The notes beneath the pieces were generated by a model. The model had not been told where the DNA came from, did no database searches, and was given only the letters and a program-made list of their open reading frames with translations. Positions 1-64,000 of a stretch of 64,000 nt of DNA are shown piece by piece; position 1 is the first letter of the stretch; every line of letters starts with the position of its first letter. Location of the stretch: the NCBI RefSeq assembly GCF_028583425.1, contig NC_072796.1, positions 123,849,464-123,913,463 of the forward strand. The letters run 5' to 3'. Position numbers and translations under genes: made by a program. The stretch is from Eublepharis macularius. Lineage: Eukaryota; Chordata; Lepidosauria; Squamata; Eublepharidae.

Positions 1-462
1 TTTCAATGCCTCCCTCATTTTTAAGTCTCAATCAGTAGTTATGCTGTCTGATTAGAATGCACAATAGTCTGCATTATTTCAAACACAAGCAATACCAGAG
101 GAATACAGTTGCTGTTGCTCTCCCACAAAAAGCATTTCATCTCAGTCAAGAGATCTGTGCTCATGAAAGTGTAGTCTTTTTTCCTTTACAATATACTATT
201 GATTAGCAATAAGGGAAGGAGGAAAGAGGCCATAACAAATATGAGAACCCCTCTGACCCCTTCCCTTGGCACTAGCAAACCCCATACTTATCTGGAGTTC
301 TAGGTCCAATGATTTGGCTTTCAGGAAGGCTTGAGCCCCCATACCAACTTATAAGAAATGAACAATTGCTTTTATCTGACAATGACCCTCTTTGGCTGAT
401 TTTTTTCCGTGTTGTAGAAAAAGAAGAGCAAGAAGGAACCAGTTTAGAGGAGGGAAAGGCTG

Positions 463-482
463 TGTGTGTGTGTGTGTGTGTA
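463..482. repeat. (TG)n microsatellite
   Basis: Uninterrupted TG dinucleotides upstream of the gene. Confidence 0.9.
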
Positions 483-600
483 ACAGCTGGAGCTTCCCCT
501 ACGAAAGAGGAGACTGTGGCAGGCAGCTGTCTCCAGAACTGCAGAAGCGCCTCCCTCTTCGCTTCTCTCTAGCTCAGCTGCTTGTTTGCTCTCCTGATCT

Positions 601-608
601 TATAAAAA
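601..608 (+). promoter_or_regulatory. candidate TATA box upstream of DEPTOR
   Basis: TATAAAAA lies about 25-30 bp before a stretch that would make a plausible untranslated exon ending at 884. Its position suits a core promoter, but no initiator or CpG island was recognised, so this is inferred from one motif and its spacing. Confidence 0.3.
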
Positions 609-630
609 CCTTGTTTCCAGGGGGAGCTCG

Positions 631-884
631 GAGCCCTGTCCCTTGCCAGCCTTGAACCAAACTGGATTCAGCTGTGGGGAACTAACACTCAAGGCAGGCT
701 TAGCCAAAACAGTCCCCTTGCAGCCCTGCCAGACGGAGGAGGACGCTGCTGCTTTGGCTGGCTCTGTTTTGCTGGAACCACGTGCCTCGCTCAGGCTGCC
801 TGTCACACAACAACAAGGAAGCCAGCGGTGGAATCTTTTATCTCCAAGAGGGGCTGACGGAGGAATTGACTTTGCACAATCCAG
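631..884 (+). other. DEPTOR: candidate non-coding first exon of DEPTOR (5' UTR)
   Basis: The stretch ends in CCAG followed by GTGAGC, a near-consensus donor at 885. I find no ATG anywhere in it, as expected of a leader exon. A TATA-like motif sits just upstream. The ATG exon is preceded by CCCTTGCCAG, an acceptor-like site ending at 1550, so splicing 884 to 1551 would put only 10 untranslated bases before the start codon in that exon. The left edge is set only by distance from the TATA motif. Transcription could instead start nearer the ATG in an unspliced leader. Confidence 0.35.
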
Positions 885-988
885 GTGAGCGAAAGCCTGT
901 GAGGGCAGAGGAAGAGGGGATATTTTAGGGAGTGCTGTTAGTGTCTTTTTGCAAAAGCAACCGATTTGAAGGAATGACACCCAGAGAT

Positions 989-989
<1 letters not shown>

Positions 990-1019
<30 letters not shown>
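990..1019. repeat. (TG)n microsatellite plus short tandem duplication
   Basis: About fifteen TG units. Just after them, at about 1052-1088, the 17-mer TGTCCAAATGCTCAGGC occurs twice in tandem. Confidence 0.9.
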
Positions 1020-1560
1020 CTGGACTGGACAAGAACTGAATTCCGTTTGACCTGTCCAAATGCTCAGGCTGTCCAAATGCTCAGGCTGTGGGCATTTTAT
1101 GGGCTGCAAGAGATTCTTCAGCGCAGGGTGGCAGGAAAGGAATGCATGCAGGGAAAAAGGAAAATAGACAATCCAGCATGACTGGAAAGGGAACCGAGTG
1201 GGGGAAACTTGTTCAGCTGAAGAAGAAAGACATTGACGGGCTGGCTGCAAACGGCCCCTACTTGTAGGATGTGAGCAAGAGCATAAGATGGCAACGATCG
1301 ATCATACTTTAAATTAAAGCAGGGCGTAATCAACCTCCGAAGAGGACAAGAATCTACAGTAGGTGCCAGTGGAGAGGCGCATGCAAAGAATGCAGGGGGC
1401 AGATGGGATAAGGGCACAGAGGGTATTTGCATGGCGGGGTGGGGGGATTATTGCGGATTTGGAACCTGAAGGTTTGAAGTGTTGGGGAGGAGAGAATGGG
1501 CCCTCCCCCTTTAATGTTTGGGCTGTGCTGTGCTGTGTGTCCCTTGCCAGGTTGGTCGTG

Positions 1561-1649
1561 ATGGAAGAAGGCAGCCTAGGCACTTTGCAGCAGAGAGCTG
1601 CCGAACTGGAGCACATGGCTGAAGTCCTGTTGACAGGGGAGCAGCTGCG
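1561..1649 (+). CDS. DEPTOR: DEPTOR coding exon 1 (start codon, N-terminus)
   Basis: Encodes the first 29 codons plus two bases of the DEP domain-containing mTOR-interacting protein, which binds mTOR and restrains mTORC1 and mTORC2. The peptide begins MEEG and ends in an acidic helix, ELEHMAEVLLTGEQLR, very close to the end of exon 1 in mammalian DEPTOR. The serine/glycine-rich stretch after MEEG in mammals is shorter here. The start is ATG at 1561 with G at +4 but no purine at -3 (TCGTG precedes it). The exon ends in CTGCG followed by the donor GTAGGT at 1650. The split arginine codon is completed by the first base of the exon at 21112. An AG at 1549-1550 suggests the exon may begin at 1551. 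Confidence 0.9.
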
Positions 1650-1747
1650 GTAGGTGATCTTTGCCTTTTTCTGTTGTACAGATTCACTCAAGCAAGCTGG
1701 ATTTTTTTTAAACACAATTTTTTGTACTTATGCAATCAGCACAAAGC

Positions 1748-1766
1748 CCATCTCTCTCTCTCTCTC

Positions 1767-1808
<42 letters not shown>

Positions 1809-1855
1809 TCTTTCTCTCTTTCTCTCATTCTCTCTCTCCCTCCCCCTCCCCCAGC
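1748..1855. repeat. (CT)n pyrimidine tract in intron 1
   Basis: About 100 bp of almost pure CT, about 100 bp past the exon 1 donor. The serine/leucine-rich reading frames across it are artefacts of the repeat. Confidence 0.95.
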
Positions 1856-2020
1856 TGGCATAAATCAGCTGCTCCACCTCTCAGTGTATGAGTTTGAGGT
1901 TAGGGTTACTCCTCCCATGGTGTCACCCGTTTCAACAGTCAGGGGCTTCTCTGAGCTGCATTGTAATTATGGGTGGCCCGCTTCCAAGAAGGAAAGGTCT
2001 CCGAGACTTTTAAAGCTGGG

Positions 2021-2028
2021 TATATAAG
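2021..2028 (+). promoter_or_regulatory. TATA-like core promoter motif inside intron 1
   Basis: TATATAAG in a G-rich flank (GCTGGG before, GCAGAGC after) closely matches a strong TATA box. Initiation would fall near 2050. Whether it is a host alternative promoter or an old LTR promoter cannot be told from sequence alone. Confidence 0.3.
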
Positions 2029-2649
2029 GCAGAGCTTTTCAGGCGGCTGCATGAGATGCTGCACCTGCCAACCCCAGATTCCCTTGCCTACCTTTGCTGT
2101 TAAAGGCACTGCTGGAGCCCTGCGAGACTTTGCATCGTGTTACTCTCACTGCAATAAGTGAGAGTTGTGTACTTTGTAACAAGAAAACCCCAAGCCTGCA
2201 GCCAAGATAAATTATGCAAAGCTGGCTTGTTTTTACAGGGTGGCGGATATAGTTTGGTTTTCAAAGAAATGGAATATTTTTTCTCTCTCCCGGGGTTTAA
2301 GGGATTGGGTGTAGGTGCCTGGAAAGAAGAACAAAGCAGTGGGGCATGAAACTGATGCCCCACCTACATGGTGGCTGAAAACTGAGCCAAGCCCTCTTCT
2401 AAAGATTTTACCTGTTCCTTTCCTTGCTGTTCAAGTTAGGGGGAAATTCCCCTTGGTTATATTGCTCTAGTTATGTTCTTATAGCAAAAGAACAATTTTT
2501 CTTTGGTTCTGAAGAAAAGCATGCTGGGATGAGCTTTGGCTGCCTCCCTCCCTTATTCTCCTCTTCTCCTACATACATTGGCCTTGCAAAACTAGCAGTT
2601 TAGCTGTAGACAATGGGAGATAAGGATTCTGATTTATAACATTATGATT

Positions 2650-3061
2650 TGTAACAGGAGATATCCTCTATAGCATGCAAAAGTTATGGCTTTGTTCTTT
2701 TAGTACTCCCCACACTGTCTCAAGAATGTACCCCTTTTGGTATGTGAAAAGATAACATGAGCATGAAATGTAACACATAACGGACTAAAATGACATGTCA
2801 ATCTTTTAGAGTTTTTGAGTAGATGTTTTCTTATTGGTGTAAGGAGAAACTTGGTATTTTGAATATATTTTTTGTTGATTTGTTCGTAAGAACCTATATA
2901 AGATAGGGGGCATGGCCTGTGTGGCATGCATTGTCAGAAATCTCTGCTTTGCTTGAGTTTATTTGGGTCTATTTACTCTAATAAACTTTTTTCTTATTTT
3001 GCCAATATTTCTGCCTTGATTAATGGACTGGTGAAATCAGTTTTGGGGGCTCCTGAATTGG
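2650..3061 (+). mobile_element. endogenous retrovirus LTR remnant with tRNA-Pro-like primer site
   Basis: A TATATAAG box at 2895-2902 is followed about 80 bp later by AATAAA at 2980-2985. The segment ends in CA at 3038-3039, and a few bases on (3044-3061) comes an 18-mer starting TGGGGGCTC, the first half of the proline-tRNA primer site used by gammaretroviruses; its second half has decayed. No gag frame follows, so only a 5' LTR and leader fragment remain. The left edge (TGTAACA at 2650) is a guess. Confidence 0.45.
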
Positions 3062-3689
3062 GAAATTGGTGAGTTCGTCTCACAGTTCACAAACTTTTCT
3101 CTGAAGCCATACAAGTAAGGATTCCTTTTTAAAAAGGCGATAATATGTGGCATTAATATATGTTGCATTTCATATTTTTTGTATCCTTTCTTCTCAACAA
3201 GCACATGGGATTAGTTAAGGTGAGAAAGAGTGAACGGCAGGCCCAAGATCACCCTATTGTGTTTCATAGCAGCTTTGAATCCTGGTCTGCTTTCTCAACT
3301 GTACCAGGAGTTGCCAAACTGTGGCTTGGGGCTCAAATGAGACGTGACTCTCTCTCAGGTGGGTTGCACAAGCAAGAATAGGAAGTGGACAAGGAAATTA
3401 GGAGAGGAAGCTTGATGGCAAAGTTTGGATTTGGCTCTGAATATGGGTGAAATGGCTATGAAATACAGCTTGTTGTTCCATACTGCTATATACGCATGCT
3501 TACTAAAGATGCAAAATAAAAATATAAACTTGTTCAGTGTTAACGTGTTTGAGAATTCTCGTGTTCCGTGTTGGGAAGGAGGAAAGCAGCTTGGAGCTAC
3601 TTTGCAAAAGGATGCCAAGAAGTGGAATAAGGCTAGGAGGAGGTCCCACTTTTAGATGCTTTAGTCTGATTTAGATGCTTTAGTCTAAA

Positions 3690-4222
3690 GCAGGGTGTTG
3701 GACTAGATCAGGGGTGGCCAAACTTGCTTAATGTAAGAGCCACATAGAATAAATGTCAGATGTTGGAGAGCCGCAAAACATGACACACTGAAGTGACTTC
3801 AGAGGAAGAGGTGAGTTTGTGGGAGTGTCTTGAAAGTGGCATCACAGGAAGGGGTGGGATTTTGGTGCAGTATGCTGGAAGTGACATAATCAAAAGGGGT
3901 GGAGCTTGGGAAGAGTAATCACCTGACCTTTGACAAAAGTGATATCCCATCCTTGCTAGGCTTCACCCCCAAAGTCCCCACGTATTTTCTGAGTCGGACC
4001 TGGCAACGCCAACATTTTTATTGAAAATACGAAAGACATGGAAAGAAAGAAGGAAAGAAGGGGAGGGAGGGAGATAAACTGTACAGCCACGGCGATACTC
4101 AGAGACCTCTGGGAGCCGCACAATATTTCTGGAAGAGCTGCATGTGGCTCCCGAGTCGCAGTTTGGCCACCCCTGGACTAGATGGTCTGTATGGCCCCTT
4201 CCAACTCTGTGATTCTATGAAA
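3690..4222 (+). mobile_element. CR1-type LINE 3' end, split by a hAT insertion
   Basis: GTTGGACTAGAT before 3709, joined to GGTCTGTATGGCCCCTTCCA and ATTCTATGA after 4183, reads as a CR1 3' terminus. The two pieces are separated by the element at 3709-4175. Confidence 0.7.
3709..4175. mobile_element. non-autonomous hAT transposon with 8-bp TSD
   Basis: It begins CAGGGGTGGCCAAACT and ends with its exact reverse complement. Perfect 8-bp direct repeats GACTAGAT flank it at 3701-3708 and 4176-4183, the hAT hallmark. The 467-bp element has no coding capacity. Confidence 0.93.
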
Positions 4223-4276
4223 AGTTTGAGAACCACTCCCACGTTACTTATTTCTCCCCAAAGTGTTTACGACAGT

Positions 4277-4447
4277 CTCCCCATCTCCATTGTATCCTCA
4301 CAACAACCCTGTGAGGTAGGTTAGGTTGGGAGTGTGTGACGGGCCAAAGGTCACCCCACCAAGCTTCCAGGGCAGAGTGGGGAATTTGAACCTGGGTGTC
4401 CCAGGTCCTTGTCGGATATGTTAACCACTAAACCATGCTGGCTCACT
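4277..4447 (-). repeat. tRNA-derived squamate SINE fragment
   Basis: Read on the minus strand: the tRNA-like head (AGTGGTTAACATAT region), a box B-like GGTTCAAATTCC, then the AAGGTCA and CCTCACAGGGTTGTTGTGAG body shared with the copies at 51619 and 18573. Confidence 0.75.
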
Positions 4448-5753
4448 TTACATTACACTGGCTTTTGTGTATAGGCAGTGTCCAAAATAATTCAAGTCTG
4501 TTATCTCCTTAAAGGAGCCATGAAAGGGATACCGGCAATATATTGCAGGTGGAGGCTGAAGCTGAGAGTGGTTTGCTTAGGAGTGCCAGCAGCTCGTTCT
4601 GATGAAAATTTAGGCCCTTCTAAGCCTGGTGAATTGAGTTAGGCATCTTTAATTGGGCATAGGATCAGGAGAACGGTTGGCTAAGGTGAGATTTGACCTG
4701 GGAGCGTCCTGTGCCAGAACTTCGGCTCTGCTACACTGCAGTACCTTTGGGTTCTTAAAAAGTTGCAGGTTTCTGCTTGTGGAGTGTGTCTGTGGAGCAA
4801 AGCCGCAGACACATGGAAGATGTGCAGCCTGGATTTATAAGCCCCGGTAGCTTTTCAGAGCCGAAAGAGGCCTGACATGTAAACTTTTACCTTGAACCGG
4901 GCATGAGAACATGACAAAGTAATCGTGATTATGTCTAACAAGCTGATAAGGACTGGGTTCTCGAGTAACTAAGTGCTACTCCATTATTAACAAAGAAAGC
5001 AAATATTTGGATGGTGGGAAAAAAACCCTCCTGGGAATTGTGATGCTGTGTTGTTCGTTTTAGTCACAGTGTTTGGTTCTGAAGTGTTCATCCTATATAG
5101 TTTGCTCAGGTGAAGAGGTGGAAAGTGACTGCTTGGCCTGGCTTCAGGGAGATGAAGCCTTGTAAATGAAGACACCGTTGGGACGTATTCAACCCTTTTT
5201 ATTAAGGGTTGGGCCTGAATCTCTTCCACCCACCCAGAGGTGTGATTGCCTAGAGGTGCCCGGGGCTGAGAGTGGGAGGGTTGCCTTCCTCCATAGGGGC
5301 TTGGCTTAGTTACTTCAGCCATCTTCACCTGTTTGCCCTGAAGGCACCATTTTGCAGGGTTCTTGGGGATTTCCACCTCCCCCCTCAATTGTGAGAGATT
5401 TGGAGAATGCTGTCCGTGCCTCATGTCTGGAGATGGGGGAGGGTTGTTGTAATGATTTCAAGTCAATGTGTGCATGTGTCTTCAAATGCTTGGTGCGATA
5501 AAGGTGAAAAGTTGGGGTGAAAGAGAGGGATGAGTGAGTGATATGATTGGTTGATGACGGAGAGTGTGGGCGGAGTGAATGCAGTTTTGAGTCAGAGGAA
5601 AGCAGGCAAGCTGTGTGCTGCCTGAGCAGTTTAAGCATTTCTATGGAAACTATTTAGTGAGGGAAAGAGAGGCTAGCTGTATGCTGCCTGAGTAACTTTA
5701 AGCACGTCTGTGAGAAATATTGAGTCAGAGAAAGAGGCTAACTGTGTGTGAAG

Positions 5754-5972
5754 TAGGGTTGCCAGCTCCAAGTTGGGAAATTCCTGGAGACCTGGGAGGA
5801 GAAACCTGGAGCAAGTGGGATTTGGGGAGGGAAAGGACCTTGGCATGGCATAATTCCATAGCGCCTACCCCCCAAAGTACCCATTTTCTCCAGGTGAACT
5901 GATCTCTGTGGCCTGGGGACCAGTTGTAATTCCGGGAGATCTCCAGCCACTACCTGGAGGCTGGTAAGCCTA
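5754..5972. mobile_element. 219-bp hAT-like MITE with 8-bp TSD
   Basis: The termini TAGGGTTGCCAGC and GCTGGTAAGCCTA are inverted repeats (11 of 13). Perfect direct repeats GTGTGAAG flank it at 5746-5753 and 5973-5980. No coding capacity. Confidence 0.9.
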
Positions 5973-6584
5973 GTGTGAAGCCTTAGAAAAGATCTGTGTG
6001 AATGAGTTTAAATGAAATGACTTTAAGAACCGAGAACTACTTTTATGAAACCGATATGCTTCTTGAAAAAATAAAAGTTTATTTTGTTTTTGTTGTATCT
6101 CAGAGTAGCTGTCATTGCTATATCCCATTCCTATCCTCAGGGCCACATAGAACCACGAAGGAGCCTGACGCTTTGGGAACGTTACCAAAGGGAAAATTTA
6201 AATAAAATATCTTGGAATATAATATTCCTGGTGGCAGCAATCTACCCAGAGGGTGTAAGGGAAAGATTAAAGGTAAAATCTACCCAAGAGAAATAAGGGT
6301 CATAACAGTTGTGTACTAAGTGGCCTTTGAACCTTTTCAATTGAACCTGTCTGTGATTTATGAACTCCATTAATCTGTTAGGAAACAAGGAGGCACGTGG
6401 GTTTTCTTTCTCTATCCAGGCCTATTTCACATGTCCTAGCGTGGCCGAATGCAGGTTTTCCATTCCTCATTGGTCGGATTGGTCCCCTTGGACAAAAGCA
6501 CACCTGAAAACATGTTTGTTGTGCATTTGGTTTAACTGAAATTTAATGTAGTACTTTATTTTTAATCCTGACCCTTCCTACAAG

Positions 6585-6738
6585 GAGCTTTTATCCTCAC
6601 AAGAAACACCCCGCAATGTAAGTTAGGCAGAGAGAGTGTGACTGGGCCAAATTCACCCAGCAAACTGCAGGGCAGAGTAGAGATTTGAACTTGGGTCTTC
6701 TAGATTCTAGTGCGACACTAACTGCTATACCACACAGG
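6585..6738 (-). repeat. tRNA-derived squamate SINE fragment
   Basis: Degenerate minus-strand copy. GTGACTGGGCCAAATTCACC and GATTTGAACTTGGGTC match the body and box B region of the other copies. Confidence 0.6.
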
Positions 6739-6759
6739 AAATACCACACCTCAAAATAA

Positions 6760-8585
6760 ATACTCTTCCTTAAATGGATTTTTAAAAAATGTTTGTTGCC
6801 TTTTTCTGAGTCTCCCTCTTTTTGAATTAGATTTGCTCAGCAACTTTACTACAGCTAAAAACCGTTAACTGTCCTATCTGCTGTAGTTTTGGACTACTTG
6901 CTGTTCATTTCAGTGCTTTATTTCGCAGGCTATTTGAGACCAGGGCAGCCAATGTGTTTTAGAAGGCAAAGAGACAGAGGCAGCATTCCATGTATACCGT
7001 GCATACTTAGCATGGGCAGATGCTTATATTAGAAAGAACCTGTTTGCCTTGTTGAGCTCTGGACATACATAGTCCAGGTCATAAGACAAGGGCCTAGCAG
7101 GGAAAAAAATGAAGCAAATTCAAGATCTAAGTTCCAATATCTCTTGCGATTCATTCTGCCATATAAACTCAATGGGGTGTATTGCCACATTGGGAGGGAG
7201 GTAAGGGTAGTGGCTCCCTTTTCAGTTTTAAGCCTATTTCCTGGAAGCAAATTCTATTGATTTTATTGGGATTTACTTCCAAATATGTAGGATTGTAGGT
7301 TAAGTAATAATTATGATGTGCTGTTCAGCAATTCTGTTAACTCTTGTTTCCTTCCCTTTTTATTACCTCAGCATGACTGAGGAATTATGCAGGTGCAGAA
7401 GCCGTTAGCAAAACATGTCACAATTTTTCACTGTTTGGTAAGATGGTACGGAAGTGTGTGATGGTGGCCATGTGTTAGGAAAACCTCAAACTTTTCTGAT
7501 TCTCGTTGCCCTACAACTTTTAGCTTCTCCAGATTTTTTTTTAAAAACTCTACATATATTCGCATTAATGTAGTTCTTTTGCCAGTAGCCTGCATCATAC
7601 TTTGTATTTCTTGTTTTCCAAAGAAAGAGATGTACATACAAATATAATGAGTAACAGCATAGTCAGAAAAAAAGAAATAAAAAAGCAGAAAGTCCTTGAA
7701 ATGGTAAGGGGGGGGCGGCATTTTTAATTTGAAAAGCTGTAGGAGCCCTTCTTTCCCATCCTTGAGCAGAAGAAGTAAAACAAATATCCATAGAATGGGT
7801 GGGAGTGGTCAGCTGGGGAGTTGTTACATTGTTCAGCACTGGTGATATCACAGGCACTGTCCAATAGGTGCCTGCAGTACATGTTCATTGTATTCCCAGC
7901 AACAAACTGGAAGTTTGAACGCTAGAAAACTGTAATATTGCCATGACATTATAGCTGTTCCTTAGTTGAGTGTTACAATTGGAGGAAAAAAAGTGTGAAA
8001 ATGGGCAGCCAACGCTTTTCATGGCATGGAGTTAAAGAACATCACTTGATAAATAACATCCCATTAAGCTTCTATTAAACGGATGGGAGTTTTTTTTTCT
8101 CCCAAAAGGGGGCAAGCTGAATTTTAATCCTCTGCAATCCATGAGTAAAACTACTGAGGAAAAAGATTAGTTTGCTTTGGGTTTCATGAAGAAGTTGTGG
8201 CAGGAATGGCTGTGTAGCTATGCTGCTTTTCACATTTGTTCCAAGGAAAGAGGCTTCAACACACTGTAGGGTTGTGCTTGTTGCATTTGAAAAAGGATTC
8301 TTAGACAGCTGGTCAGCGTGATATAGTGAAACAGGTGAAGTGATGTAGAAATGGGTGAAAGTTTATTTGAACAAGTGTGGCACGTTTAAAATGCAAAACG
8401 TTTTATGACAAGATGGAATAGAAGTCCAAGCCTGAGGCGTGCTGCTTGCCTCAGGTGTGACAGAATTATGTTGCTTGCTCCAGTCTGAGGACCCCGTAGC
8501 CCAACATTCTGTTTTAGACTACAGAAGCCCCTGGAATCTCGCAAACAGGGAATGGAGTTGAAAGCAGTTTTATAGATACCACGGA
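6760..8585. other. intron 1, no gene recognised
   Basis: Unique-looking AT-rich intron sequence. At 7236-7300 there is a copy of a short palindromic repeat (GGGATTTACTTCC...GTAGGATTGTAGG type); others are near 12880, 34530 and 35153. No credible reading frame. Confidence 0.6.
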
Positions 8586-8639
8586 TGGCCAAAAAGACCA
8601 ATAAGTGGGTTCTAGATCAAATAAAGCCTGACTTCTCCC

Positions 8640-9080
8640 TAGAAGCTAAAATAACGAAATTGAGGCTATCGTACTTTGGTCACATCATGAAGAGACAAGA
8701 CTCAAGACAGTAATGCTAGGAAAAGTGGACGGCAGTAGAAATAGAGAAATACCCAAAATGAGATGGAAACCCACAGCCTTCCAGTTTGTAAGATTTGAGC
8801 AAAGCTGTTAAATATAGGACTTTTGGGAGGTCTTTCCTTCATCGGGTTGCCATTCTATTTTGCCATTTATGCCCTACCTTCCTCCCAAAGCATCTTACAT
8901 TGTTTTCCTCTCCTCTGTTGTATCCTCACAACAACCCTGTGAAGTAGGTTTGGCTGAGAGTCTGAGAGCCCAAGGTCACCTATCAAGCTTCCATGGGAGA
9001 ATGGGGAATTGAACTTGGGTTGCCCAGATCCTAGTCCATCACCTCACTGGAAGCAAGTTGACAGCACATAACATACACAC
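8640..9080 (+). mobile_element. BovB/RTE LINE 3' end interrupted by a SINE
   Basis: Decayed frames recall the RTE pol C-terminus (GHIM, M-L-G-K, P-K-M-R-W motifs), ending about 8860. The sequence resumes near 9050 with GGAAGCAAGTTGACAGCAC and a CA-rich tail, the BovB 3' terminus. The interruption at about 8875-9045 is a minus-strand tRNA SINE (CACAACAACCCTGTGAAGTAGG, GGGGAATTGAACTTGGGTTG). Confidence 0.65.
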
Positions 9081-9444
9081 TTTGTGGGGGGGGGGGGTGT
9101 ATCAGAAGCTCGTCCTCCCAAGCTCAGTCCTGAGCAGAATCAGGTCCTGCAGGCTTTTAAAATGTAGTTCCCTGCAGCTGCTGTGCAGCTGTGGAGACAA
9201 CAAACCCAGATCACAACTCTCTAGAAATCACATCATGTGTTTGACTCTGAGACCCAGGAGAACCACTGGAGGTAAGAGTAGATAATCCTGAACGTGATCG
9301 TCTGATTGAGTATAAGGCACTTTCTAGAGTTTCCAGCTGGCCTGGAGGAAAATGTCCTGTCCCTTCAATGGTGGCTTAATGTGTAGAAATGGGAACAGTA
9401 GAAACTTTTCATGGCATGGAGGTAAGTAACCACCTGGTAAATAA

Positions 9445-9802
9445 AAGCCAAGCTGAGAGACTAATTACACAAGGAGGAACACGTGAAGGGAGTCGCAATG
9501 TTAGCGGGGAAGCTGAGTTTTAAAAGATGAGAAGGCTTTGTCAATTTCCCCTCTCTACTGAGCCAGGGAGATCCCTGCTCAGAGGGTTTGTTAATTTCCT
9601 CTTAGCCTCCTAAGGCTGTCAGTTTCACCTCCCCTTCTAAGAGGGGAAGAGGAAATTAACAAACCATCTGAGCTGCTATCTCCCTGGCTTGGTAGAGAGG
9701 GGAAAGCCTTCCGATCTCTCTTAAAACTCAGCTTCCCTGCTAACATTGCGACTCCCTTCACGTGCTCCTCCTCGTGTAATTAATCTCTTGTAGCTGGGCT
9801 CT
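9445..9802. mobile_element. fold-back (palindromic) element, 358 bp
   Basis: The first and last approximately 120 bp are near-perfect reverse complements (for example CACGTGAAGGGAGTCGCAAT and ATTGCGACTCCCTTCACGTG). The termini AGCCAAGCT/AGCTGGGCT resemble the ends of the 13023 family. No coding capacity. Confidence 0.8.
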
Positions 9803-10242
9803 AAGAATGTGTTAAAGGGGCAGGGTGGTTTTTTTCAAGCCAGCTGGCAATCCCAGCTGCTTCATGTGTGTTCATCCAATAGTAATGTAGCAGCATGAAC
9901 AGGCCACACACATACAAATAAGGGGTCTTGATTAGGGATGTGTTGTTGGAAATCGCCAACCGAATAAAATGTGTGATATTTCTGGAATCAGATCAGCAAT
10001 ATCACATACCGTGAAAGGCCCTACCGATATTTCCCAGTTTCGATATTTCATTCCCAATAAATATCTGACTGCAGCATGTGGCTCCCCACAGCAGGGCGAA
10101 CAGGGCCCACCCCTTATAGCTGTTTGGGCTTGAGAAAATGGCACAGGAGGGAAGGCTGAAGCTTGTCTTCCCTCCATGCCACACACCCAAGCTGAACCGG
10201 GGCCCAGAGCACTTGGGAACGTTAATTCCTTAATGTTCCACT

Positions 10243-10405
10243 TGAAGCCAGCTGGGTGACCATGGGTTAGTCACAGCTTCTTGGAGCTCTCTCAGCCCCA
10301 CCCACCTCACAGGGTGTTTGTTGTGAGGATAACAACATACTTTGTAAACCGCTCTGAGTGGGCGTAAAGTTGTCCTGAAGGGCGGTATGTAAATAGATTG
10401 TTATT
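10243..10405 (+). repeat. 5'-truncated tRNA-derived squamate SINE
   Basis: Body and tail only: TTGAAGCCAGCTGGGTGACC, CCCCACCCACCTCACAGGGT, GTAAACCGCTCTGAGTGGGC, ending in a TAAATAGATTGTTATT tail. Confidence 0.8.
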
Positions 10406-10449
10406 ATTACTGTTAGTTATTGTTGTTGTTATGTGTGACTGCAAGTTGG

Positions 10450-11600
10450 ATCAGGGGACCCTTGTGCTGTCTCGTGTCACACATATTGTCTAGTTTGGCT
10501 CTAAGAGTGGTTGCTAAGGGCCTGTTCAGAGTAGCAGATAAATTAACATTGCATTTGGATTCCCTGCTGCCTGGAAGGCACTGTGTATCAGCCTGTTTCT
10601 AGCTATCTAGGTAATTAATCAGGAACAATTTCTAGTGCTTAGTTCCCGTTGAGTCACCTTGGGTAAGCGGCCTGTGAGCTTACGGAGTGGATATCTACAT
10701 ATCCATGATAGGGTAGCAAGGGTAAATGTATGTGCACTATATGTATACACTTGCCGCTGGCATGCCTACTTAAAATTGTAAATGCACAGCTGATCTCAAA
10801 AGACTTCCCTGTCTCTGTAGTATAGTTTAATACTGCTTTTAATTCTCCATGATTTTTTAAAGGCAAACACTTTAATACTGAAATTGTTGTGACTTGCAAT
10901 TATCTTATTGTCAAGCATTTTAAATAGCACTTTCACAGTAGTTGGTAAACATTATACCTTCGAGGAACCATTTTTAGATCAGCTTGTTTGCTGAGGAGCC
11001 CTGTCGGCTCTGCCATGGACCTTGGAATGTCATGGTGCCATTCTGGGTGAGCCCTCACCAACTACTGGTTTTTGCTGAGTGGGAACATGTGCGATCGTGT
11101 TCCTCTTTAAGTTAATTACTCACTCCCTTATTTTCAGAACTACTTGGTATTTGCTCTTTGATCTTTTTGTTTTGGAAGACCAACATAAATATTAAGACTT
11201 CTTTTTTTTTTAATGGAAAATCTGAAACTTAGCAAAGAGGGATCTGGAAGAAGAGGGCTGGAAGAAATATTAAACTTTCAAAGATCAACCACTCAAAGTA
11301 TTAATCATTCATGCAGATTTTACATTACACAAACCATCTGCTTCTGGATTCTGGAGCAGTCCCATAAACTTCAGCAGGGTTTCACGGACATAAATCTCAG
11401 CCTTGAAGACATTTGCTTGGAAGTAACCATTCCCAACCCCAAAATTTGAAAGCACTTAGCAGGTTGGCAAAAAGAGCTGCTGCCACTGGAACCAGCATCC
11501 TGAGAAATTCATGCAGCGCTTTGGAGGATTGCGGCCTGGGTTTTTATTCTCTGAGAAGAATATGATAGCGAGAAAAGAATTGTCCTGCAGTTTATATCAA
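10450..11600. other. intron 1, nothing recognised
   Basis: No gene, known repeat or inverted structure seen. A 78-codon frame at 11213 has no recognisable motif and is probably chance. Confidence 0.55.
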
Positions 11601-11612
11601 GTGTTCAAAGCA

Positions 11613-11878
11613 AGCCGGGTTCACACATGCCCAAGAATGAAGTGATAGAATATACATTATCATAGGAAGTGGATTCCATCTTTGCATAAAAATCTCCATG
11701 CAAACAGAAAACTATGACAGCAGGAAGAAAAGTTCTGCATCTCTCTTTTCTTGTTGTGCTTATTTTCTGTTTGCATGGAGGGTTTTTTTTTAACACAGGG
11801 GAATACTTCAAAATGTGGCTTTCGACCTACAGTCGGTAGTGGCACACTCTATTCTATGCTGCATGTGTGAAGCGGGCT
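11613..11878. mobile_element. TIR element with internal hairpin
   Basis: Starts AGCCGGGTTCACACATGC and ends with a near reverse complement (16 of 18). Nested inside, CTCCATGCAAACAGAAAA and its exact complement form a second inverted repeat (about 11691-11780). No clear target duplication. Confidence 0.6.
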
Positions 11879-12227
11879 AGACTTCATGTATAATATTCAG
11901 TAGTCTTGACAAGCTGTTTAAAGGAGGCCAGTATCATAACTGGCATATTTTGAAGCCTCAATGAGGTGCACAAGTTCACATAGTAGGGTCTCTCTCTTCC
12001 AGGCATCCAAGGTTCATTTTTGAAAAGAGTCCAAGAAAAAGGGTAACTCCCTTCACAGTTGAGATATTGTTTACTCTAGATTTAGGAGGCAGTCTTGTTA
12101 CCAACCTTGTAACTTTTGATATCTTAGTGGACAGATATATTCAAGAAGAACTGAATTGTGCAGTTTTATCACAGGCCTTCCATCTGTAAAGAAAGAAGCT
12201 GAAAGGTCTTTAAAGACTTACTATGCA

Positions 12228-12423
12228 TGTACGTGCTGTCAAGACTTTTTGGCAATCTCAGCAACGGGCTTTCAAGGCATATGAGAAGCAGAGGTGGTTT
12301 TCCAATTGACAGAGGTAGTTTGCTGTTGCCACTGCAGAGAGCTCCCTGGTGGCCTCTGACGATCCAAGTACTGACCCTGCTTAGCTTCAGAGATTTGATG
12401 ATATTGAGCTGTCCCATGCTGCC
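12228..12423 (-). repeat. 5S-rRNA-like SINE, degenerate
   Basis: ATCCAAGTACTGACC and CCTGCTTAGCTTCAGAGAT are the antisense of the 5S rRNA internal promoter region, so the element reads on the minus strand. Too diverged to be a 5S gene. Confidence 0.6.
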
Positions 12424-13022
12424 TTTTGTCCTGAAAGACTTGATAGGCAACCTAAAATATTTATTTGATAAAAGTGTTTGTTTGTTGAGGTGAAGCCGTG
12501 TACCCTTAGCCTTCTCAGCAGTAGCCAAGAGATCTGAAAACAATGGACCAAGTCCTTCAGTGAGGTTAACAAATCATTAACTAGCAAAGGGTGGCTATTA
12601 GGAGCCAAGATGTTTCTTGCAATAATTTTGCTACCCAGTCAAAACACAAACATTTCGTCATAGTAACTTCACTCTGGTGTGAAAGTGGAAGAATTGCGCA
12701 AGACGTCAAGCCTATAGTATGTTGGTAAACCACATTCCACGCAGCATTTGCAATCAGCAGTTGACCTGCTTTCTGCCCTTGCGCGCCTGTGTTCATTGTA
12801 ACCAGATTTCTACTGCACCTTAAAAGCTATGTTTTATGGTAGTTGTTCAGGACTTATTCTGTTGTAGTCTTACAGTACAATCCCAAGCAGGTCTACTCAG
12901 AATCATACTGAAATCTGTTCAGTAGGGCTTACTCCCAGGGAAGTGTTCATGGGATGGCAGTATTATACAATAATTGCCAATGAGTTGAATTAGGCAGTTT
13001 TTTCAAAGAAGCTGTGAATGGG

Positions 13023-13206
13023 AGCCAGTCTACAAGTGACGAACTACACTTGCCTGGCAAATGAACAGACTCGTGTATTCCTCCCTGTTCAGTTGCCATT
13101 CACTTGCGCTCCACTCGATCAAGTGAATGGCAAGTGAACAGGAAGGAATACACGTGAGTCTGTTCACTTGCCAGGCAAGTGTAGTTCGTCACTTGTAGCT
13201 TGGCCC
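13023..13206. mobile_element. fold-back hAT MITE, copy 1 (8-bp TSD)
   Basis: Nearly perfect palindrome: both arms contain CTACAAGTGACGAACTACAC or its complement. Direct repeats TGAATGGG flank it at 13015-13022 and 13207-13214. The right terminus is CTTGTAGCTTGGCCC. Confidence 0.9.
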
Positions 13207-13353
13207 TGAATGGGAACTTTACTGCTCCCCTTCTTAATTGCACTCCTTTTTCAGAACTGCTTATCTCCATATCTTCTTCATATTCTTGTAGACCAAGTCC
13301 TATTCTACTCCAATATTCCTAGGCTTAGTGAATCCCTATCTCCTCCTTTCCTA

Positions 13354-13564
13354 GGGCCAAGCTACAAGTGACGAATGACACTTGAATGACAAGTGAACAC
13401 TCATGTGTATTCCTCCCTGTTCACTTGTGCTCCACTTGCACTCCACTTGATCACTACATAGTGATCAAGTGGAGCGCAAGTGGAGTACAAGTGAACAGGG
13501 AGGAATACACGTCAGTCTGTTCACTTGCCATTCAAGTGTCATTCCTCACTTGTAGCTTGGCCCC
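13354..13564. mobile_element. fold-back hAT MITE, copy 2
   Basis: GGGCCAAGCTACAAGTGACG at the left end and its complement at the right, with GTGAACAGGGAGGAATACAC in the arm. Same family as 13023. No unambiguous 8-bp TSD. Confidence 0.85.
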
Positions 13565-13839
13565 TAGGCTTCCTGTTTCTTTTTTCTCTTATCCCCTAAG
13601 TCTAGATAGCTGTTTTGGCCATCTCCTCATAACATTTGGAGAACTCAGCAGTAACTTTTAAACGTAGTAAATGGGGTGTGTGGTCCCCCTGCTCCCATCA
13701 TATAACCCCCAAATAAAAGTTTCTGCTCCTCCAGGAAAAAAAAATTAAAGTAAATTTAATTGTATCAGTTTACTAGTTTTGTCATCCATATAGCTAATTC
13801 TGAACATGGTTCAAAAAGGCGGACCAATAAACCCACAGA

Positions 13840-15400
13840 ATAAGACCATTTACAGAGAAAGTGGTTCTCTTGCCTCTGCAAACTCTGAGGGACATCCAAA
13901 ACATTTTAAAACAATGTGGAGGGTGTGGCTTATAAGAACCCTAAAATGGAGAAAAAGGTCACATGATGCTTAGCCACCATTTGGGGAGTTGCATAGCAAA
14001 GGCAATAAACATCGCTAGGTGGGCACTGGTGAAGGCAGCTGCCAGAGGCAAACAAACTGGGCAGGCAGAGAAAGTAAGCATGCGAGCAAACCAAATCAAA
14101 TTGATGGTGGGGATGGGGGTGGGACAAGGCTTCTGTGGCTTCTAACAGCCACAGAAGAAGTTGGGCCGGGCAACAAGGCGACCTGGAGCAGATTTACTTC
14201 ACCATCCTCCCTTCCTCAGCCATCTTTGCCCTGCCCCATCTCCTCCAGGGAGAGAAGGCCGAGAAGTGGGTGAACCGGAGAGAGTGGCAGTGCTTCTTCT
14301 TTCTCCTTCTTTCTTTTTTAATTACTTTGAGGCTTAATTGCAGGTCACGCTGGGGCTTGTGGGAGTGTAGGGCAGGAGAATCAGTGTTAGGTGAAACAGA
14401 TGATCGGGGAGAGTGAGCGTTTTGGTGTTGCAAAGCGTTCATAGTTGATCCAGGGCATTCACATGGAAATGGATAAAGACGACATAAAGAGTCACAAAGC
14501 GTGAATTGGGGAGAATGGCGAAATTGCAAGAGAGACGGAATAAGGTGAGAATTCAGCGGGAGATGGCGCTAGTTTGGCGCTAAATTTATGGCCGTGTGAC
14601 GATAGCCCCAGGTTTCTGGGTTATACCATTATACTCTGCTGATACCATCATATGATTATAGAATACAAAAAAGCCTTGATTGTAAATACTCAGCTTGCTA
14701 AGCTGTGCTAACAGAGGGCCTTCTTGGCTTTGAATCTCAGGTAGACAGCATGCTTAAAGTTTGTCCAAGGCTGTCTCAGTGTTTTGGCACCTTCTATCAT
14801 CACAGCAAGAATCACTGCGCCTGAGAGTTCTAAGACTCAACATGGCTGCAGGAGCTAGCTTTGTAGGAGACATGGTGCACAGCTACCATTGCTCAACGTA
14901 GGCTTTCCTCCTAAACCATATTAACTCAAAAGTATCCTCATCTTTTGTTCCCCCCGCCCCCAGTGTTAGCCTCAGTTTTGTAGAGCATTTTCTTTCGTGC
15001 CACAGTCAAATGACAATTATGTATTCATGTGGCTGAGATGTAAATAGAAAGAGGAACATGACTTTGGAACAGGCCAACCGCTAGTTGCTGAGTGTTGGCA
15101 AGTCTGTATGAAACAGCCTGTCTTCCCAAATGCCTCCTCCTGGGCCTCCAAGTTCACATATTTTCAATGACCTACTTTGATATCCTCATTTCTTGGGATG
15201 GGTTGTGTGATAGTTGTATGCCACATGCACGAGGACAGAATAACAGGTAAACAATCGGAGATACCACCGCACTGGCTTCCCATTCTCTAACTACCCTGGT
15301 TGCAAACGCCACAGAGATTTTAGGTGTTAAAAGCGAACTGATCTGCTACTCCATGGGATATGATGAGGATACAGTCATAAGCGTACAAGAGCAGTCCAAA
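13840..15400. other. intron 1, no gene recognised
   Basis: Mostly unique-looking. The piece at about 14380-14612 ends in GGCCGTGTGACGATAGCCCC, resembling the termini of DNA transposons elsewhere in the window, and may be a decayed MITE. Overlapping frames near 14000-14500 show no protein motif. Confidence 0.45.
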
Positions 15401-15430
15401 GATGCGATCATGCTCCAGAGATTCCCTTTG

Positions 15431-16561
15431 TTCATCGTTGTTGTTCTGTGCAGTCCCACATGGGACTGTGCATGCGCACAGGCCAGCTGCTCAGAAAAAA
15501 ATCTTTAAAGCTTTTAAAATGCTTCTTTAGGGACCGCTTCTCCAGATTCATGTAGGGGCCCCTTTTCCCAGCAAAATGGACACGTGATAAAGGAGGAGCC
15601 ACCCCTTTTCCACCCAGTTCTCTCTGAGCCACCACGAGGAGATCTTGGCTTGTTGTTGTTGCTTTGTTCATACTTCTAGTGAAGCAGAATAACAGTAGTA
15701 GTCGCCTTTCTTCTTTTACAGGGCCGATTCCAGACGGCGCCCTGCCTCGCGAAACGTCGCGCGTCGTCGCGCAGAAAACGTGAAATATTGCGTTTTCTCG
15801 TGCGAGTTTTGCGCGACGTCGTGCAAAACTCGCGCGAGAAAACGCGATATTTCGCGTTTTCTGCGCGACGACACGCGACGTTTCGCGAGGCAGGGCGCCG
15901 TCTGGAATCGGCCCAGGTGTGGAGTGTGGACCTAGGCCTAGCTGCCGCCTTGATTCTTTGTTGTTGACTTGCTGTATTTGACTATTCGTGTTCATGAATT
16001 TGCAATTGACATTGTTACTACATTGGTGTTAATGTGTTTTCGCCCCTGAAGAGGTGACATACGAAACATCAGGCAATACAGCTGGCCCTGATTGTTGGGC
16101 TGCCGGGTGCGTCGTCTAACACACTCCACACCTGTAAAAGAAGAAAGGAAAGTATCCCTATTGCCTACATACTCACCTTTGGTCTATTCTCTTCTGGACT
16201 TTACCTGTTGGACCATTCATTGATCGGATATTGTGTTTTGGAGCGGCTTGCCATGTGTAGATATTTGCTTGATTACATTTGATGGTTTATTTATTCTGTT
16301 TTCACTGCGTGTAAATATACAGTGGTACTGTATTTCTGCATTGTTGACTGTTTAGATATTAATTTATCTCTTTCCTCCACATACAGTTTAGTCTGTTTGT
16401 ATCTTGCCTTATCTTGGTTGGAGGTGCCTCTCATTTTGTTGCTTCTTTTCATACTTCTAGCTAATTATCTGACTGACTTTTTCGGCTTCTTAGAATTTGC
16501 ATCGGCTTGACTTCTCTTTCAGATTTCGGACTTAATCTGTGTGAGTGTCCCTTTGTTTGAA
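15431..16561 (+). mobile_element. DIRS left-ITR and leader fossil, flanked by 19-bp direct repeats
   Basis: The stretch beginning TTCATCGTTGTTGTTCTGTG aligns with the left terminus of the intact DIRS at 28321 (TTCATCTTCGTTCTTCTGTG). Conserved blocks follow: ACATGGGACTG, GCGCACAGGCCAGC, CACGTGAT (15581) and CCAGTTCTCT. A leader-like TTCGGACTT lies near the right end. The 19-mer TCCAGAGATTCCCTTTGTT occurs at 15414-15432 and 16562-16580, bracketing the segment like a target-site duplication. Further insertions are nested inside (15722-15913, and probably 15680-16435, where TTCATACTTCTAG is repeated on both sides). No ORF is left. Confidence 0.6.
15722..15913. mobile_element. 192-bp palindromic MITE with 3-bp TSD (CAG)
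   Basis: Almost perfect fold-back with termini GGCCGATTCCAGACGGCGCC and the exact complement, rich in CpG. CAG is duplicated at 15719-15721 and 15914-15916. The empty site can be read from an inverted copy of the flank at 16120-16148, which is continuous through the insertion point. A 3-bp CAG duplication suits PIF/Harbinger-like elements (CWG), but no transposase is present to confirm it. Confidence 0.85.
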
Positions 16562-16589
16562 TCCAGAGATTCCCTTTGTTTCAACGGGA

Positions 16590-18180
16590 TGGGAAGGAAA
16601 AGGGTGCAACATTGGCCTTGCTGTTGCCACCGGCCCAAACTCTTCAGGGAATCTATCAGCCATGATGGTACTCCTTTTAGTCTAGAACAATTCCCCGTAA
16701 GACCACAGATTTGGCCGTGCAGATTAACAGATGGAGAGTGCATCTTTATTGAAACTTTGAATAAAAAAGGAGATACATAGGCAGTGGCCATCTAATGTTC
16801 ACAAACCACATGTACTGGTACAATCTCTCTCTCTGCCTCTCACGTGTACCGCACAGTGTGGGCGGTTGTAGTGCATGGGCAGGTATTTGGTATGTTAGAG
16901 GCTTCCTTTTTAACCTGTGAGAAAATGTACTTGCTTTGTTCCACTTGCCGTACTTCTGGTAAAAACTGTGCCAAGGACACTGGGATACAAGAACTAAACC
17001 AGGTCACAGATCATCCAGCAGCAGCCAACTAATGCCTGGAGTAAGACATTAGCTAATAGTAAACTTCTTCCATATGATTAGAATATTTCTAGAGTTAACT
17101 TTCATCCTTACAATTTGTAAGCATTTTTCAAATTTTACAATGAAGTTCAGCATTTATTTGTTTTTGTTTTTTTAAATGTACTGTCAGGCATGCTCTTGAA
17201 TGATTATTTCGTATCTGGCAAAATCCGACTTCCTGTCCTACAGCCATGTGCACTGAAATTTGTTTCAAAGAACCACATTACAAACCCCTGCCTTTTGTAT
17301 ACAAAAATAACAGTAATATTTACATGGTGTTCATACATCCTGCTCAGTGTCAGGCATGCTTGAAGTGGTGTTCATCTCTCCTCTGGGTCCAAAAAAGTAC
17401 ACAACTTGTTGATTATACTGTAAGTGGGTTGCATGAGAGAGGCATTCCTTTCCTGGCTTCCTCTTGCATACTAGTTAGGGCTTGGAGTAATAAAAGTTCC
17501 AGTTATGGCTGGAGAATAAGCAATTTGAAGCCAGAACTGTACATAGTGATTTTCAACAGACAGCAGATAATCAGCTTTGATGAAATGGTTTGGGCTGCCG
17601 TTCTGCAAAAGGGCAGAAAAATCCACATAGAATGCAGTGTAGGGAGGCAGTATTCCGCTTTCTTTTAAAGAAAGCAACACACCATGAACTAAGAGATCAA
17701 TCAAAGAACAAAACCCTTTTTACATCCCCAGATAAATTGCAAACATCCTGGAAATTTGGTGGCAGAGGACTGGCTTCAGAGGCTGGTGAGGTCTGGCGTG
17801 CTTTGGGCCCCCTAGATGGGCAAAAAAGCTTTTTGCCCCAAGAGCCGTGCTGTTCCCAAGGAGGTCAGAAGTCTCATGAAAGAATTCTCAGCTGCATGCC
17901 TTCCCTCTACTGGATTAATGGGGCTATGGCCTGAGGTACCCCAAAATCCAAATGCCAGCACTGTGCATTGAGACTTATTCTTTAGGGTAGCTTGAAAGTT
18001 TGTGCAACAGATATGATTGCTGCAGGTATACTGGTGTTAGGTGGTGATTCCCATAACAGTCATGCTATGCCAACCTCATGGAACTAGTGGTATGTACCAC
18101 TAACATAATCTCTGTGCTGGCAGAACACCACTAGCACAACGAGGAAATCTGGGCAGAGTTGGCCAGGAAGGACCCAGATC
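16590..18180. other. intron 1, nothing recognised
   Basis: No gene or clear repeat. Reading frames of up to 140 codons (17246-17668) have no recognisable motif and sit in AT-rich intron sequence. Confidence 0.5.
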
Positions 18181-18194
18181 TTATATTGTCTTAA

Positions 18195-18320
18195 GATAGG
18201 TGTATAGCCATGTTGGTCTGAAATAAAAAAGTTTTGAGATACCTGACGAAGGGAGCTTGGCTCTTGAAAGCTTACGCCCTGGAATTCTTGTTGGTCTTTA
18301 AAGTACTACAGGACCCGTAC
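18195..18320 (+). repeat. inverted-SINE-like repeat, copy 1
   Basis: Contains an inverted tail (TAGCCATGTTGGTCTG) followed by a forward body (CTTGAAAGCTTACGCCCTGG, TTGGTCTTTAAAGTACTAC). Related to 39334-39555, 48089-48240 and 62079-62265. Confidence 0.6.
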
Positions 18321-18351
18321 CGTGCTCTGTACTCTCTTAAGGGGTTGGACA

Positions 18352-18375
18352 CGATGATGATGATGATGATGATGT
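18352..18375. repeat. (GAT)n microsatellite
   Basis: About seven GAT units. Confidence 0.85.
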
Positions 18376-18572
18376 AATGACGTGTTTACAAAAGAGATAG
18401 GATAAGTAAAAAATACTTCCTATTGGAGACAACAGAGATCCCAACACAACCACCCCCTTGTGTTTTCCTCCTTTGCTATCACAACCACATGAGAAGCTAA
18501 AATTCAGCCAATCAGAATGCTCTGCCGGTGTAAAATTAGTCTCCACAAGGGAGCTCAGCTTGCATTTCAAGA

Positions 18573-18828
18573 TAACAACAACAACATTCAATTTATATGC
18601 CACCCTTCAGGACAACGTAACGCCCACTCAGTGTGGTTTACAGTGTGTTGCTATTATCCTCGCAACAATCACCCTGTGAGGTGGGTGGGGCTGAGAGAGC
18701 TCTGAAAGAGCTGTGACTGGCCCAAGGTCACCCAGCTGGCTTCAAGCACAGGAGTGGGGAATCAAACCCGGCTCTCCACTTTAGAGTCCTGCCACGCTTA
18801 ACCACTACACCAAACTGGATTTCCAGAT
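18573..18828 (-). repeat. tRNA-derived squamate SINE, near full length
   Basis: Minus-strand copy. The tail (CAACAACAACATTCAATTTA) is at left, then ACTCAGTGTGGTTTACAG and CCCTGTGAGGTGGGTGGGG; the tRNA-like head (CTTAACCACTACACCAAACT) is at right. Same subfamily as the + strand copy at 51619. Confidence 0.85.
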
Positions 18829-19309
18829 GCAGAGTGATTTATATGGAATGTGAGACAGGGAACTTTGGTGGAAGGGCACCATGTACAGAGGGAACACTTT
18901 GCACAGACCACAGGCAATCAAGGCCATTAGGCCTATAACCAAGCTGGAAGGGGCAACCCTAACAGTTTTCCTAAGAACCCCTACAATCTCTTTTGTGTTG
19001 CATAAGCTGTGGAGCCACTGTAACTCTCCTTAAGCTCTCATGGTACCTAGTCCTTGAACAACCGTTGACCCTGAAGTATGGTAGCCTTGTGCCAAGGACT
19101 TCACAAACAGTCCCCTTATGCTAAACTCTTACAGATTTTTCCCCCTACTTAGCCTCTAGAACCAATAAAAGAATATCCAAGGGGGAGGATCTTAGGATTC
19201 TGTCATCACATAGGAAAACAATGAGAGAGGCAATGTGGCAAATTAGGCACTAAATTCCATTGCTCAAGTTCAGCCTGAAATAATTACTTTCTGCACAGTG
19301 GCATTATTT

Positions 19310-19400
19310 TTATTTATTTACGTCATTTATAGTCCGCCTTTCTCACCGAGACTCAAGGCGGATTACACAGTATGAGGTTAATACAATCAGAGATCAATTT
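19310..19400 (-). repeat. LINE 3'-tail fragment (L2/CR1-like)
   Basis: TTTATTTATTTACG and CCGAGACTCAAGGCGGATTA are the reverse of the tail at about 49450-49512. Confidence 0.5.
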
Positions 19401-19497
19401 GAGGGCTGTTTTATAAAACTCACAAAGCCTGAACAGGGAGGCACATACCCCAACATGCCAGATGTGCCTTTTGGACTCTTAACCTGTTGCTTAGGAG

Positions 19498-19752
19498 CAG
19501 GGCTTTTTTTCAGTAGGAACGTAGTGGAACGGAGTTCCGGAACCTCTTGAAAATGGCCACATGGCTGGTGGCCCCGCCCCCTGATCTCCAGACAGAGGGG
19601 AGTTTAGATTGCCCTCCGCACCGCAGCACGGAGGGCAATCTAAACTTCCCTCTGTCTGGAGATCAGGGGGCGGGGCCACCAGCCATGTGACCATTTTCTC
19701 CTAGGGCAACCTACTGAGTTCCACCACCTCTTTTCCCAGAAAAAAAAGCCTT
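19498..19752. mobile_element. fold-back hAT-like MITE
   Basis: Starts CAGGGCTTTTTTTC and ends GAAAAAAAAGCC (last bases mutated). The centre is an almost perfect palindrome (GGGGCGGGGCCACC-type arms around CCGCACCGCAGCACGG). No TSD found. Confidence 0.75.
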
Positions 19753-20369
19753 AAGTATCAAGTACATTTCAATACAATACCATAAGGTAAACAGATACAA
19801 GTTTAAAAGACATAGCATTAGCAAGGATCCAAGACAGAGTAGAAAAAATACTGGAGCAAAACATAATCATTTGTACATAGGAGTACATATTTAAAGCACT
19901 TGTACATAGGAGTACCTATTTAAAGCACACATTTAAATGCACTTATGCTCTTGTTCTTAACTCTGGATGTAGTTGCTGTAACTTTTGGCAGCAAGATTAC
20001 TCAAATAATGTGGTAATGCAAAAGCTTTTTAATGCAAATCTTGTTTACACTTATGTGGGAAACTGACAACTCCTGGCTTCTACCAGTGTTCAAATGCTTA
20101 TTTACTACACACACAGAAGCATGTTTATATGTTTTAGTGCTTGGCACAGAAAGCTGCCTCTGTCTCCTTCTGTCCTGGTTTTCTGTTGAGCCAATAACCA
20201 ATTCCTCCACCTGCCAGCTTTAAAACCAACATCATGTTCTTGGGACATGTCTATTCTACAGACTTTCCCCCAGCACGAGTAAAAGCTTGGAGCTGCCTGT
20301 CTTTTTGTAGGAGAATAGCACAAAAGCCTCTTTCCCTCTGCACTATTTACAGCAGAGCCTCACTGGCTG

Positions 20370-20585
20370 GTGGTGGTGGAGAGTGCCCTCAAGTCAGAGT
20401 TGACTTATGGCCACCCCTGGTGGGGTTTTCATGGCAAGAGACTATCGCAGGTGGTTTGCCATTGCCTGCCTCTACAACCCTGGTCTTTGTTGGAGTTGTC
20501 ACATCCAATTACTAACAAAGGCCGTCCCTGCTTAGCTTCTGAGATCTGACAAAATCAGGCTCACCTGGGCTATCCAGGTCAGGGC
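20370..20585 (-). repeat. 5S-rRNA-derived SINE
   Basis: ACATCCAATTACTAAC and CCCTGCTTAGCTTCTGAGAT are the antisense of 5S rRNA positions around its internal promoter. The left part (GCCCTCAAGTCAGAGTTGAC, GTGGTTTGCCATTGCCTGCC) is the SINE body. It is a retroposon, not a 5S gene. Confidence 0.75.
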
Positions 20586-20664
20586 TCACTGGCTGCAGTC
20601 TGTTAAAAAGATGTTTAACTGTTTTCTGTATAGCAGGTAGGAAAATTGGGGACAAATTGGTCTG

Positions 20665-20835
20665 TCTACAAACTCCAAGGAGTTTGCCCTAAAAGCCTTT
20701 CTCCACCTGGTCAGGGGCAAGAATGTTCAGATAGGCATGGACAACACAAGTGCCATGTCTTATCTGAACAAACAGGGCGGCACCAAGGAGTGGTGTTGGA
20801 CAGATGCTTCCCACCTTATCATGGCCCTTTTAGTG
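20665..20835 (+). pseudogene. fossil DIRS-type RNase H fragment
   Basis: One open stretch translates to about 50 residues, including KEFALKAFLHLVRGKN, then MDNTSAMSYLNKQGGTKE. The aspartate-asparagine pair and YLNKQGGT match the RNase H domain of the intact DIRS ORF2 (QTDNTTAMYYVNQQGGT). Both sides lack further homology. It comes from an older, diverged copy or related family. Confidence 0.65.
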
Positions 20836-21111
20836 GGAAATTTCTGAAATGCTGGGTATTAAAACATTGCCATAAAAGTGATAGAAGCTGTAGCTTTTGA
20901 CTCCATTTACAGGTCCAGGAACATTAGAACTATACCATTTCTGGTTATGTGAGATGGTGGGGAATTGCATGATTGAATGCTTCCCCCATTAATCTCCCTA
21001 CAGATGGAAAACCGTTCTGTAAGAGAGAAGTGGTCATCGAGCTGTCTCCTAAATATTTTTGGAAGAATATGTGAGACGTTACTCACAACGTGAATGTCAT
21101 TTGACCCACAG

Positions 21112-21290
21112 GCTCAGACTGCATGAAGAAAAGGTAATTAAAGATCGAAGGCATCACCTCAAGACGTATCCAAACTGCTTTGTTGCCAAAGAGCTGATTG
21201 ACTGGCTGATTGATCACAAGGAGGCCTCAGAAAGGGAGACCGCAATTAAGCTTGTACAGAAATTATTGGATCGCAGCATAATCCACCATG
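21112..21290 (+). CDS. DEPTOR: DEPTOR coding exon 2 (DEP domain 1, N-terminal part)
   Basis: Encodes most of the first DEP domain. After the split arginine it reads LRLHEEKVIKDRRHHLKTYP through NCFVAKELIDWLIDHKEASE and ends DRSIIHH plus one base of valine. This is nearly identical to mammalian DEPTOR, including the FVAKELIDWL helix typical of DEP folds. In the protein the tandem DEP module contributes to mTOR binding. The acceptor is TTGACCCACAG ending at 21111; the donor GTGAGT is at 21291. Length is 179 bp, starting with one base that completes a codon and ending with one base that opens one. The reading frame continues upstream through the acceptor, but that extension is intron sequence. 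Confidence 0.95.
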
Positions 21291-21887
21291 GTGAGTGGAA
21301 AAGAATTGGCCTTTATTATATTCTTTGTATTAAATTTGCTTAAACCCCCGTTTTCCTTCAAGGAGCTGCCCAGGGTCACCCAGCAAAAGCTTTGTGGTAG
21401 AATGGGTATTTGGGCCCAGGTCCAGAAAGTTCACACATTATGGAGTAGCGGACTTGAGGTACGGGTTCCCCTCAGTTCTCGCACGTGTGGAGCCTGCGTG
21501 TGGCATGTGTGGAGAAGGAATTTAAGCCTTTCTCCTGTACTCAACCTGAAAGGGCCACAAGGGCACTATTTGGCTGTCTCCTCTGGACCGTTTCAGGTCA
21601 TGAAAATGGGATGTGGAAATACTGAATCCCCTTCTCCATGGTTGCTGTGGTTCTGATCTCAGTCATATACCCCATGTGTAGGACCTGAGGAGAACCCCCA
21701 ACTCAAGTCAGACAGTTACACAAGGTGAGTACCCCAGACCCAAGTGTGTATTCTGTAGTGTATGAATCGGCCTCCAATACTCTGTGCTATGATTGTGTAG
21801 TATTTGTACAGGCTTGTAGAAAGGAATTCATACATTAGAATTGTCTTCAGGTGGCCAGCTAATGAAGTTATTTACACTGGAAAATAA

Positions 21888-22049
21888 GGGGTGTTTTCAC
21901 ACTGCTTACCGATCGTGCAAAACTCCCAGAATGATGCACCTCCCTGGCGCGATTTCCCATCGTAACTGCAGTTATCACAGGAAATCGCGCCAGGAAGGCG
22001 CATTGTTCCAGGAGTTTTGCACTATCAGGTAAACAGTGTGAAAACGGCC
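21888..22049. mobile_element. fold-back MITE in intron 2
   Basis: Inverted arms: GTGTTTTCACACTG with CAGTGTGAAAAC, and GGCGCGATTTCC with GGAAATCGCGCC. The right terminus is ACGGCC, like the other CpG-rich palindromes. No TSD seen. Confidence 0.75.
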
Positions 22050-22315
22050 ATTGTTTCTTTTCTTTCTCACTTTCAGGTCACTGATGTGAATGTAATACAG
22101 AGGGCTAGTAAAAAAAATATAAATTAAGGCTGAATAACTTTTTGTAGACGTAATTTGCAGAGACTGATGTTCGTGTTACCGTGCTTTTATTTCCTAGTTT
22201 GTAATGGTTAGTTGTCAACGTAACCATTTCTTTGGCCCCCTGCTGAGGAGTGTTTGCATTTTTGATTTCATGTATTTTACATTTCATTTCTGATTTCATG
22301 TATTTTACATTTTAG

Positions 22316-22439
22316 TGTGTGATGAACATAAGGAATTCAAGGATCTTAAACTTTTCTACCGCTTCAGGAAAGATGATGGAACGTTCCCACTTGACAATGA
22401 AGTGAAGGTGTTTATGAGAGGACAAAGGATATATGAGAA
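22316..22439 (+). CDS. DEPTOR: DEPTOR coding exon 3 (end of DEP domain 1)
   Basis: Completes DEP1: the split valine, then CDEHKEFKDLKLFYRFRKDD, then GTFPLDNEVKVFMRGQRIYE and the first two bases of lysine. The match to mammalian DEPTOR is nearly complete. The acceptor is ACATTTTAG ending at 22315, preceded by a tandem duplication of the pyrimidine-rich tract (22263-22284 and 22291-22312). The donor is GTATGT at 22440. The lysine codon is completed by the first base of the exon at 50647, 28 kb away. An L1-like insertion begins only about 18 bp beyond the donor. Confidence 0.95.
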
Positions 22440-22473
22440 GTATGTTGTACACATCATATATAGAGAGAGATCT

Positions 22474-23240
22474 TTTTTTTTTTTTGAAAAATTTTTTATT
22501 GGGTTAGAATCCGTTATTTTTACATTTACATTCAATTTTCCCCAAATTTTTCATTTCTAACCCCCTCCCTTTCCCCCCCTTTTGTTGACTTCCAACAGTT
22601 TTCCAACCCTTTGTCCCTTTTCCCTTACTTCTATTGAATTTCTCTATCTAAAACAAATACATATTCTCCATTATACTAAGCAGTACATCCTTAACTACTT
22701 TTCTTATTGTATACCCAAACTGTAAGTCTTTGTGTCCATCTTAGATAAACAATTTATCCCTTTTTCCAATTTTAAATATTTCTATATTTCTATATCATAA
22801 ACCTATATATCATAAACCATAAAAATCTTATACGTTTAAATCAAACAATTTGACTTATTCTCTATGTATTACTCATTCTATCTTTTTATGGTAATTCTAT
22901 ATAACTCTCGTCACATAGTCAATCAATTTGACTCGTCTATACATTCAGTTTGATGCATTATACAAATCTTATCAAAGAAAGAAAATATTGTTGGTTACTC
23001 AATCCGTATATTTAATCTTTATCCTTAATTATTTTCTATCAATATTCTATTTATTAACCAATATATATCTATATATATATCAATCTGTTAATCTAACTGC
23101 TTATAAATTCACATTTATCTCTTCCCCCCCCCCCCCCGGTAAAGTCACCCCCCTCTACATTTTATTATACTTCAGTAGTTCTCAAACTGCCACAGTTTTC
23201 CTCCCACCTCCCATTTCTTCTCCAGATATTGTTTCAGCTT
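22474..23240 (-). mobile_element. 5'-truncated L1-like non-LTR retrotransposon
   Basis: A poly(T) run at the left edge next to the complement of an AATAAA signal marks the 3' end of a minus-strand insertion. Near-identical direct repeats of about 16 bp, ATATAGAGAGAGATCT, flank it at 22458-22473 and 23241-23257 (the right copy has an extra AG). The body is AT-rich with a C-run (about 23118). No coding frame survives. Confidence 0.7.
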
Positions 23241-23459
23241 ATATAGAGAGAGAGATCTTGTTATTGGCTTGCATTATAAATACCCAGAAAAATTATGTTA
23301 TTGCAATCAAAAATTCTTATTCAATTGCATGGTTTCTTCTCTTTTATATTCTTATGGGAAATGTTATACTTGAACTAATATGGAGGGAGAGGAAAAGATC
23401 AGTCCAGAGCAGGGATCTCAAATTGGAGAACTGATTAGCTATACAATTTTTTAAAAAAC

Positions 23460-25290
23460 ATTGTTTCAGTGGCGTTTGCCACCACAGTGTTGGTTTTGTT
23501 TTCTCTCTCGCTCCTCTTTCCCAGTGTTTTTTTTTTTAAATTAGCCCTCTTCTCTCTTGCACTTGGGCCTCCTCTCTCTCTCTCTGTGTATCTGGCTCCA
23601 CCCCATATGGCAGCCATTTTGTCACTGTACTCCCCACCTCGTGTCAGAATTCCAAAGGTGCCCCAGGCTCAAAATGCTTGGTGACCCTGGTCCAGAGCAT
23701 ATAGATAAGATCTGAAACAGATGGTTGCATGAAGATACCAAATATGCTTTCATGGGTCAAAAAAGTCCTCAAGATGTTAAACTATATTGTCCATCCACAG
23801 CAAAATGCATGCTCCCTCCTCTCGCCCCCGCCCTGTTGTTCAAGCAACAGGGCTTGTTTGCAACTGTAGTGCTTCAGTCAAGTAGAAGTGAATAAAATAT
23901 GTGAGCTGACATTTATAGACGGTGGACAGTACAAAAGGTGAGCAAATGCTTTACTGAGCAAGTCTTGCTGGGACAATTCCACCATATGCACACATAGCTC
24001 TACAGGGTGCAGGTAACTGAGTGAGATACTGTGTTTTGATTGTCCTCAGCTGATATAATTTCAATGCCAGTTTAAGGTACACAGATAAAGAAGGATTAGG
24101 GGAAAGGACTTGGGGGGGGGGGGGAAGAAAGCAGCTATCCTGAGTATCTGTCCAGAACCAGCAGCTCCTGTTTATATTACGATTCACAGGAATTTAACCT
24201 AGAGATAGGCAAGTCTTTTTTTTAAAGAGAGGTGATAGAGCTGCTGTTAATTGTGGTGTATGTGCTCACTTTTTCCATCCCAGTATTGTATCTGGGCCAA
24301 ACAGGTTTTACAGGTTTTTCTGGTGCTCAAAAGCCTATTTGACCAGAGATTATAGTGTGACAAATGAGTGCCTGTGCCACAGACAATGATGCCGTGGAAA
24401 TATCTACCTTTAAGGTATATATACCCTGCTTTTTTCCCCAACAGGAGCCCAAAGCAGCTTACAACATTATTCTCTTCTCCTCCATTTTCTCTTCACAACA
24501 ACCAGTCTGTGACATGAATTAGGAGATTCTAGGGGTTTTGGCGGGAAAGGCATGGAGGGGGAGGCAAAAGCCCTCCCCCCCGCCCCGTCTTACAGCTCCC
24601 AGCTCAGTTGGGCTCTCCTTTATTTTTAAACAGACATTCCCCGCAACTGCTGTGTGGCTGCATGGAGAGAGAGCTCCCAGACTCGACTCTTAAAAATGTA
24701 ATATCTAGTTTGGCTCCTCAGTAATGACTGGCTCAAGGTCACATAGTGTGAGCTTCCATTATTATTATCATCATCATCATTATTATTATTAACACAGCTT
24801 TCTAATAAAACACCGCTCACCATATAAAAACATATAACATCTGAGGAGGTGGAGGTGCGGCTTAACCAGGCGTGGTCGCTCATATATGGGGAGTAGATGG
24901 TCAATACTCCCTACAGACATAGAGGAGCATGACAGACATACAGACATGACAGAGCAAGAATATGAGCCTTGGTCTCTCTAATCACTACAGTAACCACTGC
25001 ACCACTTTGTCTCTCTCAGTGATTGTTGGTCTTCATTGTTATAAAGGTAACTCCAAAGGCTAGCCATATTTGAAATTTGCATCATATTGCCAGCATAGGA
25101 AGGGCGGGGTGGGGTTGGGGAGGGAATACCTTAGGAAAAGTTTTAAAAGCATTAGATTAGATGGTGGAGAAAATTTTCCAAGTCTGTTTTAGAAATCATA
25201 ATCAAAGGGCTTTTTAACATTGAGAAAAGCTGGCAGTTTCTCTGAGGCGGTCCAGAGAAGAGGAAGTGGCTCCTCAGAGCATCTTCCACA
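23460..25290. other. intron 3, first part; simple repeats and decayed repeats
   Basis: Short CT and G runs, a SINE-like piece at about 24420-24530 (CACAACAACCAG, AAGCAGCTTACA) and an ATC/ATT repeat at about 24758-24790. No gene recognised. Confidence 0.45.
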
Positions 25291-25292
25291 TT

Positions 25293-25430
25293 TAAGAACA
25301 TCAGTGCGGCCATGATTGATCAGACCAGTGGTCCATCTAGTCCTGCATCACGTTTCCAGTAGAGGCCAGATGCCCACAGAAGGCTTATAGGAAGGACATG
25401 CAGGCCAAAGCCTTCCCTCTTTCTCCGGAC
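25293..25430. repeat. interspersed repeat (AAGAACATCAG type)
   Basis: TTTAAGAACATCAG, GATCAGACCAGTGGTCCATC and TAGTCCTGCATCACG match a common reptile repeat body. Family not assigned. Confidence 0.45.
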
Positions 25431-27360
25431 CCCTGACACGGGGCATGAAACCCTTGTTTGCTCCCAGCAAATGATTCAAGGAGGGCCCTGATTGGCCATA
25501 GCAACAGAAAGTCAATGCGGATGGGGAAATGGAAGTGTGACAAGATGTGACTGTTCCCCAGACTGCGAATAAGCGCACACACACACACACACACACCCTG
25601 CCCCAACAGGGCTTTGTTAAACGGAAAGAGGGTTGGGTCTGTTCTTTCAGGCTCCTGAGGTGCTCCATGATTATCCGGTGAACAGGCTAATGATTTTAGT
25701 TGTCAGCCTGAAGTTTTCAGAGAACAAAGGAGACGGGGCCCATTGTGATAGTGGTCTAGTCCAAGTGTTTCAGTTTTTCCATTGCTTGTCAAATATTTTT
25801 ATTTCTCTTTATTTGTTTGCTGTAGACAGTAATACCAATACCTTTCGCTTTGAAATGACAGAGGCAGCAAACTGGAGGGTAAGCTGTGTTTTCAGCACGT
25901 TGATGTCATGCCATGGGAGGCTGTTTTTCAGAAATAGGAATTGCAGGCTTGTGTGTTGGAGTGACATGTTCCAACTTGGGAGCTGATGGCTGTGGTCAGG
26001 GTTAGAAGTTCCAACTTGGACTTCAGCCCTCAAGTGATGGGAAAATGCTGTTGGCCTCTGTGCTGAAGTTCAGAGAGATACGACAGGCTCCTCCTGCCCC
26101 CTCAGAGTCCTGTGCTATTTATTTATTCATTTGATTTTTAAAAAAATTCTGCTCATAATCAATTGGTTCAGGAGGCACCTGGCAAAAGACTATAGCAACA
26201 AGTAAATGTATATTAAACAACGCCCCCCTCCCTGATAAAAAAGCAGCAGCGAGCATTAAAACAGCATTAACATAACCATGAAGCAGCAGTGCAAATTAAA
26301 ACCCCATTGGTAGGAGCAGCTGTAGGGCCAAAAAGCTGGCAGAAACAGCAATAATTTGAGACCTTGTTACTGGAAAATTCCAATTACTTGCTCCTGTATT
26401 AGGTTTCTGATCCATTTAATTCATGATCCTCGTAAATAGACTACTGGAGCGACACATCTGCATGCGATGACAGCTAATACATTTCTTAATTTTTTGGCAG
26501 GAACAACATGTTCTGGATTTGAAATGTTAAATGGCTGACTGATCTTAGCAGGGGAGGGAAAGGGACGGCAGTATTACGTTATAAAATTACAGAGTGATAT
26601 CGCAAACCAATAAAAGTTATAATATAAAGATCTTGTGGCTTATCCGTTCAGGAGAGTATCTACACAGTGAACGCCTCCATAGTGGGAGGGGGTGAAGGGC
26701 TGCAGATGGTTTAATATTTAGCTATCCACATATGCACAAGCTTACCATAGTACTAGAATGTCCAAGCAAAGCACAGCTGGAGGATTTTTGTTCGGATACA
26801 AGCCTAGTGTTCAAATCAGTCCTATTATTAAAATGGCTAGCAAAGCACTTTTAATGATGAAGACGTTGTTATAGGCACGTGTATTTGTGTGTGTAGTAAG
26901 GATTTGTTTTTATAAGAAGACTTGCTGGTGGAGGGGGAATGTGTGGTACTCTGTACACAGATAAATTGCATCTCTCTATGGGATTGCTTTCAGTCAGGGA
27001 AGGACCACCCACTCTTTCTCTTTCTCTCCAGTGTTCTGGAGTAGCACTTTACTTCTCTTTCCAGAGGAGTGAATGGTGACCTATCGTTGATATGGCAAAG
27101 AGTCAAGGAGGGCACTTCCTTCCCTGATTGACTCCCCCACTCCAGGCTGCAGTTAGTCCCACACATGCACTTGGAGCTAACTATAGCTTAGAGGAGGACA
27201 GCAGTTTCAACCAGAAAAATGATAATAGGGAGGGAGTAGGGGCAAAAATTCTTGCCCGGCGCTGCAGTCCTAATCCAAATGAGAGGGGTGGGGCTTCCCT
27301 GCTTTTTTTGGGTCAAGAAAACAAACCAAGAGATCTGACTATCTATCTAAAGCCATCATG

Positions 27361-27562
27361 GGCCGATTCTGCACGGCTTACCTGAAGCCGGAACGTTGCA
27401 GGACGTTGCGGAACATGCCGGCAAAAACGCGAAAGATCGCGTTTTCACGCGCAAGTTTTGCGCTATGTTGCACAAAACTTGCGCGAGAAAACGTGATCTT
27501 CCGCGTTTTTGCCGGCATGTTCCGCAACGTCCCAGCTTCAGGTAAGCCATGCGGAATCGGCC
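27361..27562. mobile_element. 202-bp palindromic MITE with 3-bp TSD (ATG)
   Basis: Termini GGCCGATTC/GAATCGGCC, with long CpG-rich arms such as AACATGCCGGCAAAAACGCG and its complement. ATG is duplicated at 27358-27360 and 27563-27565. It landed inside a tRNA-SINE head (AGCCATC before, GTGTAGTGGTTAAAG after), so the pre-insertion sequence can be read. Same architecture as 15722-15913 but different arm sequence. Confidence 0.85.
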
Positions 27563-27898
27563 ATGGTGTAGTGGTTAAAGTGTCAGGCTATAATCTGGGA
27601 GTGGAACTACATGAGACATGTGGGTGTGTGTCGGGTCCTGCGAGGTTCCTTGGGAACTGTAGTCTTAAAAAAACCAGCCACTCAATGTGATTCTCAGCCA
27701 GGGAAAATCACAACTGGAGGGACGCTCTCTCAAAAATCCTCTGGGAGCTCGGGAGGAGGGGATGACTTACCAGGAGGCAGGAAAAACGCCTTGAGAGAAA
27801 GAAAATCCACGATGCGATTCCCTCTGGGAGAAGAAGAATGGGAGGGACTGAGATTCTCGCGCGCGCGCAAAAAGTTTGTCTTTTTTCCTGCCTCCTGT

Positions 27899-27901
<3 letters not shown>

Positions 27902-27982
<81 letters not shown>

Positions 27983-28036
27983 ACTCACTCACTCACTCAC
28001 TCACTCACTCACACACACACACACACACACACACAC
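27902..28036. repeat. compound microsatellite (CT)n(CTCA)n(CA)n
   Basis: About 75 bp of CT, then CTCA/ACTC tetramers, then CA. Reading frames across it are artefacts. Confidence 0.97.
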
Positions 28037-28320
28037 CCACGCGCTCCTGGAGGATTTTTGAGAAAGAGAGAGAGAGAGAAGGCAGGAAGGAGGGATCACT
28101 GAGGGAGCACCAAACAAAATGAAAAAGTCTTCACCTGCTGGCAGAAGATGGCAACAGAAGGGGACAGAGAATTCTCCCTGCGGAGAGAATTCCAGAGGTT
28201 TGGTGCCATGCCTAAGAAGGCCCTTTCCTGCATAAGCCCCCCCGCTTCAGTTGAGGGCACCTGAAGCAGGTCCTCAGAAGATGACCATAGTGGTCGGGTA
28301 GGTTTATAAGGAAGTAGGTG

Positions 28321-28520
28321 TTCATCTTCGTTCTTCTGTGCCTCCACACATGGGGGACTGCGCAGGCGCAGGCCAGCCGCCGGAGAATTTTCTAGAGCTT
28401 CCATGGCTCCGAAGGGGCCGTTTGTCGCGCGCCTCAGCGACCGTCTTCCCGCCCAAACGGTCACGTGATCCTACAGCGACCAACGGCCCCTTCCCCCAGT
28501 TCTCTTCTTGCCGCCGCTTG
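28321..28520 (+). repeat. DIRS left inverted terminal repeat
   Basis: Pairs with 34195-34392 in inverted orientation with few mismatches. Contains GGTCACGTGATC (E-box core at 28462-28467). Transcription of DIRS elements generally starts in this repeat. Confidence 0.9.
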
Positions 28521-28702
28521 GAGAGAACGTGAGCTTCGTTGCTCTGTGCTTTTGTGCTTCGTGCTTACTCTAACTGATTGCTTGACTTTTGACTTCGGAC
28601 TTCGTGACCTCGACTATTCTTTGGATCTCGCTTTGGACTTTGACGTGGACTCGGTAATTTGACTCGGACTGTTTTTGACCCTTCTTTCGCGTGCCCCTGA
28701 AG

Positions 28703-30862
28703 ATGGCCTCTATGGCTCTCTTCAAGCATTGCCTAAAATGCCACACTAAAATGGCCAAATCCGATGGCCATGATTTGTGCCTTTTTTGCTTGGGGGAGAC
28801 CCACAATGTCTCGGCCTGTAGGATCTGCCAGGGTTTCACCAGCAAGGCCCGGCAGGATCGCAAGGCCCGGCTAAATTCCTCGCTGTGGCAGAAGGTCATG
28901 TCGGAGGGAACCCCGTTACGTCCGTCCAAGGCCGGCCCTAGCCCCTCTGCCGAACGGCAATCAAGAGCTGGCTCAGTGGCCTCCGCGAGGTCGGGGTCGA
29001 AACCGCTGCCCCCGAGTGCCTCGGCGTCGAGAGCGGCCTCTCCAGCGCAGGGACCGGTGCGGCCGCCCCGTAGCGCGTCATCTACCAGGTCGGATCCGAG
29101 ACCAGCTTCGGAACCGAGGGTCCTGGTACCGAGTCTCCGGTCGGAACCGACAACCGGTTCGATCCCGATCAAGGCGAAGAGGTCGAAGCCGAGGTCCCCT
29201 TCGAAGGCGAGGAGCGCGTCGGTTCCCAGGTCTTCTTCGGAACCAGCGAAGAAGAAGAAGAAGACCAAGCATCACCGGTCGCCGCGTCCCGCTCCTCAGG
29301 AGGAGGTCATCGTGCTTCCTCACACGCCTTCCCCTCATCTGGGCTCCCCGGAGCCAGAAGACATCTCCGTGCCGGTGCCGGATCCGATGGCCTTCGAGAC
29401 GGTGCCCGCAGAATTCTCTTCGGGACCGGAGCCGAGCCCGCGCCATCGGAGCCGACCATCGCTTCCCCTTCGGTCGCCGAGGCTGGAACCGAGCCCGTCC
29501 CCTCGTCGGAGCCGTCCGTCGCCTGCCCGTCCGTCTCCACCTCCGGTCGGTCGTGAGCGGCATGGTTCCGGGGACAGTGTCCGATCTGTCCGGTCCGCTG
29601 CGTCCCGGCATCGACAGGCTTCCTACCTCCCCTCTCCATACCGTTGCCAATGGGAGGGGGCACCTGCGGGCTTCTCCGTGTCGGAACCGAGGCCTTCGAC
29701 ATCGAGGTCGGCGTGGGCTCCCCCTCCGCTCCAGGTTCCGGAATCCCAGCTCGGTTCCGATGAGGAGGAAGTGGGGAGCTTTGGCGGCTACCAGTCGGAG
29801 TCCTGGTCCGAACCATCGCCGGCTGAGGAGCTAGTGCCATCGGCGGACTCGCCATTCGAGGACCTCCGCATCTACGCCGACCAGATGGCTAGGATGGCCA
29901 AGGCTCTCGAGATGGACATCTCTTCGGCAGTCCCCCAGACCAAGGACAAGCTCCTCAAACGTATTTACGGGGACAATCCGGCGTACGTTGGCTTCCCCAT
30001 GCTCGAGGGTATTGAGGAGATTGTGGAGAAGGTGTGGCAGGTGCCCTGTGATCAACCTCCAACATCCAAGCGCATCGAGCAGCTTTACAAGATCAAGCAG
30101 GGCACCTGGCCGGCGTTGGTGAAGCACCCTCCACCTTCCTCCTTGGTCACAGAGGAGTTCAACCCCCGACGATCGGGTCACTCCTCGGTGCCTGCCGATA
30201 AGGAGGGCAAGAAGCTGGATGCCATGGGCAGGCGCCAGTACATTGTCTCTTCACTGGGTCTGAGGATTGCCAACTACCAGACCATCATGGCAGGGTACCA
30301 ACTGTACCTCTGGGAGAAGTTGGCATCCTATACCCGGGACCTCCCTCCTGAGCAGAAGGCTGTGGTGTCCCTGCTGCAGACAGAGGCTGTGAGGCTGTCT
30401 AAGCAGCAGATGAACGCTGGGAGCCACGCTGCTGACACTGCTGCTAGAGGGATGGCGTCGGCGGTGGTCCTCAGGCGCCACTCTTGGTTGCGGTCGACGG
30501 CTCTGTCCCAAGAGGTGCGTTCCAGGGTGGAGAGCATGCCCTTTGAAGGGGACTCGCTGTTCTCCAAGTCCACCGACGAGACCCTGAAAAAGAAAAAAGA
30601 GGACAGGCAGACGGCGCGGTCTTTGGGTCTGGCTCCAGCGGACAAGCCCTCCTCCAGGTCACGGTACGCTCCCCGGTCTGGCCCTTACCATTACCAGGGC
30701 AGATACCAGCAACAGCGGCCGGGCTACCAGCAGTATCCTGCCTACCAGCAGCGGCCTTACCCTCCCGCACAACAGCAGAGGAGGCGTCGGCCCTTCAAGC
30801 CTCGTCAGGCACAGCAACCGGCCCAGCAGAAAGATCAGCAGGGTGCCGGGAGGCAGTACTGA
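28703..30862 (+). CDS. DIRS ORF1, Gag-like protein
   Basis: Predicted 719 residues from ATG at 28703 (an in-frame GTG lies 12 bp upstream). The N-terminus has a cysteine cluster, CLKCHTKMAKSDGHDLC then CLGETHNVSACRIC, reminiscent of a zinc ribbon. A long Ser/Arg/Pro-rich low-complexity region follows (about residues 80-350), then a predicted helical part (VPQTKDKLLKRIYGDNPAYV onward), and a Q/Y/R-rich tail ending GAGRQY. DIRS ORF1 proteins are thought to package the RNA; no enzymatic motif is seen. The frame ends at TGA 30860-30862, immediately followed by CGG, and continues open in the same register into ORF2. Confidence 0.85.
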   Translation: MASMALFKHCLKCHTKMAKSDGHDLCLFCLGETHNVSACRICQGFTSKARQDRKARLNSSLWQKVMSEGTPLRPSKAGPSPSAERQSRAGSVASARSGSKPLPPSASASRAASPAQGPVRPPRSASSTRSDPRPASEPRVLVPSLRSEPTTGSIPIKAKRSKPRSPSKARSASVPRSSSEPAKKKKKTKHHRSPRPAPQEEVIVLPHTPSPHLGSPEPEDISVPVPDPMAFETVPAEFSSGPEPSPRHRSRPSLPLRSPRLEPSPSPRRSRPSPARPSPPPVGRERHGSGDSVRSVRSAASRHRQASYLPSPYRCQWEGAPAGFSVSEPRPSTSRSAWAPPPLQVPESQLGSDEEEVGSFGGYQSESWSEPSPAEELVPSADSPFEDLRIYADQMARMAKALEMDISSAVPQTKDKLLKRIYGDNPAYVGFPMLEGIEEIVEKVWQVPCDQPPTSKRIEQLYKIKQGTWPALVKHPPPSSLVTEEFNPRRSGHSSVPADKEGKKLDAMGRRQYIVSSLGLRIANYQTIMAGYQLYLWEKLASYTRDLPPEQKAVVSLLQTEAVRLSKQQMNAGSHAADTAARGMASAVVLRRHSWLRSTALSQEVRSRVESMPFEGDSLFSKSTDETLKKKKEDRQTARSLGLAPADKPSSRSRYAPRSGPYHYQGRYQQQRPGYQQYPAYQQRPYPPAQQQRRRRPFKPRQAQQPAQQKDQQGAGRQY

Positions 30863-32755
30863 CGGGTCGCGCCAGCCGTATCCCCGAACTTTTCGGACAG
30901 ACTTAGTCCACTCCTCTCTGAGTGGGAGTCAATAACATCTGACTCATGGGTCTTAACTATTGTTGAACTGGGATACGGGCTGGAGTTTGTTGAGCTGCCT
31001 AGATGCGGTTCGCCCCTGACAGCTGTCAATAACACTATGGCCGAGCTGGATGCGGAGATCGTGTTGCTCTTGGCCAAGGGTGCTGTGGAAGAATTGCCCT
31101 ATGAGGACTCTGTAAAGGGATTCTTCTCTAGATTCTTCCTGGTCCCTAAGAAGGATGGGGGCTTACGTCCCATCTTAGATCTGAGGGGCCTTAATGCCTT
31201 CCTCAAGGTGACCAAATTCAAAATGGTAACGTTGGCGGCTGTGATCGCCTTGCTGAAACAGGGAGATTGGTTTGCGGTTCTTGACTTAAAAGACGCATAC
31301 TTTCACGTGGGGATACGGAAGGAGCACAGGAAATACCTGAGCTTTGTTTACCGGCAAAGGGTTTTCCGGTATAAGGTGCTCCCCTTTGGCCTTTCCACTG
31401 CCCCACGAGTGTTCACAAAATGTGTGGCCCCTGTGGTTTCCTTCCTACGGGAAGAAGGCTGTACCATCTTTCCGTACCTCGATGACTGGCTCATCGTGGC
31501 TGAATCGGAGTCTAGGCTGGTGCAAGACATTGGCTTGGTACTTAGCACTTGCCAACGCCTGGGGCTCCTGGTGAACTTTGAAAAGTCCAAACTGGTGCCC
31601 AGCTGCAAGGTGTCCTACATTGGTGCACTGTTAGACTCTGTGGAGGGTAAGGCCCTGCTCCCCTTGGAGAGGGCTCGGTCCCTAAGGGGTCTAGTGTCCA
31701 TGTTTAAAAGGAACCGATTCCAGTCTGTGCGCACTATCCAGTGCTTACTAGGGCATATGGCAGCGGCCACCTCTGTGGTGCCTTTTGCTAGGCTGCGTAT
31801 GCGCCCGCTCCAGAACTGGTTTGTGCGGAGGTACGATGCTCTGCTGCACCCTCCGTCCCTCAAATTCTCTATCCCGAGGGTCATCCTCTCCTCCTTGGAC
31901 TGGTGGCTGTCTGATGACAACTTGTTTAAGGGAATCCCCTTTGGGTATCAACACCATGACATCACGGTTACCACTGATGCCTCTCTGTTGGGATGGGGGG
32001 CTTACTGTGGTGATGTGTCTGTGCAGGATGTCTGGTCTGACAGGGAAAAGACCCTCCATATCAATGTGCTTGAACTAAGGGCCATTCGTTTCGCACTTGT
32101 GTCTCTTACAGCACTACTGAGAGATCGTCAGGTCTTGGTGCAGACGGACAACACGACTGCCATGTACTACGTTAATCAGCAGGGGGGCACAGTGTCCATG
32201 GCCCTGTGCCGGGAAGCCACACTCACTTGGCAGTGGGCTATCAAGAACGGCGTGTCGCTCCGTGCTATACACGTGGCTGGGTCAGACAATGCCCGGGCAG
32301 ATGCCCTCAGCAGGGTCCCTTTGCTGGACCACGAGTGGGAACTGAACGTAGAGTACGTTGGGCCGATCTTCCAGATGTGGGGTCATCCAGTGATAGACGT
32401 GTTCGCCACTGCGGCGACCACCAAGGCCCACACGTTCTGTTCCAGGGCAGGAAGCGACCCCCTCTCTATTGGGGATGCCTTCCAGTTTACGTGGACGCAG
32501 GGCTTGCACTACATGTTTCCTCCGTTCCCCTTGATTCCCAGGGTCCTGTGCAAGATAGAGGAGGACGGGACGGACTGCATCCTGGTGGCCCCCTTCTGGC
32601 CACGGCAGGTTTGGTTCCCGAAGCTCCTGCGAATGTCCCAACGGACATATGTGAGTCTGCCCCCTCAGCAAGACCTTCTCCTAAACGGGAGCCTAGTCCA
32701 CCACGATCCCAGGAAGCTGCACCTAACGGCGTGGCGGATCGTTCCTCCCCGATAG
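30863..32755 (+). CDS. DIRS ORF2, reverse transcriptase-RNase H
   Basis: Open in the same frame as ORF1 from the codon after its TGA; the first ATG is 31037 (572 residues). The 58 codons before that ATG look coding (SDRLSPLLSEWESITSDSWV, then ELGYGLEFVELP). RT motifs, numbered from the ATG: PKKDGGLRPILDLRGLN, VLDLKDAYFHV, LPFGLSTAPRVFTK and the catalytic YLDD at residues 147-150. RNase H follows with TTDASLLGWGA, INVLELRAI, QTDNTTAMYY and a distal AGSDNARADALSR. The C-terminal 130 residues (VIDVFAT, HYMFPPFPLIPRVL, VAPFWPRQVWFPKLL) are the usual DIRS extension; I see no DPPY-type methyltransferase motif. All catalytic acidic residues are present. It overlaps ORF3 by 550 bp. Confidence 0.92.
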   Translation, partial: RVAPAVSPNFSDRLSPLLSEWESITSDSWVLTIVELGYGLEFVELPRCGSPLTAVNNTMAELDAEIVLLLAKGAVEELPYEDSVKGFFSRFFLVPKKDGGLRPILDLRGLNAFLKVTKFKMVTLAAVIALLKQGDWFAVLDLKDAYFHVGIRKEHRKYLSFVYRQRVFRYKVLPFGLSTAPRVFTKCVAPVVSFLREEGCTIFPYLDDWLIVAESESRLVQDIGLVLSTCQRLGLLVNFEKSKLVPSCKVSYIGALLDSVEGKALLPLERARSLRGLVSMFKRNRFQSVRTIQCLLGHMAAATSVVPFARLRMRPLQNWFVRRYDALLHPPSLKFSIPRVILSSLDWWLSDDNLFKGIPFGYQHHDITVTTDASLLGWGAYCGDVSVQDVWSDREKTLHINVLELRAIRFALVSLTALLRDRQVLVQTDNTTAMYYVNQQGGTVSMALCREATLTWQWAIKNGVSLRAIHVAGSDNARADALSRVPLLDHEWELNVEYVGPIFQMWGHPVIDVFATAATTKAHTFCSRAGSDPLSIGDAFQFTWTQGLHYMFPPFPLIPRVLCKIEEDGTDCILVAPFWPRQVWFPKLLRMSQRTYVSLPPQQDLLLNGSLVHHDPRKLHLTAWRIVPPR

Positions 32756-33771
32756 GCTTTACTGACGAGGTACAGAGGGTCCTCCTGAATGCTCGTCGGC
32801 CATCCACTAGGCGCGCTTATGCGGCCAAGTGGCGCAGGTTTGAGCTCTGGGCACTTGCCAGAGGAGTGGTGCCTGACAGCAGTCCCTTGGGGGTTGTATT
32901 CGAGTATTTGTGCCACTTGCGTGGCCTGGGCTTGAAGGTGTCCTCCCTCAAGGTACACTTGGCAGCGATATCAGCTGCTCACGCCCGAGTTGAGGGTGCT
33001 ACGGTGTTTTCTCACCCACAATCCCGCCAGTTCCTTAAGGGCATGTACAATCTTTACCCACCTGTGTCGGCGCCAGTGCCTCAGTGGTCACTGTCTTTGG
33101 TGCTCTCACGTCTCATGTTGCCTCCATTTGAACCTATGGCTACATGCCCCTTGGATATGCTATCCTACAAGGTAGCATTCTTGGTGGCCGTCACATCGGC
33201 CAGGAGGGTCAGTGAGCTGTCTGCACTGCGGTCTGACCCTCCTTTTCTTGTGTTTCATCCCAACAAGGTGGTCCTGCGTCCCTGCCTCGGGTTCCTGCCC
33301 AAGGTGGTGTCCGCCTTCCACCTCTCGCAGGATATCTCACTGCCTGCATTTTTTCCTCAACCTTCCTCTAAGGGGGAAAAGGCCCTTCATTCCCTAGACT
33401 TGAAGAGGGCCCTAGCCTATTACCTGGATAGGACGAAGGAATTCCGCTCCTGTCCTCACCTGTTTGTATGTTTTGGGGCCAAGGACAAGGGTAACAGGGC
33501 TTCCTCACAGACCCTGTCTAGGTGGATTGTGACGGCCATTAGCAAGGCCTATTCGCTGGCAGGGGTGGCTTGCCCGCTTCATGTCAGAGCCCACTCCACG
33601 CGGTCCCAAGCATCCTCTTCGGCACTCCTCAGGGGGGTGCCCCTGGTTAACATTTGTAAAGCCGCCACATGGTCCTCTGCAGACACCTTTGTCAGGCATT
33701 ACGCCGTTGATGTCAATGCTGAGCAGGATGCATCTGTGGCCAAGGCTGTCTTACACTCCCTTTTTTCCTGA
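32206..33771 (+). CDS. DIRS ORF3, tyrosine recombinase
   Basis: Open frame of 521 codons in the -1 register relative to ORF2. The recombinase proper begins about residue 175 (FTDEVQRVLLNARRPSTRRA, the SAM-like N-terminal domain). Catalytic residues, numbered from 32206: R334 in SARRVSEL, H463 and R466 in HSTRS, W489 in the second-histidine position, and the nucleophile Y499 in RHYAVD. The set is complete. The enzyme would join the circular DNA intermediate to the genome without target duplication. The frame opens at a GTG, and its first ATG lies inside the core domain (GMYNLYPPV), so the start of the real protein is unresolved. It ends in TGA at 33769-33771. Confidence 0.9.
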   Translation: MPGSHTHLAVGYQERRVAPCYTRGWVRQCPGRCPQQGPFAGPRVGTERRVRWADLPDVGSSSDRRVRHCGDHQGPHVLFQGRKRPPLYWGCLPVYVDAGLALHVSSVPLDSQGPVQDRGGRDGLHPGGPLLATAGLVPEAPANVPTDICESAPSARPSPKREPSPPRSQEAAPNGVADRSSPIGFTDEVQRVLLNARRPSTRRAYAAKWRRFELWALARGVVPDSSPLGVVFEYLCHLRGLGLKVSSLKVHLAAISAAHARVEGATVFSHPQSRQFLKGMYNLYPPVSAPVPQWSLSLVLSRLMLPPFEPMATCPLDMLSYKVAFLVAVTSARRVSELSALRSDPPFLVFHPNKVVLRPCLGFLPKVVSAFHLSQDISLPAFFPQPSSKGEKALHSLDLKRALAYYLDRTKEFRSCPHLFVCFGAKDKGNRASSQTLSRWIVTAISKAYSLAGVACPLHVRAHSTRSQASSSALLRGVPLVNICKAATWSSADTFVRHYAVDVNAEQDASVAKAVLHSLFS

Positions 33772-33946
33772 GGGAGTTTTGGAATGACTTTCTTGGCGTA
33801 CCTGCTGGGTACCCTTGAGTGAAAGTGTGTATATATGTACCTGGGGGTGTGTATATATGTAAATATTGAGTATTTATGTGTCCTTACACAGTTTTTTTAC
33901 ATAGATGTATATATGCATATCTATTTATTGTTGTTCTTGTTTGTTC

Positions 33947-33952
33947 AATAAA
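33947..33952 (+). terminator. DIRS polyadenylation signal
   Basis: AATAAA, 176 bp after the ORF3 stop and before the internal complementary region. As it is in the sense orientation it could also truncate host transcripts within intron 3. Confidence 0.55.
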
Positions 33953-34004
33953 ATTGTGTTGGACTTCACCCCCGCCTTCCTTATTGTGTGAAGCTTGGTA
34001 CACT

Positions 34005-34095
34005 CCCATGTGTGGAGGCACAGAAGAACGAAGATGAAAACAGGGTTAACATACCTGTAACTTATGTTCATCGAGTTCTTCTGTGCTGACACACA
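34005..34095 (+). repeat. DIRS internal complementary region
   Basis: Positions 34005-34038 are the exact complement of the left end (28321-28354). Positions 34039-34095 are the exact complement of the right end (34364-34420). The two halves abut with no spacer. In the DIRS model this region templates joining of the two cDNA ends into a circle. Confidence 0.93.
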
Positions 34096-34194
34096 ACCCT
34101 CCCTCCTACCCCGCTGTGAACTCCAATGCACAATACTGTGATGGCTGTAACGGATATTGGTGTTTTTAAGGTGTTATGGCTGAAGTGTGTTGGT

Positions 34195-34420
34195 CAAGCG
34201 GCGGCAAAGGAGAACTGAGGGAAGGGGCCGTTGGTCGCTGTAGGATCACGTGACCGTTTGGGCGGGAAGACGGTCGCTGAGGCGCGCGACAAACGGCCCC
34301 TTCGGAGCCATGGAAGCTCTAGAAAATTCTCCGGCGGCTGGCCTGCGCCTGCGCAGTCCCCCATGTGTGTCAGCACAGAAGAACTCGATGAACATAAGTT
34401 ACAGGTATGTTAACCCTGTT
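34195..34420 (+). repeat. DIRS right inverted terminal repeat and terminal extension
   Basis: 34195-34392 complements the left repeat. The last 28 bp (34393-34420) have no counterpart at the left end but are matched in the internal complementary region. Confidence 0.88.
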
Positions 34421-35152
34421 ATCCTTCAGGTATGTTGGTCCCAAACCATACAGTGTTGGAACCAAAATCAGGGTAGATGCCTCCAGTTCAATGCTTTCTT
34501 TATACCTAGATGGGAAAAGCTTCATGAGTACACAGCTTGATCCTAAGAAGGCCCATTGATTTCAGTGGAATTTATTTCCCAATAAATAGGCTTTGGATTG
34601 CATTGATGTGGGTCTAGGCATACCATATTTATTTTACTTAGAGCACCTTCCACCCTTACTGGTTATCTCCCTCGTGGCTTCTCACAGCTTCCTTGGTACT
34701 GGGCTACGTTTCTGTTCACATGCTGCCCGCTACGGATGGACTGGGAAGGAAAAATGGCCGTGGGAAAGGGCCCCACCTGCTGGCTCTGCCCCCCAAAGGA
34801 GGAAAGGAGGAAGAAGCAGCCTGCCTACCCAACCATGTGGGTGCTGTCTCCTCTGGGCTTATGGGGGCTGCGGTGGACCCGGTATCCCCTGAGGCAGGCT
34901 GGGTGCTGCCTTTCTGCCCCTGCGCTGTCCCAGACAGGTTGGGGGAAGCTCTAATGGCTAATCCACCCTTGAACCCACAAACTAGATTTAATGGGCCTAA
35001 CCACACATCTGTCTTTTCCACGTCCGAAGTAGATGGTGGGTGCATGTCTCTTTTAACCAAAAAAGGAGAGTGCAGGTGATGGGAGATTAAGGTCTGGTTC
35101 CCACATGGAAAAGAATGGACTGGATGAGGCTTTAGGTGACAGAATGGACTAC

Positions 35153-35240
35153 TGTGCAATCCTAAACAGTATTAAACCCTTCTAAACCCACTGGCTTCAA
35201 AGGACTTAGAAGGGTATAACTGAGCTCAGGACTGTACTGG
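35153..35240. repeat. short palindromic interspersed repeat
   Basis: GTGCAATCCTAAACAG at left and a partial complement at right, around CTTCTAAACCCACTGGCTTC. Diverged relatives occur near 7236, 12880, 34530 and 55020. Confidence 0.5.
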
Positions 35241-35589
35241 CAGACAGTAGGTGGTAGATTCCAGATCTGAGTGTTCTGTCACTTTAAAAAATTCCCTGCA
35301 ACTAGAAAACCAGCACATCACGGATGAAGTGATGTGGCAGAAGCCTGTTCCTTGTTTGTTCCCTTCTCACAAATGCTGCCCTCTGAGCTGCTGGGCCCTC
35401 ACCGGAACAACCACACCTCATCCATGTAGGCAGCAGTATTGAGAATGAAGTATAGGACTAATTCCACCGGTAAAGCTGCAGAATCTCTGATCTGCTTTGG
35501 CCCAGCCATGTAATAAATCATTGTCCAATATGTTCATTCAAATGAGAAATGCCTCTCTCATCCTTTTTGGTACATTTTCATCCCAGCCT

Positions 35590-35746
35590 GGGTGACATAC
35601 GTGGTACTTCTTTCCTCCATCACAACAGCCCCATGATTGGCTGAAAGATTATGACTGGCCCAAGATCACCTGGCAAGTATCATGGATTTGAACCCGAGTC
35701 TCTCAGTCCCTAGTCCAACACTCTATATCTGCCACACCACATTGGC
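35590..35746 (-). repeat. tRNA-derived squamate SINE fragment
   Basis: GACTGGCCCAAGATCACCTG, GGATTTGAACCCGAGTCTCT and a head-like CCACACCACATTGGCTT, all on the minus strand. Confidence 0.65.
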
Positions 35747-35759
35747 TTGTGTCGACACC

Positions 35760-37030
35760 TGTGCTTTGCTCCTCGTCAATCCAGTTCTCTGATAAGAAGG
35801 CTCTACCGGAACCTCTCCAACAGAAGTACTTTTTAGATTACACAGGACACGTGAGAATCAAAGAAAATCCTGTCTAGAAACTCCATTAACTTTTTGATTG
35901 TGTTTGATTATCCTTTCCCCCTTCTGTTTAACTTACTTTCTGTTGGCGAAGCAAGTCTAGTTACTGTAAATAGTTGCAGTCTAGTTACTGTAAATACTGC
36001 TGAAAAAGTAGTTTGGTTAGTCCACTTGTGCCCTGGGGGAGCTGTGGAGCATTCTCTCGTGTTTAGGGTTTATTGAACGTTTTCTCTTGCAGTTCAACCT
36101 ACCACTTGTGGTTTTTCTCTCTCTGCTGTGTATCAGTATGTATTCGTGCTTGTGCTCTGAAGGCCTCTCTGTTGCATTAATGGCCTGCAGTCAGTTATTA
36201 TCTTTTGCAAAAATCTGTTGCAGTAAATTCAGTGAAAGCAAATTCCAGAGCGCGGATTGTCTTATTTCCTGAACTGTGCCAACACTTTCTTTGTGTATCA
36301 ACTTAAAAGAAATCGTTCCTATTTCATGCTCTCATTTGTATCCCCCAGTCTATAAATTAATTTTTTTTAATATCAATAAGAATGAACATCTATTTTAATT
36401 GAAAAAAACTGTCAATTTTCTCCTGAAACGTCCCCTGGATGGATCTGAGGTTCAGTTTCAGGTTATTTTCTTCTTGCTGCAGAGCAGTTTCTAATCACAC
36501 AAGCAGCATGTTTTTGATGCACAGCTCCCTGGACTTGAGGTATAAGCCAGTCACTTGCTGTTTCAAATCAAACTAGCACAAAGTCAGCAATTTTACATGA
36601 GTAGAGCTTGTATAGGCACCTTCTTCAGTTTTATATTCCCCTTGTCTTTTCCTAGGACTGGAAGAGCTTTGATCCATACATGAACACTTGAATGAAATGT
36701 TAGTCAAAATGCTAAGGTTTGCTTCATTTTCCCAAAAAACCAAGACATTTCAAAATAAGTGTATCTAGCCAGCTGTTTAAAAGTGATATAGAATGAATAC
36801 CCTCTAAATGAGCCACTACTATGTATTTTGCTGAGAACTGCGGTTATTCAAATGTACATGAACTATTCAGAATTGTTGCAAGGCATGCATAGTAAGTTCT
36901 TGAGTTTCAGAAATGCCAAGTGAGGGTATTTTCCCATGGAATACCAGTAGCTTAATTGCACATGAGGTGGGAAATCAGATCACAGATGTTATGTTTAAAA
37001 AACGGGCTATAAGGAGCCTCATTTAGATGG
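35760..37030. other. intron 3, nothing recognised
   Basis: No gene, known repeat or inverted structure found. AT-rich. Confidence 0.5.
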
Positions 37031-37047
37031 AGGAGATGGGAGAGTAC

Positions 37048-37471
37048 CAGGGGTCATTTCGCAGAAAAAGAGTGGGAGGAACTCATTAGCACAATTCATT
37101 AGCATATGCCACACCTGGAAGTGTGTCATTAGCATAACTGATTTGCCTATGCCACACCCCCTGACATCACCTATCCTGGCTGTTTTGGACCCAATCCTGG
37201 CCATTCAGGGCCAAAATTGGGCCCAAAATGGCAAAAAATGGCCGAAAAGGGGCCCAAAATGGTCAGGATCGGGCTGCTGCTAAGTTGGAGAGTGAGCCAC
37301 CACCTGTCAGAGGCCCGATCTGGACCGTTTTAGCCCCAATCCAGGCTGAAACGGGCCCAAAATGGCTGAGAGTGAGGTGAGAGTGAGGTGGGCGGGGCTA
37401 CCTGACATGTGACCTCTTTGGGGAACTGCTGGAGCTGCATTCCTGTGCGTTCCCCCTCGAAATGAGCCCTG
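37048..37471. mobile_element. 424-bp hAT MITE with 8-bp TSD
   Basis: Termini CAGGGGTCATTTCG and CGAAATGAGCCCTG (13 of 14 inverted match). Perfect duplications GAGAGTAC flank it at 37040-37047 and 37472-37479. The interior has many AAAATGGC and CATTAGCA motifs. Confidence 0.93.
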
Positions 37472-38859
37472 GAGAGTACCCTTTCTCCTGCTTTAATTTC
37501 CTGATTGAAATTAGCCATGCTATAGAAATATATAAGAACAACATGAGTATCTACTGGGGAAATGGCAGGGAGGGGAGGGTCAATAACCCTCCTCCTCACA
37601 CGATAGCCTTTATCCAAATCACCGCCTCCCCTCAACAGTTTATTTTTAACATTGAGATGTATGTTGTGTTATCTACTCGTGGATTCTCCGTGTAGCACAA
37701 CCCTAAGAATGCCTTTCACCATGGAATATTTCACTTGTGCATAATGGCATGCAACTGGAAGAGATCCAGTTTTGAAACAGCACGCTTTTTCTAGTCAATG
37801 GAGCTTTTACACACAAATTGCAAGATGCAGCACAGAAAATGTGTGAAAAATCTCTCCATGTCAAAAGAAAATTTGGCCTGCTCGATCCTCTGTAAGGCTA
37901 TTTTTCTGCATACAGTCGGGATTTTGGTTTTTTTAATAGGAGGAGTATTCATAACTGCTATTTCCTGCATGCATCCCAGACTGACACCATTCAGGACAGG
38001 AGATACTTTACCTCTTAATTGTACCAAATGTCTGAAATGGCTCTCTGAACTGAGCATCACATCACATCACTCTCCTGGTTTCAGTGCTGTAACATTTTGA
38101 ATCCTAATGCAGTTTTTGGGTTGGATCCAACAGAAATTTTCCACTGACGCAAGACACTTCCATCAACGGAACATTTTCTTGCCACCCCTGGCCATTGTAA
38201 CGCATTGAGCTCCCCCCAAATGCTCTTCCTGGGGAACAGGAACCCCTTAGGAACAGCATGGGGTGAATTAGTGCAATTAGACAGTAATACAGTTAAGTAA
38301 TGAACCCACAGAGGAAGTCAAGAGCAACCTGTACCATTCTACTCTTGAATCTGTGAGTTTTGGGTTCATTTGGGTGTATTGTTCTGCAGAACTGCAACAC
38401 AATTGGTTTAAGTTTCCCCTCGCCACCCTTTTTTACTGTTGTCGTTTAGGGATTAGCACCAGGCCAGTTTGTGCAGTGCAGCTCACAGTGGCTTTCTTGT
38501 AGTGTCCTGCAAAAAGTGGGTTTTTTTCTCTCCCCAGTAATGCCCCACTTCCTATTTACATATATCTTTGTTCTGCACGTTGGAACATGTCGTTATCAGG
38601 TATCATTAGGGCTACCAAGCCGCCGACTGGGGCAGGGCATCTCCCACCCTGAGCTCCCATTGCTTGCTGCCACCATTCAAAGCAGCGGTGAGAAGGAAGA
38701 AAACCCAAAGTCTCTAACATGATGACATCATTTCCGGGGACTCCCAGAAGTGATGTCATCATGCTTTCTGTGATGCCTCCTACCATGTTCCTGCCATTAA
38801 CCCTCCCACTGGATGCCAGGCTTGGACTGACAATCCCAGGTATAATCTTTATTAGAGAC

Positions 38860-39290
38860 TGGATTTTATGTGTGGTCCTCAGTTCACGTGCAGGCTGTTG
38901 TTCAGTGCACATGAATGCCACTTTCATGGGAGCTCCCTTTGTATGATTGCATCTGTGAGTCAATGGAGTGAGTCCAGAGGGCAGAGCACCAATTCAGCTC
39001 TGTTTTTGCTGCGAGAACAAGTACTGTAGGCTCCTTTGACTTGCCAGTTTGCATTTCTTTGAAGTGTGAGAAAGTGTCAAGATCTGCATTTCAATGAATG
39101 GATGTGGGGGAAACTGGGATTCTTTTAGCAGTTAAGGAGGATATCAAATGTGTGAATGTATGTATTCACATGGAACAAGCTGAAGTGTGACTGTTCGAGC
39201 AAGTGCATGGAAGTTGGAGAGGGGACACATGAAATGAGGTTCACATGAGCATCCATAGGTACTTTGTAATATATATTTCCACCTGGAAGT
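38860..39290 (+). repeat. unassigned ~430-bp repeat, copy A
   Basis: Homologous along its length, in the same orientation, to 48655-49085 (shared GAACAAGTACTGTAGGCTCC, GTGTCAAGATCTGCATTTCA, GAGCATCC.TAGGTACTT). Copy A lacks the left inverted terminus of copy B. Confidence 0.8.
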
Positions 39291-39333
39291 AAAGACAGAT
39301 GGCCATCAATGGCAGGAGCTTCTCTGTTATAGC

Positions 39334-39555
39334 AAAATCAAAAAGAGTCCAGTAGCACCTTTAAGACTAACCAATTTTATTATAGCATAAGCTTTCGAGA
39401 ATCAAGTTCTCTTCATCAGATGCCAGATCAGGCATCTGATGAAGAGAACTTGATTCTCGAAAGCTTATGCTATAATAAAATTGGTTAGTCTTAAAGGTGC
39501 TACTGGACTCTTTTTGATTTTGCTACTACAGACTAACACGGCTAACTCCTCTGGA
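39334..39555 (+). repeat. SINE-like repeat as a long inverted dimer, 11-bp TSD
   Basis: About 90 bp (AAAATCAAAAAGAGTCCAGT onward) are repeated as an exact complement across a 6-bp centre. The right arm alone continues into a tail with CTACAGACTAACACGGCT. The 11-mer TCTGTTATAGC flanks it at 39323-39333 and 39556-39566. Confidence 0.85.
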
Positions 39556-39569
39556 TCTGTTATAGCCAG

Positions 39570-41800
39570 TTATGGAGTGCCATCCCTGTAGCTATCTGTA
39601 AATGCAATGATTCTTCTGTGTCTGATGAAGACTTTTGTTTGCTCAGACATTTTAAGATGGCTAGTAGTTTTGTCTGAGTTTGTTATGTGATTGATCCTTT
39701 TGATGCCTTTTTTCTGCATCCACTTCTTTAGCAGTTTTTTAAACATTTGGTGCTTTTTAATTATTAGTACACCATCATTTTAAAGTATGGTAACTATTCA
39801 TTCCTGCTTCTCGTGGTTTAGTATACCTTTCAGTTTAGGATTGCTGCTTTAATGAACTTGTTTTAACTGTATTACAGTTTTTTTGTCTGTTTGTTTTGTC
39901 ATTGCAATGTTTGCAAACCGCTTCTGGGGGTTTTATAGAGCCTTCTGCATGTCAAATACATCCAACAAAACAGACTGAAACTGATATACTAGTCACTCCA
40001 CTTTTACAAGGGAACCTCTTAAGGAACTCTCTTTGGGAGAAGCCATGACGTTTAAAGTGGTACAAAGCCAAGTCAAGTTCGTAGTGGGGCCTTGGTGCAT
40101 GTGTTCCTGCAACCGAGCTATTCTACTCTGGCTTCACGATGTGCAAAATCTGCTTGCAAAGTTCCTGCTGCTGCTGCTGCCTTCTCCTCTATGTGACAGT
40201 GAACCCGATTCCTTTCATGTTTCTGCCCCTTCCAGTCATTAGCGTTCCTTTTTCAGACATAGACCCCTCTCTGCCACGCCAGTCCACCAGACATGTTATT
40301 TATAGACTCATCAAAGGACAATTAACAAAGAATTCCCACTCAGCATCTACGCATCCAGGGTAACCAATTTTCATGCAACAGCTGCTTTGAAAAGCTTTAG
40401 CTAATGTTTGGGGGGCTTTTAGTCTCTAGTCTAGAGAGAACAAGATGTAACTGAAAGCATCCTACCCACAGTACTGCCTGTACCGAAACTCTGGTCAGAA
40501 GCTAGATCTTTTCATCTTTACAATTTCGATTCAAAGGGACGATCAAAAGCTACACAGTGGGGAGGGGTGGGGGGTTACGGTCTTCCCTTTTTAAATCATT
40601 TTGGTTTGCCATGCCTTTGGATCAAATTTCATTTTGTCTTGAGCAATTTTAAAGGATTGGTACCATTATAAGAGATAGTGAATTGAATTGCTTCTTTGAT
40701 TTGGGGCGATGTGACATAGGAGGCTTTGATGAGTCATTGAACTCCTGCTGGCCTAGATTATTAACTAGGTGTCAATTTTTTCCCTTTGGAATGTCTGGCA
40801 GATGCCTACATTTTGATCTTAACTATGGATTTAATTATCGTATATCTAATGCCAAACAAAAGGGAGCTAGGGACAGACAGGGTGATTTTCTGTACAAAAC
40901 TAGAAGGAAGTTCCTGTGGTAACAAGAAGTCTCTCTGTCTCTCTCTCTCTCTAAAAAACTCCTCAAATTAACAAAAGCACCTGTATCTTTAAGAAAAGAA
41001 AGCCCACTGAACTCTCAGTGGTCATTCTGAAAGTTGCTGTGCAACTGCAACATCACTTTCATTTCTGTAAAGCAAAGCCATGGAGGAGGGGAGAGCAGGG
41101 GTGGACTTGGAGGCCAAACTAGCCCTGGAAAACTTCCACTCTCTTTCCCTGTCATGTCCCTTTGTAGAGGAGGCCAACTCCAGGTTTGGAAATTCATGAA
41201 GATTTGGGGGATGGCCCAGTAGCCAACATGCTACTTAACCACACCCAGCACCAGCTGCCGCCATGCAACTTGGCCAGACTTTTCCTGGGGAGAAGTTGTG
41301 AGGGGGCAGAAGGAAGGAAAGCTGAAGAGGAGAGGGAAGATAAAAGTATGCTAGCTGGTAAGTGGGCTATTAGGGTTTCCAGGGAAGGGAAAGATGTAAT
41401 AGTGGAGTAAAGGGAAACGGGGAAATGAGTTTGTCACCACAAGTCATTGCAGATCCCTGGCTTGTATATTCTCATTATCCTTTAGTTTCTTATCATTATA
41501 TTTCATAAAAACTCTGGATTGGAAGTAACTGTTTATCAAACTCTCAAGGCTACTAGAAGAATGTAACTGAGACTACGGAGGGCTGGACTCAACAAACCAG
41601 GGCCCAGACTCCCTGGATCCCCATATAAAGCAACTATGCTTGGGCTCAATAAAGTGTGGGAGTGGGTAGCTCGATATAGCAAATAACGGGTTTACGGGGC
41701 TTTTTAAATGCTGTTCCCATGTCGTCCTGGCTTAAATAGAGACTTGAGTTTCTTTACCCACTACAATTTCTCATTGTACAGGACCCATTTTTGACTGACT
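39570..41800. other. intron 3, no gene recognised
   Basis: A short CT run at about 40930-40952, otherwise unique-looking. Frames near 40033-40363 and 41034-41222 carry no recognisable motif. Confidence 0.5.
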
Positions 41801-42289
41801 CTTAACATGGGCCAAATCCACATTACTTCTTTTTTTCCGCGTTTTCCCCGCATTCTCCCCACAATCTTGAGTGCCGGTCACATTACCTCATTAAACAGAC
41901 GCATTTCATTCGCATTTCTCCCGAATATGTGGTCACAGTTTTTCAACGGGAGTTTCACGGTGGCCGTGAACAGTCCAATGCGCAATTTACGCGGTTTTTT
42001 TAAAAACCACCCCCCCTTCCTGTCTCTCCGGCCGTTCCGAGAGTTCCTATTGGCTGATTCAACTTGCAAGTGCTCCGTAGTCTGCAAAAGACTGTTTTTG
42101 ACTTCATAGCATTGGATTTATTGATTATGCTGTTTCTGAATCAAATCTGGTAGTTTGAAAAATCATTTTGGGGTGAATCCATCATCAGAACGGACTCGCA
42201 AAACTTCCTTTTTAACTGTTTTTTATTTTTTTATTTTATATTACTGTAATATCGAAATTACAGTGAATCAATCATTCAAAATAAAGAAA

Positions 42290-42960
42290 ACAGTCGCTGC
42301 CGAGGGCCGCCCCAGCGGCGGGGCTGGAGGCGCTGGGAAGCCGGCGGACTCATCGCTCGCCTCCTCTCCCGCCGGGGTCAAGAAGGTGCCCGGCAGACCG
42401 AGTCGAAGCCCGGGCGCAGCTGGAGGCTCCCAGCTCAGAGCGGAGAAGGGACTGGCCGAGGCATCCCCGGCTGAGCCGAACGGCAGGGCTTGCGGGGGCT
42501 GCCGGGACAGCAAAGGTGGCTTGGCCCGTGGGCTGGCACATCCGCGGAGGGGGGCTGAAGACGAACAGGGATTTTAAAAACTGCTGCCGAGAGAAGCGGC
42601 GGCGGCGGGTCGGGGATGCCAGCCGAGGAGACAGCCGCGTCCCTCCAAGCCTCTCTCTGCAGTGAGCCAGTGCTGCGCTGCCGGGGGGCGAGGATGCGCT
42701 GCGTTGCGAGGCGCCCTCTCCACTGTGGGCACTCTGGCTCAGGCGCTCGCCACGCAGAGGCCCAGCTCGCGGGGCGCCTGCCCCTGCGAGGTCGCCCATC
42801 AGCGCGGCGGTCCGCGGGAGGGGAGGGGGCGCAGCCTTCCCCCCTTGGGGTAAACGGCCCTCTGGCCACCAAGCCGGCTTGACCCCGCAGGCGCTGCCAC
42901 TCCAGTCTTGGAGAGGGGGGAAGGGGGAGCGGACGGCTGGGTGGTGTCTCGGCACGCTCC
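42290..42960. other. CpG-island-like segment inside the composite transposon
   Basis: About 670 bp of very GC- and CpG-rich DNA (GGCCGCCCCAGCGGCGGGGC, GAAGCGGCGGCGGCGGGTCG) in an AT-rich intron. It looks like the promoter/first-exon DNA of a host gene rather than transposon sequence. Long overlapping frames on both strands are expected at this composition, and none shows a domain. The source gene was not recognised. Confidence 0.6.
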
Positions 42961-42994
42961 ACTCGCACAGACATGCAACCCGCACCTTTCAAAC

Positions 42995-43410
42995 TGTCAG
43001 GTCCAGTGTATATCTAAACTGTACTGACTCCATTTTCTAATGCTTCTAGTGTTTAAGTGCTTTCTTCCCAGGTGCACCAGTTCCCAGGCAGCATTCCCAC
43101 CGGAGGAGACTGTTTTGTCTAACACCGTTCCACCAAGCATTGGCCTTGAAGGAGAGCAGCTTCCCAGGACTGAGAGATGTTGTTTTGAGAACTGTGGGGG
43201 GAGGCTGATCCAGATGGGTATTGTTACTCTGTGTCCTATGCTTGCTCTTCATTGGTAACAATGATCATGTACCATCCTGAGTCTCCTATTCAGGACAGTG
43301 GACTATAATGGACCTTTTCTGCAATAAAGCTTCCTTTGCCAGACACTGGACTTATTCTTGCTTCTAAAGGGAACCTTGCAGAGAGTGCCTTATCTAGCCA
43401 CAGTCTGACA
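42995..43410 (+). mobile_element. 5' LTR of the Ty3/gypsy element
   Basis: 416 bp bounded by TGTCAG and its exact complement CTGACA. AATAAA lies at 43323-43328. The 11-mer ATTGGTAACAA at 43251-43261, the probable start of R, is the complement of the sequence just past the LTR. The partner 3' LTR is absent. Confidence 0.85.
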
Positions 43411-43412
43411 TT

Positions 43413-43423
43413 TTGTTACCAAT
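43413..43423 (+). promoter_or_regulatory. self-primer binding site of the Ty3 element
   Basis: TTGTTACCAAT, two bases after the LTR, does not start with TGG and so fits no tRNA 3' end. It is the exact complement of 43251-43261 within the LTR. This is the arrangement used by Tf1/sushi-type elements, whose mRNA 5' end folds back to prime reverse transcription. Confidence 0.7.
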
Positions 43424-43424
43424 C

Positions 43425-46091
43425 ATGTCTGAGTCGGGCCCAGCGGAATCCAAGGTTGTCCCGGACAGGGATCCTTTGTTTGATCCGTATGCGTCTCCCG
43501 ACAATCAACCTGTGCAAGCCCAAGACTCCCAGGAGCTGGGAGCAACCGGGAACGGAACCGGAGCTTCCACTTCCACCCCGCCTCTCATCGACCTCAGTAC
43601 TCGGGACGAGACCAAAGGCGACCTCGGGGCAAGGCCGAAAGCAACCGCTCTCCCCTTGATCTCGGTACCCACCCCGTCGGAGTGGGGAGCCAGACCCCGA
43701 GAAACGAGAGAGCGCCGGGCAGGTGGACTCCATCCACGAGTTTCGATGGACGGGCGCCGAAGCCTAGAAACCGTCCCGGAGCTAGATAGCAGCCAACCAT
43801 GGCGATATTGGAACAGGACGTTTGAGCAGACGGAGGGGGACACGTCTCGCCGCGGCGCCCTGAGTTGGGATTATTCCGAACTTGCTCCGTGGAAAGAGCC
43901 AACGGAAGTCCCTGAACAAAGTTGGGAGCAGATACAAGGGCGCACCTATGCGGTAGATACCAGCATCTCGGCCGTAACAGGTATGGCCAAGGGAATTCTA
44001 GCCGCGAGGTCGCGAGTTGTCCAAGGGGACCCTCCTCCTTGGGGCCCTTTCTCCCCGGTGAGTACAACGAATGAAGGTTCCATGAGTGAACAACCGGGGC
44101 CAAGTCGAATGCAACAGTTAGAAGCTAAGCTGATGGATATGGAAGAAAGTTTGGCTCATGCCATTCATTTAATTTCCTCAATGGGAGCAGGAGAAAGGCT
44201 GTCTCCTGAAGAGATGGCGATACAGATAGCTACCCTCCAAAGTGTCATCTCCTATCCAGTGGAGGAAGTTCAGCAGCGGTCGTCACCTACAGGCGAGGGG
44301 GGCACCTATCCTGGCGAATCGGGAGAACAACCCAAGGAACTTCCCACACAGCAGGAAGTTCCACCGAGAAGGGATAACCCGGTTGAGCCACCCGGAGAGA
44401 CTCCCACCGAACCTCCTAACGCGGGAGGGGATGTGCCGCCAGACGAGACTCCCGTTGAGAGGCCTACGGAAGGGGAGGAAAAGCCAAGTGATACACCGGT
44501 GATACCCCCCCATACTTCTCCTATAACGGTCCGGCCGGACCAAGCGGGAGCACACGCGGCTCCATCCGAGGGGGGAGCCCCTGGTCAACCGCGAGAAACT
44601 ATTCCCGTCGGGCAACCTTCGGGAGATGGTCTACCAGCGCCACGAGGCCAGCCGTTGCTTCCCAGAATAACAACGCCTGGAGGGGCAAGCCCGCGCGGCC
44701 TTCCGCCCGTTTGACCCTCGCCGCTGCGGCCCCTCTCACCTCGACCGCAGCTCATACCGTTGCAGCAGCCCCAGGACCAGCCCGCCTTACCACCTCCGAA
44801 TCAACCGGGAAGGCCTGCACCACTACGGCACCTCCAACCCCCTCCTCAGCGGCCGATCTCCACTCAACCACCCCAGCCTCCTCCACCTCGACAGCTGCCG
44901 CCAACGCCTCCCGTGTTACCAGCCAGGCCAAGACTGCCGCCACCTACTCGCCCGCCACTGCAGCCTCCGGCCCAACCGAGACCACCCCCGGCAGCTCAAC
45001 CACGGCAACCTCCGCCCGCACAGCCGGCCCAACCTCCGCCGGCACTGCCGGTTCAACCGCCGCCAGTACAGCCGCCACCGTTGCCCCGACCGAGGCTCCA
45101 GTTACCTCCTCCCGCGCCCCAGGCGCAATTAAGACTGCCGATGGACTTCTACCCAGCGCCTGCTCCGAGACAAGAACTCCCGATGGGCTGGGTGAAGCTG
45201 GAAGCCACTTTTGATGGGGATCCCTCCAAACTGGGATTTTTCTTGGTGCAAGTGGTACAGTTTTTCAACCGGTGGGGGCACCTTTTCGGCAGTGAGGCTA
45301 GCCAAATTGAACATCTTGGATCTCGTCTACAGGGCAAGGCAGCAGATTGGTATGTAGGACTATACAATGTTGGGGCCCCGGAACTCGATACTCTCCAGGG
45401 GTTAGTGGATGCTATCCGAGCACAATATGAAGACCCCTTAGAAGAAACCCGGGCCCAAACAGAATTGCAAGCCATCAAACAGGGCAGCATGTCAGCAAGA
45501 GACTATGTCACAAAATTCCGGCAATTAGCAGCCAAGTGCCCTAGGTGTGAGGAGTCCACCAAGATTATTCTGTTCAAACAAGGACTTAACCCGAGACTTT
45601 TGGACAGAGCCCTCATGCAAGACAATCCCCCTACACTGTTAGGTTGGATCCAACTTGTTTGCGAAGTGGAGAATCGCATTTTGGAAGTCCGTTTGGTTGA
45701 ACAACAACAACAAACGGGACAAAGAAGACCATTGACCTTACAGAGGGGAGCACGGGGAGCTGGCTACGCCACCCGTGGAGCGAGAGATGCTAGATGGCAA
45801 CAAGGGCTGTGTTTGCAATGCGGACAGGCTGGTCACTTTGCAGCACAATGCCCCTACCGGCCTGTGCAAAGACCTCCGCTTCAATTACGGCGTCCAACCC
45901 TTGCTCCGTTTCCTACGCTCCAACGCCCGACTCCCGCTCCACGAGCGAATAGAGGCCGCGGCGCTTCCCAAAGGCCAGCCTCAGAGAGAGGGCTGGAAGC
46001 AGAAGAAGTTATGGAATACGATCCCGCTTCCCCAACTTCAGAAGTCAATCCAGAAAGTCCCCAGTCGGGAAACGAGATGGATCTGTCGTAA
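43425..46091 (+). pseudogene. Ty3/gypsy gag with one internal stop
   Basis: A single register of about 888 codons from ATG 43425 to TAA 46089-46091, broken by one in-frame TGA at 44712-44714 (codon 430). The first 429 codons are acidic and Pro/Glu-rich without a known fold. A Pro/Gln-rich stretch follows the stop. The capsid region is near 45190-45700 (KLEATFDGDPSKLGFFLVQV, then GKAADWYVGLYN and a retrotransposon-gag core). A CCHC zinc knuckle, CLQCGQAGHFAAQC, lies near 45808-45849. The stop context GTT TGA CCC is what CpG decay of a CGA codon would leave. The stop makes this copy unlikely to yield full-length Gag. Confidence 0.85.
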
Positions 46092-46112
46092 AAGGGCCCA
46101 GACGACAGATCC
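46067..46112 (+). promoter_or_regulatory. -1 ribosomal frameshift signal at the gag-pol junction
   Basis: The slippery heptamer GGGAAAC at 46067-46073 is in the right register (gag codons GGA AAC). After a 5-nt spacer, GGATCTGTCGT (46079-46089) pairs perfectly with ACGACAGATCC (46102-46112). The loop GGGC (46094-46097) could pair with GCCC at 46120-46123 to form a pseudoknot. The gag stop lies within the stem and pol is open in the -1 frame. The same heptamer is used by PEG10, a domesticated sushi-class relative. Confidence 0.8.
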
Positions 46113-47130
46113 GCCCCAAGCCCGTCCCTGCTCGGAATCGGCCACCTGGGTCCATCTTATTCATGCCAGTGACTCTAATCAACCCAGAGAGGAAAATGCA
46201 CATTCGGGTGCAAGCTCTTATTGACTCGGGCTGCTCGAGAGACATCATAGCCCCAGCTCTAGTCAATGGACTGGTCTTACCAACTCGGGATTTACAAAAT
46301 CCAGTAATCTTTGAACAAATGGATGGTACCAACATGAATCCTGTCACAACTGAAACCATCCCGGTGATCACAGGCATGGGACAACATTGGGAGAAGAGGT
46401 CCTTTGTCATCAGCTCTACTGCCAAGTACCCGTTAATTCTAGGCAGCAAATGGCTATGTGATCACAATCCCTACATAGACTGGGCACAAGGATGTATTAC
46501 CTTCAGTCATGCCAACTGTAAAAATCACCGTTGGAATCAAAACTGGGGCGAAGATCCAACTCATAAGGAAAAAGCCCTTCTCACCCAAGAAGAAGTCAAC
46601 CAAATACCCGAACCGTACTGGCCTTTTCTAAATGCTTTCTCTGAGGAGGAAGCTGATACTCTACCCCCACACCGACGAACGGACTGTGCGGTGGAAATTT
46701 TACCCGGAGCCTCACTGCCCAAAGGACGACTCTATCCCATGAGTCTCCATGAACGCGAAGAGCTCCGGAAATTCATCGACACCAACCTCCAACGAGGGTT
46801 CATCCGCCCAGCCTCTAGCCCCCACGCCGCTCCAGTCCTCTTCGTGAAAAAGAAGGATGGGGGACTCCGACTGTGCACGGATTTCCGAGGACTGAATGCA
46901 GTATCCACCAACAATGCCTATCCTATACCGCTCATCCGAGACCTTCTCAACGTCGTGGCCCAAGGTAAGATCTTTACGAAATTAGATCTAAAAGATGCTT
47001 ACTTCCACGTTCGTATCAAGGCAGGGGATGAGTGGAAAACCGCGTTTAATACGCCCCTCGGACAATATGAATACTTAGTTATGCCTTTTGGATTGACGGG
47101 AGCCCCGTCTGTATTCATGTCCATGATAAA
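46073..47130 (+). pseudogene. Ty3/gypsy pol, truncated inside reverse transcriptase
   Basis: Open in -1 relative to gag. The protease active site ALIDSGCSRDIIAP is near 46214-46255. RT begins about 46800 with FVKKKDGGLRLCTDFRGLN, then FTKLDLKDAYFHVRI and MPFGLTGAPSVFMSMIN. It stops just before the YxDD catalytic motif; the rest of RT, RNase H, integrase and the 3' LTR are missing. The frame then runs about 24 codons into unrelated flank to 47203. It cannot encode an active polymerase. Confidence 0.9.
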
Positions 47131-47699
47131 CTGTATTCATGTCCTTTCAAACTGCACCTTTCAAACCACCTTTCAAACCAGCCTCTTCATCCAAAGTGAC
47201 TGACCGGCCTGAACCCGCCCAAAGCTTGGCTTTGTGAAACTTCAGTAAAATTCGAGCACTGAACTGTCCTGCATAGGAAATGCCCACGAAAGCTTCCCGC
47301 ATGCTTCAAAATGTCCAAAAAAGAAACGGAAGAGCCATCAGTGCTGTCAGTGGGGGAAAGAGAGGCATCATTATCTTCAATGATGTTTCTTTATAACACA
47401 AGATCGAAATAACGGAAAAGTGAGCTCAAAAAATTTTTTTAAAAATGGGCGGGGAAAAAAGGTCCCGCCCAAAAAAGCAGTTTTCGAGCGGCCGTGTGAC
47501 CGGAGGGACGCGCGAGAAAGGCGAATTGGAAGCAGGGATGTGAACGAAGAGAAAAAAATCACGGATTGGAGGCAAACGGAAGATATCCGATAAACATGCG
47601 GGTAATGGGTGAATGTGGATTCAATCATGTTTTAAAAGACTGTCGCTTTGTACCAGTATCACTTAATTTTCATTTAAACATATCATCTTGCTTATCTGG

Positions 47700-48070
47700 C
47701 TGAACCTGCCCAGTAGAACCACCAACAGCATCCTACACATGCCCTTGCATCAGGGAGGAGCCAAAACACAGAGGGTGGGAGATGTGTGCGACGTTGCCGT
47801 GGTGATGCACACCTTCAACCTGGTGACCTGTCCCACCCCTCTGTTCTGGCTCCAATAGCAAGGGCTTGAACCAGATTCAGTAGCTGGATGATGGGTCCAA
47901 TCTCATGAGTAGTGAGGTTGAAAGCAAGCTAACTACAGAAACTGGTTGAACCTGTGGGGTTGTCTGCTTAGCCCAGTGCTTAAGTATCCTGGAAGGCAAG
48001 AGGCCCCACCTGTTCCTGGGCTTCATCTGCCCAGAGCTTGATTGAGCCCTGATCCTACAAAGCACTATAT
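47700..48070. other. intron 3, nothing recognised
   Basis: No gene or named repeat seen between the composite element and the next SINE-like insertion. Confidence 0.45.
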
Positions 48071-48088
48071 GCGTTTAGACAGTGACCT

Positions 48089-48240
48089 TAGCAGTAGAAA
48101 AGAGAAAGAGTTCAGTAGCACCTATAAGACTAACAACATTTGTGGTAGGGTATGAGCTTTCGTGAGCCACAGCTCACTTCTTCAGACTCTCGCTCTTTTC
48201 TACTGCTACAGACAGATTAACACGGCTACCCATCTTGATC
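48089..48240 (+). repeat. SINE-like repeat with internal inversion, 13-bp TSD
   Basis: AGCAGTAGAAAAGAG at left and its exact complement near the right. The body is inverted relative to the tail (CTACAGACAGATTAACACGG). TAGACAGTGACCT flanks it at 48076-48088 and 48241-48253. Confidence 0.85.
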
Positions 48241-48253
48241 TAGACAGTGACCT

Positions 48254-48645
48254 GTCATCCTCAATGAGGCAAAGAGGAAGATCACCGTGGTGGACATCAC
48301 AATCCCATTTGAAAATCAGAGGCCCGCCATGGAGGAGGAGGTCAGGGAGAGGAGACGCCAGAAGTATGGCCCTCTGGCAAACACGCTCAGGCCGAAGGGG
48401 ATACAACATGTCTGTCCGCTCCTTGTTCAGTTACTAGGTTTAATGCAAGTTCCTGGCAATCATGTACAAAGCCCTTCACGATCTTGGACCTCATGTCTGC
48501 AGGACGGCATTTCCTGCTATGCTCCACCATGACAGCTTTGGTCATCTGACCTGGGCCTTCTGGGGACACCATCATGCAAATGAGTAGGATCAACAACTGC
48601 CCGTATGCATGCATTCTTTGAGTGGAAATACATGTTGTGAATTAC
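48254..48645 (+). pseudogene. LINE pol C-terminal remnant and 3' region
   Basis: One frame reads KITVVDITIPFENQRPAMEE, then VRERRRQKYGPLANTLRPKG. This recalls the VVDVT-PFEN and KY-PLA-LR-KGY segment at the end of some non-LTR retrotransposon polymerases. Non-coding LINE-like sequence (AAAGCCCTTCACGATCTTGG) follows. The family (R2/RTE-X/L2 type) is uncertain. Confidence 0.5.
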
Positions 48646-48647
48646 TG

Positions 48648-49060
48648 GGGATGCTCAAGTGCAGGATTTTATGTGTAATTCCCAATTCACGTGCAGGCTG
48701 TTCTTGCTCAGTGCGCACAAATGGCGTTTTCTCAGGAGCTCCCTTTGTGTGATTGCATCTGCAAGTGAGCCCGGAGGGAAATTCCACTCTGTTTTTGCTA
48801 TGAGAACAAGTACTGTAGGCTCCTTTGACTTGCCAATTTGCATTTCTTTAAGGTGTAAGAAAGTGTCAAGATCTGCATTTCAATGAATGGTTGTGGGGGG
48901 AACTGGGATACTTTTAGCAGTTGAGGAGGAGCTGATATTGAAAGCGTGAATCTAGACACTCACTTGTTATCACATGGAGCAAATTTAAGTGTGATTGTGC
49001 AAGCAAGTTCATGGAAAGTTGGAGGGGGGGCACATAAAATGAAGTTCACTTGAGCATCCC
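48648..49060. mobile_element. unassigned TIR repeat, copy B
   Basis: GGGATGCTCAAGTGCA at left and GGGATGCTCAAGTGAA as the complement at right (15 of 16), with a second inverted block ATTTTATGTG further in. Interior homologous to 38860-39290. No clear target duplication. Confidence 0.6.
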
Positions 49061-49079
49061 TAGGTACTTACTAACACGT

Positions 49080-49512
49080 ATTTCCACCCTTTGTTGCCGC
49101 CCCACCTTGTGGAACGGTCTGCCTAAAGAGATCATGAAGGCTCTCATTCCTCAAACCATGTAAAACAGAATGGTTCAGGAAGACATTTCTATAAAGGGTG
49201 CAGGGATATATTGTGCCTGAATAGTTCAGGAAGTCACTTTCATAAAGGGAGTAGTATTGTGGACTCTGCCTCTGTGTATTATTTGTTTGCTGTATGTACT
49301 GTCCTGTATTGTTATCTGCTTATGAATACCAGTTCCTGTATTGTTTAACCTAGCATTTGTATTCCTTTATGCTTTGTTTCAGATTTCTGCAATCTCATTC
49401 CTAGTACATTGTTTATTTGGTGTTTCAACCTATTGATTACATTGGCGTATACTGTATAATCTGCTTTGGATCTCAGTGAGAAAGGCAGACTATAATTAAA
49501 GGAAATAAATAA
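49080..49512 (+). repeat. LINE 3' UTR with AATAAATAAA tail (L2/CR1-like)
   Basis: Begins GCCCCACCTTGTGGAACGGT and ends TCTGCTTTGGATCTCAGTGA, GGCAGACTATAATTAAAG and an AAATAAATAAA tail. It may be the continuation of the remnant at 48254-48645, split by copy B. Confidence 0.5.
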
Positions 49513-50124
49513 AAATCTGCCAGGGGCTTAACTACATAATTTCCCTGCGTCCTCCATGGATCCGCGTAATCAGACATGCATTGCAAGTTCTGTGCTGGGA
49601 AATTAATCCCCTGGAACGGGCAGGTCCAGTGTAGATAAGGATCATTGTGTATGAGGAGAAAAGGCTTTTGCCTCCTAACCATGCTTTCCCCACCATCCCA
49701 GTCTTAAGCTGCCCTGGAGGGTACAATGTGACTTATTGGGGAAACGTAGGCATACCCTGTCAGTACACACGGAGCCCCCAACAGGGCAAATACCATTGGG
49801 ACCATTTCAGATTAGGACAAAAGTGTGAGGAGGAGGCATAAGCCCTCTCTCATATATGTTGGTCTCATTCTAAATCAGCAGCCCCCTCTTTTCTTGGAAT
49901 TGAATTCACAGTGGAAAACTCCCAATGCAAGCTTGATCATGTGGACCTGGCGAGGACCTGGGGAAAATGTAATGTGTAGCCATTCCCTCCAAGACTCCAT
50001 TTGAATCACTGGCATTAGAGGTACACTCTTGTTTTGCAGTTGCTGCTTGCTTCGTAATTCCATTGTGCGGGCATCTAAAAAAGGACAATTGTCAGATGAG
50101 TTTGGGATCATTTATTTGCTGAGA

Positions 50125-50352
50125 TAATTGCTGTTTTCGCCTCTGGAAAATTGTGCAAAAATCGTGTAAACGCCTCCAGAAAATCGTGCAAAACTTGTGT
50201 CACGACAGCATCTTCATAGCGCGATTTCCTGTTTAATGGGGCAATGACATCAGAAATCACGCCACTAAACGGGAAATCGGGCTATGAAGACGCCATCGCG
50301 CTGTGAGTTTTGCTCTATTTTTCAGAGGTTTTAGGTGTGTGAAAATGGCCAA
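50125..50352. mobile_element. imperfect fold-back element near exon 4
   Basis: CATAGCGCGATTTCC and CGGGAAATCGGGCTATG are approximate complements, with AAAATCGTGCAAAACT-like arms outside. The right end TGTGAAAATGGCC resembles the 21888 element. Ends about 295 bp before exon 4. Confidence 0.6.
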
Positions 50353-50646
50353 CATGCCCTGAGATCCTTCTGTTTGGAGATGCTAAGGATCAAACTTGGC
50401 ACCTTCTAGATGCACAGTATGTACTCAGCGACTGTGCTACAGTCCCTTTCCATTCTGGGAACCCAGCTCTTCAGTTGCACACTGCTTTATCTGTGCGTGA
50501 AACACCAGTGTTCCCCAAAGCAAGAACGCTTGTCACTTATGCACTTTGGCATCCCTGGTTAACTTAGAAGGAAGACAGAGTTAGACATTTGAGTACGTTT
50601 TTGCAGCTTAACCTAACATCTCCGTGTCCTCCTCCTCTCATCACAG

Positions 50647-50825
50647 ACTGATGAATACTGAAAATGCTCTTTTACAAGCCAGAGAAGAGGAAGGCATGAA
50701 GTATGAACGTACTTTTGTGGCATCTCAGCTTATCGATTGGTTGATCCAGGAAGGAGAGGCCAGCACAAGGCCTGAAGCGGAACAACTAGCCCGACGGCTG
50801 CTGGAGCATGGAATTATACAGCACG
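50647..50825 (+). CDS. DEPTOR: DEPTOR coding exon 4 (DEP domain 2, N-terminal part)
   Basis: After completing the lysine codon it reads LMNTENALLQAREEEGMKYE, then RTFVASQLIDWLIQEGEAST, and ends LLEHGIIQH plus one base of valine. It is collinear with the second DEP domain of mammalian DEPTOR. The acceptor is CTCATCACAG ending at 50646; the donor GTAAGG is at 50826. It is 179 bp with the same codon phases as exon 2, and the peptide aligns with exon 2 (FVA..LIDWLI, LL..II.H), so the two exons are duplicates. Together with DEP1 this forms the tandem module near the N-terminus. Confidence 0.95.
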
Positions 50826-51618
50826 GTAAGGACTTTGCTCTGCTTTGCACTGTTGTGCCCTGTATGTGAATGCTCTCTTATGGAGGCTAGATACATTAGT
50901 ATAGATTACTTAACTGTTCCAGATTCTAAATGGGGGTATTAATAACAACATGGAAAAGTGGGCATGGGTGCCGGTGCTAGAAGGCAACATCAGGGGAATG
51001 CCTCAACCTCTTTGCCCTGTTTGTTGGCCTTCCAGAGAAGCTGGTTAGACAGGATTCCGGACTAGATGGTGGACCTCATATTTTCTTTTAATGTCAAGGT
51101 CCTTGTTTATCATTGCACCAAATGTGGAAAAGATGCAATCCCTCCAAAACATGTGGAGCACAGACCAGAATTTAGTTTTTAGTTAGTATGATATGATGCA
51201 GTTGAAGTTTGAAATTCACAGCCCCCAAAAGTGCTTAAGAGGAAGGGGAGGGACAAGTCACTATGTCTAGAAATAAAAGAAATTGGTGAGATTTTCTCTG
51301 CTGTGCAAAGCACAAGAAGCCTGAATGGAACGCTTTATGCCTTCTCACGTGAATGGGAAAGAATTTCATAGGCCTTTCCCTGAACTGCATGGATAGGCAA
51401 GCATGGTATTGGGCAGACTTCCATTTTATTTAACAGAAAGCCCATGTGCATTTTCTGTAGAGGTATCCAGCAGCCCTGTTTATTCCCAAGGCTGTGTAGG
51501 AAAGCTATTGTTGCTCAAGTGAAAGTCGTCCCATTGTGCACCTGGGGGAGTGGGGAGCTGGAACGCAGACTGAGTAGCAGTGTGCCCCACTACTCACTCA
51601 GCAGGTCAAAGGCTGGAG

Positions 51619-51870
51619 TGAGAGCCAGTTTGGTGTAGTGGTTAAGAGCGGCAGGACTCTAATCTGGAGAACTGGGTTTGATTCCCCACTCCTCCGCTTG
51701 AAGCCAGCTGGGTGACCTCGGCTCAGTCACAGCTCTTTCAGAGCTCTCTCAGCCCCACCCACCTCACAGGGTGATTGTTGCGAGGATAATAGCAACACAC
51801 TGTAAACCACACTGAGTGGGCGTTACGTTGTCCTGAAGGGTGGCATATAAATTGAATGTTATTGTCGTTG
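51619..51870 (+). repeat. full-length tRNA-derived squamate SINE
   Basis: Head GAGAGCCAGTTTGGTGTAGT with box A-like GTAGTGGTTAAGAG and box B-like GGGTTTGATTCCCC, body ending CTGAGTGGGCGTTACGTTGT, tail ATAAATTGAATGTTATTGTCG. Best preserved member in the window. Confidence 0.88.
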
Positions 51871-51879
51871 GGGAAGGTG

Positions 51880-54030
51880 GCTATGATGCCTTTTGGAACT
51901 CTTTCTCATACATTTTGTTCACAAAGTGATTCTGGAGGAGGCCTCTTGAATGGCATGCTTAGCCATTTGGGGCAGTAAAATGATTTGGAATGGTCCTTTC
52001 TGGTATAAATTACTAGCTTCAAGGAGTACCTGGTCTGGCATACTTCATGAGAATGATGTATTTATAGAGGAATAGTCATATGTTCAGCTTCTGTTATTCT
52101 CTCGATAATGACCTAGCTCAGATCCATACAGCTGGTGGGCTTTACGCAGCCCACCAGCCCCATTTTGTGCCCTGCAATAGGCTCAGCAACTTTCCACCCC
52201 TGCCTCACAGCAATCTGAGGCAGGCAGCGAGAACAGAAAGTTTATTCAGCCATTAGACAGCATTTGTAACTCGTGGCTTATGTTCACTTTGGGGTGTCAC
52301 AGATCTGATATTGAGCGCTTTGACAGCCTCCTTGGTGTGAGAAGTCTATGTATATTTGTCTGAGAGATCTGTATCTTCTTCCTTCAGCCATGCTCAAGTA
52401 AGGCTTTTCTCTCTACCACCTTCCAGTTTTAGAAATTCTGTGATTCATCTTTGAGTACAAACTGCAGAATCATAATCCTGCAAAAATCAGTAGAAAGAAA
52501 ATCCATTGTAAAGCAACCAAATGGGACAGATGTCCAACTGATGTTAATGAAACTTAACAAACTTTTGTGGGATTAGGTCTGTTTTTAGGTAGGAATTTGA
52601 TACTCTTTTTCTGGTCACTTCCACACTAGGTATGTGGCCTGGCTTGGATGCTGATGGGAAGTGGGTTTTTTTCCCCTTGCTTCCACAGAGCACTGTGGTG
52701 CATTTGTTCACATTCCAGCTTTTCCCTGACTTTCTTGTGCTGTTTCCAAAATCTACTTTACTGTGATCTTTTTGGAAAGATTGTAGCAAAGCGCAGAGCA
52801 CTGCCATGTAGGTGATCGTTTGGATCTTTCCCACTCCCACTCCCATTGACAACATTCCCCCTGCCTCATTTTCCTTGCAGCAGCCTTTGTCCCTTCCCCA
52901 GGCCACCAAGAGAGCCTTTTCATTTAAAAAAAAATCAGCAATACTGTTATAAAACAATAATGATTTGTCCAGATCAAACAAAAGCCAAAAAAATCGCCCA
53001 GTTGCATGGAGAGTAGTACGGGAGAAATGCAGAGAATCCTGTTGTGTAGAAGACCGGTTGCTGATGCCCTTTACCAGCAACCACAGCAGCAACTAGGAAA
53101 GTCTGGGAATCCCGTGCCATGCAGAATTTGCCCCTACAGATCCCAGCATTTCTTGTTCTTGGGTTGAAGCTGGAAAAATGCATGCATTTATTGGGCAATA
53201 AAAAGGCCTCCATTGCTCTCAAAATAATGTTATCCAATAGATCCCTAAACTGGACACAATTCTTGACACTAAACATTTAAACATTCAGAAACCAGTGGGA
53301 GAACATTTTAATCTCCCCAAACTCTATTCCTAACCTGAAAGTTACCATCTATTCACAAAAGAACATCATATGGAGAGGCCGCTGTGGAACTACGGAATTA
53401 GCATTCTTTGATTAGGTTCCATACTATCTAACTGGGAGGGGTGGGGTTTTTTGTCTCTGTAAGTGTTAGCTATCTTAGAAAAGCCTGGGACTGTTAATTA
53501 GCTTAACCGGTCAGTTGGCTTCCCATTTTTTCTAGATTAGGTTTGGTTTTTACATAATTACATTTCACCCACTATTTTTCGCATTGCATGGCTGTTTAGA
53601 TCCCGCTATCTCTTTTTTTCAAACATCCTCCATAAAATGACAATCTCCTGAAGATCCATCACTGCATCTGAAAAAAGATTGCTAGATTGTATTCTTGTTG
53701 TGATTGTGGTATTCATGACGCATGTTAGCAGGAGAACTTTTTATGCCACACAGTGGATCCAAGACAGCACTTTGTTACAAGATTGCTGGAGAACGTCCCT
53801 CTTAGCTCCCAGCGTACTTCAGTGTGCAGCCAGAATCCTGATTACTCCATGCTTCAGGAGAACAGGGACGTCTTCATGGTCTCTAGGAGGAAAGTAGCAA
53901 AGGTTACTTTCCATGCACTGTCCAAATCCACCCAGCTATGGCCCAAACATCTTCACATAGTACCTTGTTGCAATATAGGCAGATGTTCTTAGAAAGGATT
54001 TGTAAAATCCTCCTTCTGTATCTTCTTATT
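51880..54030. other. intron 4, nothing recognised
   Basis: No gene or clear repeat. A 182-codon frame on the minus strand (52544-53092) shows no recognisable motif, and no conserved protein is apparent. Confidence 0.5.
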
Positions 54031-54042
54031 TGTTGAGCCTTA

Positions 54043-54232
54043 GGGCCAAGCTACAAGTGACGAATGACACTTGAATTGCAAGTGAACAGACTCGCGTGTA
54101 TTCCTCCCTGTTCACTTGCGCTCCACTGGAGCACAAGTGAACAGCGCAAGTGGAACGCAAGTGAACAGGGAGGAATACACGCGAGTCTGTTCACTTGTTG
54201 TTCAAGTGTCATTCATCACTTGTAGCTTGGCT
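54043..54232. mobile_element. fold-back hAT MITE, copy 3
   Basis: GGGCCAAGCTACAAGTGACG at left, complement at right, GTGAACAGGGAGGAATACAC in the arm. Same family as 13023. Confidence 0.85.
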
Positions 54233-54870
54233 CCTAGCTATTAGCCAGCAAGTGCAGACGTACCTTAGCAGGGCAACTTAAATAGTTCCTAGAAGACTTC
54301 TAGCTGTTACCTAATGGTGTGAAGAGAGAAGCCATAATGTCCAGGCCTTTGCTGCACAGATTAGTTCAGGTCAGGATCCTACTTTCCAGGGTATTCAGAT
54401 TGGGGGGGTGCTTAAGGCACATCTGCGTGGCAGTATGCAGAGCCTTTGAAAGAACCAATAAATGTGTGGCCGCTATGGTAGCAGAGAGGTGGATGTGCAG
54501 ATTGAATGGCCAGTGCTGTTACTAGACTAATATCTTATGCGGGGGATCTGGATGGGTAGCCTTAGTATTTCTATACATGCATACAATGGGTTCAGAAGTG
54601 TACTGAATGCACTTCAAAAGCCCCTTGAAATGTAATGAGCAGATATAATTACAGATTGCACCTGTCTAGTCATCACGGAGATCAAGGGCGGTGCCAGCAC
54701 ATCACATCCAAAGTCAGAGCACCTGTGCTGTTTGTTAGCTCCAGTGGCGCATCCCAGGACTCTGTTTTCCTTCCATACCAGGAAGTGCAGAAAGAGAGGG
54801 AAACTTTGCTCTGTCAAAGTACCTGCTGTCATTTGGGTAATAAATTGCATAGAGTTCCAGTCCGGTCAAG

Positions 54871-55295
54871 CAAGATTTCTCCTGAAGATGTAATAGTAGA
54901 AACACGCTGGAGTAGTGCCCGTTACAGATTTCTGCAGGGTCCTTGTTTCAGTTTAATGTTCACGACGGAGTGTTCTTATGAGTTCCCCAAAATGAAGAAG
55001 TTTGGTATAAAGCCTGGTGACAGACTGTCAGTGAAATCAGTGGGCTTAGACGGGAGTAACTCTGATTAGGATTTCACTAGATATTCTAAGCACTTTGTCA
55101 TTGCCAGTAGGATATTTGGTTTGAAGGGAGACACAGTTTGTCCTGTGGATGTCATTGCTGTTTTCGAGCATTAGAAAGTACATTGGTTACACTTAATTAA
55201 AGTAAAATGATTATGGATTATAACACCTTGTTTAATTTCAAGATTTCTCTTGGAGATGTAATAATAGAAACACACTGGAGTAGTGCCTATTACAG
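54871..55295 (+). repeat. 57-bp direct duplication, 368 bp apart
   Basis: 54871-54927 and 55239-55295 (CAAGATTTCTC...GTAGTGCC..TTACAG) match at 51 of 57. The second copy is immediately followed by the SINE at 55299. An ORF of 144 codons across the first copy (54635-55069) has no recognised domain. Confidence 0.75.
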
Positions 55296-55298
55296 TAT

Positions 55299-55606
55299 AA
55301 GCGCCTCGTGGTGCAGAGTGGTAAGTTGCAGTACTGCAGCCCAAGCTCTGCTCACAACCTGAGTTCGATCCTGGTGGAAGCCGGGTTCAGATAGCCGGCT
55401 CAAGGTGGACTCAGCCATCCATCCTTCCAAGATTGGTAAAATGAGTACCCAGTTCCCTGGGGGTAAAGTGTAAATGACTGGGGAAGGCAATGGTAAACCA
55501 CCCCATAACAAAAAGTCTGCCAAGAAAACGTTGTGATGCAACGTCCCCCCATGGGTCAGTAATGACTCGGTGCTTGCACAGGGGACTACCTTCACCTTTA
55601 CCCTTA
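55299..55606 (+). repeat. full-length tRNA SINE with BovB-like tail, 10-bp TSD
   Basis: Head GCGCCTCGTGGTGCAGAGTG (box A) and GAGTTCGATCCTGG (box B). The 3' half (GGCAATGGTAAACCACCCC, AAACGTTGTGATGCAACGTC, GGGTCAGTAATGACTCGG) resembles the BovB 3' end, as in Sauria-type SINEs mobilised by BovB. ATTACAGTAT (55289-55298) and ATTACAGTGT (55607-55616) flank it. Confidence 0.88.
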
Positions 55607-55619
55607 ATTACAGTGTCTG

Positions 55620-58540
55620 TAGACTCTCCAGATGTGCAGGTTTTTAAACTTGGGTTTCTTCAGCTGTATAGCAGCTAAAAAGTGAATGGCTGTTAAAAAA
55701 TAAAGGAGAGTCGAAAGACCTCAGAATGCCTCAGCGGGGGCGGGGAGGGGCTCCTCCCTCGCCCCTCAAGACTTGTTCCCGTGTCAAAATAGCACATAAG
55801 GAGCTCCACGTGTGCAGAATAGTCCCTCTCATGATATTTTGAGATGGGGAAACGGCTTGAGGGGGGAGGAGGGAGCCTCTTCCCCCACCACGGGAACATC
55901 CTGAGGCCTTTGGGGCTGTTTTTTTATTTTTTAAGAGCTGTTCCCCAAAGCTGCTGTGTAGCTGCAGGGAAATCAAATTGGGTCTGGGGAACCTATACCC
56001 AACTCTTTAAAAACCTGCATGTCTAGAAAGACCTTTAGTAAGACTAACATAACTAGAGAATTAGAATTCCTCCTCCCCCCGCCACACACATGTACCATTT
56101 CCAAGTTGTAGACTTAATTTGAAACAACAGCTGTCTGGTATTCATTGCCTTGCCTATTTACTGTGGTCTTTATGGAAGTCCACTTTATTTCCAAGTAAAT
56201 ACCGTGTATCCGTTGGCGCGTTTACTCTGCTCTCCAAGGGCCAAACGGTTTCCTGCGTCCTGTATGTCAGCATTGCCAGTATAGATTCAATTAACACTAA
56301 TTGGCATTTCTGCCTAGGCTTGGCAAGAACTGAATGAAATCTTTGGCTGATGACCGAGTAGGGAATAAAATACCTTTTGTGCCCTCTAGGCTGTCTTTAT
56401 AAACTGCCATCACCTTTTATAACAGAACTTGGCCACTGTTGTTGTTGAACAGGCACAAAGTAATGACAAAGTAAAGCTTCCTTGTATATTTATTTCAGAA
56501 CCAGAAGAGACATGAATGTCTTCTTTAGTTCAAGAATGGACAGTGAGGCAAAAACCTTTTGTCCAAGCCGGTCTTCTGGTCTTTGAACTCTTCCCTGCAG
56601 ACTGCCCTTCTTCCCTGGCCATACTGCCTGCCTTCTAAAAGATTTGGTCTTGCTGTGTCTGTAAAACATGTATTTTCACCCTGTACCTGCCAGGCGGGTC
56701 CTGCTATGAGCTGGTTTTAGAGCTGAGCAAGGTTGAAGGAGCTCCGTATGTATAAAATGAACACAGCAAGGAAAAGCCGAGACTGGAACCTGTTCTCAGA
56801 CATGCTGGTTTTCTTTGGACATGGAGCTTTGACTCATGAGAGATTTCCCCACCCTACCTCTGCATGATATGATGTGTGCATGTTAGTTTGTACTATATGT
56901 AACTCTAGTGGTTGTACTCAAATTTAACTCTGAATTTGTTTTAAAACGTTTTAGCCAGAAACCAGATAGGTCTGTATGCCCATCTCAAATGCAGCGCCAG
57001 CTTTTCTCTCTAGCTGCACTGTGTCACATGCCATTTAGGTGAAGGGGGCTCTCAAATTTCAGTGAATTTGGACCCTCTGAAAGCCAACGAACAGATCCCC
57101 CCACAGGGACCCCTGTATTTGCCCTCCCCAGAAGCCTCTGTGACATGGCTGCCAGAGGCCTGGATGAAATACATTGCTTAATATCAAACAAACTCCTGGA
57201 GAGGTTGCCCCAGGGCACTCCTGACTGGGAGTAGCCCACCTTCCTGGAAGCTCCATAGAAACCTTAATCAAAGACCTATTCAGACTCCTGAGGTGTCCCA
57301 CGCCCAAAGGAAAGAGGCTCCAGGTATGCAGAACAATAAGCAAGCTTCCCAGCTCCGTACCTTCTCTACCCCCCAACATAACATAATCAAGAGCCCAGCA
57401 AAACTAATCAAGTCTCTGCTCAGTCTTTTGTTAAACCAACATAAAGGGGCAGCAGAGTAATCTAATCACCCCACCCCAGGTTGATTTTCCCATATAGACC
57501 ATGAGTGGCCATGCCCCTATTTGGAGCCGTTTTTACCTTTTACTCCCCTAAATTCAAAATCTGCCAATGAGAACCGAGGCCACACACCTCTAAACCTACC
57601 CCCCTGGGATTCCTATAAAAAGACCACCTCCATCCCCTCCAATTCTGATGCTAGTTTCTGGATCCTACCTCTTTCCCTAAGCCCTTGGGTGATCTGCTCT
57701 CTTACTTTTGCTGATCAGTTGGCTCTCTTCTGAGATCCTTGGATTTTTACCCACATTGGATTACTTCCTTTCTGCTTTGGAATCTTTGCCACTACGGACT
57801 GGGATTTCTCTGACAGCTTCCTTGCCCTGTAGACCAGGCATCTTTTTCTACAGAATCAGGTATGGTATAATTGGCCCTTTGGCCCTTTTCCATTTCTCTG
57901 CTAGTTTATTTTCCCTGCACATCTCCCTGCAATAGACAGAAACTAGTAGGCAGGTTGGCTTATGAAGGTTTATTGGTGTGCTGTATAATCGTTATCTATT
58001 TTACGGGTTGCATTGCTTGACCGTTCTGTTTTTGCCATTTCCTTTTAAATTTGTATTCTGGTTAAGGAGATAAAAATCTGCAGCTATAAAGGAGGTTCCA
58101 GTTTTGATAGGAGTCCTGGAGGGTTCAACCCTTTTTCTTGCGCTGTTTCCTCATTCCCCAATCCCCAGCTTTTATTGGCAGCCAGTTTCTATCCCCACTG
58201 GGGCAAAATTACACGCACAAGATTTTTTTTCTCCCAGTGGAAGTGAAAACAGGGAACAGCAATTTTCAGTAGGGAAAATGAGGTCAGGAGAAAGGGTGTG
58301 AGTTAAAAAGTGTGTGAATTAAATAGTCCCTCCCTCCTGCGCTAGTCCCTTCCTTTTAAATCGCAGTCCTCTCAGCTGAGTTTTGTAAGAAATAAAAAAA
58401 TAAGAAACAGTTGCAGAACGCTTAACATCAATTCCAATTCAAATACCTTTAACGGCATACAAGAGCGCTTAACATGTCGCCCTTCCCTCAGCAAACCTTG
58501 AGGTCAGGTAGCAATTTTCCCCAGGCCAGTTTGGCTAAGT
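55620..58540. other. intron 4, no gene recognised
   Basis: A TATAAAA at 57613-57619, in CCTATAAAAAGACC, with pyrimidine-rich DNA following, could belong to an LTR or LINE promoter. Nothing else supports a gene. Confidence 0.4.
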
Positions 58541-58551
58541 ATCCTGACGGA

Positions 58552-58697
58552 GTTTTGCCATCTTCTGGGCATGGAGCAGGAGTCACTGGGGGTGATGGTG
58601 GGGGAGGTAATTGTGCATGTCCTGCATTATGCAGGGGGTTGGACTAGATGACCCTGGGGGGTCCCTTCCAACCCTATGATTCTATAATTCTATGAAT
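58552..58697 (+). mobile_element. CR1-type LINE 3' end
   Basis: GTTGGACTAGATGACCCTGG, GGTCCCTTCCAACCCTATGA and two TTCTATAATTCTATGA-type octamer repeats are the CR1 3' terminus. Confidence 0.85.
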
Positions 58698-59374
58698 GGC
58701 ACGAGCTCTCCTGTGGCAAGAATGTGAAGCACCAATGTAGCCTGTCTGACCCCAGTCTTTGGCACTGTCTGGATGTGCCCCAAGAGAATTCTGGAAACAA
58801 CGATTTCAGTAGCTTGTAAGTCACAGTTGGAAAGGAAAAAGAAATGTACGGAGAGGAAAGAGAGGGATCTAATGGGAGGCTAGGGGTTGTCTAAACACTT
58901 GCTGAATCTTTGGGTCCCCCCACCCCCCGTTATTAACTGCATATATTAAAAGCAATGAGATCGTCTGCTTGCTCCGTAATGAAGTCAGATACCATCTATA
59001 ATGTAATTAGAAGCTTGGAACCAGGAAATGAATTGCTACAAAATGTAACATCCTCTGCGATTTTAATTTCAAAACTTTTCAGCTTTAATGAAGGCCTTGA
59101 GGGGAACTGGAAAGCACACCTGGTGTGCTGGCAGCGAAACAAACTGTAAAACTGGAAAGATGGAAGTGCTCCTAGGCCCCTCAGATGCACTTTAATAACG
59201 ATAGCTGCATGGGGTGGGCTCCAGAAACAAGCGGCAGAGGATGGAGCAGTTGGCCTGCTCATTAACGCTTGGAATAAGGCAAACCAATTTTATCTCCATT
59301 TTCTTAACTTTCATATAATAATTTTTCCTCCATTCTGATCCTGGTTATCCATATAGTACAGTGTAGGAAAATAA

Positions 59375-59572
59375 GGCCATGCAGCTGCCGTATACTGAGT
59401 TGGGCCATTGGTCTACTAAGGTCAGCATTTTATATTCTCCAGGGTCTCTGGGGAAAAGGTCTTTCTCATCACTTCCTAACTGATCCTTTCAGTGGGTGAA
59501 GCCAGGGATTGAATCTGGGACCTTCTGCATGCAAAGCAGATGCTCTACCACTGAGCCATGGCCCTTCAGTAT
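59375..59572 (-). repeat. second tRNA-SINE family
   Basis: On the minus strand it starts GGGCCATGGCTCAGTGGTAG, then CATCTGCTTTGCATGCAGAA and GGTCCCAGATTCAATCCC: a tRNA-like head with box A and box B, followed by a body. Diverged, so a SINE rather than a tRNA gene. Confidence 0.75.
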
Positions 59573-59604
59573 CATGTGATGTTGTTTTTCCTCTCATAAA
59601 TATC

Positions 59605-59800
59605 ATAGATCACATTACCTGCTTTACCTGGTTTGAATTCCCACTCTGCCATGGAAGCTCTCTGGGGGACCTTGGGCCAGTCACACACATTCAGCCTAAC
59701 CTACCTCACAGGGTTGTTGTGAGGATAAATGGAGGACAGGAGAACGATGTAAGATGCTTCGGTTCTCCACTGAGGAGAAAAGTGGAGAATAAATGAAGTA
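59605..59800 (+). repeat. tRNA-derived SINE fragment
   Basis: CTGGTTTGAATTCCCACTCT, GGGCCAGTCACACACATTCA, CCTCACAGGGTTGTTGTGAG and the tail GAATAAATGAAGTAAATAAA. Confidence 0.75.
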
Positions 59801-59947
59801 AATAAATTATAAAAGTCACCTAAAAGGGATTCTTGTAATTCATTGATGAGCATTCAAAAGGTGAAATAGATGTCTGTCTTTGGACAAACATAAAATTCAT
59901 GCGGGATTATTGGCGTTTTGCATGTACATGGTAACATAGACAAACTT

Positions 59948-60119
<172 letters not shown>

Positions 60120-60254
60120 AACACAGGTAGAGTTCTAACATGTTTCTATCAGCAGTTAGTTGCAATGGTTCTAAGGAGTGGAAGTTTATCCAAGATACTC
60201 AAGGCTAGTAAACTGGTGGCTTTTGGCAGTTAGTGGAGCAGGGACAGCATATAG

Positions 60255-60640
60255 ATTTTTAAAAAATATTTTAATTTGTTTTAGTTCTATCTTATTCTAA
60301 TAACAAAATTAATCAAAAGTCTTACATTCTTTGGATACATGTTATAAATCATACATTCCATTTCATCTCTAGAGTTCCATCATAACTATACTGTTTTCAC
60401 TACGCTATTATCACTATAAGTCTGCATTCTTTAATTCTAGTACTTCTTTAGTCTGCTTATTCATTTGATTGTATTCTGCGAACATACAGTTATGTCTCTA
60501 TTTTATACTTCCGTTTAACCCATCTATAAAACAAGGTCCATTTTTGTTTTCTATTATGTCCATTTATTTCTTTTATTAATTCTGGCAGTGTGTCCATTTC
60601 TGCCGTCTCTGCATATAGATGTTTTAATTAGCACCTCAGC
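60255..60640 (-). mobile_element. possible L1-like fragment
   Basis: AT-rich stretch starting TTTTTAAAAAATATTTTAAT, similar in texture to the minus-strand L1-like insertion at 22474. No TSD identified. Confidence 0.3.
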
Positions 60641-61404
60641 TTCTTCTTGAGTGCGGAGGTTAGGACAGGGCAGAAGGTGTTGTATAAAGCTGTTTGTTTA
60701 AAGGAGGAGGATCTTGGCAGCAATTGTTTTCTCAAGCCTGGCAGGGCATCTTTCCAGGTATTGCCACAGCAGAGAAGTCAAGAGTACACCTGGCCAAAAG
60801 AATTATCTGAAGGGTGAAAAATGGGGAAGAGCTGAATGAGGGAGTACAAAAAGTATCATATCAAAGCCTGTCTTTAACATCTATTATCCAGGATTTTATC
60901 CTGGAAGAACAAACTTGCCTGGCATGCATTACCAAGGCTGGGCTCGACAGGAAGTGTCTTATTGCTAAACTTGAATTTTGGAGTAAATGACTGGTGTTCT
61001 GTAAAACATGGTATGGGTGCAAACAGGTACCCATATTGTTCCCCCCAGGTAGAATTGCCAATTGCTGTGACTGACAAGATTGCAGGGGTGGGGATATGTG
61101 TCCGTATGTCACTTTTGAGAAAGACCAAGAAGAGATGTACGGTAGCTCAAATAATCTCTGGGAATTCTATTTTAAAACCATGGAGGGTTTTTTTGCGATT
61201 CCTAGAGTTACACTCTGGCAGTTGATTCCCCCCCCCCCCCAGAAGTGATGTAGCAACATAGCTGACGTCTTGGTTTTTAACCTGGAAATGGAGGATCCCC
61301 TGCTCTGAGAGACTGGCAAGTCTATCCCCAGGGCACATTAGTTCTTTCTGACTTCTGTACCTGCCCAGTGTTATTTTTTCCATTTCTGTTTCCTTCCTTC
61401 CCAG

Positions 61405-61590
61405 TGTCCAACAAACATCATTTTGTAGACAGCAACCTACTCTTCCAGTTCCGAATGAATTTCCGTCGGAGGAGAAGGTTGATGGAGCTGCTTGCTGAGA
61501 GGTCTCGCTTGATTCCAGAGAGTCACGACAGTCCCTTTTGCCTGCGCAAGCAGAATAACGACAACAAAAAACACGCCAGTTTCCTCTCCG
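61405..61590 (+). CDS. DEPTOR: DEPTOR coding exon 5 (end of DEP domain 2)
   Basis: Completes the valine and reads SNKHHFVDSNLLFQFRMNFR, then a basic run (RRRR) and LMELLAERSRLIPESHDSPF, ending KKHASFLS plus one base. It matches mammalian DEPTOR through the start of the linker after DEP2, where regulatory phosphorylation sites and the beta-TrCP degron follow in later exons. The acceptor is CTTCCTTCCCAG ending at 61404; the donor GTATCT at 61591 is weak at +5. The reading frame continues past the donor for a few codons, but that is intron. The PDZ-coding exons are not in the window. Confidence 0.94.
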
Positions 61591-61954
61591 GTATCTGTTT
61601 GCTAACAGCCTAAAGATGCCTGCTAATTATTTTCAGGGCCGATGAAAGTGTTACTAGCAGTCCTTGGAGAATCTGCACTTTCAACCCAGACTCAGGTCTG
61701 GCCAACACATGTATCAGAACGAGATCTTTGAGGAGGTGGAATGGACTGTATCCCTTCAACCTATAGAAAAGGATACTATTTTTGAATGTTAGCTGCATAA
61801 AAACTCTCTGGACATCTAGCACAGCAGTCATTAGACCAGGCTAGAATCTTTTTAAAACGTTAAAGAGATTTTTACATGGAAAGCATCAGCTATGGTATAC
61901 CCCACCTGACTGCCGAACAGCAAGATTCGGGTCGAATAGCACCTTAGAGACCAA

Positions 61955-62078
61955 CAAGCCCTAAAATGAGATGGCTTGACTCAATAAAAGAAGCCACATC
62001 CTTCAGTTTGCAGGATCTGAGCAAGTCTGTTAATGACGGGATGTAGGTCAGAGGTGACTTGACGGCACATAACACATA
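61955..62078 (+). mobile_element. BovB/RTE LINE 3' end
   Basis: AAAATGAGATGGCTTGACTC, AGTTTGCAGGATCTGAGCAA and GGTGACTTGACGGCACATAA match the copy at 8640-9080. Confidence 0.65.
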
Positions 62079-62265
62079 CACAGATTTCCAGGGTGTGAGC
62101 TTTCGAGAGTCAAAGCTCCCTTCATCAGACTCCCTTCATCTGCCAAAGGGAGCTTGGACTCTCAAAAGCTCACACCCTGGAAATCTATTTGGTCTCAAAG
62201 ATGCTGCTGGACCTGGATCTTGCTCTTCTATTACAGACCGACATGGCTACCATCTGAAACTGTCT
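62079..62265 (+). repeat. inverted-SINE-like repeat, copy 4
   Basis: GATTTCCAGGGTGTGAGCTT and the complement AGCTCACACCCTGGAAATCT face each other across a short centre. A one-sided tail, CTTCTATTACAGACCGACAT, follows. Confidence 0.75.
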
Positions 62266-62530
62266 GAATACAGAAGTGACTAGGTCTGTTTTTATCAGCT
62301 TATTTTGCCACATGTGTAGACTAAACCTCAGCCATGGCTAACTAAACCTCAGCCATGGCCGTGACAAGATCAAGCTGTACCATGCTGCCTTCCCTCCCCT
62401 GAAGTTGGATCCTAGGGATATTTTCATAGATTAGTCTTAAACTGATTAAGAGGAAACAACCCATATTAAGGAAATTCTTTCTCTATAGTCATTTTCCTGT
62501 GTTGTTTCCTTGGAAGAAGAGGAAACTTAG

Positions 62531-62695
62531 AGCCAAGCTACAAGTGACGAATGACACTTGCCTGGCAAGTGAACAGACCCACGTGTATTCCTCCCCACAA
62601 GTGGAGCGCAAGTGAATGGCAAGTGAACAGGGAGGAATACACGTGAGTCTGTTCGCTTGCCAGGCAAGTGTCATTCGTCACTTGTCGCTTGGCTC
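62531..62695. mobile_element. fold-back hAT MITE, copy 4
   Basis: AGCCAAGCTACAAGTGACGA at left and its approximate complement at right, with CAGGGAGGAATACACGTGAG in the arm. No exact TSD. Confidence 0.85.
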
Positions 62696-62699
62696 TTAT

Positions 62700-64000
62700 T
62701 TGCAACGTCTTGAAGCTCAACTAGATGATATGGGCAAACAGAGGCCCCCAGTGGTTGTATCGAGTTGGGAAAAGGGTGCAAGAGGGAAAGCCAAAGTTCC
62801 TCCTCCCCCTGCACCACCCTCATGAGCTAAATCCAGCCCTTCCCCACTTAAGAACATTAGTTCCCTGATTTTATAAGTGACAAGTCAGGTTGGGGGAGAC
62901 TAATTGAGCCCTGCTACCTGCAATTTTCCAGAAAATTTCACAGGAGGTTCCTGCTACTCTACTACCGTGTTGCCCTTCACCTTTGAGTTGTGCTACTTAT
63001 GCAAACATAAATCCATGCCTACTGCAAAAGAGAAAGAGAGGCATTTGTAATGCAGGTGGGCATGCTGGGTGTGAGAGTCTCCTATAAATCAACCAAGGGG
63101 ATTCACACAGCCTCTTAAGATTTTGGGGAACTGGACTCTTTTAAAGCAAAACTTCCCCCCAGGAAATGACATAACAACATCACCGACCTCACTTTTTTAT
63201 TTGTCTCCCGCACCACTTGGACTAGGTGGGCCTAAAGACTAGGAGGAAGTGTTTTGTGGTGAACAAAAAGAACACGGAGATCATTGAGGCAGGAGTTGCA
63301 TAAAAATAACAAAAAATATTGGTTTCTGTACAGGTCGTTTTTAAAGAACAGTTCTGCGGCAGAGTCACTGGAGAAGCCTGGCTGAGGCCCTTGACCTTAA
63401 GCTAGTTATGGCTGTAGGTTGTCATTCGAATTCCCTTTAAGGCTTGTGCTTCTAAACAGGCTTTTCAATGCCTGGTCACCGGATTGGCTCCTTTCACACA
63501 TGCAGGACTCCTCCCACACCAGCCTGCCCTTTCCCAATTGGTACTAAATGGTACCAGCTCTGCTCATCACCAGAGACAGCCCTCACAACTGGGTATTCTG
63601 TTATTTCCCAGGGGTAGAGTTAAAGCACTCTGCCACGATACCAGGTGGTATTTTAAACTGTCTGCTGTCTTGCTGGGGCAGACCCGAACTGAATGCAGCT
63701 GTGTTTCCCTCCAGCAGTCTGCTGTTTCCCCCTGCTGAAGGGCGATTGGATGCTCCCACAGGCTCTGAGGGTCAAGACATCCCCCTGTCCTTCAGACTGG
63801 CCATTTTTTTTAACATATCCATTATAAACTGATATCTCTTTCGGAGGCATCCTAAGAAGGGTTGCACTGTTAGTTGTGTAAGTGCCACATGCTCTGAGAG
63901 TTCATCATGGAGGGAGGAGTGAATAAGTTAGAAAGGAGACCTCGGCTATGAAATCAGAATGACAGAAATTCGGAGGATATAAATACAGCGCTAGAATGAT
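62700..64000. other. intron 5, nothing recognised
   Basis: No exon, gene or named repeat found. Frames at 63484-63850 show no motif and no splice-bounded similarity to the rest of DEPTOR. Confidence 0.5.

Follow-up and report, generated by a model that had tools for sequence, protein, structure and literature searches.

How the reverse transcriptase (RT) of a retrotransposon is made when its frame opens directly behind the stop codon of Gag is the question raised by a DIRS-type element of Eublepharis macularius. The element lies within the 64,000-nucleotide stretch of DNA analysed here (the window). Its outer limits were set from terminal and internal repeats, and its parts are the following:

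28318..34423, + strand: DIRS-type retrotransposon
28330..28504, + strand: left inverted terminal repeat, 175 nt, 98% complementary to 34210-34384
34210..34384, + strand: right inverted terminal repeat, partner of 28330-28504
34005..34095, + strand: internal complementary regions, with 34005-34041 pairing with the left end and 34036-34095 with the right
28703..30862, + strand: ORF1, Gag-like, ending in UGA
30863..32755, + strand: ORF2, open RT frame
32176..33771, + strand: ORF3, resembling tyrosine recombinases, in frame -1 with respect to ORF2

The element has both the inverted terminal repeats and the internal complementary regions that define DIRS1-like elements, the latter being 97% (34005-34041) and 98% (34036-34095) complementary to the element ends in the inverted-repeat comparison. 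The RT expected of this group was found in ORF2 as a Pfam RVT_1 match (E 9.8e-25; bit score 87.9, cut-off 29.6), which was the sole match at E 0.001, with no RNase H or methyltransferase match in ORF2 at that threshold. The open frame of Gag begins at 28679, its first ATG used is at 28703, and it contains a LAP2alpha match below the Pfam cut-off. ORF3 occupies the place expected for the tyrosine recombinase (YR) ORF of DIRS1-like elements and shows a sub-threshold Phage_integrase match (E 5.4e-4; 20.2 bits, cut-off 27.1). No -1 slippery heptamer common by position was found for the RT/YR overlap among 16 representatives.

The junction between ORF1 and ORF2 consists of two codons:

30860..30862, + strand: UGA stop, proposed readthrough site, present in 31/31 aligned copies and in 51/52 readable junctions across families
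30863..30865, + strand: CGG, the 3'-adjacent codon of a type II context, present in 30/31 aligned copies

According to the original prediction, TGA 30860-30862 ends ORF1 and the RT is open in frame from the next codon, CGG. The ORF list of the window confirms these coordinates: the RT frame starts at CGG in the register of Gag. UGA-CGG had also been recognized as a readthrough context of the tobravirus type, and this agrees with the type II signal as outlined in PMC3542737, namely UGA-CGG or UGA-CUA with an extended stem-loop that starts about 8 nt 3' of the stop; that the stop of the element leaks is our inference.

The alignment of family copies at the stop codon, proposed with the original prediction, covered 31 of 38 loci; L002-L008, random matches of a short pattern, did not align. 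Its outcome favoured readthrough. UGA remained in 29/29 copies when the window itself (L009) and L001, found by a TGA-containing pattern, were left out. A pattern of the window's family in which the stop codon was open gave 762 matches, and UGA stood in 98 among the 100 listed, the two other codons being TGG and CGG. CGG followed in 92 of these 98 UGA matches and a codon beginning with T or A in 6. Such pattern tallies were counted by eye, and the patterns select copies with intact flanks. In another family, UGA was found in 92 among 100 matches listed of 223, the other codons being AGG, ACC, TAA, CAT, CGA (twice), CAG and AGT. Two further patterns gave UGA in 97 among 100 listed of 337 matches (the others GGC, AGT and TGT) and in 27/27 matches, all counted. 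These three patterns fix the next codon, and evidence from patterns on the next base comes only from the 762-match pattern of the window's family.

Wider sampling by an RT motif supplied 54 loci: the 30 first listed matches, the 20 next ones with motif codons unlike those of the window, and 4 chosen loci. A YLDDIL pattern had 664 matches and yielded no loci. The RT frame reaches back to the junction in 39 loci (38 and L089), and of the 38, 31 keep Gag open up to the end of the extracted sequence and 7 have it interrupted further upstream. The junction was read by alignment in 13 broken copies; it was not found by this alignment in L039 and L086. The 52 readable junctions comprised 51 with UGA and one with UGG, followed by C in 46, A in 5 and T in 1, the five with UGA-A belonging to one subclade (L041, L044, L056, L085 and L089). 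L087 (TGA-CTA), which had passed the distance filter through an indel, was dropped from the lineage comparison onward and is still counted in one tally of 40 junctions.

The Gag-UGA-Pol junction is common to six DIRS lineages of one genome, with RT protein identity of 48-60% between them. At shared 4-fold codons, two lineages have the same third base in 21-54% of cases, mostly 25-40%, which is near chance; comparisons with the window gave, for example, 8/33, 9/36 and 6/29. The codon after UGA is CGG in the window's family and CUA in three other lineages, which places all four within the type II definition, and CAA, CUG or CAG in further ones. Its residue varies accordingly (Arg, Leu, Gln) while its first base, C, stays. 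A stop shared by nearly all copies and by deeply diverged families exceeds chance.

Two stretches downstream of the stop bear on its use:

30863..31036, + strand: 58 codons from the stop to the first in-frame ATG, under purifying selection, with residues common across lineages
30926..30970, + strand: codons +22 to +36, the lowest silent variation of 876 scan windows in the clade of the window's element

Downstream of the stop, ATG first occurs in frame at 31037, as codon 59. Over the 58 codons before it, 30 copies show 13 non-synonymous and 26 synonymous non-CpG changes, a dN/dS of about 0.22; the comparable non-CpG values are about 0.15 in Gag (over its 3' part) and about 0.17 in RT. These codons are under purifying selection and behave as coding, as the original prediction had held from their appearance. 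Among 14 representatives, the first ATG lies anywhere from codon 8 to codon 120, and in three representatives of two lineages it is at codon 120, within the RT domain. Because the position of ATG varies in this way, AUG initiation of RT was rejected. The scan minimum of silent variation adjoins the stop in two clades, and a hairpin is predicted at 30926-30945, within the codons of low silent variation.

An extended stem is predicted 3' of the stop:

30872..30884, + strand: 5' arm of the predicted stem, starting 9 nt after UGA
30970..30983, + strand: 3' arm, partner of 30872-30884

The predicted stem has z = -3.07, and z was -1.52 and -0.17 when shorter stretches of the junction were folded. 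It is not unique, since five other places in the element pair equally strongly, and z fell below that of this junction in four of the 250 windows of the folding scan. Nineteen representatives were folded at four lengths each, and a link between stop context and structure was noticed afterwards: five members with CGG or CAG had z -2.2 to -4.7, four with CAA had z -2.6 to -5.0, and no 3' structure was predicted in the CUA lineages among these 19. Within the clade of the window's element, the stem is kept in 5/8 representatives folded and is absent from L041, L056 and L057 (z -0.27 to -1.59 over 133 nt). The structure is lineage-bound, and the idea of a 3' stem common to all lineages was rejected. 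Covariation is weak: the CAA hairpin contains a single pair altered on both sides, as did 81/500 shuffles. In six members of the window's clade, with the three stemless ones left out, 9 of the 13 pairs of the stem are invariant, one goes from U-A to C-G in L071, another changes to U-G, and two are broken, each in one sequence; the covariation term brings no energy gain.

Taken together, the sequences make it very probable that the DIRS-type element produces its RT as a Gag-Pol fusion by programmed type II readthrough of the Gag UGA. The basis is frame continuity, UGA-C kept across deep lineages, purifying selection before the first ATG and low silent variation beside the stop in two clades. 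Most ribosomes would terminate at UGA and release Gag, and a minority would decode UGA with a near-cognate tRNA and continue into Gag-Pol. Decoding would be favoured by the 3'-adjacent codon starting with C (CGG here; CUA, CAA, CUG or CAG elsewhere), and in the lineage of the window the RNA structure from 9 nt downstream probably aids it. Ribosomal readthrough, its rate, the inserted amino acid and stimulation by the predicted structures are what we infer. The broader proposal, that such DIRS elements ancestrally and generally make Gag-Pol through programmed UGA-C readthrough and that lineages trade UGA-CUA alone against a weaker C-codon (CGG, CAA, CUG) with a 3' structure evolved independently in each, is evenly balanced.

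The main competitor, an improbable one, is synthesis of RT apart from Gag, by initiation downstream of the stop (non-AUG or internal), from a spliced RNA or from a promoter near the junction. A precedent comes from Tca2, an LTR (Ty1/copia) element and not a DIRS element. Like the present element, this Candida albicans retrotransposon has UGA between gag and pol; PMC2194720 reports a minor promoter within this junction and no readthrough in yeast from the junction by itself, the latter counting against the readthrough reading. Separate synthesis nevertheless accounts neither for the persistence of UGA, the C behind it and the common frame over deep divergence nor for the minimum of silent variation next to the stop in two clades, and the ATG is not conserved in position.

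It is very unlikely that the stop is functionless and common by descent only. All lineages do reside in one genome and have a common ancestor, but their 4-fold third bases agree so little that drift should have altered the stop and its next base in the absence of selection, and the post-stop codon changes its residue while keeping C. The alternative raised with the original prediction, that a single copy lost a CGA codon through CpG decay, invokes a common change (CGA to TGA), yet CGA occurs in 0/31 aligned copies and in 0/100 listed codon-open matches (of 762) of the family, and in 2/100 listed in another family; the copies refute it. Redefinition of UGA as selenocysteine would suit the near-exclusive use of this codon, but a comparison of 28300-34500 with Rfam yielded no SECIS family at E 1 or better, and it has scarcely any likelihood.

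If readthrough is used, these tyrosine-recombinase elements would have a retrovirus-like Gag/Gag-Pol strategy based on a different signal, and RT proteins annotated from the first ATG would miss a conserved N-terminal stretch. Hundreds of copies in six lineages of one genome form a natural comparison in which stop context and RNA structure are possibly interchangeable. The open literature searched contained no paper matching DIRS Gag-UGA-Pol readthrough, and the DIRS descriptions in the available text of PMC3266345 and PMC9210276 do not address RT expression relative to Gag.

As described there, the DIRS1-like elements of Anolis and Xenopus share with the present one a Gag ORF with a LAP2alpha-like stretch, an RT ORF, a YR ORF possibly overlapping it, inverted terminal repeats, internal complementary regions and a length of about 6 kb; they are presented with separate overlapping ORFs and without mention of an in-frame leaky stop (PMC3266345, PMC9210276). 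The MLV-style strategy originally suggested holds for the arrangement and fails for the signal. In MLV (gammaretroviral, type III), Gag and Pol likewise share one frame with one stop between them, but its signal is given as UAG-G with a compact pseudoknot (PMC3542737, PMC5009743), whereas the DIRS junction has UGA-C with a predicted stem or none; judged on the stop and next base, it falls outside type III. The junction resembles the type II signals of alphaviruses, tobraviruses and coltiviruses, where UGA-CGG or UGA-CUA precedes an in-frame polymerase and the stem-loop starts about 8 nt after the stop, as set out in PMC3542737, against a predicted 9 nt here. The present case differs in being the Gag/RT junction of a retrotransposon, in the use of CAA, CUG or CAG by some lineages and in being known from sequence. 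The UGA-CUA context of three DIRS lineages is also that of vertebrate UGA-CUAG readthrough genes such as OPRL1, for which 12 nt downstream are reported as sufficient (PMC4132726); those are cellular genes with short extensions, whereas the product in the DIRS elements would be Gag-Pol.

The original prediction had the Gag-like ORF1 ending at TGA 30860-30862 and the reverse transcriptase (RT) frame open in the same register from the next codon. These joined Gag-UGA-CGG-RT frames were confirmed. The element and its reading frames are laid out as follows:

About 28318-34423, + strand: DIRS-type element with inverted repeats
Inverted terminal repeats: 175 nt, 98% complementary
34005-34095: internal complementary regions
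ATG 28703 to TGA 30860-30862: ORF1, Gag-like, LAP2alpha match below the Pfam cut-off
30863-32755: ORF2, RT, RVT_1 match (E 9.8e-25)
32176-33771: ORF3, sub-threshold integrase match

ORF2 lies in the frame of ORF1 and begins directly after the stop, its first ATG being codon 59. Passages of PMC9210276 and PMC3266345 describe vertebrate DIRS elements whose ORF1 has a LAP2alpha domain and whose RT ORF overlaps the tyrosine recombinase (YR) ORF. In the present element, the putative YR ORF overlaps RT at 32176-32755 in the -1 frame. Among 40 sequences examined, the YR motif lay in the -1 frame in 25 and in the +1 frame in two with a broken RT frame; it was not found in 13. No ATG precedes the YR motif in its frame in the window, and no slippery heptamer was common by position to 16 representatives. 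A CA/GA simple-repeat tract (about 28000-28085) lies immediately 5' of the element. The sole Rfam match at gathering score within the window is a tRNA match, RF00005, at 59502-59558 on the - strand (42.3 bits), perhaps a tRNA-derived repeat.

The stop could have been a CGA codon that decayed in a single copy. Out of 1242 candidates from a 601-base query spanning the junction, 40 were scored and 30 retrieved; these copies and copy L001 formed an alignment of 31, the window itself among them. UGA was present at the stop codon in 31/31, followed by CGG in 30 and TGG in one. A pattern with the stop codon and next base left open matched 762 places in the genome; among the 100 matches listed, 98 carried TGA, one TGG and one CGG, and the codon after TGA was CGG in 92, TGG in 5 and AGG in 1. 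CGA was found at the stop position in none of the 31 aligned copies or 100 listed matches. Decay in one copy is rejected because UGA is family-wide and CGA was not found in these aligned and listed copies; the retention of UGA-CGG in other copies favours readthrough.

A degenerate YLDDWL pattern had 2267 matches in the genome and its reversed control had 0. From these matches, 54 loci were taken by non-random choice, and the junction was readable in 52 (39 by the RT frame running back, 13 broken copies by alignment). The stop was UGA in 51 and UGG in one (L090); the following base was C in 46, A in 5 belonging to one subclade, and T in 1. The tree contains six deep lineages with RT identity of 48-60%. 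When lineages are compared, the third bases of their shared 4-fold codons are identical in 21-54% of cases, mostly 25-40%, near chance. UGA followed by a C-starting codon occurs in 6/6, while the encoded residue varies (Arg, Leu or Gln). Three other family patterns had TGA in 92/100, 97/100 and 27/27 of the matches listed. A non-functional stop should have drifted in identity and next base. These sequence comparisons warrant extending the claim beyond a single element, to a UGA-C junction between Gag and Pol that is conserved across six DIRS lineages in the genome. The subclade of L041, L044, L056, L085 and L089 has UGA-AGG or UGA-AGA in place of UGA-C, a natural test of the next base's role. 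In 37 of the 40 sequences counted, the last Gag codon (30857-30859 in the window) was UUC or UAC; the remaining three had AUC, UUU and GCC, the last an indel artefact of copy L087.

The 58 codons before the first ATG (30863-31036) had been thought to look coding, and this held. A rough dN/dS from non-CpG changes in 30 non-self copies was about 0.15 for Gag and 0.17 for RT; for the 58 codons, with 13 non-synonymous and 26 synonymous changes, it was about 0.22. Residues including RL, W and SD.WV are kept in this stretch among 14 representatives, whose first in-frame ATG is codon 8, 47, 50, 59, 66, 76 or 120. It is codon 120 in L063, L081 and L070, from two lineages, and falls inside the RVT_1-covered stretch (from residue 94 in the window). 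RT might start separately from Gag; such a start leaves the joint retention of UGA, C and frame unexplained. The readthrough reading is supported because the copy-conservation test and the deeper lineage comparison agree with it. Most likely, Gag would be the main product, and Gag-Pol would arise when a near-cognate tRNA occasionally decodes the UGA. From the observed sequence facts we infer the leakiness itself, its rate, the amino acid and the role of RNA structures.

One structure is predicted downstream of the window's stop:

30872-30884 pairing with 30970-30983: predicted 13-bp stem, 9 nt 3' of the UGA

The fold of 30868-31000 had z -3.07 (2/200 shuffles equally good) and that of 30860-31005 had z -2.86; two shorter windows without the 3' arm gave -1.52 and -0.17. 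Taken alone, this stem is only suggestive, because six places of the element pair with equal strength and 4/250 windows have a lower z. Over 133 nt, z was -2.2 to -4.7 in five window-clade members with CGG or CAG, -3.1 in a single CUG copy and from -0.56 to 1.32 in six CUA members; over 40 nt, it was -2.6 to -5.0 in four CAA members, with a compact hairpin predicted, and -1.95 in L076 (CUA). Predicted 3' structure thus appears to go with stop context among 19 representatives, a pattern spotted post hoc. Against it stand three window-clade members in which no such structure is predicted: L041, L056 (UGA-AGG) and L057 (UGA-CAG). In the window clade, codons +22 to +36 had the least silent variation among 876 windows; in the CAA clade, the minimum among 867 windows fell at -1 to +14, spanning the stop. 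For the two CUA clades, 1.9% and 6.6% of windows share the lowest value seen near the stop. Beyond the window fold, the structure-context pattern and these minima help the case for a signal at the junction. Covariation in the predicted stems is weak. Nucleotides at 30926-30970, in the loop that the predicted stem would enclose, are nearly invariant including silent sites in seven window-clade members, those without the stem included.

No title or abstract opening found in the open literature reported an in-frame leaky stop in DIRS, though the classic DIRS papers and reviews (Goodwin, Poulter) may hold an earlier remark; the portions of PMC3266345, PMC9210276, PMC6681497 and PMC8547959 consulted do not mention one. 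The nearest retrotransposon case found is Tca2 of Candida, for which part of PMC2194720 reports that the junction alone gives no readthrough in yeast. Type II readthrough, as outlined in part of PMC3542737, combines UGA and CGG or CUA, in most cases followed by a stem-loop that starts about 8 nt 3'. UGA-CGG is likewise present in the window, and its predicted stem would begin 9 nt downstream. UGA-CUAG is reported in a section of PMC4132726 to require just 12 nt downstream, and the little structure predicted in the CUA lineages would fit this sufficiency.
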